The position numbers and the translations under genes are program-made. This document shows positions 1 to 64,000 of a stretch of DNA of 64,000 bases, piece by piece (positions within the stretch are counted from its first letter, which is position 1; every line of letters begins with the position of its first letter). Below the pieces are notes generated by a model that was given only the letters and a program-made list of their open reading frames with translations, was not told the origin of the DNA and searched no databases. This DNA is from Paraburkholderia sp. (GTDB lineage Bacteria > Pseudomonadota > Gammaproteobacteria > Burkholderiales > Burkholderiaceae). The DNA is taken from positions 186,001 through 250,000 of the forward strand of contig SCRN01000034.1 in the NCBI GenBank assembly GCA_004322045.1, read 5' to 3'.

Positions 1-74
1 CAGGTTTGGCCCGCCCCCGGGCGATCTGCGAGCGGTGCGCGCATTGCCCCCGCGTCGTCATCCGGGCCTGTCGC

Positions 75-536
75 TCAAAGCAACGGCAGGCCCGCGTCGC
101 GCTTCACTTCGCGTAGCGACAGCACCGATTCGACCGACGTCACTCCCGGCAATGCACGCAGCACGTCGCGCATGAACGCGCCGTAATCTTCAAGATCGCG
201 TGCGACCACGTGGAGCAGGTAATCGGCGCTGCCCGAGACGTTGTGACACGAGACGATGCGCTCGATCGCTTGGATCTGCCGCTCAAACTCGTCGGCGAGG
301 CGCCGGTCGTGAACGCCGAAGCGCACGAGTGCGAACGCGGTCACCCCGATGTGCAGCGCCGATTTCGACAGCACGGCGCGATACCCCTCGATATAGCCGT
401 CGGCTTCCAACCGCTTCAAGCGGCGCGCGCACGGGGTTTCGCTCAAGCCTACCGCTTCGGCGAGACTCGCGTTCGTGGTGCGGCCGTCCCCTTGCATCGC
501 CATGAGAATGGCCCGGTCGGTCTTGTCCAAAGTCAT
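75..536 (-). CDS. Lrp/AsnC family transcriptional regulator
   Basis: A 153-residue protein of normal length for the Lrp/AsnC family. These are small amino-acid-responsive DNA-binding proteins that act as dimers or higher oligomers. The N-terminal winged helix-turn-helix covers about residues 4-60, opening MTLDKTDRAIL, with the recognition helix around LSETPCARRLKRLEADG. The C-terminal half (about 65-145) is the RAM ligand-binding domain, with the usual V-S-G-x-x-D-Y-L pattern. The reading frame stays open far upstream, but homology begins only at the ATG at 536, so I start there. The effector cannot be told from the sequence. About 750 bases without a convincing gene lie upstream, so the target may be distant or the gene itself. 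Confidence 0.9.
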   Translation of the reverse strand: MTLDKTDRAILMAMQGDGRTTNASLAEAVGLSETPCARRLKRLEADGYIEGYRAVLSKSALHIGVTAFALVRFGVHDRRLADEFERQIQAIERIVSCHNVSGSADYLLHVVARDLEDYGAFMRDVLRALPGVTSVESVLSLREVKRDAGLPLL

Positions 537-1289
537 GCGTCGCAGCCCTTCGTTCCGAAGCTGCGATGGTAGCGCATGCACGCAGGCATCGTGTTTGCTC
601 CACGTTGCGACATGCGAACGCGCCCTTCCTCGTTGCGGCAGGATGCCGCCCCGTGCATGGTCATATCGCCGCATCTGGATGATGCGGTTTTCAGTTGCGG
701 CATGCTGCTGGCGCAACGGCAGCACATACATGATTTGATCGTGTACGAAGATGCGCCCGGACCGCGCGAGTCGTTTCCCGGGCTTCCTCAAATTTGTGAC
801 GAGCAAATTAAACCTTTGGCATTGCCGTGGCACAGACATCAAGCGAACACATTTGAATGTTAATGTGCAACCCGCCATCGGCCCGTACCCGTCAAAACAA
901 ATGGGGCTGTAGAAATAGATCGCCCTCCCATATTGCGAACTACGGGCGACGGTATTAGTATTGCGCCAACCAAGAATCGCGCCTCGGCCGCACGAACCTG
1001 ACGGGCCGCCGAAACAATTACCGTATCGCCCGCAGGATGCGTGCCTGCGGCGGGTAATTAATACCTTGGCATACCCAGCCCAAATAAATAATCGAAAACG
1101 TTTTATAGCGTCATATGAATAGCCATTCCGTTCGTCACCTGTTTTACGTTTCTCCGCTGAAATTCCTTCCGGTTTTTCTCGGTGCGTTTCGTCGACGATG
1201 TAATTGATGCATTCAGCGCTACCGGTGCAACCCGCACCCGCATCAATTGAGGATACGGACCGACCCTCTATAGCCGATTGGAGACACGC
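537..1289. other. Long intergenic region
   Basis: About 750 bases between the Lrp-type regulator (leftward) and the small gene at 1290 (rightward). Short open frames occur here on both strands, but none has a ribosome-binding site or recognisable protein pattern. The central part, about 830-1100, is less GC-rich than the flanking genes. It contains one clear hairpin (1016-1059), listed separately. It probably carries the promoter of the regulator and of the rightward genes. I cannot identify an RNA gene. Confidence 0.5.
1016..1059. repeat. Long inverted repeat (hairpin) in intergenic DNA
   Basis: AATTACC at 1016-1022 pairs with GGTAATT near 1053-1059, and inside it CCGCAGG pairs with CCTGCGG around a 7-base loop. 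The result is a two-tier stem with a small internal bulge. There is no T-run, so it is a poor intrinsic terminator. It could be an operator or part of an untranslated RNA. Confidence 0.5.
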
Positions 1290-1487
1290 ATGCTGAGTCC
1301 ACACGAACTCGCCACTTTGATGCTCGTTAAGGACGATCCCGATCAGATCGGCGATCGCGCCGAACTCGACACGTTGCTCGAGCGCCATCTGATCAAGCTC
1401 GAGCAAGCCGAGGACATCGGTTTGCCGCGCCCGCGCATCACGGAGAACGGCAATTCGATTCTCGAAGCCTGCTCGCGCTTGCGCTAA
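1290..1487 (+). CDS. Small conserved-type hypothetical protein
   Basis: A 65-residue acidic, soluble protein starting MLSPHELATLM. A TTG four codons upstream (1278) is in frame, but the ATG at 1290 is preceded by GGAG about 8 bases away and is the better start. The sequence is rich in Leu, Glu and Asp and looks helical: LDTLLERHLIKLEQ, then a short turn and IRITENG-like stretch. It could be a small winged-helix fragment, but no family is recognised. It lies 100 bases ahead of phbB on the same strand. Coding is supported by start context and typical codon use, not by known function. Confidence 0.6.
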   Translation: MLSPHELATLMLVKDDPDQIGDRAELDTLLERHLIKLEQAEDIGLPRPRITENGNSILEACSRLR

Positions 1488-1587
1488 TCCGCGCGCGGCA
1501 AGGTAGGGCGGTACGTGCGGTTTGAGAGGCCCGCATCGCACCAGCCGAAGTTTCACTTCGTCAAACACTCGTCAATGGAGAACAGAC

Positions 1588-2331
1588 ATGACAAAAAGAA
1601 TTGCCCTCGTCACGGGTGGCATGGGTGGCATCGGCGAAGCGATCAGCATGAGGCTCCACGACGTGGGTCACGCCGTCGTGGTCACCTATTCGCCGAGCAA
1701 CACCGGCGCCGATGCGTGGTTGGCGCGCATGGAGACATCCGGACGGCAGTTCCGCGCCTATCCCGTCGACGTGGCCGATTACGATTCGTGCGCACGCTGC
1801 GCCACTCAGATCAAAAGCGAGATCGGCCCCATCGACATTCTCGTCAACAACGCCGGCATCACGCGCGATGCGAGCTTCAAGAAGCTCGATAAGGACAGTT
1901 GGGACGCGGTGCTCAGCACCAATCTCGACTCGGTGTTCCATATGACGAAGCAATGGTACGAAGGCATGACTGCGCGCGGCTGGGGCCGCATCGTCAACAT
2001 TTCGTCGGTCATCGGTTGCAAGGGCGGTTTCGGGCAAACCAACTATGCCGCCGCCAAAGCGGGCATGCACGGCTTCACGAAATCGCTCGCACTCGAGCTC
2101 GCGCGCAAGGGCGTGACCGTCAACACCGTCTCTCCGGGCTTCATCGCCACGCGCATGGTCATGGCGGTGCCGGAAGAAATCATGAACACGAAGATCCTGC
2201 CGGAAATTCCGGTCGGACGCCTCGGGCAACCCGAGGAAGTCGCCGCGCTCGTCGCCTACCTGTGCTCGAACGAAGCGGGCTTTGTCACGGGAGCCAACAT
2301 TTCGATCAACGGTGGCCAGCATTTGCAATGA
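1588..2331 (+). CDS. phbB: Acetoacetyl-CoA reductase (PhbB-type, NADPH-dependent SDR)
   Basis: A 247-residue classical short-chain dehydrogenase that closely matches PhbB/FabG-like acetoacetyl-CoA reductases. These reduce acetoacetyl-CoA to (R)-3-hydroxybutyryl-CoA for polyhydroxybutyrate synthesis in the cytoplasm. Visible motifs are the nucleotide-binding TGGMGGIG (residues 9-16), NNAG (87-90), catalytic Ser140, Tyr153 and Lys157, and the PhbB-like segments ITRDASFKKL and VSPGFIATRMV. The start at 1588 has GGAG upstream; longer versions in frame have no support. No phaA or phaC neighbours are present, so this is a stand-alone copy, and Burkholderiaceae often carry several. FabG is the alternative, but the C-terminal GANISINGGQHLQ favours PhbB. 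Confidence 0.9.
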   Translation: MTKRIALVTGGMGGIGEAISMRLHDVGHAVVVTYSPSNTGADAWLARMETSGRQFRAYPVDVADYDSCARCATQIKSEIGPIDILVNNAGITRDASFKKLDKDSWDAVLSTNLDSVFHMTKQWYEGMTARGWGRIVNISSVIGCKGGFGQTNYAAAKAGMHGFTKSLALELARKGVTVNTVSPGFIATRMVMAVPEEIMNTKILPEIPVGRLGQPEEVAALVAYLCSNEAGFVTGANISINGGQHLQ

Positions 2332-2468
2332 CGCGCCGAGGCCGGCCTGCCCAGCCCGGAGTACGTAAGCCATCGAATCGATAAGCGGCGCACGATGCGC
2401 CGCCCCGTTGCATTCGACTGGTACCGCCTCTCGCCGCCATTCGACCACCCCGACGAGAGGAACCGCCC

Positions 2469-4214
2469 ATGCATTTGGCCTTCGCGCGCCATGCGCTAGC
2501 CGCCGCATTGTTGACTGCCGCTTCCTGCTTTGCCGGCCAACCCGTCGCGGCGCCCGCCGTAGCGGCGCGCGCGAACGCGTCGTCAACCGCGACGATTCGC
2601 ACGCATGCGCCCAATCCGCACGAGCAGTCTTCGCCGGTCGTGCCCGCTCCGCCATCGCAGACGCTAGGCGAGCTGTATCGCGCCGTCGAGCTGGCCCATG
2701 TGTTTCCGGACAGCAAGACCTTCGCGGACCGGGTCCCTAAGGAAAGCCCCGCGCGTATCGTCGCGGCGTACGAAGCGGCCCGCGGCCAATCTGGCTTCGA
2801 TCTGCGCAAATTCGTCGACGCGCATTTCAGCGCACCGCGGCCCGAGGTACGGCAGTATGTCTCCGACCCGAAGCAAACCGTCGTCGCCCATATCGATACG
2901 CTGTGGAACGTCCTGCGCCGCGATCCCGATCCCGCGGCCAGCGCCTGGTCCTCGCTGTTGCCGCTGCCCGCACCTTACGTCGTGCCCGGCGGCCGCTTCG
3001 ACGAGGTTTACTACTGGGACTCGTATTTCATCATGCTCGGTCTCGCCGCCAGCGGCAGGCACGATCTGACGCGCGACGAGTTGAAGAACTTCGCCGCGCT
3101 CATCGATCGCTACTCGCATATCCCGAACGGCAATCGCACCTACTATCTCAGCCGCTCGCAGCCGCCGTTCTTTGCGCAGATGGTCGGGCTGCTGGCACAA
3201 CGCGAGGGCGATAGCGCTTATCTGCAGTACCTGCCCGAACTGAAGGCCGAATACGACTATTGGATGGAGGGCGCGGCGACGGTCGGGCCGGGTCACGCCG
3301 CACGCCATGTCGTTCGTCTTTTCGACGGCACCGTGCTGAACCGTTACTGGGACGAGCGCGATGTGCCACGCGATGAATCGTATCGGGAAGACGTAGAAAC
3401 GGCTCACTCGATTCCGCAGCGAAACCCCGAGGACTTATGGCGCAACTTGCGCGCAGGGGGAGAGAGCGGTTGGGACTTCAGTTCGCGTTGGTTCGCCGAC
3501 AACCGCACGCTCGCGACGATCGACGTGACCTCGCTCGTGCCCGTAGATTTGAACGCCCTGCTCTACGGCCTGGAACGAACGCTGGCCAAGGCCTATCGAC
3601 TGCAGGGCGACGCCACGCGCGCGGAAAATTTCGAAGCGCGGGCGAGAGCGCGCGCCGAGGCCATTCGCCGTTGGCTCTGGGACCCGCGCATCGGCGCGTT
3701 CTCCGATTACGACTATGTCCATCGCACGCTGCGCCATCGCTTGACCGCGGCGACGGTGTATCCGCTGTTCGCGGGCGTCGCCTCGCGTGAGCAAGCGAAA
3801 GACGTGGCCAAAACCATCAAGCTCGGCTTGCTGCGCACGGGGGGCATGGCCACGACGCAAGTGGCGACCGGTCAGCAGTGGGACGAACCGAACGGCTGGG
3901 CGCCGTTGCAATACCTGGCCGTGATCGGCCTGCGCCGCTATGGTGAAATGGCGCTCGCGCGCACGATCGCAACGCGCTGGATCCGCACAAACGTCGCCTA
4001 TTACGCACGCACCGGCAAGCTCGTCGAGAAATACGACATAGGTCGCAACGCGGCGCAATCATCGGCAGGCGGCGGCGAATATTCTTTGCAAGATGGCTTC
4101 GGCTGGACCAACGGCGTCTTGCGCGTGCTGCTGCAGCTTTATCCGGAGGCCGTCGATATCCAGGCCGCGACGCCCGCGGCTGAGTCGGCGGCGGCGGCCG
4201 CCGCACATCATTGA
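2469..4214 (+). CDS. treA: Periplasmic trehalase (glycoside hydrolase family 37)
   Basis: A 581-residue protein that hydrolyses trehalose to two glucose molecules. An N-terminal signal peptide (hydrophobic core about residues 8-25, CFAG near the cleavage point) sends it to the periplasm. Both GH37 signatures are present: PGGRFDEVYYWDSY at about residue 174 and QWDEPNGWAP at about 470. The segment GWDFSSRW holds the conserved general-acid Asp region, and EKYD followed by GGGGEY-like and LQDGFGWTNGV blocks hold the base region. The C-terminus ends in an alanine run and HH, probably not structural. The gene stands alone 137 bases after phbB. Family assignment is firm; periplasmic TreA rather than cytoplasmic TreF is inferred from the signal peptide. 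Confidence 0.95.
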   Translation: MHLAFARHALAAALLTAASCFAGQPVAAPAVAARANASSTATIRTHAPNPHEQSSPVVPAPPSQTLGELYRAVELAHVFPDSKTFADRVPKESPARIVAAYEAARGQSGFDLRKFVDAHFSAPRPEVRQYVSDPKQTVVAHIDTLWNVLRRDPDPAASAWSSLLPLPAPYVVPGGRFDEVYYWDSYFIMLGLAASGRHDLTRDELKNFAALIDRYSHIPNGNRTYYLSRSQPPFFAQMVGLLAQREGDSAYLQYLPELKAEYDYWMEGAATVGPGHAARHVVRLFDGTVLNRYWDERDVPRDESYREDVETAHSIPQRNPEDLWRNLRAGGESGWDFSSRWFADNRTLATIDVTSLVPVDLNALLYGLERTLAKAYRLQGDATRAENFEARARARAEAIRRWLWDPRIGAFSDYDYVHRTLRHRLTAATVYPLFAGVASREQAKDVAKTIKLGLLRTGGMATTQVATGQQWDEPNGWAPLQYLAVIGLRRYGEMALARTIATRWIRTNVAYYARTGKLVEKYDIGRNAAQSSAGGGEYSLQDGFGWTNGVLRVLLQLYPEAVDIQAATPAAESAAAAAAHH

Positions 4215-4314
4215 GCCGCGCTGCCGCCGTTTCCGTCAAGGCTCGATATCTCGGTTCGGGCACGAGCGTTGCGTGATTCCCAAAAGGACGTCCAACTTTC
4301 GGAGGACAGCTACC

Positions 4315-4887
4315 GTGGAAAACGCGCAGAACAATCCCACTCAGAGCCAGCAAGATGAAATCGCTGCGAAGAGCCCGGCGAAGACGCCGGTTGCGGGCGA
4401 TATGCCCGATGCGAAGTCCCAAGGGCGCGAGTTCGCCAAGAACAAGGGGGCAACCTCACCGGCATCGGTGGCTGCCAAGGAGCCAGCCCCATTGCCGTCG
4501 ATCGAGCATGGCACGAAGGATATCGATAGCCCCGATCCGGTCGCACGGGCCAATGCGCGGATCGTTTCCGTGGACAACGCGGGCATGGCCGCGTCGGACA
4601 ATACCGTCGACACGGACGGCAAGGGTCTCGAAGCGCGACGCGACGCATCGATGTGGCAGGACAACGTCATCCATTCCAACGCGACCGTTGAAAACAACAT
4701 TCCGGTGCCGCCTGCGGGCCTGGTCGACCTCGACAGCCGCCCCGGCGGTAACTTGCCGGTCGTTGCGACGCGAGAGGGGTGGCGCGTGGCTTATCACGGG
4801 ACGGTCGACGTGAAAGAGCGCAACGGCTCGCGCGCCGAACAAGTCATCAGCTTGGAGCGTACGGGGAACGGCTACTCGCACGGGTAG
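4315..4887 (+). CDS. Hypothetical hydrophilic protein
   Basis: A 190-residue protein with no signal peptide or membrane segment. It is read from the GTG at 4315 because a strong GGAGG lies about 9 bases upstream (4301-4305); an ATG further up (4093) lies inside the trehalase gene. The first 110 residues are Ala-, Pro-, Asp- and Lys-rich and probably disordered. The last 60 (from about VPPAGLVDLDSRPGG to the end) look folded, with alternating hydrophobic beta strands around WRVAYHGTVDV. No family is recognised. It is convergent with the leftward HTH gene that follows. Confidence 0.65.
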   Translation: MENAQNNPTQSQQDEIAAKSPAKTPVAGDMPDAKSQGREFAKNKGATSPASVAAKEPAPLPSIEHGTKDIDSPDPVARANARIVSVDNAGMAASDNTVDTDGKGLEARRDASMWQDNVIHSNATVENNIPVPPAGLVDLDSRPGGNLPVVATREGWRVAYHGTVDVKERNGSRAEQVISLERTGNGYSHG

Positions 4888-4940
4888 CGTGGTGGCGCAC
4901 CGGCGCGCTTTTCGGGCGAGGGCCGCGTCGGCGCGAGCGG

Positions 4941-5249
4941 TCAGGCCGCGGCCAACAGGTCGAATTCAGTATGAATTTTTTCGTACGGCACATGGATCTT
5001 CCCTTCGGGCGTGCGTTGTACGAGTCCCCACTCCAACAATATTGCGACGTCTTCGTGAACCCGCTTGACGTCTCGCGCCAGACTACGAGCGAGCCCACGC
5101 AGGCTAATCTCGCCGAGCGCCTGCAGACGTTCGATAAGTTCCCATCGCTTTGGCGTGAGCACGGAGAACAAAGCCTTTGGGGATTCGAATTCGAATGTAT
5201 CGGTGTCGGATTTACCGTCGTGCCAGGCTTGAACGAATCGCTCTCTCAC
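4941..5249 (-). CDS. Winged-HTH regulator of the HVO_A0114/COG4190 (TumA-like antitoxin) type
   Basis: A 102-residue DNA-binding protein. The middle segment VLTPKRWELIERLQALG, then SLRGLARSLARDVKRVHEDVAIL and LLEWGLVQRTPEGKI, is the usual pattern of COG4190 predicted regulators. These often act as the antitoxin partner of a small toxin such as TumE. A TGA lies immediately upstream of the GTG at 5249, so the protein cannot start earlier; the ribosome-binding site is weak. The usual toxin gene should lie just upstream, but a 467-residue Ig-like gene ends there 13 bases away. It therefore looks like an orphan, probably translated from the Ig-like operon's mRNA. The family call is by pattern; the antitoxin role is inference. 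Confidence 0.75.
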   Translation of the reverse strand: MRERFVQAWHDGKSDTDTFEFESPKALFSVLTPKRWELIERLQALGEISLRGLARSLARDVKRVHEDVAILLEWGLVQRTPEGKIHVPYEKIHTEFDLLAAA

Positions 5250-5262
5250 TCACAGCGCAAGC

Positions 5263-6666
5263 TCAGTACGGTTCGACCAAAATCGTCGCCGTATCGCTGG
5301 CGCCAAGGTAGCTGACGGTGACATAACCGAACTGCGCCAATTCCCCGACCACCGTCAACCCGGTGACGCTGAAAGAGAAGTTTCCGTGCGTCGCGCAGAC
5401 ACTGTCGGGGCCGTCTATAGGGCCGGGACCCGAGCATCCGACGCCGCAGGTATCCGTGACATTCTCCCCGGTTTGCCTATCGACAACCGTGCCGACGATT
5501 TCTCCTGAGACGCCGTCGGCCAACCATGATGGCGCCTGAGTAAGCGTCACCACGTAAGGCGACTTCGGCGAAAACGTGTAATCCTGACTCTGAGCCGGGA
5601 CCTCGGCATGGTCCGTCAAATAAGCAGTCAGCGTGATAGTCTCGCCCGCCTCGTTGCTATCGGTGAAGCCTGCGCTCGCGACGGTCACCCCCTGCATGAA
5701 CGTCGAGTCCACTGCAATCCATGTGCTCCCGTCCGGCTTGGTGCCGCTATCGACGACATTGCCGTTATCCGACGCAAATTGCGCCGAGCCGGCCGGCAAC
5801 TGAAACGTCACCCGCGTTTTGTCGGGGGCGGGGGCGTTATCGTCCCAGATCGTGACGTTTGCCTTGTTCTGCGCGGCGCCATCGGCTTGTGCGCCATTCG
5901 ATTGTCGATTGAGGCTAAAGGAGTAGTTATTCGACGGGGCTGCAGTGAATGTGAAATCCTGCGTCTTGAACGGAACATCGGTATGGTCGCGCAAAGAAGC
6001 CTTTAGCGTGACCGTTTCCGCATGGGCATCGGCGAAATAGGCATCGGCGATATCCTGACCGCCATCGCTGTGCGTCGTGACGAAAAGCGTTCGGTTATCG
6101 GACAACGACTGCACGACATTCGGCTTCGTGAGGTCGAAATTCGCAGCGCCGCTCTCGAATTCGAATTTGACGATTTTCGCTTCGGAGAGTGAGCCGCTGT
6201 TTTGCGTGACGACAGCGCGCCCCACGTTCTCGGATTTTCCGTCAGCCGGCTCGTCGTTCACGCGCGAATCCAAAGCGATGGCGAAGGCGGTCTCGGTGGA
6301 GCCGCTAAATGTGTAGGGTACGGGATCGCTGCGAATGTGCGGGCTATTCGTCATCCAAGCGACGATCTCGCCAGACTCGGCCTTCGTATCGACAAATGTG
6401 ACGTCAGAGCGACCCATCGGGCCAGTTTCCGGGCCAGATATCTGCTGCGATCCATTACTGAACGTCGCAGACCCCGAGGAAATTTGGAATGTAATCGGGG
6501 CATAGGGTTGAAGGTAGCCATTGCGCGTGAGTTTCGCTTCGGCCTGGTCCGCGCTGTTCCCATCGGCGGCAGCATTGTCGGCGGGAAGCGTAAGAGAAAG
6601 CTGATAGCCCGACTCATCGTCGGCCGTCGCTCGCTGCAACGAGGAAGGTTTTTGCTGCTCTGCCAT
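5263..6666 (-). CDS. Tandem Ig-like (Big_1/invasin-like) repeat protein
   Basis: A 467-residue protein made of four tandem beta-rich repeats of about 100-120 residues, starting near residues 20, 125, 245 and 370. Repeats 1-3 each open with a Y/F-x-(L/I)-x-L strand, then an (A/P)ADG turn, and close with a (Y/F)TF(S/T) strand, for example DYTFSP before repeat 4. This is the layout of bacterial Ig-like/invasin domains. Repeat 4 has three extra cysteines (TCGVGC and DSVC). The N-terminus (MAEQQKPSSLQ) is hydrophilic with no signal peptide or transmembrane helix. Last of four linked leftward genes, 44 bases after the preceding one. Function unknown; a surface or secreted structural role would need a non-Sec route. 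Confidence 0.7.
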   Translation of the reverse strand: MAEQQKPSSLQRATADDESGYQLSLTLPADNAAADGNSADQAEAKLTRNGYLQPYAPITFQISSGSATFSNGSQQISGPETGPMGRSDVTFVDTKAESGEIVAWMTNSPHIRSDPVPYTFSGSTETAFAIALDSRVNDEPADGKSENVGRAVVTQNSGSLSEAKIVKFEFESGAANFDLTKPNVVQSLSDNRTLFVTTHSDGGQDIADAYFADAHAETVTLKASLRDHTDVPFKTQDFTFTAAPSNNYSFSLNRQSNGAQADGAAQNKANVTIWDDNAPAPDKTRVTFQLPAGSAQFASDNGNVVDSGTKPDGSTWIAVDSTFMQGVTVASAGFTDSNEAGETITLTAYLTDHAEVPAQSQDYTFSPKSPYVVTLTQAPSWLADGVSGEIVGTVVDRQTGENVTDTCGVGCSGPGPIDGPDSVCATHGNFSFSVTGLTVVGELAQFGYVTVSYLGASDTATILVEPY

Positions 6667-6710
6667 GCGAAGCCCCTGAGTTGACGGTACACGTCGTCGA
6701 CCGACATCCG

Positions 6711-8147
6711 TTACGATGCGCTCGGGAACGAAATGAATTCCACCGGATACGGAAATCGAATCGCCTCCTGCCCTGGCACCGACAAGGTGACGTCAACTTT
6801 CTCTTTGCGAACGTCGACGATCTCAGCGAATCCAGTACCATCGCCAAACAATTTGATAGTCCGCGCATGAGGGGTGTCGGGATCGGCGCCCACTACCCGC
6901 GCTTGGCTTTCCTCGTCAACGATTGAGACCGTCACACCCAGCGCCACCCATCGAGGCGAAACTTTGAAATAGATACAACAGGCCGTTACCCCATCGCACG
7001 GCACGCCCGTCGTGTAGGCGTATCCGACGATCCCCGAAGCCCCGCCATCTAGGTACTGACTGAACGTCGCGTTAGCCGTCGGCGGACTACCAGGAAGCGT
7101 CTGCGAGTACGCTGCGATGCAAACCAAGCTTTGATCGTTCGACGACACGCTGAACCAGGCGAGGCCATTGCCGTCGAGTTGCGTTGTGTAGGTCGTCGGA
7201 TCTCCGCCCGGAGCCTGAGCAATGACCCCGCCCGCCGAAACCGAGATCGTCACGGCAAGTCCGGGCGCGCCGAAGACGGCCCCGCGGTTGCAAGGCTTGA
7301 GATTGGGGAGTTGACCGGACGTATTCGCAGCACCCTGAGTACAGGTCAGCTGCAGCCCAGTGATGTCCGTCCAAGAAATTTCGACCTCGGTATTGAGCGA
7401 AACATGAAGCGACTTCGTGTTTCGTGAAACACCCGTCGCGCTATCCCGCAACACCTCGTAATACGCCACACCGCTGCCGAAATCGCCGAGCAACTGGATG
7501 CTGCGCAAAGGAATCGTATCTTCGATATAGCCGTTGCGGGCATCTCGCGCCGTAAGCGGCCGGCCCGACACGTACCCCGCGGCAGGGATCTCCTGGCCTG
7601 TCTCATCGAAGCCTCGCCAATAGAACACGACCCGATCGCCCTGCCGCACGTCGTATTGCGTCCGAACCGGTGTGCCGTTGCGCTGTGAAATCTTCGTGTA
7701 AAGCAACACGCCGTTGCTGGCATCCGGAAAGACGGGGCCAGGGTAGTTGCTCGACGTGGAACCCTTGATGGTGACCGGTGTCGGGAGCGACGACGCGCAG
7801 TCGTCGACAACATTGATTCGCATATAAGTCGCGACATAAGCCCCATTCGGAATATTCTCGGGATCGAATTCCGCATCCCACGACGCGTTGCTTATATTGC
7901 TTCCATCAAGATAAATATCGTTATCCGATGGCGTATCATTCAAATATCCACGCAATCTATCTCCAAAGCTTGGATGCCAACCGGTATTTTGATAGTTGGG
8001 AATCTGAACGACGATCTTTTGATTGGGCGAAAGATCATCAACGTGAATGACCCACTGCCCTTGCTCTTGAACCGCCTCGGGAAGGCTGGGCGCCTCCAAT
8101 TGGATCGTCTTTCTGCCGGCCAGACGCATGGTGCTCTCGTTCTTCAT
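6711..8147 (-). CDS. Ig-like domain protein with Cys-Cys module (paralogue of neighbour)
   Basis: A 478-residue hydrophilic protein without a signal peptide. Its start ATG at 8147 overlaps the stop codon of the upstream gene (ATGA), so translation is probably coupled; an open frame extends further upstream inside that gene. Residues about 20-270 contain two beta-sandwich-like segments, with IPNYQNTG and RVVFYWRGFD resembling the IPHYKNAH region of the first gene of the run. The C-terminal 210 residues are clearly homologous to most of the upstream 274-residue protein: LKPCNRGAVFGAPG, then VGYAYTTGVPCDGVTACC, then a final beta domain. A vicinal Cys-Cys pair lies in that module. The family is not recognised beyond Ig-like folds. 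Confidence 0.7.
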   Translation of the reverse strand: MKNESTMRLAGRKTIQLEAPSLPEAVQEQGQWVIHVDDLSPNQKIVVQIPNYQNTGWHPSFGDRLRGYLNDTPSDNDIYLDGSNISNASWDAEFDPENIPNGAYVATYMRINVVDDCASSLPTPVTIKGSTSSNYPGPVFPDASNGVLLYTKISQRNGTPVRTQYDVRQGDRVVFYWRGFDETGQEIPAAGYVSGRPLTARDARNGYIEDTIPLRSIQLLGDFGSGVAYYEVLRDSATGVSRNTKSLHVSLNTEVEISWTDITGLQLTCTQGAANTSGQLPNLKPCNRGAVFGAPGLAVTISVSAGGVIAQAPGGDPTTYTTQLDGNGLAWFSVSSNDQSLVCIAAYSQTLPGSPPTANATFSQYLDGGASGIVGYAYTTGVPCDGVTACCIYFKVSPRWVALGVTVSIVDEESQARVVGADPDTPHARTIKLFGDGTGFAEIVDVRKEKVDVTLSVPGQEAIRFPYPVEFISFPSAS

Positions 8148-8968
8148 GCGACGTTCCCTTCCCGCTGGGCGGGCGCAATCGCAGCCGGGAAGGCCTGAAA
8201 CCGGACCGTGAACGGCCCCAGTTGATCGGTCCCGGGTGCATTGGGAAGCGCGATCGTAAATTGGACCGACTCCGCAGTCGTGTCGACGAGCAGGATACCG
8301 GCACAACCATCGCTTTGCAGATTCACGTCTCGCGATTGCGGGTACTCCGACGTCGCACCCACGACAGTCGCGTGGCCATTGACAGTAACCCTCACGAAGC
8401 CCCAGTCCGCGCTATCCGCTTTGACCTGCACGCAACAAGGCGTGACGCCGTCCGAGGGCGCGCCCGACGTATACGCGTAGCCGACGAAATGCTGATTGGG
8501 GTCGTTTTGCGGATTGGCATCCCAATAGTCCTGGAACGACGGGAACATCGAGACAGGATGATTGGGATCATCCTGATCCGCCACGGTGCCGGCTATAAGG
8601 AGTAAGTTCGACGCAGACGTTTGCGTCTGCGCCTGCGTCGATATCGATCTTGTGCCTCGAATCAGAAACCAGGTAAACCCGTCCGCATTGAGCATGGGTC
8701 GGTAGGGCCCCGTGCCGTAAGAGGTCCCGTCGCCGTCATTGAGGATGCCCGGAAGCTGGCTACCGTCGTTGGGGTCGCTTAGCCCGATGATCGCTCCGCC
8801 GGCCGTCACGTTGCAAACCATCGTGTGGCCAGGCGCGCCATAGACCTTGACCCAATTGCACGGCTTGAGCGAAGTGCCATCGGCGTAGTAATAAGCAGCC
8901 TGCGTCGTGACGATCGCTTGCAAGGCGACCGCGTCATGTCCCGCGGTTTCACGCTTCGTGCCACCCAT
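8144..8968 (-). CDS. Hypothetical Cys-Cys module protein
   Basis: A 274-residue protein read from the ATG at 8968, which has GAGGAG about 9 bases upstream; a longer in-frame version starting at 9025 has no such site. It consists almost entirely of the module seen at the C-terminus of the next gene. The shared blocks are LKPCNWVKVYGAPGH, a Gly/Asp-rich middle, VGYAYTSGAPSDGVTPCC, and a beta-strand tail (VRVTVNGHATVVGAT, then QFTIALPN). It has no signal peptide or transmembrane segment. It is the second gene of the leftward run, 92 bases after the first and overlapping the third by 4 bases. It most likely arose by duplication with its neighbour. Function unknown. Confidence 0.7.
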   Translation of the reverse strand: MGGTKRETAGHDAVALQAIVTTQAAYYYADGTSLKPCNWVKVYGAPGHTMVCNVTAGGAIIGLSDPNDGSQLPGILNDGDGTSYGTGPYRPMLNADGFTWFLIRGTRSISTQAQTQTSASNLLLIAGTVADQDDPNHPVSMFPSFQDYWDANPQNDPNQHFVGYAYTSGAPSDGVTPCCVQVKADSADWGFVRVTVNGHATVVGATSEYPQSRDVNLQSDGCAGILLVDTTAESVQFTIALPNAPGTDQLGPFTVRFQAFPAAIAPAQREGNVA

Positions 8969-9060
8969 TCGTGCTCTCTCCTCGATCAGCGTCCACCGCG
9001 CGCCGGCGTGGCGAGTCGCTGGCATCGTCCAGTCGAGCCGCCACTTTCGGAGCTAGATTT

Positions 9061-10719
9061 TCAGTTCGCCGCATAGCTTTGATTCGCCGTATTCAATACG
9101 ACGGTAAGCAGCCCCGAACTCTCATTTGGTTGACCCGCGCGGACAACCGAATAAATGATGCAGCATTGACCTTGCGTCCCGCCGTCCTTCTTTTGATCCC
9201 AACCTTCGAATGGCGCGACAGGGAAATGGAGCAAGATAGACCCCTTTGTCAAATCCCCCGCGGCAATGGGCGGTAAAACGTTGGCCGGAACCGTAATCGG
9301 CACCCGCAATGCGTCGCTATCGGGCCGGTAGCCGGTCAACACAGCCGTTGCGCTCACGACGTCACCTAATTGAGCGTTCCACGAGGCATCGGGTTGTTTC
9401 AGTTGGACCTGGATAGTCACGGGGCCCTTGCTGAGGGTGGTGTGGTTGATGTGTCCCGCGTACGGGTACAATTCGGGTGCGTCGAGATTTCCGCCGGTCA
9501 ATTGGATGTTGTTGCCCGTGCCGAAAAAACCCCTTATCGTGCTCGCACTGGGCAAGCCGGTCTCCGTGCCGCCGACGACGAACAACATCTCGTTCTTTTG
9601 TCCGCCAGACATCAGGTCGCTATAGGCGAGACTCGCAAGAAACTCGCAAAGCACAGGAGAGCCATCGGCTTTATAGTGATATGGACCCCCGGCAATTTCA
9701 TTATTGACAACCAGGTAGACGTTATCCGTCGGGTGTGCGTTTTTGTAATGGGGGATGGACACGCTCACATAAGGAGGATCTTGAAGTTCATCGAAATTAA
9801 GTGTATCGCCCGTCATCGGGTCGAGAATCCTTGGATAGATATCCTCCAAAGCCTGTGCGCTCTCATTAATATCCATAACGAGAAATGGCCGCGAATATTC
9901 ATATGTCACATTGAAGTCGTACCGCGCCGTGACGCTCTGCGCAATCGGGCCCGTGCTGTCTTTGGCCACGAGATAGAGACTCGCCACGCCGCTCGCATCG
10001 GTCGTCATGCGAACGTAGTAGCCCTGCTGATTGTTATCTTTGACGAAAACCGCATCGGCCGACGGGAGCACGTCTGCCCAGGCGGCTGTGGCGGAAGTGT
10101 AGGCATTCATCAAAGTGCTAAAAAGCCCGAATGACTGATCGCTGCCCTCATGCCACTCGACCACGTAGCCTGGAACCGGATTATTGCCGTCTTTGACGAC
10201 GCACGTGAAGCTCGTGGCGTACTGGGCCGCGGCGGGCGTGAGCTGATCTCCCTGTCCCGAAGGCAGCTCGAGCAGTGTGCTGCTGGGGCCAGAGCAAATG
10301 ATCGTCGGACCGGTCGGCGCGAGCGTGTAGGTCACCGTCGTCGCATCGTCCGGCTTGGCGCCCCCCGTCCATTCGCTACCCGCCATCGCATTCACGACGA
10401 TGGAATTCGACGTATCGGAGTAGTCATGGCGAATAAATAGTTTCGCCGTGCCGGAGGCGTTGCCGGGAGCAATATCGATCGGCACGTTCGTCCATTCAGA
10501 TTGCCCCAAAAGCCCCACGAAATGGCTGCTAAGGCCCTTGCTGCTACCGGAGAAATCGATCGTTGCTCCCGCGGGGATCTTGTTGGATCCCGTCATCGTG
10601 ACAGTTGCTACGATACATAAGCCCTGGTGAGGATAGACTTTCGTCGACGCATCCGGAGTCAGTATGATCGACCCGGCGCCACCGAGATCCTGGCTCGTTC
10701 CTTGTTCACCGTGCGACAT
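9061..10719 (-). CDS. Ig-like multi-domain protein, first gene of the operon
   Basis: A 552-residue hydrophilic protein starting MSHGEQGTSQD at 10719, chosen because GGAGG lies 9 bases upstream; a more distal in-frame start (10794) lacks a site. There is no signal peptide. Beta-rich segments fall at about 15-130 (ATVTMTGSNKIPAGATIDFSG style), 135-290 (Big_1-like, with TTDASGVASLYLVAKD), 300-460 (VSIPHYKNAHPTDNVYLVVN) and 460-552. The end contains GQCCIIYSVV, a vicinal Cys pair in the same strand context as in the next two proteins. Lower GC than the housekeeping genes around suggests transfer. Function unknown; extracellular adhesion or effector-like cargo are possibilities only. Confidence 0.7.
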   Translation of the reverse strand: MSHGEQGTSQDLGGAGSIILTPDASTKVYPHQGLCIVATVTMTGSNKIPAGATIDFSGSSKGLSSHFVGLLGQSEWTNVPIDIAPGNASGTAKLFIRHDYSDTSNSIVVNAMAGSEWTGGAKPDDATTVTYTLAPTGPTIICSGPSSTLLELPSGQGDQLTPAAAQYATSFTCVVKDGNNPVPGYVVEWHEGSDQSFGLFSTLMNAYTSATAAWADVLPSADAVFVKDNNQQGYYVRMTTDASGVASLYLVAKDSTGPIAQSVTARYDFNVTYEYSRPFLVMDINESAQALEDIYPRILDPMTGDTLNFDELQDPPYVSVSIPHYKNAHPTDNVYLVVNNEIAGGPYHYKADGSPVLCEFLASLAYSDLMSGGQKNEMLFVVGGTETGLPSASTIRGFFGTGNNIQLTGGNLDAPELYPYAGHINHTTLSKGPVTIQVQLKQPDASWNAQLGDVVSATAVLTGYRPDSDALRVPITVPANVLPPIAAGDLTKGSILLHFPVAPFEGWDQKKDGGTQGQCCIIYSVVRAGQPNESSGLLTVVLNTANQSYAAN

Positions 10720-11227
10720 GACGATTGCCCTCCAAGAGTGAAAGATATCCGCTTCAGAGAATGAGTTGACGCGTGCCAGGATGGACGCTTTCACTGTCGC
10801 AATACTCTTTCTCGCGGCGCGCAGTGGTTGGAATATTCTCGATATGGGAGTTGAGTGTCAACGCCAGAATTGAGAATTTTCACCCTCGTTATCAATTGAC
10901 GAGATCATTCGCCAACCCCACAATTTCGCGAAATTACCAATTTTTGAGATCGCGTCGAAATAACATCCAATCCATCGGAATCTCAAGGCAACGATCTCGC
11001 TGATATTTGGCGATATTTTCGCCTGAACCAGCGCGATAGCGGCCCCATTCCCACATTTTGAATTTTCATAAGAGCTTCGCGCTGCGTGGTGTTGTAAGGC
11101 ATTCGCAACTCATGCTAGATCGATACATCGGCCAGGTTCCTTTTACACGCCCCAAGGACACCCGTCGCGCCGACGTCGGGCCTTTTATCAAACGCGCTCC
11201 CTCTTTTTTCATTACCGCATTACATCT
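10720..11227. other. AT-rich divergent intergenic region
   Basis: About 500 bases between the leftward Ig-like operon and the rightward autotransporter. The part from about 10800 to 11080 is markedly AT-rich. It contains a perfect 14-bp palindrome (10922-10935) and a smaller hairpin, GGCGA-TATTT-TCGCC, near 11010. An open frame at 10773-11003 has no ribosome-binding site and odd composition and is probably not a gene. The region most likely holds both promoters, and its composition would suit H-NS-type silencing. Confidence 0.55.
10922..10935. promoter_or_regulatory. Perfect 14-bp palindrome, possible operator
   Basis: AATTTCGCGAAATT is exactly self-complementary and lies about 200 bases upstream of the Ig-like operon start and 290 bases upstream of the autotransporter start. 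A dimeric regulator is a plausible binder. No known operator is recognised. Confidence 0.4.
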
Positions 11228-14200
11228 ATGAAAATTCGACGGAAACCGAATTCCCTGAAAGCGAAGCCAGCCAACACGGCAGAGATGGGTGATCGCGACT
11301 GCGTCGCATATTGGGAACCACCGGCTCTGAGCGAACCGTTCGGCTGGCGCGCTTTGCCCGTGCGGCACATCAGGCCGAAACACCGTATGCGCGCTTCAGT
11401 CGCCGCACTCTGCATGGCGGGTGCAATCACGGCGGCCGGAATACCTGCCCCCTCTGTCGCGCAGGTCATCGAGGTAGGTGGCGGTGCGGGTGCGCCTGCG
11501 GCAACTGGCAACGGCGGCGCAGGCGGCGGCAATAACGGTGGCGGTGCGGGCGGTGGTGTCGGGTCGATTGCAGGCCTTGCGGGAACGCTTCAGCAAGGTG
11601 GCGACGGGGCAAGCGCGACGCAGTGCGCCATTACGCCCTCGCGCCCAGGCTGCGGTGGCAAGACGCGCATCATCAATGCGCCCATAAGCGGCTTCGTAAC
11701 GGGAGGATCCGGCATGCAGGGAGGAGCCGGAGTGGGCGGTGGCGGCGGAGGCGCCGGAGCGGTCATCACATCTGGCGACTTGGTACTCGGCCCCCCGGGC
11801 AGCGCGGTGTTGCGCGGCGGCGCAGGCGGCGCGAGCGGCTCGGCAGGCGCCGGGGGCGGCGGCGCGGGACTCGTGTTCATGGGCGGCGTACTGATCGATG
11901 ACGGGAATCATATCTACGGCGGCACGGGTGGCTCCGGCACGGCAACCGCCGCCGGTGGTGGTGGCGGCGCCGGCGTGTTCTTCCAAGGTAAAACGTTCAC
12001 TTTCAACGCGGAAGGCACCTACATAGTCAGGGGGGGCGATGGCGGGCAGTCCGGTGGCAACGGCGGCGCTGGCGTAGTCGCCAGCAGCGACGGCGCGACG
12101 ATTACCAATATCAGCAACAGTATCGGCACCGGCTTCAACGGCGGCACCGGCGCGGCCGGAGCGGGCTCGATCCCGGACGGCAGCGGCGGCGACGGCATCG
12201 ATATTTACGGCAGCAACAACACACTCATCAACCGGGGCCTCATCAATCCCGGCGCTTCGGCAGGGAGCGCGGCACTCGCGATCGGCGTCCATGTTCACGG
12301 CGATGGCAATACCGTCATTGACGCCAATGGCGGGGACTTGGAGGGCGGATGGCGGCTCACGGATCCGACGCAAGCCGCACCGGGCGGTGTCGCGGTCAGG
12401 TTCGACGGCAACGCAAACACGCTCGAACTGCAAGCGGGTTCTATCGTCGACGGCAAGGTCATTGCAGCCGGCGGCGGAAACATCCTCGCGCTCGGCGGCC
12501 CGGCAGACGGCACGTTCGACCTGTCGAAGATCGTCGCATCGCTCGATAACACGTCCAGCGCCGAGCAATACCAAGGTTTCGCAGTCTACGAAAAGACGGG
12601 CCTCGGCACTTGGACGGTCACCGGCCGCGTGGGCGACAGCCACCCCTGGGCCATCGAGCAAAGCACGCTCAAGCTAGGCGCCACCGGCGATCTCTCGCCG
12701 GCAAGCAACATCGGCGTCGACGCCACGTTCGATGTGTCCGGCGTCACGGCCAGCAGCACGGCCATTCAAAGCCTATCGGGCGCTTCGACGGGCACCGTCG
12801 TACTCGGGAATAAGACACTCGTCATCACCAACGGTCAGGGCGGAAGCACCCCTGTCGATGCGGGCAACTTCGCCGGCAACGTCTCGGGCGCCGGCGGCGT
12901 CGAGATGGCGGGCGGGACGCAAGTCTTCTCGGGCATCAATACGTACGAAGGCGGCACACTTCTGCGCGGCGGCACGCTGTCCGTATCGACGGACGCCAAT
13001 CTTGGCACAGGCGCCCTCGCGTTCAACGGCGGGACACTCGAGAACACCGCGGCATTTCAGTCATCACGCGCTATTGCACTGAACAGCGGCGGCGGCACAC
13101 TGCAAACCAATGCCGCACTCACACTTGCCGGCACGATCTCCGGTGCGGGCGGCTTGTCGAAAACCGGATCCGGCACGCTGACGCTAACCGGCGCAGGCAC
13201 GTATTCGGGGCCCACTACGATCTCGGGCGGCACGTTGGCGATCGGCAACGGCTTCGATAGCTCGTTCGTGAGCGACATCGTCGATAACGCCACCCTTCAG
13301 TTCAACGACAGCCGGGCGTTTTCCTATGGCGGCGCCATCAGCGGCGGGGGCAGCATCGTGCAAAGCGGCGCGGGCGTCGTTACGCTTTCCGGCAACAGCG
13401 GCAGCTTTACCGGCGCGACGACAGTGAACGCAGGCACCCTTTCCGTCGACGGCACGCTCGGCGGCGCCGTGACCGTCAACGGCGGCGCGCTCAAAGGCAC
13501 GGGCACGATCGCGGGCAACACGACGGTCGGCGCCGGAACGCTCGCGGGGCGACAAGGCGACGTGCTCAATTTCGGCGGCAACCTCGCCTTGTCGAGCAAC
13601 TCGTCGGTGAACGCCTCGCTCGGCACGCCGGATGGATCGGCGGGACTGTTCAACGTGGCGGGCAATCTCACGCTGGCGGGCGCGCTCAATGTGACCGACC
13701 TCGGCGGCTTCGGCCCGGGCCTTTATCGCTTGTTCGACTATGCGGGCAATCTGACCAACAACGGCTTGCAGGTCAACCGCGTGCCCGCCGGCATCAGTAC
13801 GAGCGACTTGTCCGTGCAGACGTCGATCGCTCACCAGGTCAATCTCGTCAACACCGGCGGCGCAGCGGTCAACTTCTGGGACGGGGGCAATGCCGCGAAC
13901 CACAACAACGGCGCAGTGGATGGCGGCAACGGCATCTGGAACACCGCCAACGACAATTGGACGAACGCGAGCGGTGCGATCAATGCGCCCTGGCAAGCGG
14001 GGCAGTTCGCGGTGTTCGCCGCCCAAGCGGGAACCGTGACAGTCGATGACTCTGCAGGCGCCGTCTCGGTCGCCGGCATGCAGTTCGCCACGGACGGCTA
14101 CCGGCTCGAAGGCGACGCGATCACGCTCGCCGATCCGCAGACGATCATCCGCGTCGGCACAGGAGGCGACGCCTTCAGCCGCGGCATCACCGCGACGATC

Positions 14201-16552
14201 GCCGCGCCGCTAACGGGTTCGGGCGGATTGGAAAAAACCGATAACGGCACGATCGTCCTGTCGGGCGCAAACAGCTACACGGGTGGCACTCTCGTTGAAG
14301 GCGGCACGCTGTCGATTGCATCGGACGCGAATCTGGGTGCAGCCTCAGGGGCACTCACGCTCGATGGAGGCACGCTGGAGAGCACGGCAAAATTCGGCTC
14401 GGCGCGCAGCGTGACGCTCGGGGCCAACAGCGGCGAACTGAAGACGGACGCCGATCTCGCGCTGACAGGTGTCATCGGCGGCGCCGGGGGATTGTTGAAA
14501 AGCGGCAACGGCACGCTGACGCTGACCGGAAACAATACCTACTCGGGAGGCACCGGGATCGCGGCGGGCGCGCTGCAATTGGGCAACGGCGGGACGTCGG
14601 GTTCGATCGCGGGAGATATCGATGACGACGCCCAACTTATCCTCAATCGCTCCGACGTGTGGACGCTGGTCAGTGCGATCAGCGGCAGCGGCAGCGTGAC
14701 GCAAGCCGGCTCCGGCACTGTCGTGTTGACCGGCGACAGCAGCTATCAAGGCGGCACCACGATTTCGGCCGGGACTTTGCAACTGGGCGACGGCGGCACC
14801 TCGGGCTCGATCGCGGGCGACGTCATCGATAACGGCACGCTGGCCTTCAACCGCTCGGATGCCATCGTCTTCGACGGAAAAATCAGCGGCAACGGTAGCG
14901 TGAAGCAAATCGGCTCGGGCGTCACCGATCTGACCGGCGACTCTTCCGCGTTCGCCGGCACGACAACCGTATCGAATGGCACCCTGGCGGTCGATGGCAC
15001 GTTGGGTGGGACGCTATCGGTGCTCGCAGGCGGTACGCTGGCCGGTACGGGCACCGTGGGCACGACCACGGTGGCGGCGGGCGGCGTCATGGCCCCGGGC
15101 CATTCCCCGGGCACGCTGCACGTGAACGGCGACTTGACCTTCGATGCGGGCTCGACGTATGCCGTCGACATCACCCCGAATCAAACCGGCGATCTCATCG
15201 CCGCCAGCGGCAAAGCCACGATAAACGGGGGCACGGTGGAGGCGGTCAAAGCCGGCGGCGTCTATACGCCCGGCAGCCAATGGACGATCGTCTCGGCGAA
15301 CGGCGGCGTCGCGGGCCGGTTCGACGGACTCACACAGAACTTGCCGTTCGTCGATCTATCTCTGGCCTACGACCCCAATCACGTCTACATCGATTCCGCG
15401 CGCAACAACAACTCCTTCTGCAGCGCCGCACTCACGCCGAACCAATGCGCCACCGGCGACGGCGTGGAAAGCCTCGGCCAAGGCAATGCGCTTTACAACG
15501 CCCTAGCCGCCGCGCCCGACGACGCCACCGCGAGCCGCGCGCTCGATGCGCTGTCCGGCGACACGTACGCATCGCACAAGAGCGCGATGATCAACGACAG
15601 CCGCATCCCTCGCGACGCCGCCGTTGCACGGATGCGCGTGGCCTTCGACGACGTCGGCGCAGCCACGGCCACGCAGGTCGCCTCCACCGACGAGACATTC
15701 TTGCCGCTTGCCGCCGGAGCGAAACGCGTCGCCTTCTGGGCGCAAGGCGTCGGTGCATGGAACCAGTGGGATAGCGATGGCAACGCAGCGACGTACAGCC
15801 GCTCAGTCGGCGGCTTGTTCGTCGGCGCGGACGTCCCCGTGATGCAGAACTGGCGTGTCGGCGTGATGGCGGGCGCAAGCAACTCGCGCTTCGATGTCGG
15901 CGCTCGGGATGCCTCGGGCTCGATCGTGAATGGCGATTTGGCGCTCTATGCCGGCTCGCAATGGGGGCCGCTCGGTTTGCGCTTCGGCTTAGGCTATACC
16001 TGGCACGACATCGATACGCACCGCTCGATCGCCTTCCCTGGGTTCGCCGCCGATCTGAACTCGCATTACGGCGCGCAAACCATGCAAGGGTTCGGCGAAG
16101 TTGCTTACCGTCTCTTCTTCCCTGCGCTCACGCTCGAGCCCTTCATCGATCTTGCAACGATCAACCTGCATACGAACGGCTTCACCGAAACGGGCACAGG
16201 TGGCGCCGCTGCGTTGACCAGCCCCGCGAGCACGAGCAACGTCACGTTTTCGACGATCGGCGTCAGGGGCGAGAAAGCCTACGTGTTCCACGGTTGGAAG
16301 ACGACCGTTCATGCCACGCTCGGCTGGCGCCATGCCGCCGGCGACACGACGCCACTGTCATCGTTCACCTTCCCGGGCGGTAGCGCCTTCACCATCGCGG
16401 GCGTGCCGATCGCCCGCGATGCCGCGAGCGTGGACGCGGGCATCGATGTGGCATTGAGCCGAGCGGTGACCTTGAGCATCGGCTATTCGGGACAATATGC
16501 GCACCATGCGACCGACTATGGCGCGCAGGCGAAACTCATGGTTGCGTTCTGA
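11228..16552 (+). CDS. Type V (classical) autotransporter with PATR repeats
   Basis: A 1774-residue outer-membrane autotransporter. A 54-residue charged N-terminal extension precedes a signal peptide (core about 56-72, cleavage near SVAQ at 76-79). Residues about 80-400 are extremely Gly/Ala-rich. From about 550 to 1250 there are repeated passenger-associated beta-helix (PATR) units such as GSGTLTLTG followed by TYSGGT and GTL. A linker with a disulfide-like pair (NSFCSAALTPNQC, about 1398) leads to the C-terminal beta-barrel, from FWAQGVGAWNQW (about 1503) to the terminal Phe. No Shine-Dalgarno is evident at 11228, and an internal ATG (codon 54) would give a standard signal peptide, so the start is uncertain. 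The substrate or adhesive target cannot be read from the sequence. Confidence 0.92.
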   Translation: MKIRRKPNSLKAKPANTAEMGDRDCVAYWEPPALSEPFGWRALPVRHIRPKHRMRASVAALCMAGAITAAGIPAPSVAQVIEVGGGAGAPAATGNGGAGGGNNGGGAGGGVGSIAGLAGTLQQGGDGASATQCAITPSRPGCGGKTRIINAPISGFVTGGSGMQGGAGVGGGGGGAGAVITSGDLVLGPPGSAVLRGGAGGASGSAGAGGGGAGLVFMGGVLIDDGNHIYGGTGGSGTATAAGGGGGAGVFFQGKTFTFNAEGTYIVRGGDGGQSGGNGGAGVVASSDGATITNISNSIGTGFNGGTGAAGAGSIPDGSGGDGIDIYGSNNTLINRGLINPGASAGSAALAIGVHVHGDGNTVIDANGGDLEGGWRLTDPTQAAPGGVAVRFDGNANTLELQAGSIVDGKVIAAGGGNILALGGPADGTFDLSKIVASLDNTSSAEQYQGFAVYEKTGLGTWTVTGRVGDSHPWAIEQSTLKLGATGDLSPASNIGVDATFDVSGVTASSTAIQSLSGASTGTVVLGNKTLVITNGQGGSTPVDAGNFAGNVSGAGGVEMAGGTQVFSGINTYEGGTLLRGGTLSVSTDANLGTGALAFNGGTLENTAAFQSSRAIALNSGGGTLQTNAALTLAGTISGAGGLSKTGSGTLTLTGAGTYSGPTTISGGTLAIGNGFDSSFVSDIVDNATLQFNDSRAFSYGGAISGGGSIVQSGAGVVTLSGNSGSFTGATTVNAGTLSVDGTLGGAVTVNGGALKGTGTIAGNTTVGAGTLAGRQGDVLNFGGNLALSSNSSVNASLGTPDGSAGLFNVAGNLTLAGALNVTDLGGFGPGLYRLFDYAGNLTNNGLQVNRVPAGISTSDLSVQTSIAHQVNLVNTGGAAVNFWDGGNAANHNNGAVDGGNGIWNTANDNWTNASGAINAPWQAGQFAVFAAQAGTVTVDDSAGAVSVAGMQFATDGYRLEGDAITLADPQTIIRVGTGGDAFSRGITATIAAPLTGSGGLEKTDNGTIVLSGANSYTGGTLVEGGTLSIASDANLGAASGALTLDGGTLESTAKFGSARSVTLGANSGELKTDADLALTGVIGGAGGLLKSGNGTLTLTGNNTYSGGTGIAAGALQLGNGGTSGSIAGDIDDDAQLILNRSDVWTLVSAISGSGSVTQAGSGTVVLTGDSSYQGGTTISAGTLQLGDGGTSGSIAGDVIDNGTLAFNRSDAIVFDGKISGNGSVKQIGSGVTDLTGDSSAFAGTTTVSNGTLAVDGTLGGTLSVLAGGTLAGTGTVGTTTVAAGGVMAPGHSPGTLHVNGDLTFDAGSTYAVDITPNQTGDLIAASGKATINGGTVEAVKAGGVYTPGSQWTIVSANGGVAGRFDGLTQNLPFVDLSLAYDPNHVYIDSARNNNSFCSAALTPNQCATGDGVESLGQGNALYNALAAAPDDATASRALDALSGDTYASHKSAMINDSRIPRDAAVARMRVAFDDVGAATATQVASTDETFLPLAAGAKRVAFWAQGVGAWNQWDSDGNAATYSRSVGGLFVGADVPVMQNWRVGVMAGASNSRFDVGARDASGSIVNGDLALYAGSQWGPLGLRFGLGYTWHDIDTHRSIAFPGFAADLNSHYGAQTMQGFGEVAYRLFFPALTLEPFIDLATINLHTNGFTETGTGGAAALTSPASTSNVTFSTIGVRGEKAYVFHGWKTTVHATLGWRHAAGDTTPLSSFTFPGGSAFTIAGVPIARDAASVDAGIDVALSRAVTLSIGYSGQYAHHATDYGAQAKLMVAF

Positions 16553-16574
16553 CCTTGGTGTTCGGATCGATCGG

Positions 16575-18368
16575 CTAATCCTTCTTCCCCGGCAATACCG
16601 AAGCCATCACCTGCTTCGCCGTGTTGACGATGACGCTGCCCTCTTCGGGGTCGCCCTCCATCAACGTGCGCGCGAACTTGCGGGCCTGCACGAGCGTCAC
16701 ATGCGGCGGCAGCGGCGGCACTTCGGGATCGGTCTTGATTTCGAGCACGACGGGCCGGCCCGCTGCTAGCGCCTCGTCCCATGCCGGGCCGATCGCTTCG
16801 GGCGTATCGACGTAGATCCCCTTCAGCCCGATCAATTCGGCGAAGCGATGAAACGGCACATTCGGCAAATCCTGCGATGCCTCGAACTTCGGATCGCCCT
16901 CCATGACGCGCTGCTCCCACGTCACTTGGTTCAGGTCCTCGTTGTTCATCACCATGCAGATCCAGCGGCCGTCCTTCCATTGCTGCCAGTACTTGGTCAC
17001 GGTGATCAGCTCGGCCATGTTGTTCATCTGCATTGCGCCATCGCCCACCAGCGCAATCACGGGGCGATCCGAATGTGCGAACTTGGCTGCGATCGCATAC
17101 GGCACGGCAGCGCCCATCGAAGCGAGCCCGCCCGATAGCGAGCACATCATGCCGCGCCGCATTTTCAGATCGCGCGCGTACCAGTTCGCGCAGGAACCCG
17201 AGTCGCTCGTCAGGATCACGTCGCTCGGCAACTTCGGGGAAAGCTCGGTGAAGATCCGCTGCGGATTGACGCCGCGTTTGGCCGATTCCATGGCACGCTG
17301 ATCGAGCGTCGTCCACCATTGCGAGGTCCACCCCTCGATGCGCTTGCGCCATGCGTCGTCAGTCTTTTGATCGAGTAGCGGCAAGAGGGCGCGCAGCGTC
17401 TGCGCGCTATCGCCCACGAGATTGACTTCCATCGGGTAGCGCAGGCTCAACATGTCGGCGCCGATGTCGATTTGCACGCCGCGCGCTTCCCCCTCTTTCG
17501 GCAAGAATTCCGAATATGGAAAGCCCGATCCGATCATCAACAAGGTATCGCAATGTGTCATCAACTCCCAACTCGGTTTCGTGCCGAGCAACCCGATCGA
17601 ACCCGTCACCCACGGGTATTCATCCGGGACCACGGCCTTACCCAATAGCGCCTTGGCGAGCCCGGCTCTCAATCGTTCGGCCGCAGCGATCACTTCGTCG
17701 GTAGCGTGCAAAGCGCCAGCGCCCACCAGCATCGCCACGCGGCTACCGGCGTTGAGCACTTCGGCCGCACGGGCGAGATCGGCAGGCTCGGGCACGATCC
17801 GCGGGCGCGAATAGCCGACGCCGGAATGCGCCGTGCCGTGCTTGCGTTGCGGCGGGGAATACTCGAGTTCTTGCAAGTCGTTGGGAAGGATGATGGCCGT
17901 CACGCGGCGCTGCGAGAGCGCGATACGCACGGCGCGATCGACCATGTGCCGCACTTGTGCGGGGACACTCGCCTGCTGCACATACGATCCGGCCACGTCT
18001 TTGAGCAGCGAGGCGAGATCGACTTCCTGCTGATAATGCGAGCCCAGCGCCGCGCGCGCCTGTTGTCCGCAGATCGCGAGCACCGGCATGTGGTCGAGGC
18101 TGGCGTCGTACAGGCCCGTGACGAGGTGCGCGGCGCCAGGTCCGGACGTCGCGATGCACACCCCCAGCTCTCCCGTGAACTTCGCATGCGCGCTCGCCAT
18201 GAACGCGGCCATTTCCTCATGGCGAGCCTGCACGAACGCGATCTTGCCGCCCGCGCGGCGCAGTGCGCCGAACATGCCGTTGATGCCGTCGCCCGGGTAG
18301 CCGAACATGCGCCGCACGCCCCATTGATGCAATCTTTCGACGATGAAATCGCCTACCGTTTGCGCCAT
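16575..18368 (-). CDS. Thiamine-diphosphate-dependent enzyme, pyruvate oxidase/acetolactate synthase-like
   Basis: A 597-residue ThDP enzyme with the usual three domains. The pyrimidine-binding domain carries the catalytic Glu in RHEEMAAF (about residue 51), the middle domain covers about 200-330, and the pyrophosphate-binding domain contains GDGAMQMNNMAEL and MNNEDLNQVTWEQR. It resembles the TPP-requiring PoxB-like proteins of Burkholderia; the exact substrate (pyruvate or another 2-oxoacid) is not proven. No C-terminal membrane-binding helix of E. coli PoxB type is obvious. Start 18368 has GGAGG upstream; the longer open frame to 18413 is not needed. It lies 66 bases downstream of ligD on the same strand and may be co-transcribed. 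Confidence 0.85.
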   Translation of the reverse strand: MAQTVGDFIVERLHQWGVRRMFGYPGDGINGMFGALRRAGGKIAFVQARHEEMAAFMASAHAKFTGELGVCIATSGPGAAHLVTGLYDASLDHMPVLAICGQQARAALGSHYQQEVDLASLLKDVAGSYVQQASVPAQVRHMVDRAVRIALSQRRVTAIILPNDLQELEYSPPQRKHGTAHSGVGYSRPRIVPEPADLARAAEVLNAGSRVAMLVGAGALHATDEVIAAAERLRAGLAKALLGKAVVPDEYPWVTGSIGLLGTKPSWELMTHCDTLLMIGSGFPYSEFLPKEGEARGVQIDIGADMLSLRYPMEVNLVGDSAQTLRALLPLLDQKTDDAWRKRIEGWTSQWWTTLDQRAMESAKRGVNPQRIFTELSPKLPSDVILTSDSGSCANWYARDLKMRRGMMCSLSGGLASMGAAVPYAIAAKFAHSDRPVIALVGDGAMQMNNMAELITVTKYWQQWKDGRWICMVMNNEDLNQVTWEQRVMEGDPKFEASQDLPNVPFHRFAELIGLKGIYVDTPEAIGPAWDEALAAGRPVVLEIKTDPEVPPLPPHVTLVQARKFARTLMEGDPEEGSVIVNTAKQVMASVLPGKKD

Positions 18369-18434
18369 CTGTGCCTCCGATAGAGAGTGTTTGCCAGACT
18401 CTATGCAGCGCAAAAAGTGCGCCCGGGACCACGC

Positions 18435-21329
18435 TTACGTCAGCCGTCGAACGCCCTTCAATCCCAAGCGCTCGCGCATGCCGTTCGTAATGCGCTGCTT
18501 CACCGCGGCGTAGTCGCCCCACGGGTCCGCGCCCAGCGATCGAAGCCGCTCGTGGACGTTTTCGACGGTCCATTGCGCCCCGCTCGTGGTGTCGGCCAGT
18601 TCGTCCCACGCGAGGGGAACCGACACCCCCATGCCCGGCCGCGCCCTCGGAGAGAACGCCGCCACGGTGCTGGACCCGCGGTTGTTGCGCAAGTAATCGA
18701 CGAAGATCCGGCCGCGGCGGTTTTGCGCACCCATCTTCGCGCTGAAGCGGTCGGGCAGCGTCGCGGCCATATGCTGGGCGGCCGCTTGAGCGAACGCCTT
18801 GACGTCTTCCCATCCTGCATGACGCGCAAGCGGCACCACCACATGCAGGCCCTTGCCGCCGCTCGTTTTGCACCACGACTGCAAGCCCAGTTCGGCCAGC
18901 AAATCGCGCGTCAGTTGCGCCGCTTCGATCATCCGCTCCCAGCCCAGCGAGGGATCAGGGTCGAGATCGAACACGATCCGGTCGGGCTTTTCGATGTTCG
19001 TCGCGAGCGCATTCCACGTATGGACCTCGACGGTTCCCATTTGCGCGACGCCGACGAGCGCTTGCGCGCTATCGATCGTGAGCAATGGCGGATGGCCCGG
19101 ATCGAGCCCTTCGTGTTGCGTGATATGGGGAATCGCGAGGCGCGAGCTGTGCTTCTGAAAGAACAGCTCGCCGCCGATGCCGCCGGGCGCCCGCACGAGC
19201 GCGACGGGCCGCCCTTTCACATGCGGCAACAACCAGGGCGCGATGCGCTCGAAGTAGCGCACCAGGTCCTGCTTGGAGAACTCGATCGATGCATCGATCA
19301 CCCGCGCTGGGTGCGAGATCCGAACGCCCGATACCGTATCGCCCTCTTTGATCGCTTCGCGCAATTTTTCGTGCAATTGATTAGGATCCCTTACTGGTTT
19401 GCCCTTCTTTTCATCGTTCGTGACCTTGGCCGCTTTTTTACTCGGAGCGAACTTTCGCGTCCCGCCTCGCTGGGCTTGGCCGTCCCCTTCCTGCGCAGAA
19501 GCGCCTGCCGTCGCCCCTTCGGTTCGAACCTCATCGGCTCGATGCGGCGCTTCCTGTACGATCTCGCGCGCGGGCTTGTCGCGGCGCAGGCTGATGAACG
19601 AAGCCTGCCGAACGATGCGCTCGTTCGTCCATTCCGAGAAATGGCATTCGGCGACGAGTTCGGGACGTACCCAATGAACCTTGGTTCGGCTGCGCTCGGT
19701 GGGGAGGGCAGCGAACGGCGAGCGCTCCGTCTCGAGCGCATCGAGTTCGCGCTTGATCGCGCGCAATGCCGCCGCATCGAAGCCGGTCCCCACACGCCCG
19801 GCGTAATGCAGCTTGCCGCGCGCGTCGAAGACGCCAAGTAGCAGCGCGCCGAAGCCGCTACGGCTGCCCGCCGGTTCCGAATAACCGCCGATCACGAATT
19901 CTTGCCGGCGACGGCAACGCAGCTTGATCCACGCGCCACTGCGCGTCGACGTATAGCGGCTGTCGCTTCGTTTGCCGACGATTCCTTCGAGCGCCATTTC
20001 GCAGGCGCTATGCAGCAGGTCGTGCGCGTCGAGCGCGAAGTCTTCGGAAAAACGCACGGTGTCGTCGTCGAAATCGGCCAGCAAGGCCCGCAACAACGCT
20101 CTGCGCTGAACGAGCGGCACGCCGCGCAAATCGTAGCCGTTCAAATAGGGTAAATCGAACACGAAGAAGACGATGTCTTGCGGGCGGTTCGCATCGAACG
20201 CGTTTTGCAGCGCTTGAAAACTCGGCACGCCGTGTTCGTCCAGCACCACCGCTTCACCATCTATCCAAGCGGTTTCGACATTGAGCGCTGCCAGCGCCTG
20301 CGCTTGCCGTTTGAACTTGGCGGTCCAATCGAGACCGCTGCGCGTCAACACACGCACCGGCTTGGCCGCGCCGTGGTCGATTCGGATCAACGCGCGATAG
20401 CCGTCGAATTTGATCTCGTATGACCAATCGTCGTCGCTCGGCACATCGTCGACCAGCGTCGCCAGTTGCGGTTTGAGCGACTCGGGCAAGCGCGCTTTGA
20501 CCGCGCCTTCGATCGACGGCGACACGGCGAGCTTGCGCAGCGATTGCGTCGTGCGGGTAGCGACAATGTCCGGATGGCCGTAGCCCGATCGGCCGGCATG
20601 CGCGGCATGCGCGTGTACCGGCAGGTCGCTCTTTCTCGACCCTTTGGCTGCCGCTCCATTTGCGGCGCGCTTGCCCGCTTTCCCAGGTTTGCGCGCCGCG
20701 GAGTCGCCGTCGGACAGTGCGCTGCCCGGCCGCTCGGCAATTACGTCGAACGCGCTCCCGGGCCGCGCCTCGTCGTCGCGCTCCTTGATCAGCAGCCATT
20801 GTTCTTTGTCGCCGCTGCCGCGCATGCCGGTGCGCACGAGCGCCCATCCGCCGTGCAGCTTCTTTCCGTGCAGCGTGAACTTGAGCTTGCCGGCCGCGTA
20901 GGCTTTGCGTGCCTGCTCCACGCCCCCCGCGGGCTCCCACGTGCCGCGATCCCATACGATCACCGTCCCGGCGCCGTAGCTGCCCGGCGGAATCTCACCT
21001 TCGAAGGTCCCGTATTCGACGGGGTGATCCTCGACGTGAACCGCGAGCCGTTTGACCGATGGGTCGAGGCATGGCCCTTTCGGCACCGCCCACGACTTGA
21101 GCGTCCCGTCGAGTTCGAGTCTGAAGTCGTAGTGCAGGCGTCGAGCGTGGTGCTCCTGAATCAAGTACGACAGCGCCGGACCTGCGCCGCGGCTAGCCGC
21201 CTTCTGCGCGCGACGTGTGCGCTCGGCGCCCGACGGTTCCGGCGTTTCAGCGAAGCGTCGTTTCTTGCGATAGGTTTCGAGTTTGTCCGCCATGCTGCTG
21301 ATCGCCCCTTTCCAAATCACGCGTGACAT
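18435..21329 (-). CDS. ligD: DNA ligase D (NHEJ), with Ku-like N-terminal leader
   Basis: A 964-residue multifunctional non-homologous end-joining enzyme. Domains in order are 3'-phosphoesterase (about 50-185; HARRLHYDFRLELDG, SWAVPKGP), ATP-dependent ligase (about 280-600; adenylated Lys307 in EIKFDGYR), and AEP-type polymerase (about 660-960; catalytic FDLDPD near 788, SGGKGLHV). The odd part is the start. The first 11 residues, MSRVIWKGAIS, are the classic beginning of bacterial Ku, preceded by Ku-like spacing from AAGGAG; after one Ser comes MADKLETYRKKRRF, a normal LigD start (ATG at 21293). It looks like an in-frame deletion that removed nearly all of ku. No other ku gene lies in the window. 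Confidence 0.93.
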   Translation of the reverse strand: MSRVIWKGAISSMADKLETYRKKRRFAETPEPSGAERTRRAQKAASRGAGPALSYLIQEHHARRLHYDFRLELDGTLKSWAVPKGPCLDPSVKRLAVHVEDHPVEYGTFEGEIPPGSYGAGTVIVWDRGTWEPAGGVEQARKAYAAGKLKFTLHGKKLHGGWALVRTGMRGSGDKEQWLLIKERDDEARPGSAFDVIAERPGSALSDGDSAARKPGKAGKRAANGAAAKGSRKSDLPVHAHAAHAGRSGYGHPDIVATRTTQSLRKLAVSPSIEGAVKARLPESLKPQLATLVDDVPSDDDWSYEIKFDGYRALIRIDHGAAKPVRVLTRSGLDWTAKFKRQAQALAALNVETAWIDGEAVVLDEHGVPSFQALQNAFDANRPQDIVFFVFDLPYLNGYDLRGVPLVQRRALLRALLADFDDDTVRFSEDFALDAHDLLHSACEMALEGIVGKRSDSRYTSTRSGAWIKLRCRRRQEFVIGGYSEPAGSRSGFGALLLGVFDARGKLHYAGRVGTGFDAAALRAIKRELDALETERSPFAALPTERSRTKVHWVRPELVAECHFSEWTNERIVRQASFISLRRDKPAREIVQEAPHRADEVRTEGATAGASAQEGDGQAQRGGTRKFAPSKKAAKVTNDEKKGKPVRDPNQLHEKLREAIKEGDTVSGVRISHPARVIDASIEFSKQDLVRYFERIAPWLLPHVKGRPVALVRAPGGIGGELFFQKHSSRLAIPHITQHEGLDPGHPPLLTIDSAQALVGVAQMGTVEVHTWNALATNIEKPDRIVFDLDPDPSLGWERMIEAAQLTRDLLAELGLQSWCKTSGGKGLHVVVPLARHAGWEDVKAFAQAAAQHMAATLPDRFSAKMGAQNRRGRIFVDYLRNNRGSSTVAAFSPRARPGMGVSVPLAWDELADTTSGAQWTVENVHERLRSLGADPWGDYAAVKQRITNGMRERLGLKGVRRLT

Positions 21330-21370
21330 GGCGACTCTCCTTGTGCTGCCGGCTGCGCTTGGCTCGCAGG

Positions 21371-21403
21371 ACGAGCGCTGTGCATTCCTTGCAAAGCGCT
21401 CGT
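21371..21403. repeat. 9-bp inverted repeat between ligD and the DUF1328 gene
   Basis: ACGAGCGCT (21371-21379) is the exact inverse complement of AGCGCTCGT (21395-21403), with a 15-base spacer. It lies after the DUF1328 gene and 42 bases ahead of the ligD start. There is no T-run, so it may be a weak terminator or an operator for ligD. Confidence 0.45.
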
Positions 21404-21443
21404 AATCCCTGCAACTGCAGCAACGATTACGTTCCTCGCATCG

Positions 21444-21602
21444 TCACCGGAGCACACCTATCAGCAGCGTCGCCAGGAAGATGACGAGGAAGATGAAGAA
21501 CAAAATTTTCGCGATCTCTGCGGCGCCGGCCGCGATGCCGGTGAAACCGAAGATGGCCGCGATGATCGCGACGATGAAGAATATGACTGCGTATCGAAGC
21601 AT
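21444..21602 (-). CDS. DUF1328 small membrane protein (YtjA family)
   Basis: A 52-residue protein that is almost entirely two hydrophobic helices (about 4-24 and 32-51) joined by a short Gly/Ala-rich turn, matching the DUF1328 family of inner-membrane proteins. The start ATG at 21602 follows AGGAGG, giving the typical MLRYAVIFF opening; longer in-frame versions are not needed. The molecular role is not established. Such genes are common in Burkholderiaceae stress clusters, which is also the context here. Confidence 0.88.
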
Positions 21603-21807
21603 GGCGTCCTCCTGATGAAAGCCGGCGCGCCGGCAAGCGTCGCCGCCGCGCTGGCTTACCGCGGCAGGCACTCAGCGTTGTGATTGTTCAAGTCAACGCT
21701 CGATCTGGTACTGCAATGACTATGCCCATCGAGCGCGGCTCGCGACGGTGCGATGCGACGCATTGCCCGGCCTAAGCATGCTTCGATCGCTACGCCGGGA
21801 TGCCCTA

Positions 21808-21844
21808 TGAAAAGACCGCGATAGCCTATCGGCCGATCGCGGTC
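21808..21844 (-). terminator. Rho-independent terminator after the glycine-zipper gene
   Basis: Read leftward: a 9-bp stem GACCGCGAT/ATCGCGGTC (21836-21844 with 21814-21822), a 13-base loop, then TTTT (21813-21810). It starts about 30 bases after the stop codon at 21873, as expected for a terminator of the leftward stress genes. Confidence 0.75.
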
Positions 21845-21872
21845 CAGGACGAATCTGTCGAATCTCGTCCTA

Positions 21873-22487
21873 CTAATGATGCGCAGGCGCCTGCGTACCC
21901 GTCGCCGAAGGAGGGCGCGCAGGGGTGGCGCCGTCGATCGGCTCGACGTCTTTGGTTGGATCGAAATCGGCCCAGCGGCCATGCTGCCAGCGTCCGTGCG
22001 CGCGCTCCACTTCGAGGCTGCCCGCTTCGCGCAACACGCGCGCCGCTTCCTGCTGATTATCGGGCGACACGTGCACGGCCACGAGCACGCCCGAATCGCG
22101 CGCTTCGTGCATGACCTGATGCTCGGGCAGCTTGCCGCCGCCGAGCGTATGCGACATTGCACCGATCAACGACCCCAAGTACGCGCCGACCCCTGCAGCC
22201 ACGACGAGTATCAGAAACGGCGAGGAAAAGGCGCTGAACAACGCAACGCCTATCACGGCGCCGATCACCGCGCCGATAGCGCCGCCTTTGCCCGCCCCTT
22301 TCGACGCGTTCGCCGCCTGCGGGTCGGCGTAGTGATCGCCGCCGATCGGATAGCGCGCGTGCTGGCCGCGCGGATTGACGAAGAACAGCGTGACATCCTC
22401 TTGCACGAACCCCGCTGCGAAAAGGCGATTTGCGGCCGCCTCCGCATCGGCGAACGTTGTGAAGCGGCCTGCGACGATGAGCGACAT
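21873..22487 (-). CDS. Glycine-zipper stress membrane protein
   Basis: A 204-residue protein starting MSLIVAGRFTTF at 22487 behind AGGAGG. Residues 1-60 form a small alpha/beta domain resembling the N-terminal domain of general-stress proteins (pattern FTTFADAEAAANRLFAAGF). Residues about 70-125 form a Gly/Ala-rich hydrophobic hairpin (GKGGAIGAVIGAVIGVALF, then SPFLILVVAAGVGAYLGSLIGA), a glycine-zipper membrane segment. The rest (130-204) is a second small alpha/beta domain with a Pro/Ala-rich tail. It sits in the leftward cluster with DUF1328, DUF1488, DJ-1/PfpI and ferritin-like genes. Family by pattern; function unknown. Confidence 0.75.
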   Translation of the reverse strand: MSLIVAGRFTTFADAEAAANRLFAAGFVQEDVTLFFVNPRGQHARYPIGGDHYADPQAANASKGAGKGGAIGAVIGAVIGVALFSAFSSPFLILVVAAGVGAYLGSLIGAMSHTLGGGKLPEHQVMHEARDSGVLVAVHVSPDNQQEAARVLREAGSLEVERAHGRWQHGRWADFDPTKDVEPIDGATPARPPSATGTQAPAHH

Positions 22488-22539
22488 GACACGTCCTCCT
22501 AATTCGTTTTCGCGCGCCCTGCCGAGCGTTTGCCCCGCG

Positions 22540-22818
22540 TCAAGCGCGCTCGATACGGAACAGGCCGCTGCGCAATACGACAGCGGCCCCGCCGCTTTGC
22601 TCGATGGTGCGCTTGCATACTTCGTGAATGCGCTCGCGGCCTTGGGCGAAGGCTCGCAGCAATTGAGCCTCGAGCGTGGAATCGGCACCGAAATGGTCTT
22701 CCAAGGCCTCGGCCGTGATCGCGCACGACACGGGCACGCCATCGACGATAGCAACGAAGCGCACCACCATCTGGGCGCCGTCGAACATGGGCGCATCATC
22801 GGAAAAGATTACGCGCAT
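22540..22818 (-). CDS. DUF1488 family protein
   Basis: A 92-residue cytoplasmic protein matching DUF1488: an opening strand MRVIFSDDAPMFDGAQMVVRF, an ADS-type segment EALEDHFGAD, then a helix with Arg and Glu (RERIHEVCKRTIEQSG) and a final strand. Function is not known for the family. It belongs to the leftward stress cluster, 19 bases after the PfpI gene and 52 bases before the glycine-zipper gene, so probably one transcript. Confidence 0.8.
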   Translation of the reverse strand: MRVIFSDDAPMFDGAQMVVRFVAIVDGVPVSCAITAEALEDHFGADSTLEAQLLRAFAQGRERIHEVCKRTIEQSGGAAVVLRSGLFRIERA

Positions 22819-22837
22819 GGCCGGCTCCGCGCGCGCC

Positions 22838-23401
22838 TCATGCGGCCTGACCGCGATGTTCGAGCTGCGCGATCAGCTTTTGATTGAACGCGGGGATGTC
22901 GTCGGGCTTGCGGCTCGTGATGAAATTGCCGTCCTCGACGACCTGCTCGTCGACCCAGGTCGCTCCCGCGTTGCGCAAGTCGTCTTGCAAGCTCGGCCAG
23001 CTCGTCATGGTGTGGCCTTTGACGATGCCCGCCGAGATGGGAAGCCACCCGCCGTGACAAATCACGGCGACGGGCTTATGGGCTTCATCGATCTCTCGCA
23101 CGAACGCCTGAGCCTGCGGCACGGTGCGCATCGCATCGGCGTTGACGACGCCGCCGGGCAACACGACCGCGTCGTATTGCTCGGGGTGCACTTGATCGAA
23201 GGTTGCATCGACGGTCACCGTGCCGCCGCGCTCGACATGGCGAAAGCCCTGGATTTGCCCGTGCTTGTTCGAAATCACGTGCACGAGCGCCCCCGCCTCC
23301 GACAACGCCCGTTTCGGTTCGGTAAGCTCGGCCTCTTCGAAGCCGTCCGTTGCCAGCATCGCAACCTTGCAACCCTCCAGCGGTTTGGTCTTCGTGATCA
23401 T
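22838..23401 (-). CDS. DJ-1/PfpI family protein (protease/glyoxalase-like)
   Basis: A 187-residue class I glutamine-amidotransferase-like protein of the DJ-1/PfpI superfamily. The nucleophile elbow is AVICHGGW (Cys115-His116), and the conserved acidic residue is in DGFEEAEL (Glu22/23). The family contains Pfp-type peptidases, glyoxalase III/deglycases and chaperones; the sequence does not settle which. Length is typical of PfpI. The start at 23401 follows GGAAAGGAG; the frame is open further up without support. Next to ferritin-like and DUF1488 genes, it fits a stress-protection role. Confidence 0.88.
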   Translation of the reverse strand: MITKTKPLEGCKVAMLATDGFEEAELTEPKRALSEAGALVHVISNKHGQIQGFRHVERGGTVTVDATFDQVHPEQYDAVVLPGGVVNADAMRTVPQAQAFVREIDEAHKPVAVICHGGWLPISAGIVKGHTMTSWPSLQDDLRNAGATWVDEQVVEDGNFITSRKPDDIPAFNQKLIAQLEHRGQAA

Positions 23402-23467
23402 CGGCCCCGCTCCTTTCCTTGAATGAAGTGCTGTACGCACCGCAGCAATCGCGGTGCCCAACGTGGA

Positions 23468-24022
23468 TCAACGCCCCTTGTGCTCGCCCGGCAAACCGGC
23501 CAGCAAGTCCGCCATATCGTCGGCATGCTCCTCCTCGACGGCGAGGATGCCTTCCATGACGCGCCGCGAGGTAGGGTCCTTTTCGCCTAGGTATTGAATG
23601 ATCTCGCGATAGCTGTCGATCGCCACGCGCTCGGCCACGAGGTCTTCCTTGATCATATCGACGAGCGAAGTCCCTTCCACATATTCGGCATGGCTTCGGG
23701 AAAGCAGTCCCTCTGGCGAGAAGTTCGGTTCGCCACCGAGCTGCACGATGCGTTCGGCGAGCTGATCGGCATGGCCTTGCTCTTCGTTCGAATGCTGCAG
23801 GAACTCATCGGCGATGCTTTTCGATTGGATCCCCTTCGCCATGAAATAGTGCCGGCGATAACGCAGCGTACAGACCAGTTCGGTGGCCAGCGCGTCGTTC
23901 AGCAGCTTGAGCACCGTTGCGCGATCGGCCTGATAGCCTGCCGTCACGGCCCCTTCCTCTATGTGCTCGCGCGCACGTTTTCGAATGACCTGGACGTCCG
24001 ACAAGAATGGTTGATTCGCCAT
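23468..24022 (-). CDS. Ferritin-like/bacterioferritin-type diiron protein
   Basis: A 184-residue four-helix protein with a diiron-like ligand set: Glu48 in ALATELVCTLRYRRHYF, EEQGH (about 80-84), a Glu in LVAERVAIDSY and EEEHADD near residue 165. This matches ferritin-like proteins related to bacterioferritin and the DNA-protection subfamily. It probably stores iron or protects against peroxide. The start at 24022 (MANQPFL) is the only one consistent with homology; the open frame to 24175 adds a non-conserved leader. It is the first gene of the leftward stress cluster, 66 bases before PfpI. Confidence 0.85.
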   Translation of the reverse strand: MANQPFLSDVQVIRKRAREHIEEGAVTAGYQADRATVLKLLNDALATELVCTLRYRRHYFMAKGIQSKSIADEFLQHSNEEQGHADQLAERIVQLGGEPNFSPEGLLSRSHAEYVEGTSLVDMIKEDLVAERVAIDSYREIIQYLGEKDPTSRRVMEGILAVEEEHADDMADLLAGLPGEHKGR

Positions 24023-24317
24023 GGGATTTCTCCATCGATTTGTATTTACGAAACGCGGCTTAGCCTGCGCGCCGCCTGGGATGGGAGGCGAGGCGCGACC
24101 CCTCGCTGGAGACGCATCAATCGTGCCAAAACGCATGACCGGTTGCGCAAAAGCGCCGGGCATAGGCATTGGCATTGCACAAATTCCCCGCAGGAAATTG
24201 CCGGGCCGCGCAGAGGACGCCCGCGTGCACGGCGCCGCTCACGGCTTCAGTGTTCGTGCATGACATGTCCGCCACGCCGCTACGAAGGGTTATCGGCGTG
24301 CGAGCGGCAGCGCGGCG

Positions 24318-24872
24318 CTAATCATCACCGTGCGGATACGCGGGCTTATCGGGATCAGCCTGCGTGCGATAGGGCAGCGACGAGGATGCGGGATCGGTCG
24401 TCGTCTCGTCGATCACGCGCTCGACGTCGGCCGTTTTCTTGAGCTCGGAAAGAAACGCCTGCTTGTCGAAGTCCGGCGCGACGCAGCCTTGCACGTAAAT
24501 GAAGCGCCGCTGCAACATCAACCACAGCGTCGTGCGCTCGCGCCAATGCGTCGCGGCCTCGATATTGTTCAGGCGCCGCTTGGCCGCTTCCTCGATTTCC
24601 TTGTCGTAGAGATAGCCGTTCGGCAGCCTGCAACGCCCTTCCCACCAGCAACTGTTGCCGCGCTCGATCCGATAATGCGATTCACCGAGCCATTCCTGCT
24701 CGGTCTCGAGCGGCCCGAGCGGGGCCGGGCACGCCGGCACGGCCTGCGAAACTTGAAAGAACGGGTCGTTGCCATGATTTACGCGCGAGGCATCGGCCCA
24801 GGCCGGCCCGCTCACCGCCATCGCGACCGCTTCGGCGGCCACGATGGCGCATGCGTGCAGCGAATGCTTCAT
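24318..24872 (-). CDS. Exported hypothetical protein, BON-like
   Basis: A 184-residue protein with a clear signal peptide (MKHSLHACAIVAAEAVAMAV, cleavage near AWA-DAS about residue 26), so periplasmic or secreted. The central segment (NGYLYDKEIEEAAKRRLNNI, then TTLWLMLQRRFIYVQGCV, then LKKTADVERVIDE) resembles one BON domain, which binds phospholipid or other ligands. Cys75, Cys81 and Cys134 are conserved-looking. Start 24872 is a plausible ATG behind GGGGGAAAC; the longer frame to 24995 has no support. BON is a pattern-level guess. Confidence 0.7.
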   Translation of the reverse strand: MKHSLHACAIVAAEAVAMAVSGPAWADASRVNHGNDPFFQVSQAVPACPAPLGPLETEQEWLGESHYRIERGNSCWWEGRCRLPNGYLYDKEIEEAAKRRLNNIEAATHWRERTTLWLMLQRRFIYVQGCVAPDFDKQAFLSELKKTADVERVIDETTTDPASSSLPYRTQADPDKPAYPHGDD

Positions 24873-25225
24873 CGGTTGTTTCCCCCGGATTGGCACTACG
24901 CCCCACGGTGTCGGCGCAGCGTCGGCTGGGCGCGATTGGATCATGCCGTAATGGCCTTGGCAAGCCAGAGCCAGGGGCAAACGTTGCGCACGCAACCTAT
25001 GCCGCGGCTCTTACGGCTGCGCCGCTCAAAGACGCGTGCACGGCGCGTTCTCGCTCGAACCGTCTATATCGTCGGCGACGCGATGCGTGCCTTCGCTCGC
25101 GAACCTAGGCCGCACACTGCGACAAAAAAAAGGCATGCGCTTTGCTGTGAGCTCTGGCACGATTTGCTCAAGCAGCACGCGCCTCGTTCGCATGTCGCTT
25201 AGCTTTCCCATAAGGAAAACAGTTT
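24873..25225. other. Divergent intergenic region
   Basis: About 350 bases between the leftward BON-like gene and the rightward MipA-type gene. It holds an A8 tract near 25125 and the ribosome-binding site AAGGAAA before 25226. I see no convincing gene or operator. Confidence 0.5.
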
Positions 25226-26080
25226 ATGTCGACCTCACACGCGGCATCGCGCATCGTCATCGCCGGCGCGGCTCTCATGGCCCTCGCGCCCGCATCGGTC
25301 TACTCGCAAACGCCCTCGCCGCTCGCCGAGTGGCAATACTCGTCGGGCATTCTGCTCGAGCAGATGTTCGAGCAGAATATGCCGACGTGGCGCATTCGCG
25401 TCGGCCCATCCGCGAGCTTCCAGCCGCTCTACGACGGCTCCGACCGCTACCACTGGCTAGCCGGTCCGAGCCTCGACATTCGCTATCGCGACCGCTTCTT
25501 CCTTTCGACGGGAGAAGGCATCGGCATGAACCTCGCAACCGGACCGAATTGGCGGCTCGGCCTCGCAGCCAGCTACGATCTCGGCCGGCGCGCGGCGGAC
25601 GATCTCGGCCACTTGAATGGGATGGGCAACATCAATCCCGCGCCAAGCCTGCGATTGCTCGGCGAATATGCGATTTCGAAATCGTTTCCGCTCGTGCTGC
25701 GCGCCGATCTTCGCCGCAATTTCGGCGGCGACAACGGATGGATAGGCGACCTTGGCGCCTATATGCCGATGCCCGGAAGCTCGGAGAGATTCGCGTGGTT
25801 CGCCGGGCCGACGATGACGATCGCCGATTCTAGCTACATGAACAGCTGGTTCGGCGTCAATGCGCAGCAGTCCGCGCGGTCGGGATACCGGCAATACAAC
25901 GCGTCGGCCGGGATCCGGTCGGTGGGGTTCGGCGTCACTGCGTCGCTGACGCTCAACAAACATTGGATCGTGAGCGCCGACGGAGCATTCCAGCAACTCG
26001 TGGGCGCGGCCGCGCACAGCCCGATCACGCAAGCGCGCGCTTCCGGCGTTTTCGACGTTTCCGTCAACTACCAGTTCTGA
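25226..26080 (+). CDS. MipA/OmpV family outer-membrane protein
   Basis: A 284-residue protein with an N-terminal signal peptide (core AGAALMALAPAS, cleavage near VYSQ). The mature part is rich in alternating strands and ends in Phe (VNYQF), as beta-barrel outer-membrane proteins do. The pattern, including RVGPSASFQPLYDGSDRYHW, LDIRYRDRFFLS and GLAASYDLGRR, matches MipA (MltA-interacting protein, OmpV). MipA is proposed to scaffold peptidoglycan enzymes, but many homologues are simply porin-like. The gene is monocistronic, convergent with the kinase gene. Confidence 0.88.
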   Translation: MSTSHAASRIVIAGAALMALAPASVYSQTPSPLAEWQYSSGILLEQMFEQNMPTWRIRVGPSASFQPLYDGSDRYHWLAGPSLDIRYRDRFFLSTGEGIGMNLATGPNWRLGLAASYDLGRRAADDLGHLNGMGNINPAPSLRLLGEYAISKSFPLVLRADLRRNFGGDNGWIGDLGAYMPMPGSSERFAWFAGPTMTIADSSYMNSWFGVNAQQSARSGYRQYNASAGIRSVGFGVTASLTLNKHWIVSADGAFQQLVGAAAHSPITQARASGVFDVSVNYQF

Positions 26081-26186
26081 ACCGCGCTCCACGGCGCACC
26101 GCCTCGGGGAAACCGCCGGCAAGCGGCAGGCTTGCGGTGGAGCACCCCGGGCGCCCATCCCGCAGCTTAGCGTCGTTAGGCGCGCG

Positions 26187-27710
26187 TCACGACGAGGGGG
26201 GCGCTTCCATGACCGCACGCGGCACCGACAAGCGGATCGAAAAACCCCCGTCCGCTTCCCTGCCGATCGCGACCGAGCCGCCGAGCCGGCGCACGCGCTC
26301 ACGAATCCCGGCAAGGCCGGAAGGACTCGGCCGTCCCTCGAGTTCGCCGGGGCTGCGCCCCCCATCCACGCCGTTATCGCGGATCGCGACCTCGCACGTC
26401 GTAGCGTCGCAAGAGAGTTCGATGCGAACGGCCGTTGCGTTTTGCGCATGCCGCACGACATTGGTCAGCGCTTCCTGAACGATACGAAAGATCGCTGTCG
26501 ATGCGGCCTCGTTGAACACGACATCGCACGCATCACTCTCGATGTCGATTCGCAGGCGCGAGCGCTGGCGGAAATCGTCGACGAGCCATTCGAGCGCCGG
26601 CAGCAAGCCGAGATCGTCGAGCACCGCAGGACGCAAGCCGGCCGCGAGCCGCCGCACCGAGGCGATTGCATGATCGACGGCCTCGCGCATCGCGAGCGCC
26701 CGCGTTCGCACTGCATCGAGCGCCTGCGGCTCGCGTTCGAGCGCCCGGGCGTCCACCATCGCGAGTGTCGATAGATCCATCTTCAGCGCGGTGAGCTGCT
26801 GCCCCAAATCATCATGCAGTTCGCGCGCGATGCGCTTCTTCTCTTCTTCGCGCGTCGCTTCGATACGCGCGGCAAGCTCGCTCGCGTATTCGAGCTGCCG
26901 CAACTGATTGCGCTCCGTGATGTCACGCACCACCTTGGCGAAGCCGACGAGTTCTCCTGCCACGCCATGCACGGCTGTGACGACGATGTTCGCGCAAAAG
27001 CGCGAGCCGTCCCGGCGCACGCGCCAGCCTTCATTCTCGATGCGGCCAGAGGCGGCGGCATCGGCAAGATCGCGTTCCGGGCGCCGCTCGGCCGTCTCCT
27101 CGATCGGATAGAGGCGAGAAAAATGCCGGCCGATGATTTCCTCGGCACGAAAACCGAGCACCCGGGTTGCCCCGCCGTTCCAACTCGTGATCTGTCCTCC
27201 GGGATCGAGCATGAAGATCGCGTCCTCCACGGCATCCATGAGCCGGCGCAAGCGCTCCTCGCTTTGACGCAGTTGTTCCTCGTTGCGGCGCCGTTCGGTC
27301 AAGTCGCGCGTGATCTTGGCGAAACCCACCACCTCGCCGGATTCGTCGCGCAGCGCCGTGATCACGACGTTCGCCCATAGGCGCGAGCCGTCTTTGCGAA
27401 CCCGCCAACCCTCGTCCTCCCATCGGCCGAGCTCGGCGGCGTGACGCAGTTCCTCATCGGGATAGCCGCGCGCGGCGACCTCCTCGGGATAAAACACCGA
27501 AAAGTGGCGGCCGATGATTTCTCGCGCCCGATATCCCTGGATCCGCTCGGCCCCCGCATTCCATGTCGCAATCCGGCCCTTCGCATCGAGCAGAAATATC
27601 GCGTAATCCTTGATCGAATCTACCAGCGCGCGATAGCGATCTTCCGGCGAGATGCGCTCTGACAGCGTCTCGCCAGCAGGCCTGCTCGAAGGTGAAGGTT
27701 GACTATCCAC
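26187..27710 (-). CDS. Soluble PAS-PAS sensor histidine kinase (HisKA_3, NarL type)
   Basis: A 507-residue cytoplasmic kinase without transmembrane helices. Two PAS/PAC domains (about residues 24-145 and 155-270, both ending GFAKI/VTRDxTERN-like) precede a HisKA_3 dimerisation helix with phospho-acceptor His299 in RIARELHDDLGQQ, and an HATPase domain with EALTNVVRHA and GLAGIRERV. I start at the GTG 27710 (GGGAG about 8 bases up); an ATG at 27785 is possible. It is divergent from the receiver-only gene at 27930, which may be its partner. The H-box is identical to that of the kinase at 29639, so the two may share targets. Confidence 0.92.
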   Translation of the reverse strand: MDSQPSPSSRPAGETLSERISPEDRYRALVDSIKDYAIFLLDAKGRIATWNAGAERIQGYRAREIIGRHFSVFYPEEVAARGYPDEELRHAAELGRWEDEGWRVRKDGSRLWANVVITALRDESGEVVGFAKITRDLTERRRNEEQLRQSEERLRRLMDAVEDAIFMLDPGGQITSWNGGATRVLGFRAEEIIGRHFSRLYPIEETAERRPERDLADAAASGRIENEGWRVRRDGSRFCANIVVTAVHGVAGELVGFAKVVRDITERNQLRQLEYASELAARIEATREEEKKRIARELHDDLGQQLTALKMDLSTLAMVDARALEREPQALDAVRTRALAMREAVDHAIASVRRLAAGLRPAVLDDLGLLPALEWLVDDFRQRSRLRIDIESDACDVVFNEAASTAIFRIVQEALTNVVRHAQNATAVRIELSCDATTCEVAIRDNGVDGGRSPGELEGRPSPSGLAGIRERVRRLGGSVAIGREADGGFSIRLSVPRAVMEAPPSS

Positions 27711-27929
27711 GGACCCGCTCCCGATTGCGCAGATACCCCAGTCTAGCCTCAGAGCAAGAAACGTGTCACCGAGGCTGCACCGCATCGCAAACGTTTGCCT
27801 CGACTCGTTTGTAGGCCTTACCTGACAAGGCCGCCCAAAGGCGCACAGAAATCACGTCCACTGCTGATTTCCTCGGCCAATCGTTTCGTGGACACTCGAA
27901 GCGTCAAGTCGAAATCGCAGCTGTCAATC

Positions 27930-28319
27930 ATGAAGGTGTTACTCGTAGAAGACTTTGCGCCCATTCGCGAGCGCTTGTGCGAACTCGTGCAGATGGTCCC
28001 GGGCGCACACATCGTGGCGCAAGCCGACGACCCGGCCGCCGCGCTTGCCGCGATCCGCGAGAGCGAGCCCGACGTCGTGATCGTCGATCTGCAGCTTCGG
28101 GCCGGCACGAGCGGCCTTACGATTCTGAAATGGCTGCGCGAGCATCGACCGGCGATTGCGGCGGTCGTGCTCAGCAATTCGGTGTACGCGCAGATGCGAA
28201 CGGCGTGTCTGGACCTCGGGGCGCGGTTGTTTCTCGACAAGGCGAGCGAATTCGCGCACCTGCCCAAGGTATTGGCAGATCTGAGCGATCAGTTGCCGGC
28301 TGCCGCATCGGACTCGTGA
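27930..28319 (+). CDS. Receiver-only response regulator
   Basis: A 129-residue single CheY-like receiver. Visible key residues are the acidic pair in LLVEDFAP, phospho-acceptor Asp53 in VIVDLQL, Ser82 and Lys104 in FLDKASEF. There is no output domain, so it may act by phosphotransfer or by binding a kinase. A longer in-frame version starting at 27795 is not conserved-looking. It lies 220 bases from the divergent kinase start. It is clearly a paralogue of the protein at 32640, sharing the DK-x-(T/S)-EF motif. Confidence 0.9.
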   Translation: MKVLLVEDFAPIRERLCELVQMVPGAHIVAQADDPAAALAAIRESEPDVVIVDLQLRAGTSGLTILKWLREHRPAIAAVVLSNSVYAQMRTACLDLGARLFLDKASEFAHLPKVLADLSDQLPAAASDS

Positions 28320-28513
28320 CCATTCAAGATGGTTCGCTGCCGCGCAAAACCATCGATCGACTTTCTTTGTCTTTTCCATTTTCTTTCATTATCGATACGA
28401 CACGCGCAAATACGATTGCACGAACATGGCGAGGCGCTTTATCGCTTGATTCACGTCAAAAGCGCGGCGTCGACGCGCACATAGAGTGAAGTCGTCACGG
28501 ACGGGAGATCGTC

Positions 28514-28861
28514 ATGCAACACATTCATCACGTTGATCGCTCCATCGCGCCGCACGCTGCGCCTACCTACCTCGGCAGCTATGTCTTTCCCGTGCTGCTT
28601 CTCGTCTCCGAGGTGTATCGGGTGGGCCATTGGATGGCCGCGCATGGCGTGGACTTCGCCGGTTTCGGCGAGCGCAGTTTCCAGTATCCGCTGATGCTCG
28701 CCGTGTTCGCGGTCCAACTCGTGGCCGAAGGCGTGTTTCTCGCCGTGGCGTGGATGAGCCGGCAAGCGGACCTCGAGCGCCGCTTCACCACGCTCTCGCT
28801 CGGCCTCGTCAGCTCCTTGCTGATCCTCGCCTTCGACTACGGTTTGCAAATCGCGTTTTAG
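28514..28861 (+). CDS. Hypothetical inner-membrane protein
   Basis: A 115-residue protein with a short His-rich N-terminus (MQHIHHVDRSIAPH) and three likely transmembrane helices (about 20-40, 58-82, 90-112). Start ATG at 28514 follows GGGAGATC. No family is recognised. It stands alone between the receiver gene and the small gene at 29073. The His-rich N-terminus is worth noting but too short to call metal-binding. Confidence 0.7.
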   Translation: MQHIHHVDRSIAPHAAPTYLGSYVFPVLLLVSEVYRVGHWMAAHGVDFAGFGERSFQYPLMLAVFAVQLVAEGVFLAVAWMSRQADLERRFTTLSLGLVSSLLILAFDYGLQIAF

Positions 28862-29072
28862 ACGCGCATCGCAGCACCTGTGCGGCTCACACGCTCGATG
28901 ATGTAGGCAAATGCTGACAACGATGCACGCAGACCTACGCGAAGTTCGGCGACCCCTTATTTTCAATGCACGCAGCGCGGCCAATACTTTAGACAACGGA
29001 TACCGATCCGCAGAGCCGCACTCCGAAGTTTCCGGTCACGGCTCTCGATCAAACGCCATACGGAGAGCCGCC

Positions 29073-29261
29073 ATGTCGCCCCACGTCACGAAAAAAGCCC
29101 CAGCCGGAAGTGTCGAAGCGATCCTCGAGCTCGCGCGCGACGCTGGCCTGCTCATCACGCTCGACGGCCAGATCGGGCGCGAGAAATACCAGAGCGTGGC
29201 GGGCTCTCTCACGTCGTTTTTGCGGTTCGTCGACGCGCTGCGCGAAACGAACGACACCTGA
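29073..29261 (+). CDS. Small hypothetical protein
   Basis: A 62-residue soluble protein starting MSPHVTKKAPAGS at 29073, with GGAGAG about 5 bases upstream. The sequence VEAILELARDAGLLITLDGQIGREKYQSV is a helix-strand-helix type pattern, ending in a helix FLRFVDALRETND. No known family is recognised. It is convergent with nothing and has no close operon partner. Confidence 0.55.
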   Translation: MSPHVTKKAPAGSVEAILELARDAGLLITLDGQIGREKYQSVAGSLTSFLRFVDALRETNDT

Positions 29262-29638
29262 GGTCAACCGAGGCCAACCGCTTCGTGGAATCTCCCAATA
29301 CGGCGGATCGACGGTTTGCTTGATCTTCCAACCCGGCGTCATTGCTCATTTCGTTCCGCAACCGCCGTTCGACGACACGACCCGACCCGCCCCGACCGGT
29401 CGAGGTCAACGCCCCTCCTGGCGACAGCGCGCTAATCCATCGCGTCTTTTTCTTCTCTGATCTATTCTTTGCGTGAGCGGCGACGATACGCACGATAAAC
29501 GCCCGCCATTGGCACGCGCTCGTTTATCCAGCACAATTGGCCCAAGCACGCATAAAGCGCGCCAGGCAATCAGCAGCCAGCGTCACCTATTTCGGCCCCG
29601 GCCTGTTCAGGCGGCACGGGAATTGGACCCTCCGCAGG
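29262..29638. other. Intergenic region before the CHASE kinase
   Basis: About 375 bases. The frame of the following kinase is open back to 29537, but the DNA there lacks a ribosome-binding site. I see no gene, repeat or operator. It probably carries the promoter of the kinase operon. Confidence 0.45.
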
Positions 29639-31834
29639 ATGCGCATGCCCGCAGCAGGAAACACGCCTTCATCAGCCAAGCCGGCCGCCGCACGCAAGGA
29701 CGGCGGCACGCCGCTGCGCGCACCGTTGCTGGCAGCCGCGCTGACGGGCGCCATTTTCCTCGCCGCGGCCCTCGTCTCCGCGTTGATCGTGCGCGATCAC
29801 CTGCTCGACGTGGCGCAGGCGAACTTCGATGCGCGGGCCGCGCACGTCACTTCCGACATCCGGCGCGAGCTATCGCTGTGCTCCGAGTTGCTGCGAGGCG
29901 CCAGCGGCCTCATCGTCTCCCAAGCGCAGTCGAGCGGGGACGGTAAGCCGTCGGCGGAAGTCTGGGACCGGTATATCTCGCGCCTGGACTTGGACGACAC
30001 GCCGCCCTGCGTACGCACATTGGGTTACGCCGATGCATCGCCGGCCGCGATCGCGGCGGCGCCGGGGGCCGCGAACGAGGGCGCGACGACCGGTCCGCTC
30101 GCTCATTCGGTGCTGATGTGGCCGCCGCGCGGGGAAGCGGCCGATGGCGTGGACCTCGGCGTTAGCGACGCGACGCGCGCCGCCTTGATGCGCGCCGCCA
30201 ACAGCGGCGACGTGGCGATGTCGGTCCGGCCGCTGGCACGCGAAGGCGCAAGTGGGACGGAGCCGGCCGAGAGCCAGACGCGCGCGCGCGTCGATCTCTA
30301 TTTGCCCGTCTACCGGGTGGCGCCGCCGCCCGTGCTCGTGCCGGCGCGTCGCGCCGCGCTGCTCGGTTTCGTCCTCGCGCGCCTGGACACGGAATATTTG
30401 TTCGCGAGCATCGCGGCGCATGAACCCAATATGCAAATGCGCGTCTCGGCCGGCCAGCCGCCCATTGCGCTTTACCCTCCGGGCGCCGCCGTTTCGGGCC
30501 AAAACGCGCGCAGCCAGCTTTTTCGCCATACCGATACGCTGCGCGTCGGCGGCCAACCGCTGTCGCTCGACTACGCGACGAGCGATCCCGCGCTGAAAGA
30601 CTCGGCCAATTTCAGCAGCAGCGCGATCTTGTCCGCAGGCTTCGCGGCCGCGCTCATTACCGGCGCGGCAGTGTTCGTGTTTATGCGCAAACGCGGCATG
30701 ACCCTCGCAGAAGCCGGATTGGCGCGTTCTCGCTCGTCCTTGAACGAAGCACGGATGATGGCGATTTTTCACTCGTCGGGCGAAGCGATCATCACGCTCG
30801 ACGAACGACAGCGAATCGTGTTGTTCAACCCCAGCGCGGAACAAGTGTTTCGCTGCTCCGCGATGGACGCGATAGGCACGTCGATCGACCGCTTCATTCC
30901 CGCCCGCTTTCGCGAGGTGCACCGCAAGCATGTCGAGCGTTTCGGCGAGACGGGCGTGACCCAACGCAAGATGGGCCGGCAGCAGTTGGTGCTGATGGGG
31001 CTGCGGGCCGATGGCGAAGAGTTTCCGCTCGAAGCGTCGATTGCACAGGTGGGCGACGGCCAGGGCGGCAAGCTGTTCGCTGTCATGCTGCGTGATGTCA
31101 CCGAGCGCATTCAGGCCGAGGAGGCCCTGAAGGCGTCGCGCCAGGAGTTGCGCGAGCTGTCGGCCAACCTGCAGAACGTTCGCGAAGACGAAAAAACCCG
31201 CATCGCAAGGGAGCTCCACGACGATCTGGGGCAGCAATTGACCGCGCTGAAGATGGATTTGTCATTGGTCGAGCAATCCCTGGCCGAGGTCCCGTCGGCG
31301 CCCCCGCCCGTGCTCGCGCAACTGCAGGGGATGCGGCGGCTCATCGATTCGACGGTGGGCTCGGTGCGGCGCATCGCGGCCGATTTGCGCCCTGTCATGC
31401 TCGACGATCTAGGCTTGCTGCCCGCGATCGATTGGTTGCTCAACGACTTCACGACGCGCTACGGCATCGACATCGAGCGCCGCATCGAGCCCGGCAATAC
31501 GAGCTTTTCGAAGAGCGGCGCCACGACGATATTTCGCATCGTCCAGGAAGCGTTGACGAACGTGGCGCGGCACGCCGAAGCCACACGCGTGTCGATTTCG
31601 CTCTTCAGTGAAGACTGCCACTGCACGGTGCGCATCGCCGACAACGGGCACGGGGCGCGCGATGCGCAAGCAACCGAAGGACATGGGGAGAAATCCTTCG
31701 GGTTGCTCGGGATACGGGAACGCGTGCACATCTTGGGCGGGTCGGTTTCGATCGATACGGCGCTCGGCCGCGGTTTCGCGTTGACGGTGCGCATTCCGCT
31801 GGCCGCAATACAACAGGAAGAGGCCCTGCAATGA
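29639..31834 (+). CDS. Membrane CHASE-PAS sensor histidine kinase (HisKA_3)
   Basis: About 731 residues. One transmembrane helix (about 30-50) and a second (about 330-355) flank a CHASE-like extracytoplasmic sensor domain; a PAS domain (about 380-500, ending FAVMLRDVTERI), HisKA_3 with His527 in RIARELHDDLGQQ, and HATPase (EALTNVARHA, GLLGIRERV) follow. ATGs at 29639 and 29645 are both possible starts; an upstream TTG at 29537 seems unlikely. The stop overlaps the LuxR-type regulator start (ATGA), so the pair is a classical two-component system. Ligand unknown; CHASE domains bind small extracellular molecules. Confidence 0.93.
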   Translation: MRMPAAGNTPSSAKPAAARKDGGTPLRAPLLAAALTGAIFLAAALVSALIVRDHLLDVAQANFDARAAHVTSDIRRELSLCSELLRGASGLIVSQAQSSGDGKPSAEVWDRYISRLDLDDTPPCVRTLGYADASPAAIAAAPGAANEGATTGPLAHSVLMWPPRGEAADGVDLGVSDATRAALMRAANSGDVAMSVRPLAREGASGTEPAESQTRARVDLYLPVYRVAPPPVLVPARRAALLGFVLARLDTEYLFASIAAHEPNMQMRVSAGQPPIALYPPGAAVSGQNARSQLFRHTDTLRVGGQPLSLDYATSDPALKDSANFSSSAILSAGFAAALITGAAVFVFMRKRGMTLAEAGLARSRSSLNEARMMAIFHSSGEAIITLDERQRIVLFNPSAEQVFRCSAMDAIGTSIDRFIPARFREVHRKHVERFGETGVTQRKMGRQQLVLMGLRADGEEFPLEASIAQVGDGQGGKLFAVMLRDVTERIQAEEALKASRQELRELSANLQNVREDEKTRIARELHDDLGQQLTALKMDLSLVEQSLAEVPSAPPPVLAQLQGMRRLIDSTVGSVRRIAADLRPVMLDDLGLLPAIDWLLNDFTTRYGIDIERRIEPGNTSFSKSGATTIFRIVQEALTNVARHAEATRVSISLFSEDCHCTVRIADNGHGARDAQATEGHGEKSFGLLGIRERVHILGGSVSIDTALGRGFALTVRIPLAAIQQEEALQ

Positions 31835-32478
31835 CAAAGGTACTTTTGGCTGACGACCACGCGCTCGTGCGCGATGGCCTGCGCCATATTCTCGAAGGCA
31901 CGAGCGGCTTCGAGGTCGTCGGAGAGGCATACGATGGGCCCACCACCATCGCGCTGGTGCGCAGCACGCCGGCGGACGTTCTCGTGCTCGATCTGTCGAT
32001 GCCGGGGCGCAACGGCATCGAGCTCGTCAAGCAAATCAAGGATGAGCTGCCGACGCTGCGCGTGCTCGTCTTGACGATGCATGCCGAGCAACAATACGCC
32101 GTACGCGCGTTCAAAGCGGGCGCATCGGGCTATTTGACCAAGGAAAGCGCGAGCAAGGAGCTCGTATCGGCGCTGAGCAAAATTTCGGCCGGCGGCGTGT
32201 ACGTGAGCTTGTCGATGGCGGAACGGCTCGCGCAAAGCTTGAACGAGCCCACCGACATGCTGCCGCATCAACGGTTGTCGGATCGCGAATTCGACGTGTT
32301 CCGGCGCATCGCGTCGGGTCAGACGATCAGCGAGATCGCGCATGAACTGTGCGTCAGCGCAAAAACGGTCAGCACCTACAAGACGCGCATTCTAGAAAAG
32401 ATGCAGATGCCGCACGAAGCGGCCCTCGTCCGCTATGCGATTCAGCACAAGCTGTTCGAAGACAGCGAGGATTTGTAA
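31831..32478 (+). CDS. NarL/FixJ-type (LuxR HTH) response regulator
   Basis: A 215-residue regulator overlapping the upstream kinase by 4 bases. The receiver has Asp-Asp in LLADDH, phospho-acceptor Asp54 (LVLDLSMPG), Thr82 and Lys104. A LuxR-type HTH follows at about 150-210 (LSDREFDVFRRIASG, EIAHELCVSAKTVSTYK). It is the presumed output of the CHASE kinase and acts as a DNA-binding dimer. Target genes are not indicated; nearby genes on the same strand include the receiver-only protein at 32640. Confidence 0.95.
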   Translation: MTKVLLADDHALVRDGLRHILEGTSGFEVVGEAYDGPTTIALVRSTPADVLVLDLSMPGRNGIELVKQIKDELPTLRVLVLTMHAEQQYAVRAFKAGASGYLTKESASKELVSALSKISAGGVYVSLSMAERLAQSLNEPTDMLPHQRLSDREFDVFRRIASGQTISEIAHELCVSAKTVSTYKTRILEKMQMPHEAALVRYAIQHKLFEDSEDL

Positions 32479-32639
32479 CGATCCGTTACCTCGCGCCCGC
32501 CGTTCGTTGCGCGAAGAGCCACTACACGGGGCCGTGGCGTTTCGTGTAGGCAAAGGATGACAAGCGCCTTCCGCATGACTTACAACACATTCCTACCGGG
32601 ACGATATTTATTTGGCCGAGCGCTGACGATACTGTGCTC

Positions 32640-33050
32640 ATGAAATCGAGCATCCTCTCACCGCTAAGAGTGTTCGTCGTCGACGAGTCAACCCTCGTGC
32701 GCGAACGTCTCACCCAGCATATCGGCCCCGATGGCGCCGCATGCATCGTCGGCGAAGCCGAGGACGTCGAGATGGCGCTGCAAGGTATAGCCGATACCGA
32801 TGCGGAGGCTGTCGTCCTCGATCTGCGCCTGATCGACAGCAACGGGATGGACCTGCTCCACGCGTTGCGCGATCGAACCGATCCCATTGTCACGATCGTG
32901 CTGACCAACTACGCGTCTCCGGTATTTCGCGAGGCGAGCGTAACCGCCGGCGCCGATTACTTCTTCGACAAGACGACGGAATTCGATCTGGCGATGGAAA
33001 CGATCGCCCGTTTGGCGCGCGAAAAGGCGCACGGCGCGGGGCATCGTTAA
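32640..33050 (+). CDS. Receiver-only response regulator (second copy)
   Basis: A 136-residue single receiver with Asp61 (VVLDLRL), Thr89 (IVLTNY) and Lys111 (FFDKTTEF), plus the acidic pair in VVDEST. There is no output domain. It resembles the protein at 27930 in length and in the DK-x-(T/S)-EF end. An upstream GTG at 32634 is in frame, but the ATG at 32640 gives the better N-terminus. It follows the LuxR-type regulator by 161 bases, so it may be a separate transcript. Its role could be cross-talk or a phosphate sink for one of the two kinases. Confidence 0.88.
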   Translation: MKSSILSPLRVFVVDESTLVRERLTQHIGPDGAACIVGEAEDVEMALQGIADTDAEAVVLDLRLIDSNGMDLLHALRDRTDPIVTIVLTNYASPVFREASVTAGADYFFDKTTEFDLAMETIARLAREKAHGAGHR

Positions 33051-33081
33051 ACGCTTACGGCAGATTCGACGTTCGACGGCG

Positions 33082-33399
33082 TCATGCGCCGCGGCGCACA
33101 AAATCGCTGCCTCGATGGGTCAGTTCGCGTTCGGCATAGTCGAACGCCGCGCGCACCGCCGCCTCCGGATCCTTGTCGGCACAATGCGGCAATGGGATAA
33201 ATTGCTTCTCGGGCGTCACGATGTCAAGACGCGCGTCGTAGTAGAGCCCATTCGGCCCGCGCATGGCTTCGATCGCGAGATGGCAATGGCTCACGTGCGC
33301 TGCGAAGCGCATGAGTCGCAGGAGTTGGACGCCGGCCTCGGCTTCTATTCGCGCCGCCCCAGGAAAGCCGACGTACACGATTTGCATGCCGATGCCCAT
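33082..33399 (-). CDS. Short HPF/RaiA-like ribosome-associated protein
   Basis: A 105-residue protein that follows the hibernation-factor (HPF/RaiA) pattern: a first strand MQIVYVGF, a helix with Glu/Ala, a strand HCHLAIEAMR, then YYDARLDIVTPEKQF and a long C-terminal helix with Glu and Arg (AAVRAAFDYAERELTHR). It is about the size of short HPF. It may bind the 30S subunit under starvation. Start 33399 has GGTGAGG just upstream; an internal ATG at 33387 is possible. The match is by fold pattern and is moderate. Confidence 0.65.
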   Translation of the reverse strand: MGIGMQIVYVGFPGAARIEAEAGVQLLRLMRFAAHVSHCHLAIEAMRGPNGLYYDARLDIVTPEKQFIPLPHCADKDPEAAVRAAFDYAERELTHRGSDFVRRGA

Positions 33400-33653
33400 T
33401 TCCTCACCTTCATTCGGTCACCGATCGCGCGCCGCCAGCATGCGGCATTCGACGGGTTGGCTCTCATGTTGGCGCATCGGATTTGAAGGGGCTTGACCTG
33501 TGTCAACGGAGCGCGACAGTACGGGCGCGCTCCGCGTGGAATGCGCGCGGGAGCGCCGCGCACCGACGACTTCCGTGCGAGGCGGATAGCGCGAGACTGG
33601 GGCGGCGGGCGAATCGGACCGCCCCGCGCGGCCGGCGCTCAGATGCTGCGGTG

Positions 33654-34289
33654 CTAGGTCGGCTCGCCGCTCACTAGAGACGCCATCGGACGAACGCAGT
33701 ATGGCGCGGTATCAGCTTTGGCTTCCGGCTTCACGCAGTATGCCTGTGCAGCGCCCTTCGCTTCCGGCTTCACACAATACGCCTGCGCATCGCCGTTCGC
33801 TTCCGGCTTCACGCAGTACGCCTGCGCATCGCCCTTCGCTTTCGGCTTCACGCAATACGCCTGAGCATCGCCCATCACCGCAGGCCTCACGCAGTAGGCG
33901 GTGCCTTCGCCGAACTCATACGCGACCAATTCACTGCTGTGCGCCGTCAGTGCGAGATGACGGGCCTCGTCCTCACCGCCGTCGATGCCGCTATAGGGAT
34001 CGTGATGAATCATATAGCCGAAGATCCGTTCGCAGTCGGCGCTGTAACGTTGCGTGTCCAGGATATGCATGTGCCAGAATTCATCCACCTCCTTGCTCGG
34101 CACGATCGGCGCATCAGGATATTTCGCCGCCAACTTGAGGAATTGCCGGTATCCCGCTTCCGCGCGCTCGATCGTGCGCAATGCCAGAACGCCATCGTGC
34201 CGATGCATGAGCTTAGCCTTGATCCGGCCGAAGTCGAGCGCGTCGATGGCGTTGTACATATCGGTAACACCCCGTTTCGTGGTCTCCAT
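33654..34289 (-). CDS. GRDP/DUF1399-like protein with six YCV(K/R)P repeats
   Basis: A 211-residue protein. Residues 10-125 follow the GRDP (DUF1399) pattern, with a His/Cys-rich core VDEFWHMHILDTQRYS, then CERIF and HHDP (W72, H73, H75, C86, H95, H96) that could bind metal. Residues 129-201 are six tandem units of about 13 residues, each with the core YCV(K/R)P; the typical unit is AQAYCVKPEAKGD. This exact tandem is unusual and looks like a repeat core peptide or a metal-binding tail. The start at 34289 is preceded by AAGGAAG. It has no signal peptide. Function unknown; no modifying enzyme is seen nearby. Confidence 0.75.
   Translation of the reverse strand: METTKRGVTDMYNAIDALDFGRIKAKLMHRHDGVLALRTIERAEAGYRQFLKLAAKYPDAPIVPSKEVDEFWHMHILDTQRYSADCERIFGYMIHHDPYSGIDGGEDEARHLALTAHSSELVAYEFGEGTAYCVRPAVMGDAQAYCVKPKAKGDAQAYCVKPEANGDAQAYCVKPEAKGAAQAYCVKPEAKADTAPYCVRPMASLVSGEPT
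33687..33905 (-). repeat. Six-unit tandem repeat (about 39 bp) encoding YCV(K/R)P
   Basis: Coding tandem repeat inside the GRDP-like gene. The middle four units are nearly identical in DNA and protein; the first and last are diverged (AYCVRPAVMGD, PYCVRPMASL), as expected for repeats that grow by slippage or unequal exchange at the centre. Confidence 0.85.
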
Positions 34290-34300
34290 GATGCTTCCTT

Positions 34301-37300
34301 CTAGGCATGGTGGGAGCCCTGTGGACGAATGACGTCGGCTCCCGTTGTTGACGATCTCGTAGGCTCGAGACCGTAATCCGCCACACGTCCAAGAAAATTT
34401 TCGACGTCGTCGGCGGGAATGGGACGGCTGAAGAAGTAACCCTGCACTTCGTCGCAGCCTTCCTTACGGAGAAAATCGATCTGCGCTTGCGTCTCGGCGC
34501 CTTCGGCGATCACGGATAGGCCCAAGCTATGGCCGAGCGCAATCACCGCGCTCGTTATTTGCGTGTCGCTATGGCTGTCGGGCACATTGCGGATGAACGA
34601 TCGATCGATCTTGACGGTATCGATCGGGAAGCGATTGAGATACGCGAGGGACGAATAGCCCGTGCCGAAATCGTCGATCGAGAGGCGCACGCCGGTGCGT
34701 TTGATCGCGGCAAGCCAGCGCACCGCTTGTTCCGGATGACGCATCACCATGCTCTCGGTCAGTTCGAGTTCGAGAAACGCGCCGGGCAACCCCGCGTCCT
34801 CGAGCGCCTCCAGAATGCTTTCATGCAGCCGCGGGTCGGCGAATTGCCGCGCCGACAAATTCACCGCGACATGGATCGGCCCCATCCCCCTAGCCCGCCA
34901 CTGCGCCCCCTGCCGGCAGGCCTCGCGCAGCACCCAAGCGCCGATCGGTACGATCGCGCCGGTTTCCTCGGCAACCGGGATGAAATCGACGGGAGAAACG
35001 GCCCCTAGCACCGGACTGTTCCAGCGCAACAATGCCTCCACCCCCGTGCAATGGTTCGAGCGCAAATCCACGCGCGGCTGATAGACGAGCGCGAATTCGC
35101 CGTTGTCGACGGCATGCCGCAATTGCGCTTCCATCTCCACGCGCCGATGCAACGACATGCTCATCTGCCGCACATACATCTGATACGTATTCTTGCCGCG
35201 CTGTTTTGCCCCATACATCGCCATATCGGCGTGCTTGAGCAAGGTCTGGGCATCGTCGCCATCGCCAGGGAACGAACTCACGCCAATGCTGGCGCTGACT
35301 TGGAGTTGCGAACCGCCGATCGTGAACGGTTGCGCGAGCGCCGCCTGAATCTCGTCGATCGTCTCGATGACGATCGTCAAACCATCGCTTGCCTGCTTGA
35401 CGAGCACGACGAACTCGTCACCGCCCAGGCGAGCGATCATGTCGCTGTGTGTCAATGCGTCTTGCAAGCGCGCCACCACCGCGCGCAACAGCAAATCGCC
35501 GACGTTGTGCCCCAGCGAATCGTTGACGTCCTTGAATCGATCCAGATCGATGAAGAGCACGTGCAATGCGGTGGCGTCCGCCCGCGCATGCGCGAGGAGC
35601 GCATCCAAATGTTCGCGGAACATTAAGCGATTGGGCAGGCCCGTCAATGCATCGTGCGTCGCCAGGAAATGCAAGTTCTCTTCGGCTTGCCGGCGCTGCA
35701 GGAAGTGACTCATCTGGCCGACAATGGAGCGCGCCATCACCAACGCCTGCGGTTCGACATGGCGTCGTTCGCGCGAATAAAACTCGGCCACACCGACCAC
35801 GACCGAGCCCATTCGCAATGCGAACGAGAAGGTGGTGGCAATGCCGGCATCGGCGAGCCACCCCGTCGTGTCGGCCGTGCGCAGCGCCGTCCAACTCGGC
35901 GCAGGCGGAGCCGCCTCCTCGCTCGTCGCACTGGGCGCAAGGGCCAGCAGACACGTTTCCAGTTCGTTATCGAGCGCGGTCGATGTGGCGCACAGCAATT
36001 GCTTGACGCCCGACGGCGTCGGGCGGAACGCACCGCCGGCCCAGCCCATGCCCTGTACGATCGATTCGATCAGATGCCGGCATACGTCGAACTCGTTGCC
36101 GGCCGTCGCCAGATAGAGCGTGAACGTATGCTCCAATTCTCTTGCTCGCTCGATCGACTTCTGTTTCGTGATTTCGAGGGCGGTGCCGCGCAGCCGAAGC
36201 GATCCGGCGGCGCCGTAGGCATGGCCGATCACGCGCAGCCACCCGCGCCGGCCATGACGGGACCGATAGCGGCACTCGATCTCGAACACATCGCGGGTCG
36301 CTAACGTCGATCTCGCGCGCTCCGTCAGCAAACGCCGATCCGGTGCATCGATCGTTCGCAGCAGCGCCCTGACGGTTTGCGCCTGCCGCGCCGAGCCGAC
36401 CAAGCGCGCCATCTCTTTGGATAGATGCGCCTGGCCCTCATCGACATCGACGAGCCAATCGCCGAGATGCGCAATGCGCTGCGCCTCGGCGCGTGCCTCC
36501 TCGCTTTCGCGCAGATCGCGCGTCATTTGATCGGCCATCTTGACCGCGCGCACTCTCGAAGTGGACAACGCATACGCCAAAACCGCCAGCAACGCGCTGA
36601 TCAAGAGCCCGGCGATCAACGCGAGGTTGGGCAGGACCCGCTGTGTGCCGCTGAGCGCGCCGAGATCGGCCGAAAATTCGATCACCCAGCGTCGCCCGGC
36701 AAACGGTTGCTCCGCGCGCCGTTCTAGCCTATGCGGCTTGGCCTCGCGAACCGCCTGCGGCGCGAACGGGGCGATCGGCGCTCCGACGGCGGCCGCGCGC
36801 ATCGGAGCGTGCGAGAGCCCGGCGACAGCCGCGGGGTGCCGGCTCGCCACGCCGTTCACACTGTCGTACAGCAGCGACTCCTTCGACGGCGGTGTGGCCG
36901 GGCCGCGCAAACTGCCGGCGTCGTAGATCTTGAACTTGATGACGCGCAGCGTCTGGGCGCTGAGCAACCCGTCCATCATATCGTTCACGCGGATTCCAGC
37001 GCCCACGGACCCGACATAGGCACGCCGGCGCTGCTCGACCGTTGACGCTCTCATCCCCTTGCGATACACGGGCATGCGCATCGCCAATCCGACGAACTGC
37101 GCACCACGCTCGTCCAGAATCAACCGGCCGCTGCTGACCGGTTCGCCCGTATCACGTAACGTTTCCATTGCCGCGCGCCGCTGCGGCGTCGCATCCATAT
37201 CGAGGCCGACCGCCTCGCGATTGACACCGAGCGGCTCGAGGTAGGTCAGGACGTCATAGCCATCGCGGACGCCGGGCGGGTGAATCGAAAAATCGATGCC

Positions 37301-37711
37301 CGCTTGCTGTAAAATCGCATCCTTGCGCTGGGCGGCGATAAACGTGCCCGCATCGGCTGCGCGAACGAAAAACGCATAATTCAAGGTCTGAAATCCGGGA
37401 TATCGTCCCCGTAAATCGAGGCCATCGACAAAATCGTGAAATTCCTGCCGCGTCACCTGGGCGTCTTCGCCGAATAAAGCGCGCATCGTGACGAGCACAT
37501 CCGTATAGAGGCGCACGCGAACGGAAATTTGCTGCTCGACGCTGCGAGAATCGTTTTCGAACCGCAGGCGCGCCTCGCGCTCCACGAATTGCTGGCTCAG
37601 CGAATAAACGGTGACGGTGGCAGCTAACGCGAGCGTGAGTACGCCGAGCGCGAAACCCTGCGCAAACCAATCGCGATAGGCCCGCCTCATACGTTCGAAG
37701 AAAGCTCGCAC
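34301..37711 (-). CDS. CHASE-PAS-GAF diguanylate cyclase/phosphodiesterase
   Basis: A 1136-residue c-di-GMP enzyme. Two transmembrane helices (about 15-35 and 355-375) enclose a CHASE sensor; a PAS domain and a GAF-like segment (about 540-690) follow. The GGDEF domain has an intact RLGGDEF at about 760, and the EAL domain has EALLRW at about 892, NLSARQF, IDDFGTGYSSL and KIDRSF. Both active sites look complete, so it could make or degrade c-di-GMP, probably one of them regulated. I use the GTG at 37711, which sits 7 bases after AAGGG. It lies 11 bases downstream of the GRDP-like gene, but both point leftward so the enzyme comes first. Confidence 0.93.
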   Translation of the reverse strand: MRAFFERMRRAYRDWFAQGFALGVLTLALAATVTVYSLSQQFVEREARLRFENDSRSVEQQISVRVRLYTDVLVTMRALFGEDAQVTRQEFHDFVDGLDLRGRYPGFQTLNYAFFVRAADAGTFIAAQRKDAILQQAGIDFSIHPPGVRDGYDVLTYLEPLGVNREAVGLDMDATPQRRAAMETLRDTGEPVSSGRLILDERGAQFVGLAMRMPVYRKGMRASTVEQRRRAYVGSVGAGIRVNDMMDGLLSAQTLRVIKFKIYDAGSLRGPATPPSKESLLYDSVNGVASRHPAAVAGLSHAPMRAAAVGAPIAPFAPQAVREAKPHRLERRAEQPFAGRRWVIEFSADLGALSGTQRVLPNLALIAGLLISALLAVLAYALSTSRVRAVKMADQMTRDLRESEEARAEAQRIAHLGDWLVDVDEGQAHLSKEMARLVGSARQAQTVRALLRTIDAPDRRLLTERARSTLATRDVFEIECRYRSRHGRRGWLRVIGHAYGAAGSLRLRGTALEITKQKSIERARELEHTFTLYLATAGNEFDVCRHLIESIVQGMGWAGGAFRPTPSGVKQLLCATSTALDNELETCLLALAPSATSEEAAPPAPSWTALRTADTTGWLADAGIATTFSFALRMGSVVVGVAEFYSRERRHVEPQALVMARSIVGQMSHFLQRRQAEENLHFLATHDALTGLPNRLMFREHLDALLAHARADATALHVLFIDLDRFKDVNDSLGHNVGDLLLRAVVARLQDALTHSDMIARLGGDEFVVLVKQASDGLTIVIETIDEIQAALAQPFTIGGSQLQVSASIGVSSFPGDGDDAQTLLKHADMAMYGAKQRGKNTYQMYVRQMSMSLHRRVEMEAQLRHAVDNGEFALVYQPRVDLRSNHCTGVEALLRWNSPVLGAVSPVDFIPVAEETGAIVPIGAWVLREACRQGAQWRARGMGPIHVAVNLSARQFADPRLHESILEALEDAGLPGAFLELELTESMVMRHPEQAVRWLAAIKRTGVRLSIDDFGTGYSSLAYLNRFPIDTVKIDRSFIRNVPDSHSDTQITSAVIALGHSLGLSVIAEGAETQAQIDFLRKEGCDEVQGYFFSRPIPADDVENFLGRVADYGLEPTRSSTTGADVIRPQGSHHA

Positions 37712-38137
37712 ATCCGTTCCCTTCCCGCAGCCCCAAACCCAGCGCAGCAGCGCGAGTTCAACGCGCCCATGCTGTCCTCACAGGCCTAGGGGGCCGTGCT
37801 TTCGGGTCTGCAACGCATCGCGTCGCATTGTGTTGATCGGTCGCCGGACGTGTCGCATTCAGCAACACCTTCCATTGCGGCGCGCGTGCTCGGTAAAAGG
37901 GAGCGATAAGGCGAAACTGCCCGAGATCATCCTCAGGCGTTCCGTGGATCAGGTTCGAAGTTTTATGACTCTATATGTACGAACAATAGCGCCCGCCGAC
38001 ATTGATGCAAGTCAAAGAAACCCTATCGACAAATACCCGTCGCGAGTTTTCCTTGCGACGAAGGGGAAAATACGCAAAAGCCGTAACAAACGTTTTGTTA
38101 AAAGATTATTTATTAGAAGACGCGTAGTGAATTACCC
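37712..38137. other. Intergenic region between the EAL gene and the porin
   Basis: About 425 bases; the right half (38000-38137) is AT-rich with an imperfect AACAAAC/GTTTTGTT inverted repeat around 38085. An open frame at 37830-38141 has no ribosome-binding site and unlikely composition, so I reject it. It probably contains the c-di-GMP gene promoter and the porin 3' end. Confidence 0.45.
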
Positions 38138-39280
38138 CTAGAACAGGTGCCGCACGCCGACCGACACGACTGTTTGAGCATTCGAGCTTGCCGCCGGCAG
38201 GGAAAATAATTGCGCGCGCACGCCGCTACTTGCACGCAACATCACGGCGCTGCCATACACATCCGTGCGTTTGGACAGCGCGTAATCGATACCGGCCGCG
38301 ATTTGATTCCAATGCGCATCACCGAGGTTCGAATAAGCGAAGCTCCCCCCTACCGACAGCGCGAAGTCGATCGAATACTTCACTCCGCCTTCGACCGTGC
38401 GTAGCGATGCACTCGCGCCTTTCTGCCGAAAATCGACGATGGTGTAGAGCGCGTGCAAAAAAGCAGGCCCCCATTGATAGCCCGCACCGACACCGGACAC
38501 CGTCAGCTTGTCGAACACCTTGAATGGCGCGAGGAGTCCCTGCGGTCCCGTGCCTACGAGCGAAGTGCCGAGCACGCTCGTGCCGATACCGAAAGCCGTC
38601 GCAACGTTGTGGATCCCCACATACGCAGCACCTGCGCGGAACGGCCCGTGTGCGTAGGTCGCACCAAATGCCACCGCGCTGTTCGCGACGAAATTGCCCG
38701 GCTGACCGCCGAACGAATAGAGTGCGCCGAACTGAAATCCGGCGATATCGGGCGTAACATAACGCGCCGCATTGTCGACGCGTTCCGCGCCCAGACGGTC
38801 GAGATCGCCCAGGTGGAACGCAAACACCGACGGCGTGAGCGTGGCTGCCGCAAATTGCGTCAGATTCGTCGCCATGAAGTCGTACTGTCGGCCAAAGGTC
38901 AATGTCCCGAACCGATCGCTCGATAGACCCACGAACGCTTGCCTGCCGAATTCGAGGCCTCCTTGCGAAAAGCGCCCGTCATTGATCGTGAAACCGTTCT
39001 CGAGGCGAAACACTGCGCGCCAGCCGCCGCCGAGCTCCTCCGCGCCGCGCATCCCCCATCGATTGGATTGCCCGACGCCGCTCGCCTGCGTCCATGCATG
39101 CTTGCCGACCTGGTTGGAGACATACGCCAGAGCGCCGTCCACGATGCCGTAAAGTTGCACCGTCCCTTGCGCTCGCGCGTCGCTCGTCACCCATAGCAGC
39201 ACTGCAGCGGAAAATAGCTGGGCGGCTTTTGCTCTGCGCCGGTGTGCACTCCCGCGACACGACCAATACGATTCGAACAT
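38138..39280 (-). CDS. Beta-proteobacterial trimeric porin (OmpC-like)
   Basis: A 380-residue outer-membrane porin with a signal peptide ending ARAQ (cleavage about residue 39). The mature start GTVQLYGIVDGALAYVSNQ, the WGMRGAEELGGGWRAVFRLENGF block, and FGRQAFVGLSS, then FGTLTFGRQYD, are characteristic of Burkholderia general porins, and the C-terminus is VRHLF. It forms a 16-stranded barrel for small solutes. I start at 39280 because the longer open frame (39427) adds a non-conserved leader and GGAGACG precedes this ATG. It is next to a divergently arranged LysR/DoxX pair but not obviously part of it. Confidence 0.92.
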   Translation of the reverse strand: MFESYWSCRGSAHRRRAKAAQLFSAAVLLWVTSDARAQGTVQLYGIVDGALAYVSNQVGKHAWTQASGVGQSNRWGMRGAEELGGGWRAVFRLENGFTINDGRFSQGGLEFGRQAFVGLSSDRFGTLTFGRQYDFMATNLTQFAAATLTPSVFAFHLGDLDRLGAERVDNAARYVTPDIAGFQFGALYSFGGQPGNFVANSAVAFGATYAHGPFRAGAAYVGIHNVATAFGIGTSVLGTSLVGTGPQGLLAPFKVFDKLTVSGVGAGYQWGPAFLHALYTIVDFRQKGASASLRTVEGGVKYSIDFALSVGGSFAYSNLGDAHWNQIAAGIDYALSKRTDVYGSAVMLRASSGVRAQLFSLPAASSNAQTVVSVGVRHLF

Positions 39281-39341
39281 TGCGTCTCCGATGGATATCG
39301 CCGCTAACCCGAAACACGGTCGCGCTTTCACGCGTCGGACA

Positions 39342-40235
39342 TCAGCGCAAGCGCGCATCGTTGCACAGAAAATCGAGGAAGGTCCTGACCTTCGGGGAGA
39401 GATACTTCCGATGGCGATAAACGCCATAAAGCTTCGTGCCGAAAAAGCGATAGTCGGTCAGCACCGCTACCAACGCGCCCGCCTCAAAGTCGCGTGCAAC
39501 CAGCACTTTCGGCAAGAACGCAAGCCCCATGCCTTCCAGAGCGGCCAGACGTAGCAACGACTCGTTGTTCGTCTGCAAAACAGGATTGAACTTGAGCGCT
39601 TCGACGCCCCGGGGCCCTTCGACTTCCAACGTATTGTTGGCCGGCAGCATCGAATAGCCAAGGACGGTATGGCTAGCCAACGCTTGTGCATCGGCGGGCT
39701 CGCCGGCCAACCGCAAATAGCCGGGCGACGCGACGAGATGAAACGTCACCGGTGCAATCGGCCGCGCGATCAGCGCCGGCCCCAATGAAAGCGGATTGGT
39801 CACGCGCAGCGCCAAGTCGAACGCTTCTTCGACGAGATTGACGAAGCGGCCCGACAAATCCACATCGAACATGACGTCGGGGTACCGCTTTCGATAATCG
39901 TTCAGCACGCCGACGAAATCGGGATTCGCCATCCAAACGGGGACACTGAGCTTTAGCGTGCCGTGCGGCGAAGCCGTCGATTGAGCGACCGCCGCTTCGA
40001 CATCGTCGAGTTCGTCGATCCATTGACGCACGTGCTCGAAATAGGTCGCGCCCGATTCGGTGAGACTCAAATGCCGGCTGGTTCGATTGAGCAGCAATGC
40101 GCCCAAGCGGCGCTCCAAATGCATGACGTGCTTGCTCGCCATCGCGGGCGACATATCGAGCCGGCGCGCCGCCGCCGCGAAACTTTTCAATTCGACCGCA
40201 AGGCGAAACACCCGCATGCTCGTAAGCGTATCCAT
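39342..40235 (-). CDS. LysR family transcriptional regulator
   Basis: A 297-residue LysR-type regulator: N-terminal winged HTH (MDTLTSMRVFRLAVELKSFAAAARRLDMSPAMASKHVMHLE) and an effector-binding domain from about residue 90, with the LxVPVWMANPDF and LEGMGLAFLPKVLV landmarks. It is divergent from the DoxX gene 164 bases away, the usual target arrangement for LysR. The effector is not predictable. Confidence 0.93.
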   Translation of the reverse strand: MDTLTSMRVFRLAVELKSFAAAARRLDMSPAMASKHVMHLERRLGALLLNRTSRHLSLTESGATYFEHVRQWIDELDDVEAAVAQSTASPHGTLKLSVPVWMANPDFVGVLNDYRKRYPDVMFDVDLSGRFVNLVEEAFDLALRVTNPLSLGPALIARPIAPVTFHLVASPGYLRLAGEPADAQALASHTVLGYSMLPANNTLEVEGPRGVEALKFNPVLQTNNESLLRLAALEGMGLAFLPKVLVARDFEAGALVAVLTDYRFFGTKLYGVYRHRKYLSPKVRTFLDFLCNDARLR

Positions 40236-40398
40236 CCATCGTCAACCAGGAGTAAATGGTGGATGAATCATAGTCGAGTTGATCGGCACAGGGAGCAAAC
40301 GTATCTTGCGCAATTGACGGGCATTCGCGCCCGGAAAACGAGGGATGGCGCTAGCAAGCGCGCCCCGCAACCTTTCTCAACCGTTACGGTAGACCATC

Positions 40399-40806
40399 AT
40401 GATCAACGACAAAACCGCGCCGCTCGCCGCGCTCCTGCTGCGCGTCAGCCTGGGCGTGCTGTTTCTCGCGCACGTGGGCCTGAAGCTGTTCGTCTTCACC
40501 GTCCCTGGCTTCGTCGGCTATTTCGCTTCGCTCGGTTTGCCGGCCGTCGCGGCCTATTTGACGCTCGCCCTCGAACTCTTTGGCGGCTTCGCGCTGATCC
40601 TCGGCATTTATGCGCCGTGGGTGGCCGTGCCGCTCGCCGTGGAAATGCTCGGCACGGTCGTGCTCGTTCACGGGGCAAACGGCTGGCTCTTCACGAACAA
40701 GGGCGGCGGCTGGGAATACCCGGTGTTTTGGGCCGTCGCCCTCATCGTGTTGTTCTTGCTGGGCGACGGCGCCTATGCGCTACGTCCGGCCAAGCGCAGC
40801 GCATAG
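40399..40806 (+). CDS. DoxX family membrane protein
   Basis: A 135-residue protein with four predicted transmembrane helices and the DoxX pattern (RVSLGVLFLAHVGLKLFVF, then LALELFGGFALILG, then WAVALIVLFLLGDG). DoxX proteins are integral membrane proteins linked to thiosulfate or quinone metabolism and to redox stress in some bacteria, but the role here is not known. It is divergent from the LysR gene at 40235, so it is probably controlled by it. Convergent with the propeller gene 16 bases away. Confidence 0.88.
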   Translation: MINDKTAPLAALLLRVSLGVLFLAHVGLKLFVFTVPGFVGYFASLGLPAVAAYLTLALELFGGFALILGIYAPWVAVPLAVEMLGTVVLVHGANGWLFTNKGGGWEYPVFWAVALIVLFLLGDGAYALRPAKRSA

Positions 40807-40822
40807 CGGGCGGTAAACACCC

Positions 40823-42007
40823 TCAGCGCATGTTGCCCGTATGCCCGAGCGAATACCGCCCGGGCTGCGGCCATACCGTCAATCCATGCGGCTCCATGCC
40901 GACCGGAATCGACTTGACCGCGCCTGTCGCGGTATCGAACGCATAGACGACATCGTCGAAACGCCCCGAAAGCCACAGCGTCTTGCCGTCGGCGCTGACG
41001 TTGCCCATATCGGGGCTGCCGCCGCCGGGAATCGGCCACGTCGCCACCACCTGGCGCGTGGCGAAGTCGAGCACCGAGACACTGCCCTTGCCGTGCCGCG
41101 AACCGTGCACGCGGCTCGTCCCGCGATTGGCGATATACAGCTTCGTGCCGTCGCGGCTCGGATACAGCCCATGCGTGCCCACCCCGGTATGAATGAAGCC
41201 GATGCGCTGGAAGCTGTCGCCATCGACGAGATAAACGCCATCGGCCATCATGTCAGCCACATAGAACACCTTGCCGTCGGGCGAGACGCGGATGTCTTGC
41301 GGCATGCCTTTGCTGTGCAGTTCCAAATAACCGACGACCTTGCGCTGCACCATGTCGATCTTCGCGAGCTTGCCACCGAACTCGCAGGTGAAGATCGCGT
41401 ACTTGCCGCCGATCGAAAAGTCGGCGTGATTGATGCCCTTGCATTCGGGCACGTCCAGGCTCGATAGCAGCCGCATCGTGTGCGGATCGCGAAAATCGAG
41501 CCGCGCGTGCGCCTCCGCGACGACGATCGCTTCCTTGCCGTCCGGCGTGAAATACATGTTGTAGGGATCGTCGACCGTCACCTGCGCGCCGGGCTTGCCG
41601 GTAGTCGGATCGATCGGCGTGAGGCTGCCGTCGGTGCGGCCTTCGGCGTTATTCGTCACCCACAGCGTATGCAGGTCCCACGACGGCACGATGTGCTGGG
41701 GACTTCGGCCCACGGGAAACTTGTCGACGACCTTGAACGTGGACGGATCGATGACGTACACATCGTTGGAGCGCAAGTTCGGCACGTAGATGCGCGATAG
41801 CGCACCGGCCACGGCTGGGCTCAGATGATTTGCTCGCGCCTCGCCGTAAAGATTCGACGCATCGATCACGCTCGGCATGCCCGGCACCGTTTGTATCGTC
41901 GATGCCGAGGCCGATGCCGCGCTCGCCCCGAAGGCCATCGTCGCGCCGACGAGCGCCGCGCCGATAGCCGATGCCAATTGCGTGTACCGAAAGCCTTTCA
42001 AGCGCAT
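40823..42007 (-). CDS. Exported YVTN/YncE-like beta-propeller protein
   Basis: A 394-residue protein with a signal peptide (core about 13-28, cleavage near ASAS). The mature part is a seven-bladed YncE-like propeller: repeated units such as SRIYVPNLRSNDVYVID, and IRVSPDGKVFYVADMMADGVYLVD, spaced about 45-50 residues. The start at 42007 follows AAAGGAGG. It lies 51 bases downstream of the creatininase-family gene and shares its strand. Propellers of this type are common partners of periplasmic redox or peptide-processing proteins; here the partner relation is inferred only from position. Confidence 0.85.
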   Translation of the reverse strand: MRLKGFRYTQLASAIGAALVGATMAFGASAASASASTIQTVPGMPSVIDASNLYGEARANHLSPAVAGALSRIYVPNLRSNDVYVIDPSTFKVVDKFPVGRSPQHIVPSWDLHTLWVTNNAEGRTDGSLTPIDPTTGKPGAQVTVDDPYNMYFTPDGKEAIVVAEAHARLDFRDPHTMRLLSSLDVPECKGINHADFSIGGKYAIFTCEFGGKLAKIDMVQRKVVGYLELHSKGMPQDIRVSPDGKVFYVADMMADGVYLVDGDSFQRIGFIHTGVGTHGLYPSRDGTKLYIANRGTSRVHGSRHGKGSVSVLDFATRQVVATWPIPGGGSPDMGNVSADGKTLWLSGRFDDVVYAFDTATGAVKSIPVGMEPHGLTVWPQPGRYSLGHTGNMR

Positions 42008-42058
42008 GGCGCCTCCTTTCAAGGACCTAGGCCGCGGGCATGCGGCGAAGGCCACGTT

Positions 42059-42874
42059 TCAACGGCCCGCCGTCTCCTTGCGGATAGCCTCGGTCGTGCG
42101 GGCAACGATTGCATCGATACCTAACCGTCCCAATTCGGCGCTCGCGCGCCGCGGATCTCCCCCGTAGACGCCATCGGCCGTGCCAAGCTTCGGCGCGCGG
42201 CGCAGCGCATCGAGCCGCACCATGTTCGGGGCGACGGCGAGCAGCAACGACGTATCCGCCAGTCCCGCATGCGTGCCGATCTCGTCGTCGCGATAACCCT
42301 TCTCCCGCAGCGTGCGCGCGTAGCCGTCCGAGCTTTCGGCGTAGTACTCGGGCGGTGCGAAAGCACGCGCTTTCGAGCCGGCCCACACCTTGTTTAACCG
42401 CGCCACCGCACGCTTGATGTCGTCCTGATAGCCGCCGTGGTCGCCCAGGAATACCACGTTCTTGATGCCATGCACTTTGAAGCTGTTGGCCGCCGATTCC
42501 AGCGTTTTCTCGAACACATCGTCCGATACCGTGATCGTGCCCGGAAAACGCATGTGCGAGGTAGGCGGCAAATAGCCGCCCTCGGGAACGTAAGCGATGA
42601 CCGGTGCGACGAGTGCATTGCCGAGCGCCTGAGCGATGCGTGTCGCAAGAAACTGAGCGCGCGCGTTGTGCTTGCCGAGCGCCACGTAGGGCCCGCTTTG
42701 CTCCGTGCCGCCGATGGGGATGATGATCGTCGTTTTCCCCGCGGCAATCTGATCGCGAAACTCCGTCCAAGTCAGCGCTTCGAGCTGAACCGTATCGGGT
42801 GCTTGCGCGAACGCATGAATTTGCAATACGGACAGACTCAGGCCAATGAAAGCTTTTTGTAACGATAACCGCAT
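42059..42874 (-). CDS. Exported creatininase-family hydrolase
   Basis: A 271-residue protein with a signal peptide ending HAFAQ (about residue 24), so periplasmic. Creatininase-fold motifs are present: PIGGTEQSGPYVALGKHNARA, FLGDHGGYQDD and EIGTHAGLADTS. Compared with classical creatininase, where EQHGPH and TD ligands occur, the first site here is EQSGPY and GKHN, and the last is HAGLAD, so metal ligands differ. This GKHN subfamily is common in proteobacteria. The substrate is unknown; some relatives (for example MftE) cleave peptides. Upstream of the propeller gene on one strand. Confidence 0.82.
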   Translation of the reverse strand: MRLSLQKAFIGLSLSVLQIHAFAQAPDTVQLEALTWTEFRDQIAAGKTTIIIPIGGTEQSGPYVALGKHNARAQFLATRIAQALGNALVAPVIAYVPEGGYLPPTSHMRFPGTITVSDDVFEKTLESAANSFKVHGIKNVVFLGDHGGYQDDIKRAVARLNKVWAGSKARAFAPPEYYAESSDGYARTLREKGYRDDEIGTHAGLADTSLLLAVAPNMVRLDALRRAPKLGTADGVYGGDPRRASAELGRLGIDAIVARTTEAIRKETAGR

Positions 42875-42968
42875 ACCGAACTCCGCAATGAAGCTGCAAT
42901 GATGCGCCGGACAACGCGTCGATTATGACCAAATTTGTAACGATGATTTCTCCAATTAGGCGTTAACC

Positions 42969-42988
42969 CTAGCGCTTCCGATCGCTAG
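42969..42988. promoter_or_regulatory. Inverted repeat upstream of the DUF4148 gene
   Basis: CTAGCG (42969-42974) and CGCTAG (42983-42988) are exact inverse complements 8 bases apart, about 75 bases before the start at 43061. This is a plausible operator. No known binding protein is suggested. Confidence 0.35.
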
Positions 42989-43060
42989 ACTGCAGTCATC
43001 GGTTCCACACAACGAACCCGATGCAACAGCCAGGACAAACAAACTTTGGAGGTAGTTACC

Positions 43061-43369
43061 ATGAAATCGCTCATTCAATCCGTCGTCATCGCCGCCGCTC
43101 TGACCGCTCCGGTTGCCGTTTTCGCCCAATCGAGCGCCCCCGTGAGCCGCGCGCAAGTCAAGGCCGAGCTCGTGCAATTCGAGCAAGCCGGCGGCCCGCG
43201 CAGCTTCAGCAACGACCCGTACTACCCCACGGATGCGCAAACGATCCAAGCGCGCGTCGATGCCCAAAACGGCAAGAATCAAGCGATCGGCGGCGTTCAC
43301 GCCGGATCGTCGGCTTCGGGTGCGCCGGTCCAAGCGGTTGGTGCCAAGTCGCTGTATTTCGGCAACTAA
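43061..43369 (+). CDS. DUF4148 exported protein
   Basis: A 102-residue protein with a clean signal peptide (MKSLIQSVVIAAALTAPVAVFAQ, cut after AQ). The mature part SRAQVKAELVQFEQAGGP and DPYYPTDAQTIQARVDAQ is the DUF4148 signature found in Burkholderiaceae. Its function is not known. Start at 43061 follows GGAGG with ideal spacing. A strong terminator lies downstream (43455-43504). Confidence 0.93.
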   Translation: MKSLIQSVVIAAALTAPVAVFAQSSAPVSRAQVKAELVQFEQAGGPRSFSNDPYYPTDAQTIQARVDAQNGKNQAIGGVHAGSSASGAPVQAVGAKSLYFGN

Positions 43370-43670
43370 GGAGTTGAGCCGCCGTGAAGCGGCGCACAGC
43401 GATGGCCCGCTGGCCGCACAGGTCGACATAAGGCAGCTTCACCGTATCGAAGCGAAACCGGCTTGCTTCGTCATGACGACGACAAGCCGGTTTTGCGTTT
43501 TGTGCGTTCTTTGCATTTCTCCGCCTGCACCGATGGCCTCGTCCCGCGCGGCGGACTGCGCCACCCCGTGCCTGCGCCCGCGCCTGCGCTTCACGCGCAA
43601 CGACGCATCGATCGCGGCATAATTCGCGAGTGCCGCCTGCCAGCGGTCGCTCACCGCGAGGAAAACCCCA
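43370..43670. other. Intergenic region after the DUF4148 gene
   Basis: About 300 bases holding the DUF4148 terminator and the upstream region of the DedA gene. Short open frames here are in antisense or have no start signals. No further feature is seen. Confidence 0.5.
43455..43504 (+). terminator. Rho-independent terminator of the DUF4148 gene
   Basis: AAACCGGCTTG (43455-43465) pairs with CAAGCCGGTTT (43483-43493), an 11-bp perfect stem with a 17-base loop. It is followed by a T-rich tract, TTTTGCGTTTTGT. Position fits a monocistronic DUF4148 transcript. Confidence 0.8.
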
Positions 43671-44666
43671 ATGCTCCACGATCTAGTCGCGCGCTACGGC
43701 CCTGCCCTGGTCTTTGTCAATGCGCTGGCGGCGTCGCTGGGGCTGCCTGTGCCGGCCATGCCCACGCTCATTGCATTCGGCGCGATGGCCGCGTTGCACC
43801 CGGCGTCGATAGGCGAGCAATTGCTGCCTGTGCTCGTGCTCGCGGTGTTCGCGTCGGTCGCGGGCGACAGCGTCTGGTTCTTCGCGGGTCGCTATTACGG
43901 CGGCGCTACCCTCAAGACACTCTGCCGCCTCTCGCTCTCGCGCGATACCTGCGTGAAGAAGACCGAGCGCTTTTTCGGCCGCTGGGGGGTGCGTGTGCTG
44001 ACCGTCTCCAAGCTCGTGCCGGGTTTGTCGCTATTGTCCGTGCCGATGGCCGGGGCAGTGGGCGTCCCGTATCGCGCGTTCGTCGCCCATGACGGCATCG
44101 GCGCGGCGATCTGGGCGACGCTCGGCTTAGCCGTAGGGGTCATGGTCTCGCGCGAAGTCGATTGGCTGCTCGGCGCCGTCAACCGTTTGGGGTCCCGCAG
44201 CTTGTTCGTCGTCGCGGCGTTGCTGGCCGCTTACGCGGGCTATCGCTGGCTCCGGCGGCGCGCGCTCAAAGCCAAACTCGTCGATGCCCGCATCGCCGTC
44301 GACGAGTTGCATGCATTGATGTCGGGCGAACCGGCCCCTGTCGTGCTCGACATTCGCTCCGATGAAAAACGGCAGCTCGAACCGTATGTGATCCCAGGCG
44401 CCCAATTGGCCGACGAACGGCGGCTGGACGAGATCATTGCCGCTTATCGCCCCGAACAGAAAGTCGTCGTCTATTGCTCGTGTCCGAACGAAGTGTCCGC
44501 GGCGTGGATGGCGAAAAAACTGATCGAGGCGGGCTTTCATGATGTCTTGCCGCTCAAGGGCGGCATCGACGCCTGGCGTGAAGCCGGTCGGGCCGTCGCT
44601 ACGCTGCCGCTTCGCGCGGATGACGAGGGTCAGGCCGAAGGCCACTCGGCCCCTCGAGCAGCCTAG
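43671..44666 (+). CDS. DedA-family membrane protein fused to a rhodanese domain
   Basis: A 331-residue protein. Residues 1-200 are DedA/SNARE-associated (four to five transmembrane segments, FAGRYYGG, ERFFGRWGVRVLTVSKLVPGL). Residues about 215-310 are a rhodanese domain with the active-site loop VVYCSCPNEVSA, so the catalytic Cys is present. DedA proteins act in lipid flipping and membrane homeostasis; the rhodanese part may transfer sulfur. This fusion exists in other proteobacteria. The last 20 residues are hydrophilic. Single gene. Confidence 0.9.
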   Translation: MLHDLVARYGPALVFVNALAASLGLPVPAMPTLIAFGAMAALHPASIGEQLLPVLVLAVFASVAGDSVWFFAGRYYGGATLKTLCRLSLSRDTCVKKTERFFGRWGVRVLTVSKLVPGLSLLSVPMAGAVGVPYRAFVAHDGIGAAIWATLGLAVGVMVSREVDWLLGAVNRLGSRSLFVVAALLAAYAGYRWLRRRALKAKLVDARIAVDELHALMSGEPAPVVLDIRSDEKRQLEPYVIPGAQLADERRLDEIIAAYRPEQKVVVYCSCPNEVSAAWMAKKLIEAGFHDVLPLKGGIDAWREAGRAVATLPLRADDEGQAEGHSAPRAA

Positions 44667-44904
44667 TCGCACGCGCTCGACATGTCGTCAGCAAGGAACC
44701 CTAAAACCGCGTCGACGCACGCGCGCCCCACTTCGACGTTCGGCAGATGAACGCACGGCAGCGCAAATGAGATTGTCCTATCCATGAGACGGTGAGTACG
44801 TCCGGTGAGGCTTCTTGCGGACGGTGCATTGGCCTAGACTTCTTGCTCATCGACACCGGCATGCTTTTATTCGTTCGGCGTCCTAACGTTTCGGAGAAAC
44901 GATA

Positions 44905-45630
44905 ATGATCGAGATCAGGAAAGCGGCCGACCGCGGCGTTGCCGAGCATGGATGGCTCAGTTCGCGGCACACGTTTTCATTCGCCAACTACTTCGACCCG
45001 GAGCAAACGGGCTTTTCGGATCTGCTTGTCATCAACGACGATCGGGTCGCTGCAGGCCAAGGCTTCGGCCGCCACCCGCATCGCGACATGGAGATCTTCT
45101 CGTATGTGCTCGAGGGCGCACTTGAACACCGCGATTCGATGGGCAACGGTTCGACGATTGTGCCGGGCGACGTGCAGTTGATGAGCGCCGGCACGGGCGT
45201 CGCGCACAGCGAATACAACCCGTCGCCCGATAACCCGGTGCATTTCCTGCAGATTTGGATCGTTCCTTCCGAGTCGGCAGTCGGGGCGCAGCCTCGCTAT
45301 CAGCAAATGCATGTGAGCCCGCAAGAGAAGCGCGGGCAGCTACGTCTCATGCTTTCGCCCGATGGTGCAGCCTCCTCGCTTGCGTTGCGGCAGGATGCAC
45401 GTGTGTATGCCGCGCAGCTCGACGGTGACGACACGGTGTCGCTATCGCTGCCGGGCGACCGATACGCCTACGTGCACGTGGCGAGCGGCGAGGTGACGCT
45501 CAACGGCATCAGGTTGAATGCGGGCGATGGCGCGAAGCTGCGTGAGGAGACGGCACTGACACTCGCCGATGGCGATCGCGCGGAAGTGCTCGTGTTCGAT
45601 CTGCGTGCGCGGGAGACGACGTTGAAGTGA
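44905..45630 (+). CDS. Pirin family protein (YhhW-like quercetinase type)
   Basis: A 241-residue bicupin of the pirin family. The metal site is visible in the first cupin: HPHRDMEIFSYVLEG, with a second His and Glu following (HRDSMGN, GTGVAHSE). Length and pattern match YhhW, which can oxidise quercetin in vitro; the biological substrate here is unknown. The start at 44905 follows GGAG. Convergent with the VapC gene; an inverted repeat lies between them. Confidence 0.9.
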   Translation: MIEIRKAADRGVAEHGWLSSRHTFSFANYFDPEQTGFSDLLVINDDRVAAGQGFGRHPHRDMEIFSYVLEGALEHRDSMGNGSTIVPGDVQLMSAGTGVAHSEYNPSPDNPVHFLQIWIVPSESAVGAQPRYQQMHVSPQEKRGQLRLMLSPDGAASSLALRQDARVYAAQLDGDDTVSLSLPGDRYAYVHVASGEVTLNGIRLNAGDGAKLREETALTLADGDRAEVLVFDLRARETTLK

Positions 45631-45635
45631 CGAAA

Positions 45636-45675
45636 CGAAGCCGGGACACCGAGCCATCACGCGGGCCCGGCTTCG
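45636..45675. terminator. Bidirectional hairpin between pirin and vapC
   Basis: CGAAGCCGGG (45636-45645) is the inverse complement of CCCGGCTTCG (45666-45675), with a 20-base loop between convergent genes. No T-run, so termination is inferred from position and stem strength. Confidence 0.5.
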
Positions 45676-45698
45676 CGCCGCAGACGATGGCAAGCCCA

Positions 45699-46094
45699 CT
45701 ACTTGATCAGCCTCATACCCGCGCTCTTAGCCGCCTTCGTATCGAAGGTCACCGTATGTTCGCATTGCGCACGGTATCCTGCTCGCTCGATCAAGCAGTC
45801 GGAGAAGTCAGCGGAAGAATTCGCAAACAAGCGCAGTGCTTGCCAGACGGTTTCGGATGCCTCCACCACGAGCTCCTTCGTCCGCAACAATGTCTCGACT
45901 ACTTGCGCGATTTCGTCCCGCGCGGCGCGATACGCCCGTCCCAATACCCAAACCACTTCAACGAGCGCGACTAGCGTGACATAACCGGGCCGCTCGACCG
46001 TCAGCGACTCGATGAGCGAATTCGCCTTTTTCGATTGCGCCGGATCGTCTTGCGCGAAATACCGTACTAGAACGTTCGTGTCGAGACCGATCAT
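45699..46094 (-). CDS. VapC-type PIN-domain toxin
   Basis: A 131-residue PIN-domain RNase. The acidic metal-binding residues are Asp5 (GLDTNVLVRYF), Glu46 (ALVEVVW), Asp99 (DFSDCLI) and Asp118 (TFDTKA). It overlaps the upstream antitoxin by 4 bases (ATGA), the normal VapBC layout. PIN toxins cut tRNA or rRNA when free of antitoxin. No truncation is seen, so the module is likely active. Confidence 0.93.
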   Translation of the reverse strand: MIGLDTNVLVRYFAQDDPAQSKKANSLIESLTVERPGYVTLVALVEVVWVLGRAYRAARDEIAQVVETLLRTKELVVEASETVWQALRLFANSSADFSDCLIERAGYRAQCEHTVTFDTKAAKSAGMRLIK

Positions 46095-46336
46095 CGGGCC
46101 GAGGCTCCTTGCTTGGCAATCGCGGCATTCATGTCCTCGATCGACACCGGTTTAGCCGGTTTGCGGATGATCCCTTTGAGTGCGGTAACCGACCGCGTCG
46201 CCGGCACTACTTCATACCGACCCGTTGCCTCATTGAAGATAAATTCGAGCCGATCACCGGTCGCAAGCCCCAATTGCGTTCGAACATGCACTGGGATCGT
46301 GATCTGTCCCTTCGACGTCACAGTGGCCGAGGTCAT
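46091..46336 (-). CDS. AbrB/VapB-type antitoxin
   Basis: An 81-residue protein with an AbrB swapped-hairpin DNA-binding domain (SATVTSKGQITIPVHVRTQLGLATGDRLEF) and a C-terminal tail that should neutralise VapC. I start at 46336 because GGGAGG precedes it and MTSATVTSKGQ is the typical beginning; the frame is open to 46357. A palindrome just upstream (46360-46377) probably is its autoregulation site. Confidence 0.92.
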   Translation of the reverse strand: MTSATVTSKGQITIPVHVRTQLGLATGDRLEFIFNEATGRYEVVPATRSVTALKGIIRKPAKPVSIEDMNAAIAKQGASAR

Positions 46337-46359
46337 GATTCCTCCCAAAAATATCAATT

Positions 46360-46377
46360 CCTTACATTAAGGTAAGG
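46360..46377. promoter_or_regulatory. Probable vapBC operator
   Basis: CCTTAC (46360-46365) and GTAAGG (46372-46377) are inverse complements 6 bases apart, 24 bases before the antitoxin start, in an AT-rich promoter-like stretch. Autoregulation by VapB is usual, so this is the likely site. Confidence 0.5.
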
Positions 46378-46407
46378 CGTCAAAAAGGTCAAGGATGACG
46401 GCACCCC

Positions 46408-47073
46408 TCAAGACCCCAACAACCCCGCCGCAATATTCACGGAAAGCCCCACCACCGCGGCATTGAAGAAAAACGACAAAATCGATTGCGCCAATGCCGT
46501 GCGTCTGGCGCGACGCGAGCACAGCGAAACATCGGAGGTCTGCGACGCCACCGCGATCGTGAACGAGAAGTACAAGAAGTCCCAGTAATCGAGCGGCTGA
46601 TCCGGGTCGGGGAACTTGAGCGATGCTTCGTTCTCGCCCGCCCGGTGGTAATAGCGGGCGTACTGCAGCGTGAATACCGTCGGAATCAGCAGCCATGTCC
46701 CGATCATCGTCGCGCCGGTCAACGCGTAATTGATGCTCGCCTGCGCAGGCCCAAGCCCCTTCGCGGCAGATAGCTCGACGACGATCGCCACCAAGCTCGC
46801 AATGGCCGCGGCCGTGATGAGCGCGAGCACGGCCGTTGCCCCTTCGTCCTCGCGCTCCGCCACCCGCTGCACGTCTTCGGGGCTTGCCCTCGCCATGAGG
46901 AGCCAGATCATGGCGAGGTAGAGCCACATGCCGATGTCCCACGCAACCAGCGCTCGCTGGATCGGACGCAAATGCCACGGCACGATGAGATATGACGCAA
47001 TACCGAGTGCGACGGCGATGAAAATCCGCGGACGGTTGCGCAAGAAGCGACCGATGCGAGTCGATATAGCCAT
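46408..47073 (-). CDS. DUF1345 inner-membrane protein
   Basis: A 221-residue protein with about five to six transmembrane helices, matching DUF1345: a first helix FIAVALGIASYLIVPW, then WDIGMWLYLAMIWLLM, and the conserved loop YARYYH, then FPDPDQPLDYWDFLYFSFTIAVASQTSDVSL. Function unknown. Start 47073 gives the family N-terminus. It is divergent from the LexA-boxed FAN1 operon. Confidence 0.85.
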   Translation of the reverse strand: MAISTRIGRFLRNRPRIFIAVALGIASYLIVPWHLRPIQRALVAWDIGMWLYLAMIWLLMARASPEDVQRVAEREDEGATAVLALITAAAIASLVAIVVELSAAKGLGPAQASINYALTGATMIGTWLLIPTVFTLQYARYYHRAGENEASLKFPDPDQPLDYWDFLYFSFTIAVASQTSDVSLCSRRARRTALAQSILSFFFNAAVVGLSVNIAAGLLGS

Positions 47074-47218
47074 AAGACTCCGAACGAGAGGGAAAGCGCA
47101 AGGACAAGAGCCTGTCCGAAAATAGGCCGTGCGCCATTATCGCCGCGCCGCCCACTCCCGTGCGAACGCGATCGAGCGGTCCGAACCGGCGCGGACGCCC
47201 GCGAATTTGCTATCATCC

Positions 47219-47234
47219 CTGTATATTTATACAG
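47219..47234 (+). promoter_or_regulatory. LexA (SOS) box
   Basis: CTG-TATATTTATA-CAG fits the CTG-N10-CAG LexA consensus with the usual AT-rich palindromic core. It ends 16 bases before the GTG start of the FAN1-like gene, so repression by LexA would block the nuclease-helicase operon. Direct sequence match; LexA control is inferred. Confidence 0.85.
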
Positions 47235-47250
47235 TCCCCGCAAAACCGTC

Positions 47251-48942
47251 GTGTCGTCCCCCGCTCCGTCGCCCTATTACCTGTCGAACTTCGAGCGCGC
47301 GCTGGCCTGGATCGCCGAGCGCTACGACGACTTGCTCGACGCCGCCGAGCACGCGTTTCTGCAAAATTTCGCCCGGTTGCCGCAGGCTTCGCGCGCGTTG
47401 CTCGTGCGCATGCTGATGCGGCAAGGGCCGCTCTTTCGCGCAAGTCGGCTCGTGTACGAAGAGATCGGATGCCCGCTCGAAGCTGCCGCGCCTTTGGCTG
47501 CGCTCGGGTGGGTCGACGCCGACGCACCGGTGACGATCGACGAGCTGTTCTCGATCGCCACGCGCCCCGAACTGCTGCGCATGTTTCCGTCCGCGGCGGG
47601 CAGCAAACACGAGCGTAAAGCGGCCTGGCTAGACGCGTTGCGCAAGACACATGCCGAGCCGCGCCGCTACGGCGAGTGGGACGCGAACGCGACCGAATCC
47701 GACACCGCATTGCGCACGACTATCGATGCGCTTTGCGAGCGCTTGCGGCTGATGTTCTTCGGCAACTTGCACCAGGATTGGTCCGAGTTCGTGCTCGCCG
47801 ATTTGGGCATCTTCCAGTACGAATCGGTTCCGTTTCCCGCATCGGCCCGCGCGTTTCGCAGGCGCGCCGATATCGACGCCTATCTCGCACTTGATGCATG
47901 TCGCGCTGTACTCGATGCGCTCGCCGACGAGGGGGACATCGTCCTGCTACTAGCGGCAGTTCGCGCCATCGCCATCGACATCGACAACGCGTGGCTCGAA
48001 ACGCGACGCGCCAAGCTGCTGTTTCGCATCGGCCAGCATGCCGAACGACTCGCTCGCTGGCCGGTTGCGTTCGATGCATACGCAGGCAGCGAATGGCCCG
48101 GCGCGAGGCATCGCCGCATACGCGTGCTGGAGCGCGACGGGCGCTGCGCGCAGGCGCTCGATCTAGCGAAGCAAGCCCTGCACGAACCGGAAAGCGAAGC
48201 CGAACGCCAGCGCGTCGCGCGCATGCTGCCAAGGCTGCACAGAGCATTGGGGCTGCCTGCACAGCGCCCCGCGCGCGAAGCAGCGATCGAGCGCGAAACG
48301 CTCGTGCTGCCCTACCCCAACGCACCGTTTTCTGTGGAGTATGTCGCGCGCGACCATTTGAGTAGAGAAGCGGCTCCCGTCTTTTACGTCGAAAACAGTC
48401 TCGTCAATTCACTGTTCGGGCTGCTGTGTTGGGAAGCCGTATTTGCCCCTGTGCCGGGCGCGTTCTTCCATCCGTTTCAGCGCGGCCCGGCCGATCTGCA
48501 CGCGCCCGATTTCCTCTCGCGCCGCGCGGAAGTGTTCGCCCGCTGCCTTTCGCAACTCGATGACGATGGATATCGAGCGACGATCCGGCATCACCTCGAA
48601 GCGAAGGCCGGGCTGCAATCGCCGTTCGTATTTTGGTCGATGCTGACGCCGCAACTCGTCGATCTCGCCCTCGACTGCTTGCCCGCTGCGCATTTGAAGC
48701 TGTGGTTCACGCGGTTGCTCGCCGATCTCCGCGAAAACCGCTCCGGCCTGCCCGACCTCGTCCGCTTTTGGCCTGCCGAGCGGCGCTACGAATTCATCGA
48801 GGTGAAAGGACCCGGCGATAAGCTGCAAGACAATCAAACGCGCTGGCTGCGCTTCTGCATTGCGCACGGCATGCCGGTGCGCGTGCTCGATGTCCGCTGG
48901 GCTCAGGATGCCGGCTGCGCCACGATGATGGCTACGGCATGA
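47251..48942 (+). CDS. FAN1-like VRR-NUC nuclease
   Basis: A 563-residue structure-specific nuclease. The N-terminal half is a helical, TPR-like region; the C-terminal VRR-NUC domain has GLPDLVRFWPAERRYEFIEVKGPGDKLQDNQTRWL, with the catalytic PD-(D/E)xK residues (Asp, Glu-x-Lys, Gln). FAN1 relatives cut flaps and process interstrand crosslinks. The GTG start has no Shine-Dalgarno and lies 16 bases after a LexA box, so the mRNA may be nearly leaderless. The stop overlaps the helicase start by 4 bases, so the pair is co-translated. Confidence 0.92.
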   Translation: MSSPAPSPYYLSNFERALAWIAERYDDLLDAAEHAFLQNFARLPQASRALLVRMLMRQGPLFRASRLVYEEIGCPLEAAAPLAALGWVDADAPVTIDELFSIATRPELLRMFPSAAGSKHERKAAWLDALRKTHAEPRRYGEWDANATESDTALRTTIDALCERLRLMFFGNLHQDWSEFVLADLGIFQYESVPFPASARAFRRRADIDAYLALDACRAVLDALADEGDIVLLLAAVRAIAIDIDNAWLETRRAKLLFRIGQHAERLARWPVAFDAYAGSEWPGARHRRIRVLERDGRCAQALDLAKQALHEPESEAERQRVARMLPRLHRALGLPAQRPAREAAIERETLVLPYPNAPFSVEYVARDHLSREAAPVFYVENSLVNSLFGLLCWEAVFAPVPGAFFHPFQRGPADLHAPDFLSRRAEVFARCLSQLDDDGYRATIRHHLEAKAGLQSPFVFWSMLTPQLVDLALDCLPAAHLKLWFTRLLADLRENRSGLPDLVRFWPAERRYEFIEVKGPGDKLQDNQTRWLRFCIAHGMPVRVLDVRWAQDAGCATMMATA

Positions 48943-51215
48943 CATACGTCGTAGCCGTCCGAACGCTGTGCGAGTTCACGGCCAAGCGCGGCGACCTCGA
49001 TCTTCGCTTCACGCCCTCGCCCACGGCGTTGGAAGGCATGGAAGGTCATGCGTTCGTCACGTCTCGTCGCGCGGCTGGCTACGAATCGGAGCTGACATTG
49101 AGCGGCGCGTGCGGCGAGCTAACCGTGCGCGGCCGCGCCGACGGGTACGATCCCGAGGCGAACCGGCTCGAAGAAATCAAGACCTATCGCGGTCAGCTCG
49201 ACGCGATGCCCGACAATCACCGCGCGCTGCATTGGGCGCAAGCGCTCGTCTATGGCCATTTGCTGTGCCAAGCAAGAGGCCTCGCGCAATTGGATGTGGC
49301 GCTCGTCTATTTCGACATCGGCACACGCAAGGAAACGGTCCTCGCGCAATCGTACGATGCAGCCGCACTGCAAGGCTTCTTTGCTCAGCAGTGCGAACGA
49401 TTTTTCAGTTGGGCCGCGCGCGAAAGCGCGCACCGGCGTGCACGCAATGCGGCGCTCGAAGCACTGCAATTTCCGCACGGCGCGTTTCGCAGCGGGCAGC
49501 GCGAGCTCGCGGTGGCGGTCTACCGCGCCGCACGCGGCGCAAGCGCGTTGATGGCACAGGCGCCGACCGGCATCGGCAAAACGCTCGCAACGTTGTTTCC
49601 CGCCCTCAAGGCATGCGGGCAAGGGCATATTGAACGGGTCTTCTTTCTCACGGCAAAAACGCCGGGCCGCGCGCTCGCGCTCGACGCCATCGAATCGCTG
49701 CATCGGCACGCTGCCGCTCAGGCCGCAGAAGTGCCATTGCGCACGCTCGAACTCGTCGCACGCGACAAAGCCTGCGAACATCCGGACAAAGCTTGCCACG
49801 GGCAATCCTGCCCGCTCGCACACGGCTTTTACGATCGGCTCGCCGACGCACGTGAACGGGCGCTCTCCCAGCGCCGCCTCGATCGCGAGACGGTGCGTGA
49901 AGCGGCGCTCGCGCACGGCGTGTGCCCGTATTACTTGGCACAAGAGCTGACGCGATGGTGCGACGTGGTCGTCGGCGACTACAACTACTACTACGACAGC
50001 AGCGCGTTGCTGTACGCGCTCACGCGCATCAATCAATGGCGTGTCGCGGTGCTCGTCGATGAAGCGCATAACCTGCTCGAGCGCGCACGCAAGATGTACA
50101 CCGCGTCGATCGACCAAGCTGCGTTCAAAGCCGCGGCAAAGAGCGCGCCGCAGACGCTCAAGCAGCCGCTGCAACGCTTGCAGCGCGAATGGAACGCGCT
50201 CAATCGCACGCAAACGGACGCGTATCTTGCGTATGCCGAGGTGCCTTCGCGAGTATTATCCGCCGCGCAGAATCTGATCGGCGCCGTCACCGATCACCTC
50301 GCCGACGCGCCGCTTTCGATCGACGACGTGGTGATGCGCGTGTTCTTCGATGCCATGCATTTCGTGTCGCTGTCCGAACAATTCGGCGAGCATTCGATCT
50401 TCGACGTGCGCTTGAGCACGCACGCCGCAGCGGGCCGCGCAAAGCCTCGATCCACGCTGTGCGTGCGCAACGTCGTGCCCGCGCCGTTCCTCGCACCGCG
50501 GCACGCACAGGCGCATACGACCGTCATGTTTTCCGGCACGTTCTCACCCGAGCATTTTTATCGCGACATGCTCGGCCTACCCGAGCGCGCCGCATTCATG
50601 AACGTCGACGGCCCCTTTCGCCCGCAACAATTGAAAATCCATATTGCCGCGCACGTCTCCACGCGCTGGCGCGATCGCGAGCGGTCGCTCTTGCCCATTG
50701 TCGATCTGATGGCGCGGCAGTATGCCGAGCGTCCCGGTAATTACTTAGGCTTCCTAAGTAGCTTCGACTACGTTCAACGCATTTTCGCGCTCATGCAAGA
50801 ACGGCACCCGGGTATCCCGCTGTGGGTGCAAGCGTCCGGCATGGACGAAGCGGCGCGCGATGCTTTCCTCGCCCGATTTCGCACGGGCGAGCGCGGGATC
50901 GGCTTGGCGGTGCTGGGGGGCGCCTTCTCCGAAGGCGTCGATCTGGTCGGCGAACAATTGATTGGCGCGTTCGTCGCCACCTTGGGCCTGCCGCAAGTGA
51001 ACGAAGTCAACGAGCAAATGCGCCGCACGATGGAGGCCAAGTTCGGCAGCGGCTACGACTACGTCTACTTGTATCCCGGCTTGCAAAAAGTCGTGCAGGC
51101 GGCCGGGCGCGTCATTCGCACCGAGACGGACATTGGCGTCTTGCATTTGATCGACGACCGCTATCGGCGCGCCGAAGTGCGGCGCCTGCTGCCGCAATGG
51201 TGGGCGTTGCCTTGA
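48939..51215 (+). CDS. DinG/Rad3-type Fe-S DNA helicase with PD-(D/E)xK domain
   Basis: A 758-residue superfamily 2 helicase. The N-terminal 190 residues include a Cas4-like nuclease pattern (VRGRADGYDPEANRLEEIKTYRG). Helicase motifs are APTGIGKT (about 208-215), DEAHNL (about 373), and C-terminal GGAFSEGVDLVGE and QAAGRVIRTETD. Four Fe-S cysteines are in KACEHPDKACHGQSC and GVCPYY. It overlaps the FAN1 gene (ATGA). The two probably process crosslinks or flaps as one SOS-inducible unit. Naming it DinG or YoaA is too exact for what can be seen. Confidence 0.92.
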   Translation: MTYVVAVRTLCEFTAKRGDLDLRFTPSPTALEGMEGHAFVTSRRAAGYESELTLSGACGELTVRGRADGYDPEANRLEEIKTYRGQLDAMPDNHRALHWAQALVYGHLLCQARGLAQLDVALVYFDIGTRKETVLAQSYDAAALQGFFAQQCERFFSWAARESAHRRARNAALEALQFPHGAFRSGQRELAVAVYRAARGASALMAQAPTGIGKTLATLFPALKACGQGHIERVFFLTAKTPGRALALDAIESLHRHAAAQAAEVPLRTLELVARDKACEHPDKACHGQSCPLAHGFYDRLADARERALSQRRLDRETVREAALAHGVCPYYLAQELTRWCDVVVGDYNYYYDSSALLYALTRINQWRVAVLVDEAHNLLERARKMYTASIDQAAFKAAAKSAPQTLKQPLQRLQREWNALNRTQTDAYLAYAEVPSRVLSAAQNLIGAVTDHLADAPLSIDDVVMRVFFDAMHFVSLSEQFGEHSIFDVRLSTHAAAGRAKPRSTLCVRNVVPAPFLAPRHAQAHTTVMFSGTFSPEHFYRDMLGLPERAAFMNVDGPFRPQQLKIHIAAHVSTRWRDRERSLLPIVDLMARQYAERPGNYLGFLSSFDYVQRIFALMQERHPGIPLWVQASGMDEAARDAFLARFRTGERGIGLAVLGGAFSEGVDLVGEQLIGAFVATLGLPQVNEVNEQMRRTMEAKFGSGYDYVYLYPGLQKVVQAAGRVIRTETDIGVLHLIDDRYRRAEVRRLLPQWWALP

Positions 51216-51251
51216 TCTGGGCGATCGACCCGACCGACGGCGCACACCACG

Positions 51252-51270
51252 GCGTGACGCTCCGTCACGC
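51252..51270. terminator. Strong hairpin after the helicase gene
   Basis: GCGTGACG (51252-51259), loop CTC, CGTCACGC (51263-51270), 37 bases after the stop codon. No T-run follows, so it may act with Rho or protect the 3' end. Confidence 0.4.
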
Positions 51271-51377
51271 GTCGGCGGCTTGAAGCGGCGTTAAGCAAAC
51301 GCACCACTCGCCGTTAGGCCGAATTCGATTCCGTGTAGGCCACGCGGTGAAGTAGCAGTCACGCCGATCTCCCGCCC

Positions 51378-51404
51378 TCAAGTCCGGATTCTCCGCGCCG
51401 ATAA
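51378..51404 (+). promoter_or_regulatory. Sigma-28 (FliA) promoter of the chemoreceptor gene
   Basis: TCAAGTCC, 11 bases, GCCGATAA. The -10 is an exact match to the flagellar sigma-28 consensus and the -35 is one or two bases off TAAAGTTT, with ideal spacing. It ends 68 bases before the MCP start at 51473. This ties the receptor to the flagellar regulon. Confidence 0.8.
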
Positions 51405-51472
51405 CAGCGGAAGAGATGCTCGGCATCCAACTTTATTCCTGACAGCGCTGCAACCCCGAGGGACTCAGACTT

Positions 51473-53278
51473 ATGCTGGCATCGATTCGCGGACGTATCC
51501 TGGCGGCCTGCGTCGCCATCGTGGCCACCGCCCTAGCGGTGACAGGAGGCCTTGCCTACACCGTCGTCAAGCACCACAACGACGAGGCGATCGATCAGAA
51601 CTTGATGTCGATCTTGACGGGGCATTCGCTTGCGATCGACGAATGGATCTCCGACCGCGCGCGACAAACGCAAGCGCTCGCCGATACGATCGCAATCGGC
51701 GAAGGCGATCCGCTGCCGGCGCTGAAGCTTCTGGCAAAATCGGGCGGTTTCGAGGTCATGACGCTCGGTCTGCCCGACAAAACCGCCTTCTCCAACGTAC
51801 CGCTTGCGCCCGGCTATGATCCGACCGCACGGCCCTGGTACAAGCAGGCGGTCGCCGCCCAGCAATTGATCGTGACGGCGCTGTACAAAGACGCATCGAA
51901 CGGAAAGCCCGCCTTCGCATTCGCGGTGCCGATCGTCCGGGACGGAACCGTGAAAGCGGTGATGGCTGCGAGTCTCTACATGGAAAGTGTGAGCAGCATC
52001 GTGACATCGGTGCATCCCACGCCATCGAGCTTCGCATTTCTGGTCGACAAGGCCGGGCGCATTATCGCTTCGGCAAAAACCGATCTGATCATGAAGCCGG
52101 CCACTGAACTGTCGCCCGCTTTGACGCCGGAGATGCTCGAAGGGCTGCAGTCCGGGGCGAATACGGCTACGGTCGACATCGACGGCGCCACCAAACTGCT
52201 GCGCGCACGGCGTATCGCCGGCACCGATTGGTCGCTGGTGCTTGCGCTGGATAAGTCCGATGTGACGGCAGGGATGCGCGCCGTTGCAACGACCACCCTC
52301 GTCGCCATCATTCTGGTTGCGCTGATCGCCGCCGCACTCCTGGGGGCGCTGACCAACGCGGCTTTCAAACGCGTGCTGCGCGTGCGGGACGCGTTGATCG
52401 ACGTGGCAAGCGGCAGCGGAGATCTTTCGACTCGATTGCCTGCCGCAGGCAAAGACGAGGCAGCTCAGATCGCGCATGCGTTCAATCTGTTCGCGGAAAA
52501 AGTCAGCGCGATCCTGCTGCAAATCCGCGAAAGCAGCGCATCGGTCAACGTTGCAAGCGCCGAGATTGCGCAGGGCAATCAGAACCTATCGAGCCGCACG
52601 GAGCACGCGGCGTCCAGCTTGCAGGAGACAGCCGCGGCGCTGGAAGAGATTGCCGGCACCGCGCGCAACTCGGCCGACGCAGTCACGCAAGTCAGTCAGC
52701 TCGCTGCATCCGCCTCGACGGTTGCCACGCGCGGGGGCCAGGTCGTGGGCAATGTCGTGTCGACGATGGAAGAAATCACGAAGGCGTCGGATAAGATCGC
52801 CGATATCATCGGCGTGATCGACGGGATCGCTTTCCAGACGAATATCCTGGCGCTCAACGCAGCGGTGGAGGCAGCACGGGCGAGCGAGCACGGGCGCGGT
52901 TTCGCGGTCGTGGCCGCCGAGGTCCGCGCGCTTGCGCAGCGTAGCGCGCAGGCGGCCAAAGAGATCAAGGAACTCATTCACTCGTCGGTCGAAAAGATCG
53001 GGGAAGGTTCGGCGCTCGTGCAAACGGCCGGCGCGACGATGACCGAGATCGTAGACAGCGTCCGCAGCATCGCGGGCGTGATCGACGAAATCACAGTTGC
53101 CGCCAGCGAGCAGAGCACAGGGCTGGGCCAGGTGAATCAGGCCCTCGCACAGCTCGATCACACAACGCAGCAAAACGCCGCGCTCGTCGAGCAGTCAACC
53201 GCCGCGGCGGCGCTGTTGCGCGAAGAAGCGTCGAAGCTCGCTCATGCGGTCGGGGAGTTCAAGCTCGCACAGCACTGA
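51473..53278 (+). CDS. Methyl-accepting chemotaxis protein with dCache sensor
   Basis: A 601-residue receptor. Transmembrane helices at about 8-30 and 273-297 enclose a periplasmic dCache-type domain ([22 protein letters not shown] is typical), then HAMP (about 300-350) and a signalling domain. The hairpin tip is [36 protein letters not shown]; the usual AGEQGRGF is ASEHGRGF here. It binds a small metabolite, often an amino acid or organic acid, but the ligand cannot be told. A sigma-28 promoter lies upstream. Confidence 0.94.
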
Positions 53279-53457
53279 GACCGAGACCGAGGCGTCTAAC
53301 CCATGGTGATGGTGCGTCACCGCTCAGACAAGCGCAGCCTAGCCCTCTGACAATCGATGGACACGGCTCGAGAGCATCGCCCGCGAGCCTGACCGGCCGG
53401 CCGCCTTGCGCGCCGCGTTTCCACCGATAAGAAAGACGAACCCGATGGGGCTGCGCC

Positions 53458-54489
53458 ATGGCTCGTCGCATCGCATTGATCGGAGCCGGGGTCGCTTTGC
53501 TGGGGCTGTATGCCGCCGCACAACCGGCGCCGCCATTGGCTGCGCACTCGTTCCCGGTGCGAGCGCCGCTCGCTCGCGCGGCGCTCGATGCGCCGAAGGC
53601 GGCATCCGCGGCCGACGCCACGCAAATCGAAAGCTTGTTGGCGGTCCAGCAACTGAAGCCGGCGCCCGCCACCTTTCCCGCCGACGCCGGCACCGACGCA
53701 ACGACCGAGATCGCCCGTTGCGTTGCGCAAAACATCCGCACGCTCGATCCGAGCAACCCGCACTGGAACGAAACCGATCCGCGCTGGGAGCCTATGCAAC
53801 GAACGATCGCGCACGATTGCGCTCGACGCCGCGAATATCGAATTCGACACGTAGAGCCGCAATTGCAGCGGCTGTACCGGGATGCCCTGGCAAACAGCTA
53901 TGCGAGACGCTTGTCGCATCGCGAAGCCGACTTCCTGATCGGTTTTTATGCAACGGAAACGGGCCACCGTTTTCAGGCATTTCAAAACCGTTTGACTGAA
54001 ATCGAATTCGCCGCGATGCAAAACATGCAGGCGCTCGGCGATCGCGAGGGCACGGTCAACCCGCCTGCGGCAGCCCCGCCCGAAGTCGTCAAACGTCGCG
54101 CCTCCCTATTGCTCATGTCGCGTCAGACTTTGCTGATGGTGCAATGGCAACAAGATGCCGTCCGCGCAGGCGGCGACACGAGCAGCGGCGCCGTCGCGCC
54201 GATGGTCATGAGCATGGCGGCGGCCACGGAAGGCGACGCGATCGATCGCGTCGATAAGGAATTCGCACGCGACTTGCCGGCGTTTTCTGCGTTTCTCGCC
54301 TCACCCGCCGAGAAGAATGAAATCCGCGCGTTGGCCGACGCGCAAATGTCCTTCGGTAAAGCTTCGGCTACGCAGTTGATCAAGCTCGCGCCCGAATGGA
54401 ACGGAGATTTGCGCAAGTGGCGCGAACGTTACCGTGCCTTGGCGCATGCATCCGGCACGGCGCCTGCCAGCGCGCCGGAGCGCAAGTGA
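53458..54489 (+). CDS. Exported hypothetical protein, DUF2059-like
   Basis: A 343-residue protein with a signal peptide (MARRIALIGAGVALLGLYAAAQP, cut near AAQ or AHS). The middle part (LQRLYRDALANSYARRLSHREADFLIGFYATETGHRF) resembles DUF2059, followed by a long helical C-terminal half. The region 25-70 is Ala/Pro-rich. No catalytic motif is seen. It follows the MCP by 179 bases without shared signals, so probably a separate gene. Low certainty of family. Confidence 0.65.
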   Translation: MARRIALIGAGVALLGLYAAAQPAPPLAAHSFPVRAPLARAALDAPKAASAADATQIESLLAVQQLKPAPATFPADAGTDATTEIARCVAQNIRTLDPSNPHWNETDPRWEPMQRTIAHDCARRREYRIRHVEPQLQRLYRDALANSYARRLSHREADFLIGFYATETGHRFQAFQNRLTEIEFAAMQNMQALGDREGTVNPPAAAPPEVVKRRASLLLMSRQTLLMVQWQQDAVRAGGDTSSGAVAPMVMSMAAATEGDAIDRVDKEFARDLPAFSAFLASPAEKNEIRALADAQMSFGKASATQLIKLAPEWNGDLRKWRERYRALAHASGTAPASAPERK

Positions 54490-54531
54490 CCGGGCATACG
54501 CGCGAAGGCAGCCGCGGTCGCGTCCGATACT

Positions 54532-55479
54532 TCAGGCCCGAGCGTCTACGACGTTGCGTGCGAAGCGCCAGTCGTCCTCGCCGTCACCGTATCGTTCGCG
54601 CAGAAACGTCAAAAATGCGTTGACCTTCGGCGATGCACTCAAGCGCGATGGATGCAGCGCATAGAGCTGCAGCGGCTCGAGCTCCCAATCGGGCAACAGC
54701 CGGATGAGCCGGCCCGCCTCTACGTCGCTTCGCGCTGCCTCGGGTTTGATCGCCGCAATGCCGCCGCCGCTCAGCGCCACCTGATAGCCGATCGACGGAT
54801 CGGCCACGGTCACGCGCGGCTCGAAACTCACTTCTTGACGGGTTGCGCCACGCCGCATTCGCCATGAGGCGAACCCGGCCGGGAGGCCCGGCCCGCCGCA
54901 GTGGGCGGTGATGCAATGGTGCTCGCGCAAATCGGCCGGTTGTTTCGGCATGCGCCGGCCTGCGAGATACCCGGGGCTCGCGTACGTTGCGAGCCGGATC
55001 TTGAACAGCGGCGTCGCGCGCAGCGTGGAATCCGGGCTGGGGTGCGGGCCGATCACGATGTCGGGCGCAGGATCGGCCATTCGATTTTCGCCGCCCACAA
55101 ACTGCAGGTCCAGACGCACCTCGGGATAAGCCGAAAGAAACTCTCCGAGCACTGGCCCTACAGCGAAGCGCGCAAACGGCACCGACGTTGCGAGGCGCAA
55201 CAGCCCGCGAGGCTGCGCGTGCATCGCTCCGATCGCGAGATCGGCTTGCTCGGCCTCCTCCAACATGCGCCTGCATCGCTCGAGGTAGAGCTCGCCGGCT
55301 TCGGTCAACATCAGGCTGCGCGTCGTGCGTTCGATGAGCCGCACGCCCAAGCGATCCTCCAGCCGCGTGAGCGCACGGCTGACGCTCGACTTGGGCAGAC
55401 CGAGCCGTTGCGCGGCCACGGTGAAACTTCGCGCTTCGCAGATGTGCGCAAAGCATTGCATTTCGTTCAGATCGATCAT
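54532..55479 (-). CDS. LysR family transcriptional regulator
   Basis: A 315-residue LysR regulator with HTH MIDLNEMQCFAHICEARSFTVAAQRLGLPKSSVSRALTRLE and a full effector domain. I start at 55479; an ATG at 55524 is possible but adds 15 unlikely residues. It is divergent from the NmrA-like gene at 55606, 126 bases apart, and probably regulates it. Confidence 0.92.
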   Translation of the reverse strand: MIDLNEMQCFAHICEARSFTVAAQRLGLPKSSVSRALTRLEDRLGVRLIERTTRSLMLTEAGELYLERCRRMLEEAEQADLAIGAMHAQPRGLLRLATSVPFARFAVGPVLGEFLSAYPEVRLDLQFVGGENRMADPAPDIVIGPHPSPDSTLRATPLFKIRLATYASPGYLAGRRMPKQPADLREHHCITAHCGGPGLPAGFASWRMRRGATRQEVSFEPRVTVADPSIGYQVALSGGGIAAIKPEAARSDVEAGRLIRLLPDWELEPLQLYALHPSRLSASPKVNAFLTFLRERYGDGEDDWRFARNVVDARA

Positions 55480-55605
55480 GGGCGCATCCCGCTTATTGTT
55501 CCCACTCAGCAACAGACTGTTCAACCTCTGTCAATTGTTGCGAATGATAGCCAATCTTTCGCTCGAGCGTCTGATTCAGATTTCATCCACCGAGGGAGAA
55601 CATCG

Positions 55606-56451
55606 ATGTATGTAGTTACCGGAGCAAGCGGCAATGTCGGCAATCAAGTCGTTGAGCAGTTGCTAGCAGCGGGGCATCCCGTGCGCGCTTACGTGCGCGA
55701 CCCGTCGAAGCTGGCGCAATGGGCCCAGCGCATCGAAGTGGTCGCAGGAGACTACGACACGCCCGATGCGTTCGCGGGCGCGTTGGAAGGTCACGTCGAA
55801 GGCGTCTTTCTGATGAACATCGGCAACGCCGACGCTTTCCGCGAGCTCGTCGCGCGAATTGCCTCGAAGCGCGTGCCGCGCGTCGTTTTCCTGTCGACGA
55901 CGATGGTGCAAAGCGCCCCCGACACGCTGCTCGGCCGTCTGCATGGCGAGAAGGAAGACATCATTCGCGCGGCCGGTCTTAATGGCCGTTTTCTGCGTCC
56001 TACCGGTTTCATGTCGAACGCTTACCTATGGCTGCCGAGCATTCGCGCCAACGGTGTCGTTCCGAATCCCATGGGCGACGGACGCGCTGCGCCGATCGCG
56101 CCCGAAGACATTGCGGCCGTCGCCGTACGGGCGTTGACCGACGCATCGCTCGAAGAAAGCCTATTGACGCTGACCGGCGGCGAGACCATCAGCGTGCCAG
56201 AGCAAGCCGCGCTACTTGCGCAAACCCTCGATCGCCCATTGCGCTGTGTCGATATCACGCTCGACGAAGCGCTGGAGAACCTGACGCGAGCCGGTATTCC
56301 GCAGCCGATCGCGGCCTCGGTCGTGAAGGCGTACGAGCAGGTCAAGGCGGGTAACGCGGCCACGACCGTCGACACCGTGGAACGCGTGCTCGGGCGCAAG
56401 CCGATGCGGTTCGAGCAATGGTTGAAAGCGCATGCCGAGCGTTTCCGATAA
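55606..56451 (+). CDS. NmrA-like NAD(P)H-binding protein
   Basis: A 281-residue atypical SDR. The nucleotide-binding motif is VVTGASGNVGNQVVEQLL, followed by RAYVRDPSKL. The catalytic Tyr-Lys of oxidoreductases is not clearly present, so it may be a redox sensor (NmrA, HSCARG) or a quinone/azo reductase-like protein. Start ATG 55606 follows GAGGGAG. The adjacent divergent LysR gene suggests inducible expression by an aromatic or electrophile signal. Confidence 0.88.
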   Translation: MYVVTGASGNVGNQVVEQLLAAGHPVRAYVRDPSKLAQWAQRIEVVAGDYDTPDAFAGALEGHVEGVFLMNIGNADAFRELVARIASKRVPRVVFLSTTMVQSAPDTLLGRLHGEKEDIIRAAGLNGRFLRPTGFMSNAYLWLPSIRANGVVPNPMGDGRAAPIAPEDIAAVAVRALTDASLEESLLTLTGGETISVPEQAALLAQTLDRPLRCVDITLDEALENLTRAGIPQPIAASVVKAYEQVKAGNAATTVDTVERVLGRKPMRFEQWLKAHAERFR

Positions 56452-56600
56452 CGTTGCGCGCATCTCGCCCCTCGCCATAACGGGGACAGCTGCGGCGCGC
56501 CTTGCCGAATCATGCTTGCGCGACGCAACTTTAGGGAGGGGTTGAATCTCCCATGCCAAGCGGACTATGCTCTCCTGTTGTTCACCCACAGGGAGCGAGC

Positions 56601-57575
56601 ATGGACCGCATTCAAGCAATGGAAGTTTTCACGCGCGTCGTCGATGCGAACAGCTTCACGCGCGCGGCCGAAACACTGGGCATGCCGCGCGCAACGGTGA
56701 CGACGATCATTCAGAACCTCGAGGCTTTTCTCGGCCTGCGTCTCATGCACCGCACGACGCGCCGGCTTTCGCTGACGCCCGACGGCGCCGCCTACTACGA
56801 GCATTGCATCAAGATCCTCACGGAAATCGCCGAGGCCGATGCGAGCTTTCAAGCCGGCAATCGCAAGCCGAGCGGCGCATTGCGCGTTCACATGCCGAGC
56901 GCGCTCGGGCGGCGCATCGTCATTCCGGCGCTGTCCACGTTCCATCAACGCTATCCCGACATCACGCTCGAGCTCGGTCTGTCGGACCGGCCCGTCGATC
57001 CGATCGAAGAAGGCGTCGATTGCATGATTCGCATCGGCCCGCTCGAGGATTCGTCGATGGTGGCGCGGCGCATCGGCATGCTCAAACGCATCACGTGCGC
57101 ATCGCCCGCCTATCTCGCGCGCTGCGGCGAGCCCGCCAGCATCGAGGATCTGGCTTCGCATCGCGCCGTGAATTTCCGCGCGGCGCATGGGGGGCGCCCG
57201 GTCCCGTGGGTGTTCGTCATCGACGGCAAACCCGTCGAAGTCAAAATGGACAGCCTCGTCTCGGTGAACGACTCCGACGCTTACGTGACCTGCGCAATCG
57301 AAGGCTTTGGCATGATTCAGCCCACGCTTTTCATGGTGCTGCCCTACTTGCTCGACGGCTCCTTGAAAGAGGTGTTGACCGGCTTCAACCCCAAGCCGAA
57401 GCCGATCTCCATCGTCTATCCGCACAATCGCCATCTTTCCGCGAAAGTACGCGCCTTCGCGGAGTGGATCGACGAGTTGTTCGATTCGATGCCGGCGCTC
57501 GACGATGTCTCCCGTCCACGCGAGACATCCAAGCAGAAAGAAACGCGGCAACGCCGCGATGCTGTCACCGCTTAA
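56601..57575 (+). CDS. LysR family transcriptional regulator
   Basis: A 324-residue LysR regulator with HTH MDRIQAMEVFTRVVDANSFTRAAETLGMPRATVTTIIQNLE and an effector domain. The start at 56601 has GGGAGCGAGC upstream. The last 20 residues are basic and rich in Glu/Lys and may be disordered. It overlaps the next gene by 17 bases on the same strand, so the DUF1801 protein may share its mRNA. Confidence 0.92.
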   Translation: MDRIQAMEVFTRVVDANSFTRAAETLGMPRATVTTIIQNLEAFLGLRLMHRTTRRLSLTPDGAAYYEHCIKILTEIAEADASFQAGNRKPSGALRVHMPSALGRRIVIPALSTFHQRYPDITLELGLSDRPVDPIEEGVDCMIRIGPLEDSSMVARRIGMLKRITCASPAYLARCGEPASIEDLASHRAVNFRAAHGGRPVPWVFVIDGKPVEVKMDSLVSVNDSDAYVTCAIEGFGMIQPTLFMVLPYLLDGSLKEVLTGFNPKPKPISIVYPHNRHLSAKVRAFAEWIDELFDSMPALDDVSRPRETSKQKETRQRRDAVTA

Positions 57576-58029
57576 CTTCTATAAGAACCTTGACGCGTTG
57601 GAGAAGACGTTGAACAAAGCGAATTCGACGGAAAGCCGGCCCGCATCCGAGCTCATCGATGAAAAAATCGCAAGCTTGGGCGATTGGCGCGGCGAGACTT
57701 TGAAGACCGTACGCGCGCTGATCCGAGAAGCCGAACCCCATGTCTTGGAAGAGTGGAAATGGATGGGCACACCCGTCTGGTCGCACGACGGGATCATTTG
57801 CACCGGAGAATCGTACAAAGCGGTCGTGAAGCTCACCTTTCTCAAAGGCGCCGCGTTGAAAGATCCGGCTAAGCTCTTCAACTCGAGCCTGGACGGCAAC
57901 GCCCGGCGCGCCATCGACCTGAGAGAGGGCGAGCAGATCGACGCAAAGGCGTTCAAGGCGCTCATCCGCGAAGCGGTCGAGCACAATGCCGCGAGCGCCG
58001 CGGCCAAGCCAAAGCGAGCAAAGAAGTGA
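57559..58029 (+). CDS. DUF1801 family protein
   Basis: A 156-residue protein with the DUF1801 core (WRGETLKTVRALIREAEPHVLEEWKWMGTPVWSHDGIICTGESYKAVVKLTF). It is a small YdhG-like fold found in many bacteria; the role is unknown. The C-terminus is Lys/Ala-rich (AKPKRAKK). It starts at 57559 inside the LysR gene, which suggests translational coupling; an upstream start at 57505 is possible. Confidence 0.85.
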   Translation: MLSPLNFYKNLDALEKTLNKANSTESRPASELIDEKIASLGDWRGETLKTVRALIREAEPHVLEEWKWMGTPVWSHDGIICTGESYKAVVKLTFLKGAALKDPAKLFNSSLDGNARRAIDLREGEQIDAKAFKALIREAVEHNAASAAAKPKRAKK

Positions 58030-58309
58030 GCCCCATTTGATCGGGGGCCGCCGTGCCGCAACAGCTGCAGCGCCCCCGCTCGCGCGCCTGCTCGACGTCG
58101 CGGAAGCGCGCGCCAGACGGTCGCACCAAGCCCCGCTCACGCTGATTTCCCGTCTCGCGCAGGCTTCCTAGGGTTATCCGCACACTTCAGAAATTCCTCA
58201 TTGCTGCCGTTATCCCGACAGAGAGCGCAGCTTCGGCGCGCAGCGACGCCGCCGATTCGGGAACCGCAGCCTGAGCGGCACTGCTTGGACGAACAGCCAC
58301 TTGGACGGC

Positions 58310-60862
58310 ATGGAAAACCCTGGGATAGACCGCGACGACGAGTACCGCGTGCCGGTCGGAGATCTGCATATCGCCGTCATTCGCTACGATGCAAGCGGCC
58401 AGCGACGCTACATGAATCGCGCCGCCACAGCAATGATGACCGCCTTGTCGGGCGGCTCGCGCGTGTTGCTCAGCGAAGCTCAGTTGCTTTCCGCGCCGCG
58501 GTACCGGCGCTACCTCGACGCAATCCGCGAAGTGGCCGCGACCGGGGTCGCGTGCGAAATGGAACTCGCCTTCGACGGCTTGCCCTCGGCGCAACGTCAG
58601 CATTATCTGGTCCAGTTGGCAGCCGACCCAGTCAACGACGGCACATCGAGCGTGCTCGCGATCTGCTTCGACATCACCGCTCGCATCCACGCGGAGGCGC
58701 AGTTGCGCGAACGCGAATCGTTCCTCGAATCGCTGCTCGATACGATTCCCATTCCGGTCTTCTCAAAGGACCGGGAGGGGCGATATCTCCAACTGAACCA
58801 AGCGTTTCAAGATTTTTTGGGAGTGCCGAAAGAGCGATTCGTCGGCAAGACCGTATTCGAAGTGAATCCGCCCGAAATGGCGAAAATGTACTTCGACAAA
58901 GACGAGGAGCTATTCACCCACGGCGGCATTCAGCGTTATGACTTCAAAGCGCGCAATGCCAAGAATGAAGACCGCGAAGTCGAATTCACGAAGGCGGTGT
59001 TTCACGATGCGGAGGGCCGCCAGGCAGGACTGATCGGCGCCATCTTGGATATTACCGAGCGCAACCAAGCTGGGGCCGCGCTGCAAGCTCAATACGACCG
59101 TATTCTCGAGCTCAATAAAAACCTCGAGGAAAAGGCGCGGGAACTATCCAAGCGCGAGCGCGAATTCCGTACGCTCGTCGAGCATTCGCCCGATACGGTC
59201 GCCCGTTACAACCGCGATCTGCGCCGCCTGTACGTCAATCCCACGTTTGTGTCGCATGCGCCGGGCGGCGAGCAGGCTGTGCTCGGCAAGACGCCGTCCG
59301 AATTTCCGGGCGGCCCGAGCGCCCGTGAGTACGAGCAAGAGATCGCTCGGGTGCTCGCTACCGGCGTCGATAGCCAATTCGAACTGAGATGGCGGCCAGG
59401 CGACGGCGAACAGTTGTGCCATTTGATCAGGCTGACGCCGGAATTCGGGCCCAACGGCGATGTGGAAACGGTGCTCGCCGTAGGCCGGGATATCAGCGAG
59501 TTGCATGCGTCGCGAGAGAAAATACATCGCCTGGCGTATTACGATCCGCTGACGGAGTTGCCGAACCGGACGATGTTCAACGAAATGCTGCGCCGCGCAG
59601 CGGATGTCGGCACGCAAGACCGGCTAACGGCCGTGATGATGATCGACATGGATCGCTTCAAGGGCGTGAACGACACCATGGGCCACGCGGTCGGCGACGA
59701 GTTGTTGCGCGAGGCGGCCGTACGGCTCCTCGAAAGCGTGCGGCCGAGCGACACCGTCGCGCGCTTCGGCGGCGACGAATTCGCGGTTCTGCTACCGGAT
59801 GCGCGCAATCGCCGCACGCTGGAACAGATCTCGATCAGGATCATCAACCGTCTCGGCGAACGCTTCGTTCTGGGCGGCAAAGAGGTGTTCATCTCGTGCA
59901 GCGTCGGCATTTCGCTGTTTCCGATCGACAGCACCGATGCGGACGATCTGCTCAAATACGCCGATTCGGCGATGTATCTCGCGAAGCGCTCGGGCCGTCG
60001 CGGCTTTCGCTTCTATACGAACGAGCTGACCGTCGAAGCGACGTCGAACTTGCAGTTGGAAACCGAGCTTCGACGCGCAATCGAACAAGGTGAACTCGAA
60101 CTGCACTATCAGCCGCAAGTTGCCTTCTGCGATGCGAGAGTTATCGGCGTGGAAGCGCTGTTGCGCTGGAATCGCGCCGGTTCGGGTTTCATTGCGCCTG
60201 ATCGGTTCGTGCCCGTCGCCGAGGAAACGGGGCTCATCATCGACCTCGGAAAGTGGGTGCTGCGCGAGGCATGCAGAGCGGCTGCTGAGTGGAACACGCC
60301 GGGTGCGGCGCGGCACACCGTCGCCATCAATCTCTCGCCCCGGCAGTTTCAGGCGCGAGGTTTCGTGCAGACGGTCGAAAAGATTCTCGACGAAACGGGC
60401 TGCCAGCCAGAATGGCTCGAATTCGAAATCACCGAAAGCCTGCTGCTCGAGGAAGACGAATCGGTTACGCGCGCCCTTGCCGCATTCAAGGACATGGGAA
60501 GCTCGATCGCGATCGACGATTTCGGCACGGGGTACTCGGCGCTCAGCTACCTCGCCCGCTTCCCGATCGATACGCTGAAAATCGATCGATCTTTCGTGCA
60601 GAAAGTCACGACCGATTCTCGTCACGCGGAACTCGTCAAAGCCATTCTGTCGATTTCGCGGTGCCTCGGGCATCGCGTCGTTGCGGAGGGCGTCGAGACG
60701 CCGGAACAAGCGGCGTTTCTCGTTATGCACGGTTGCGAAGTGGCGCAGGGCTTTCTCTATAGCAAGCCGTTGCGCAAGCTGGAAATCGCATCGCTGCCTC
60801 GCTATCTGAGGCCGGAAGTCGAGCTCGACTCCGACCTGCAAATGGCTCGCAGCGGCCGGTAG
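58310..60862 (+). CDS. PAS-GGDEF-EAL bifunctional c-di-GMP protein
   Basis: An 850-residue cytoplasmic protein (no transmembrane helix). Two or three PAS domains cover about 15-400, with a coiled stretch LQAQYDRILELNKNLEEKARELSKR joining them. GGDEF has intact FGGDEFAVLLP at about 487, and EAL has EALLRW at about 614, NLSPRQF, IDDFGTGYSAL and KIDRSF. Both sites look active, with the net direction set by the PAS signal. Start ATG at 58310 is 9 bases in from a TTG at 58301. It lacks the CHASE domain of the 34301-37711 protein. Confidence 0.93.
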   Translation: MENPGIDRDDEYRVPVGDLHIAVIRYDASGQRRYMNRAATAMMTALSGGSRVLLSEAQLLSAPRYRRYLDAIREVAATGVACEMELAFDGLPSAQRQHYLVQLAADPVNDGTSSVLAICFDITARIHAEAQLRERESFLESLLDTIPIPVFSKDREGRYLQLNQAFQDFLGVPKERFVGKTVFEVNPPEMAKMYFDKDEELFTHGGIQRYDFKARNAKNEDREVEFTKAVFHDAEGRQAGLIGAILDITERNQAGAALQAQYDRILELNKNLEEKARELSKREREFRTLVEHSPDTVARYNRDLRRLYVNPTFVSHAPGGEQAVLGKTPSEFPGGPSAREYEQEIARVLATGVDSQFELRWRPGDGEQLCHLIRLTPEFGPNGDVETVLAVGRDISELHASREKIHRLAYYDPLTELPNRTMFNEMLRRAADVGTQDRLTAVMMIDMDRFKGVNDTMGHAVGDELLREAAVRLLESVRPSDTVARFGGDEFAVLLPDARNRRTLEQISIRIINRLGERFVLGGKEVFISCSVGISLFPIDSTDADDLLKYADSAMYLAKRSGRRGFRFYTNELTVEATSNLQLETELRRAIEQGELELHYQPQVAFCDARVIGVEALLRWNRAGSGFIAPDRFVPVAEETGLIIDLGKWVLREACRAAAEWNTPGAARHTVAINLSPRQFQARGFVQTVEKILDETGCQPEWLEFEITESLLLEEDESVTRALAAFKDMGSSIAIDDFGTGYSALSYLARFPIDTLKIDRSFVQKVTTDSRHAELVKAILSISRCLGHRVVAEGVETPEQAAFLVMHGCEVAQGFLYSKPLRKLEIASLPRYLRPEVELDSDLQMARSGR

Positions 60863-60911
60863 CCGCGGAACGGCCCAAAGCCGATGCGCCCAGCGCGATG
60901 CGATCGCTGCA

Positions 60912-62060
60912 CTATCTCACTCGCGCTTTGATTCGCCCCAAAATCTCCTGGGTGTGCTCCCCTATTCGGGCCAGCGCCTGCCTCACCCCCGGCCGCCGGC
61001 CGCCCATCGTCAACGGCAGCAACACGACGTCGGTCGTGCCGCCGTCCTCCGTCGTCATCGGCGCAAGGCCCCCGCTGGCCTTCAGATGCGGATCCTCCAG
61101 CAACTGCTCGGGCCGCGCGATCGGGGCATAGGGGATGCCCGCGGCTTCGAGCTTCGGCACGAGCTCGGCGACGCGGTACTCCGCTAGAAACTCGGAGAGG
61201 ATCGGAATCAATTCGCCGCGCGCCGCCACGCGTTGCGCGTTCGTTGCAAACCGCGGCTCGGCCGCCAAGCCTGGACGTTGCAGCAGGCCGCAGAGCGCGA
61301 CGAATTGCTTGTCGCTGACCGCGCCGATGAACAATTGCTCGCCCTGAGCCAGCGTGAACACATCGTAGACGCTCCACGCGGACACGCGCGCCGGCATGGG
61401 CGGCAGCGGCTCGCCCGTCATCGCATACTGCTGCAAGTGCTGCGAGCACAAGAACACGCAGTTCTCGAACAGCGCGCTTTGCACTTCTTGCCCACGCCCC
61501 GTTCGATCGCGCTCGCGCAGCGCCGCCAAAATCCCGATCGCGCCGAACATGCCGCCCATGATGTCGTTGACCGAGGCCCCGGCGCGCAGCGGGCGCCCCA
61601 CCGGGCCGGTCATATAGGCGAGGCCGCCCATCATCTGCACGACTTCGTCGAGTGCGAGCCGCTTCTCGTACGGCCCTGGGAGAAAGCCCTTGTGCGATGC
61701 GTAGACGAGCCGCGGGTAGCGCGCGCTGAGCGTCTCGTAGTCGAGCCCGAACTCGCGCATCAAGCCGGGCCGGAAGTTCTCGATCACCACGTCGCATTCG
61801 CCGATCAGTTCGACGGCCTGCGCCTGCCCTTGCGGCGTCGCGATATCGATCACCACGCTTTTCTTGTTGCGATTGAAGGTGCGGAAGAAGCCGATGCCCA
61901 ACCCCGGAAGCCGGCGCGTCTTGTCGCCGCCGGGCGGTTCGACTTTGATCACCTCGGCGCCGAGATCGGCGAGGATCATGCCGCAGGTCGGACCCATCAC
62001 CATATGCGTGAATTCGACGACACGAATGCCCGAGAGAGGAAGCGAGGATGCGGCGCTCAT
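60912..62060 (-). CDS. CaiB/BaiF family CoA transferase (class III)
   Basis: A 382-residue formyl-CoA-transferase-type enzyme. Landmarks are GIRVVEFTHMVMGPTCGMILADLGAEVIKVEPPGGD, NFRPGL, and the catalytic Asp166 in AGASVNDIMGG. It moves CoA between carboxylic acids; the pair is not predictable. I start at 62060 (MSAASSLPLSGIRV); the frame is open to 62162 with no homology. Convergent with the GGDEF-EAL gene, 49 bases apart. Confidence 0.9.
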   Translation of the reverse strand: MSAASSLPLSGIRVVEFTHMVMGPTCGMILADLGAEVIKVEPPGGDKTRRLPGLGIGFFRTFNRNKKSVVIDIATPQGQAQAVELIGECDVVIENFRPGLMREFGLDYETLSARYPRLVYASHKGFLPGPYEKRLALDEVVQMMGGLAYMTGPVGRPLRAGASVNDIMGGMFGAIGILAALRERDRTGRGQEVQSALFENCVFLCSQHLQQYAMTGEPLPPMPARVSAWSVYDVFTLAQGEQLFIGAVSDKQFVALCGLLQRPGLAAEPRFATNAQRVAARGELIPILSEFLAEYRVAELVPKLEAAGIPYAPIARPEQLLEDPHLKASGGLAPMTTEDGGTTDVVLLPLTMGGRRPGVRQALARIGEHTQEILGRIKARVR

Positions 62061-62499
62061 TGGATTTCGCTCGACTTCATCGTAAAGACTGTCTCCGGTA
62101 ACTCGCCGGTCGCTTACTCGCCGGCCATGTGCCAACTTTAGCCATTCCCGCTCGTCCATCAAGCATTATTTTGGACGCTGAGACATTCCAGACCGGAAAC
62201 CCGTGCATCGGGGCCAAGCGTCGATTCGCCGTGTGCCTCAAGGACTACGAAGCATCGCAGCCGGCCGCGCACAAGCTCGTCGAACTTTTGACGACACCTC
62301 CAGCCGCACGTCGCAGGGAAAACGAAAGTTGATGGCCGCCGCAAGTTTGCTCACAATCGCGTGATCGACCGACGGCAACGCGCCCCGCTCCTCACGCTCG
62401 TGCTGCGCGTCGATGTCATGGCAGTGTCACGCAGGGTCTTCGCATCGACAAACGGCGCACCGCGCGCCCACGCTCAACAAGCATTGCATGGAGACACCG
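62061..62499. other. Intergenic region before the 3HB-oligomer hydrolase
   Basis: About 440 bases. Short frames on both strands (for example 62129-62332) have no start signals and no recognisable pattern. It probably holds the promoters of the two divergent genes. No repeat is obvious. Confidence 0.45.
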
Positions 62500-64000
62500 A
62501 TGAAAGCCACTCCCCTTGCAACTCCCATTGCGGTTCTACTCACGGGCGCGGCGATCGCCTGCGCATCGTTCTCGTCCACGGCGCGTGCGGATGATCGCGA
62601 CGGCGCTCGATCGAATCTCGATCGCTTGCCATGGTTCGTCGTGCCAAGCAGCGTCAAGGCCACGACCTACGATGGCGTCAGCGACGATTTGCTCACGGCC
62701 GGGCTCGGCAAAACCGGACTCGCGGGGCCGGCGCCCACGATCGCGAACCCCACTAGCCCAACTGCAGCCGAATTGCGCCGGCTAGCGATCTGGTCGAACT
62801 ACCGCGCGCTCGTCGATATGACGGCCAATGGCGGTTATGGACGATTCTGGGGTCCCAATATCGACATCGACGGCAACGACACGCTCGGCGAAGGAAAGAT
62901 CGCAGGCGCCGAATACATCGCCTATGCGGACAACGGCAGCGGCAAGCAAAACGTCACGTTGATGGTGCAAGTGCCCACTCAATTCGATCCGCAGAAACCT
63001 TGCATCGTAACCGCGACGTCGTCGGGCTCGCGAGGCGTCTACGGCGCCGTTTCCGCAGCAGGCGAATGGGGACTCAAGCGCGGCTGCGCGGTCGCCTATA
63101 CCGACAAAGGCTCGGGCAACGGTGCGCAAGATCTCATGACGGGGCGGGTCACGCTCATCGACGGCCTGCTCGCCGACGGCGCGAGCGCCGGCAAAAAAAG
63201 CCTGTTCACGGTCGACGCGAGCGCCAGCGATACCGCGCGCTATAACGCGGCCTTCCCCTATCGGTACGCATTCAAGCACGCTCACTCGCAACAAAACCCG
63301 GAACAGGATTGGGGCACGGACACGCTCGAAGCGGTTCAATTCGCCTACTGGGTGTTGAACCACCAATTCGGCGCGGCCGTCGCGGGATCGCATCATCACG
63401 TGCGGTATGAGCCGGGCAGCATCACCACCATCGCCGCCTCGGTCAGCAACGGCGGCGGGGCATCGCTCGCCGCAGCCGAACAAGACAAACCCGGGTGGAT
63501 TACGGCGGTGGTCGTGGGCGAGCCGCAGATCAACGTCGACATGCCCCATCGCGCTCGCGTACTCGAAGGCGGCCAGCCGATCGCTCAGGCAGGCAAACCG
63601 CTGGCCGATTACGTGACGCTCGCCAATCTGCTGCAACCGTGCGCGGCGCTTGCACAAGCCGCAACCGGTGCGCCTTATTTGACCGCGCTGCCCCTTGCAC
63701 GCACCACGGCAATTCGGCAAGCACGCTGCGCCTCGCTGGCGGCCGCTGGCTACGTGAAAGGCGCCGACTTGCAAGCGCAAGCCGACGATGCGCTCGCGCA
63801 ACTGCATGCCGCAGGCTATGAGGCCGATTCGGACTTGTTGCAAGCGCCGATGTGGGACTCCCAGGCCGAGCCGGCCGTCGCCGTGACTTATGCGAACGCT
63901 TATACGCGCTCGAGCGCGCTCGATAACCTTTGCGGCTTCAGCTTCGGCACGACAAACCCGGCGACGGGCGCGGCAGGCGTGCCGCCGGCCGTCTCGCCCA
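62500..64000 (+). CDS. 3-hydroxybutyrate oligomer hydrolase, partial
   Basis: The first 500 residues of a D-(-)-3-hydroxybutyrate oligomer hydrolase; the gene runs off the right end of the window (full family length is about 690-700). A signal peptide ends ARA-DDR (about residue 28), so periplasmic or secreted. The block DRLPWFVVPSSVKATTYDG near the start and the nucleophile-like motif SNGGG (Ser316) are characteristic. It cuts small 3HB oligomers to monomers in PHB degradation. GAGAC precedes the ATG at 62500. Pairs in theme with phbB at the other end of the window. Confidence 0.9.
   Translation, partial: MKATPLATPIAVLLTGAAIACASFSSTARADDRDGARSNLDRLPWFVVPSSVKATTYDGVSDDLLTAGLGKTGLAGPAPTIANPTSPTAAELRRLAIWSNYRALVDMTANGGYGRFWGPNIDIDGNDTLGEGKIAGAEYIAYADNGSGKQNVTLMVQVPTQFDPQKPCIVTATSSGSRGVYGAVSAAGEWGLKRGCAVAYTDKGSGNGAQDLMTGRVTLIDGLLADGASAGKKSLFTVDASASDTARYNAAFPYRYAFKHAHSQQNPEQDWGTDTLEAVQFAYWVLNHQFGAAVAGSHHHVRYEPGSITTIAASVSNGGGASLAAAEQDKPGWITAVVVGEPQINVDMPHRARVLEGGQPIAQAGKPLADYVTLANLLQPCAALAQAATGAPYLTALPLARTTAIRQARCASLAAAGYVKGADLQAQADDALAQLHAAGYEADSDLLQAPMWDSQAEPAVAVTYANAYTRSSALDNLCGFSFGTTNPATGAAGVPPAVSP

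Follow-up and report, generated by a model that had tools for sequence, protein, structure and literature searches.

Tandem Cys-containing peptide units encoded beside a CHASE sensor gene in Burkholderiales

Described systems and the array protein of the window

Yeast alpha-factor-type precursors carry tandem, near-identical short peptides separated by variable spacers, with copy numbers that vary among relatives; they have a signal peptide, known proteases and a G-protein-coupled receptor, and no Cys core. In MNIO/YcaO RiPP precursors a leader-like domain is followed by Cys cores. On the receptor side, the accessible portions of the literature state that a ligand is known for CHASE receptors in few cases only (PMC1863423), that CHASE domains bind peptides and cytokinin (PMC5845226), and that in Dictyostelium the peptide SDF-2, which is generated from AcbA, acts on the CHASE receptor kinase DhkA (PMC7316887, PMC1863423).

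The locus described here lies in a 64 kb stretch of DNA (the window) and encodes an array of short peptide units. Such arrays are like the alpha-factor-type precursors in their tandem near-identical peptides, variable spacers and varying copy number, and they may be like AcbA/SDF-2 and DhkA, as portrayed in the accessible parts of those papers, in that a peptide from a larger protein would be perceived by a CHASE receptor. They differ from the latter system in that it is eukaryotic and its precursor is an acyl-CoA-binding protein. AcbA is leaderless and helical; each protein of that system yields a single peptide, there are no tandem units, and the genes are not linked. From the MNIO/YcaO RiPP precursors the arrays differ in that their conserved neighbour is a sensor and neither MNIO nor YcaO is obligatory. 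We found nothing in the open-access literature in which a GRDP-like domain is joined with precursor peptides. The papers found on DUF1399/GRDP deal mostly with plants, together with one fungus and a plant-microbe review, and their accessible text names no array or sensor. Similarly, nothing like the array-sensor pair was found in the accessible text of open-access work on CHASE ligands, CHASE-GGDEF/EAL proteins, Burkholderia and Variovorax operons and tandem precursors; one CHASE2 operon (PMC5192318) was judged, from the part available, to be irrelevant to the pair.

The open reading frame with six 13-residue units that drew attention to the window was placed exactly, its YC pairs starting at residues 132, 145, 158, 171, 184 and 197 and thus always 13 apart (Table 1). 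Its DNA has a 39-base period (4.5 copies, 85% matches) and is one of only two arrays found by TRF in the 64 kb. The WHMH and HHD pattern attributed to the N-terminal domain is indeed present, as FWHMH and HHDP, and the likeness to GRDP proteins stands as a distant one only: the PF07173 match reaches 18.3 bits and misses the gathering cut-off of 22.7, which the tail-less relatives L045 and L211 exceed with 25.0 and 23.9 bits, respectively. Judged by its sequence, the domain is therefore a distant relative of the GRDP-like/DUF1399 family (PF07173; plant AtGRDP2). A 50-sequence alignment revealed conserved residues D69, W72, H73, H75, D78, T79, Y82, D85, C86, H95 and H96. AlphaFold2 predicts six helices for this domain, with a mean pLDDT of 92 over residues 1-131 and values below 50 over residues 130-211. 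Structural homology searches returned no PDB match with E under 0.001 for the whole model or the domain, nor was there a credible sequence match to go with them, and no signal peptide or membrane/hydrophobic segment was seen on reading the protein sequence.

Table 1. Features of the array locus in the 64 kb window
Feature	Coordinates	Strand	Evidence
Array protein, 211 aa: GRDP-like domain and six A-Y-C-V-[KR]-P units	33654..34289	-	ORF translation
GRDP-like helical domain, residues 1-128	33906..34289	-	PF07173 sub-threshold; 50-sequence alignment; AlphaFold2
Six 13-residue units, residues 131-202, predicted disordered	33684..33899	-	TRF, unit positions, pLDDT
CHASE-GGDEF-EAL membrane sensor, 1136 aa, 11 bp upstream of array gene	34301..37711	-	Pfam
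CHASE domain, residues 85-282, of array-linked type, motifs AMRMPVY and RRRAYVGSVGAG	36866..37459	-	Pfam, tree, alignment
Second CHASE protein, PAS-HisKA_3 kinase; CHASE not of array-linked type; module membership uncertain	29537..31834	+	
LuxR-type response regulator after second CHASE kinase; membership uncertain	31831..32478	+	Pfam
Single-domain response regulator; membership uncertain	32634..33050	+	Pfam

The window's own genome contains a single match to the array protein. Since 11 of 11 searched genomes of the genus Trinickia carry it, with 5-16 units, it is not a chance open reading frame; the closest of the best 80 of 92 relatives is from Trinickia sp. Y13 (92% over the domain), and the organism of the window is therefore probably a Trinickia or a near relative. 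A further frame of 105 aa (33082-33399), placed between array gene and regulators, has a weak match to Ribosomal_S30AE (13.4 bits against a cut-off of 23.7).

Unit arrays in related bacteria

We collected loci for the best 80 of 92 relatives from one scan of genome contigs. Burkholderiales relatives share the architecture of domain plus array, with 2-22 units, so that the variable number of homogenised units expected from the window alone is borne out in the genus and beyond it. The YCV(K/R)P core, which had been called invariant, is so in the window protein but not in the genus, where YCVTS and YCIRQ occur beside YCV[KR]P. Indeed, lineages differ in their unit letters while the design is constant: for example, units read YCARMAKAEEPA in Cupriavidus, YCA[IV]TPGAEAKPA in Paraburkholderia, AWCSLEAGKP in Variovorax, AWCSVEP in Aquabacterium, AFCSIEP in Rhizobacter and AFCVREP in Caldimonas, YCGA units are found in Herbaspirillum and one Noviherbaspirillum, and a further Burkholderiales family has the forms AFCSSPG, AFCGIVKPP, AYCAGPH and AWCSAPS. 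The conserved core is thus Ala-aromatic-Cys-small residue, where the aromatic is Tyr, Trp or Phe.

Across 62 arrays with 500 units, we observed tandem near-identical short peptides with variable linkers, the arrangement of a multi-copy peptide pheromone precursor. An aromatic residue precedes 500 of the 505 Cys in the array spans, and Ala stands before the aromatic in 95% when weighted by array; because units were defined by the aromatic-Cys pair, conservation of these two positions is partly circular, while that of the next position is not. A single aromatic type is used in 60 of the 62 arrays; for one of the mixed arrays (L065) the count includes a Phe-Cys pair from the end of the domain. 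Tyr predominates in 33 arrays, Trp in 23 and Phe in six. Unit spacing ranges from 7 to 26 and the linkers are free. Random loss of Cys, which would have spoken against a precursor, is therefore not the pattern, although a few degenerate units have lost it (e.g. YFAR, FFSV). The part of the original prediction that concerned a repeat-precursor-like design, in which a His/Cys-bearing GRDP-like domain is followed by regular and homogenised units with Cys, holds. A solenoid, that is, a tandem structural repeat, was rejected because the spacing varies, and the predicted pLDDT is below 50.

To examine selection we compared codons between neighbouring units (437 pairs). Silent and replacing changes number 100:1 at the aromatic, 141:0 at Cys and 149:3 at the next residue, as against 186:31 at the Ala before the aromatic and 131:97, 128:80, 144:110 and 71:193 at the following four positions. 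The unit core is thus under purifying selection; since changes at the core positions are almost all silent, the core is kept by selection and not by mere copying.

Scanning the collected locus DNA for aromatic-Cys motifs gave 121 open frames with at least three motifs, of which 13 have no GRDP motif; among these only a fragment in L058 is array-like, and the rest resemble chance or antisense frames. The L058 fragment (9992-11855; Cupriavidus necator UYPR2.512 pSym) is a broken second array copy whose frame stops at the first unit, with further units in a separate frame about 1.3 kb downstream and no CHASE gene within 10 kb; the chromosomal copy of the same strain (L056) has nine units and a CHASE gene. 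In Caldimonas mangrovi the copy without a CHASE neighbour (L080) has no array and the CHASE-linked one (L079) has 12 units. In Variovorax boronicumulans the corresponding numbers are three (L101) and six units (L100). One genome (G452, L159:7742-10135) has two adjoining paralogous array genes, with AYCAGPH and AFCAGPH units, respectively, the aromatic being uniform within each.

Phage or plasmid cargo as the main setting was rejected. The matches include 29 plasmid records, of which H1, H3-H7 and H18 were examined. The one relative on a viral contig has a Ser/Gly/Cys tail, and three phage records match the domain only partially, with 24-44% of the query covered.

Pairing of the array gene with a CHASE sensor gene

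Directly upstream of the array gene in the window is a conserved partner that the original prediction, which looked for one elsewhere, had not named: a CHASE-GGDEF-EAL sensor (Pfam E-values 1.1e-43, 9.6e-50 and 2.7e-76), whose PF03924 match of 149.7 bits against a cut-off of 25 identifies it as a CHASE receptor. We searched the loci of the best 80 of 92 relatives with a CHASE profile built here, and counted a locus as tailed by the mechanical rule of at least two aromatic-Cys motifs after the domain. Of the 57 tailed loci 53 contain a CHASE gene, which in 50 adjoins the array gene directly. None of the 23 others contains one, but only 12 of these 23 extend for 5 kb or more to either side. Repeat-less homologues in the same context, which would have contradicted the precursor idea, were thus absent among these loci. 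The four tailed loci without CHASE comprise L076 (two scattered motifs and no array), L093 (a short contig), L101 (three units) and L114 (two units). In L056, L061 and L072, the three cases not flagged as adjacent, the CHASE part lies in a shortened frame that ends about 1-2.8 kb upstream.

The output of the partner is variable. A GGDEF-EAL frame lies directly upstream in 47 of 58 related loci, with gaps of -14 to +89 bp. In L075, L078, L084 and L089 the partner is a divergent CHASE-PAS-HisKA_3 kinase, and in L074 a CHASE-HisKA_3 kinase downstream of the array gene. A kinase of CHASE-HisKA_3 type also immediately precedes the array gene in 4/4 loci of the further Burkholderiales family, while two tail-less loci of that comparison (L161, L162) have no CHASE partner. 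The kinase-type partners lack GGDEF and EAL, so that what all partners have in common is the CHASE input domain. For a base rate we searched 24 whole genomes, 16 tailed and eight untailed, with PF03924. CHASE genes were present in 22 of them, at 0-6 per genome. The tailed genomes have 1-6 each, and in 16 of 16 one of these is no more than about 3.5 kb away from the array gene. Two CHASE genes were found in the window's genome, and both flank the array gene. The kinase of the second cluster (29537-33050) is present in 7 of 9 Trinickia loci, with a CHASE domain of the unlinked type. The pairing of array gene and CHASE sensor gene is a new finding, and it is very probable that the two products are functionally coupled.

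We built a tree from 48 of 100 collected CHASE domains: 24 linked, 18 unlinked and six from the second kinases of Trinickia loci. All 24 linked domains, from sensors of both outputs, form one group together with one unlinked domain (L200), with a support of 91/94, which falls under the tool's mark of 95 in a tree with long branches. The remaining 17 unlinked domains fall outside this group, as do the six from second kinases. In an alignment of 56 linked (47 with EAL, nine kinase) and 18 unlinked domains, nine positions separate the two sets. Most markedly, linked domains have A126, R128, Y148, S151, G153 and G155, where unlinked ones have mostly V/L, Y/F, L, W/Y, Y and S; this signature, which the window sensor belongs with, is missing in most of the 18 unlinked domains. 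In the RRRAYVGSVGAG motif small residues stand in place of aromatics, an exchange that would fit a changed pocket. Tree and alignment show the array-linked CHASE to be, at the level of sequence, a type of its own, among which outputs have been exchanged.

Co-variation of units and sensors was also examined. The partial Mantel correlation of the units is weak and of similar size for the two parts of the sensor, 0.34 with CHASE and 0.23 with the output domain (45 loci; 0/2000 in a permutation that ignored kinship). Contrasts on the domain tree gave three supported pairs (six on all branches), which agree with the pairing at p = 0.25. The contrast tree has 72 rows and leaves out 18 near-duplicate Variovorax/Cupriavidus loci, L076, L093, three rows without genomic context (L163, L165, L166) and L247-L249; had L247 and L248 been included, they would have spoken against a link to a sensor in every case.

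A comparable pair was found outside this set. On four Azospirillum plasmids and in one further relative, ADCLR units occur together with a distant GRDP domain; counted by eye, there are from 3 to about 17 of them. The aromatic is therefore not universal in arrays. A related kinase gene of the same orientation lies directly upstream in 5/5 of these loci. Two of the kinases were scanned and are HAMP-HisKA-HATPase-receiver proteins with a CHASE8-like periplasmic domain of 22.5 and 25.9 bits, under the cut-off of 27. On the other side of the array, 3/3 scanned loci have an SBP_bac_5 (peptide-binding-type) gene. The AMCGG array of L247 and the ALCVPS array of L248, which are taken to belong to the ADCLR class, have no sensor next to them; the neighbours are SBP_bac_5 and a SET protein in L247, while L248 has a PPDK_N protein and one that resembles papain/C39 with a score under the cut-off.

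Candidate functions and further GRDP-like proteins

We propose that the array protein and the adjoining CHASE sensor may act as one two-gene module. The GRDP-like domain would bear many copies of an Ala-aromatic-Cys-small peptide, joined by flexible linkers. Either within the whole protein or cut free as short peptides, and perhaps with a modified Cys, the units would reach the periplasm or the outside and act there as ligand of the CHASE domain, upon which the sensor would alter c-di-GMP (GGDEF-EAL type) or start a phosphorelay (kinase type). Export, release, Cys modification, binding and the nature of the units as a self-signal are steps that we infer. We put the probability that the array supplies short Cys peptides in many copies, and that the adjoining CHASE receptor senses them, at roughly 40%. 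This function is favoured by the pairing in 53/57 versus 0/23 loci, by CHASE as the element common to both outputs, by selection on the core and by the Azospirillum pair; a multi-copy ligand precursor fits selection confined to the core, uniformity within the protein, a private receptor type and interchangeable output. Arrays that are uniform within a protein and differ between lineages are what one might expect for a lineage-specific signal. It is weakened in that no export signal was seen and no dedicated protease or exporter recognised near the array, by the binding of non-peptide ligands such as cytokinins to CHASE domains, by the 91/94 group support, the weak unit-CHASE correlation and the few contrasts, by L247 and L248, which have no sensor, by the units without CHASE in L101 and L114 and by Cys-less units, and it leaves the role of the conserved GRDP domain unaccounted for.

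The best alternative, which we consider unlikely though well short of negligible, is a thiol tail that stays in the cytoplasm and either binds metal or is attacked by an oxidant or electrophile, while CHASE senses the same stress outside and sensor and responder are co-inherited. This would agree with the missing export signal, with Cys as the most constant residue and with the SBP_bac_5 genes that adjoin the Azospirillum-type arrays, a family that also binds metal complexes. Moreover, of two CHASE4 domains described in the accessible part of one paper, heme is the ligand of one and copper probably that of the other (PMC13277305). Such a thiol buffer would need neither the Ala before the aromatic nor the small residue after Cys, yet both are kept, and it does not call for the single aromatic type that 60 of 62 arrays show. 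A lone Cys every 12-13 residues is also unlike a metallothionein: in place of clustered CxC/CxxC, we found a single Cys per unit at the spacing of 7-26. If the tail did prove to be of this kind, it would still define a new sensor-linked protein family. A multi-core RiPP precursor, with Cys modified by an enzyme encoded elsewhere and a metallophore or signal as product, is compatible with units that act as ligands but in itself quite improbable. A folded leader-like domain before near-identical cores is in its favour, as is the presence of MNIO in 13 of 16 tailed as compared to 3 of 8 untailed genomes. Against it, whole-genome searches did not find MNIO in the tailed genomes G325, G369 and G170 or YcaO in eight of the 16, the window's among them, and neighbours scanned with Pfam (4 + 8 + 4 proteins) are sensors, regulators and a porin. 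An MNIO or YcaO enzyme as obligatory partner was accordingly rejected on these 24 genomes; the original prediction had suggested looking for such genes.

We give still less credence to a structural, adhesive or multivalent binding tail as the output of the c-di-GMP or kinase pathway, for example one cross-linked through Tyr and Cys. Disordered repeats, the 2-22 copies and a GGDEF-EAL gene directly upstream would suit it; it accounts poorly for a shared input domain when the kinase-type partners have no GGDEF or EAL, arrays with Phe or Trp are incapable of Tyr cross-links, and no secretion signal was seen. Least probable of all, and by our estimate very much so, is an ancestral neighbourhood that was inherited with the genes and has no functional meaning. 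The few independent contrasts (three, p = 0.25) would allow it, but the pairing is kept across several Burkholderiales families with orientation varied and outputs exchanged, the linked CHASE domains have their signature, and a parallel pair exists in Azospirillum.

If units as ligands of the CHASE receptor were confirmed, common Gram-negative bacteria that live in soil or with plants would have a gene-encoded peptide signal acting on c-di-GMP or on a phosphorelay. With its many peptide copies and its association with one CHASE type, the array gene would offer a candidate ligand for a whole receptor group. More tentatively, these systems could belong to a previously undescribed kind of bacterial signalling, with multi-copy Ala-X-Cys peptide precursors, a linked periplasmic receptor of CHASE or CHASE8 type, interchangeable output and lineage-specific cores (YCV, YCA, WCS, FCS and YCG, with DCLR in Azospirillum).

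GRDP-like domains were also found in other settings. The small proteins of L224, L226 and L242 end in a single unit-like piece (such as PAMCIS, SSICW or SAICSR) and may represent arrays with just one unit. Tail-less proteins with C-termini like HACHAPTSCACRTPGACK occur in L073, L103, L104, L111, L115, L119 and L163, including Moraxellaceae, Oceanobacter and Ghiorsea. In L148, L167-L170, L233 and L235-L238 the domain stands at the start of longer proteins with GCGGCGGGD-type tails, which we take to resemble TIGR04222 proteins. At three loci (L045:5905-7700, L212:4929-6704, L162:7065-7831) a short tail-less GRDP gene directly precedes that of a multi-membrane-span protein of about 443 aa, which in Halomonas is MatE-like below cut-off and lies beside luxR/luxI-type genes, and in Maritalea has no Pfam match; the L162 fragments are alike by eye. 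Finally, on a plasmid of Azospirillum ramasamyi (L211:29-12354) a tail-less GRDP gene is located in an island with genes for a DNA cytosine methyltransferase, DUF2357, Vsr, a methyltransferase, a TauD-like protein and a large UvrA/ABC-like ATPase; by its gene content this island may serve defence or modification.
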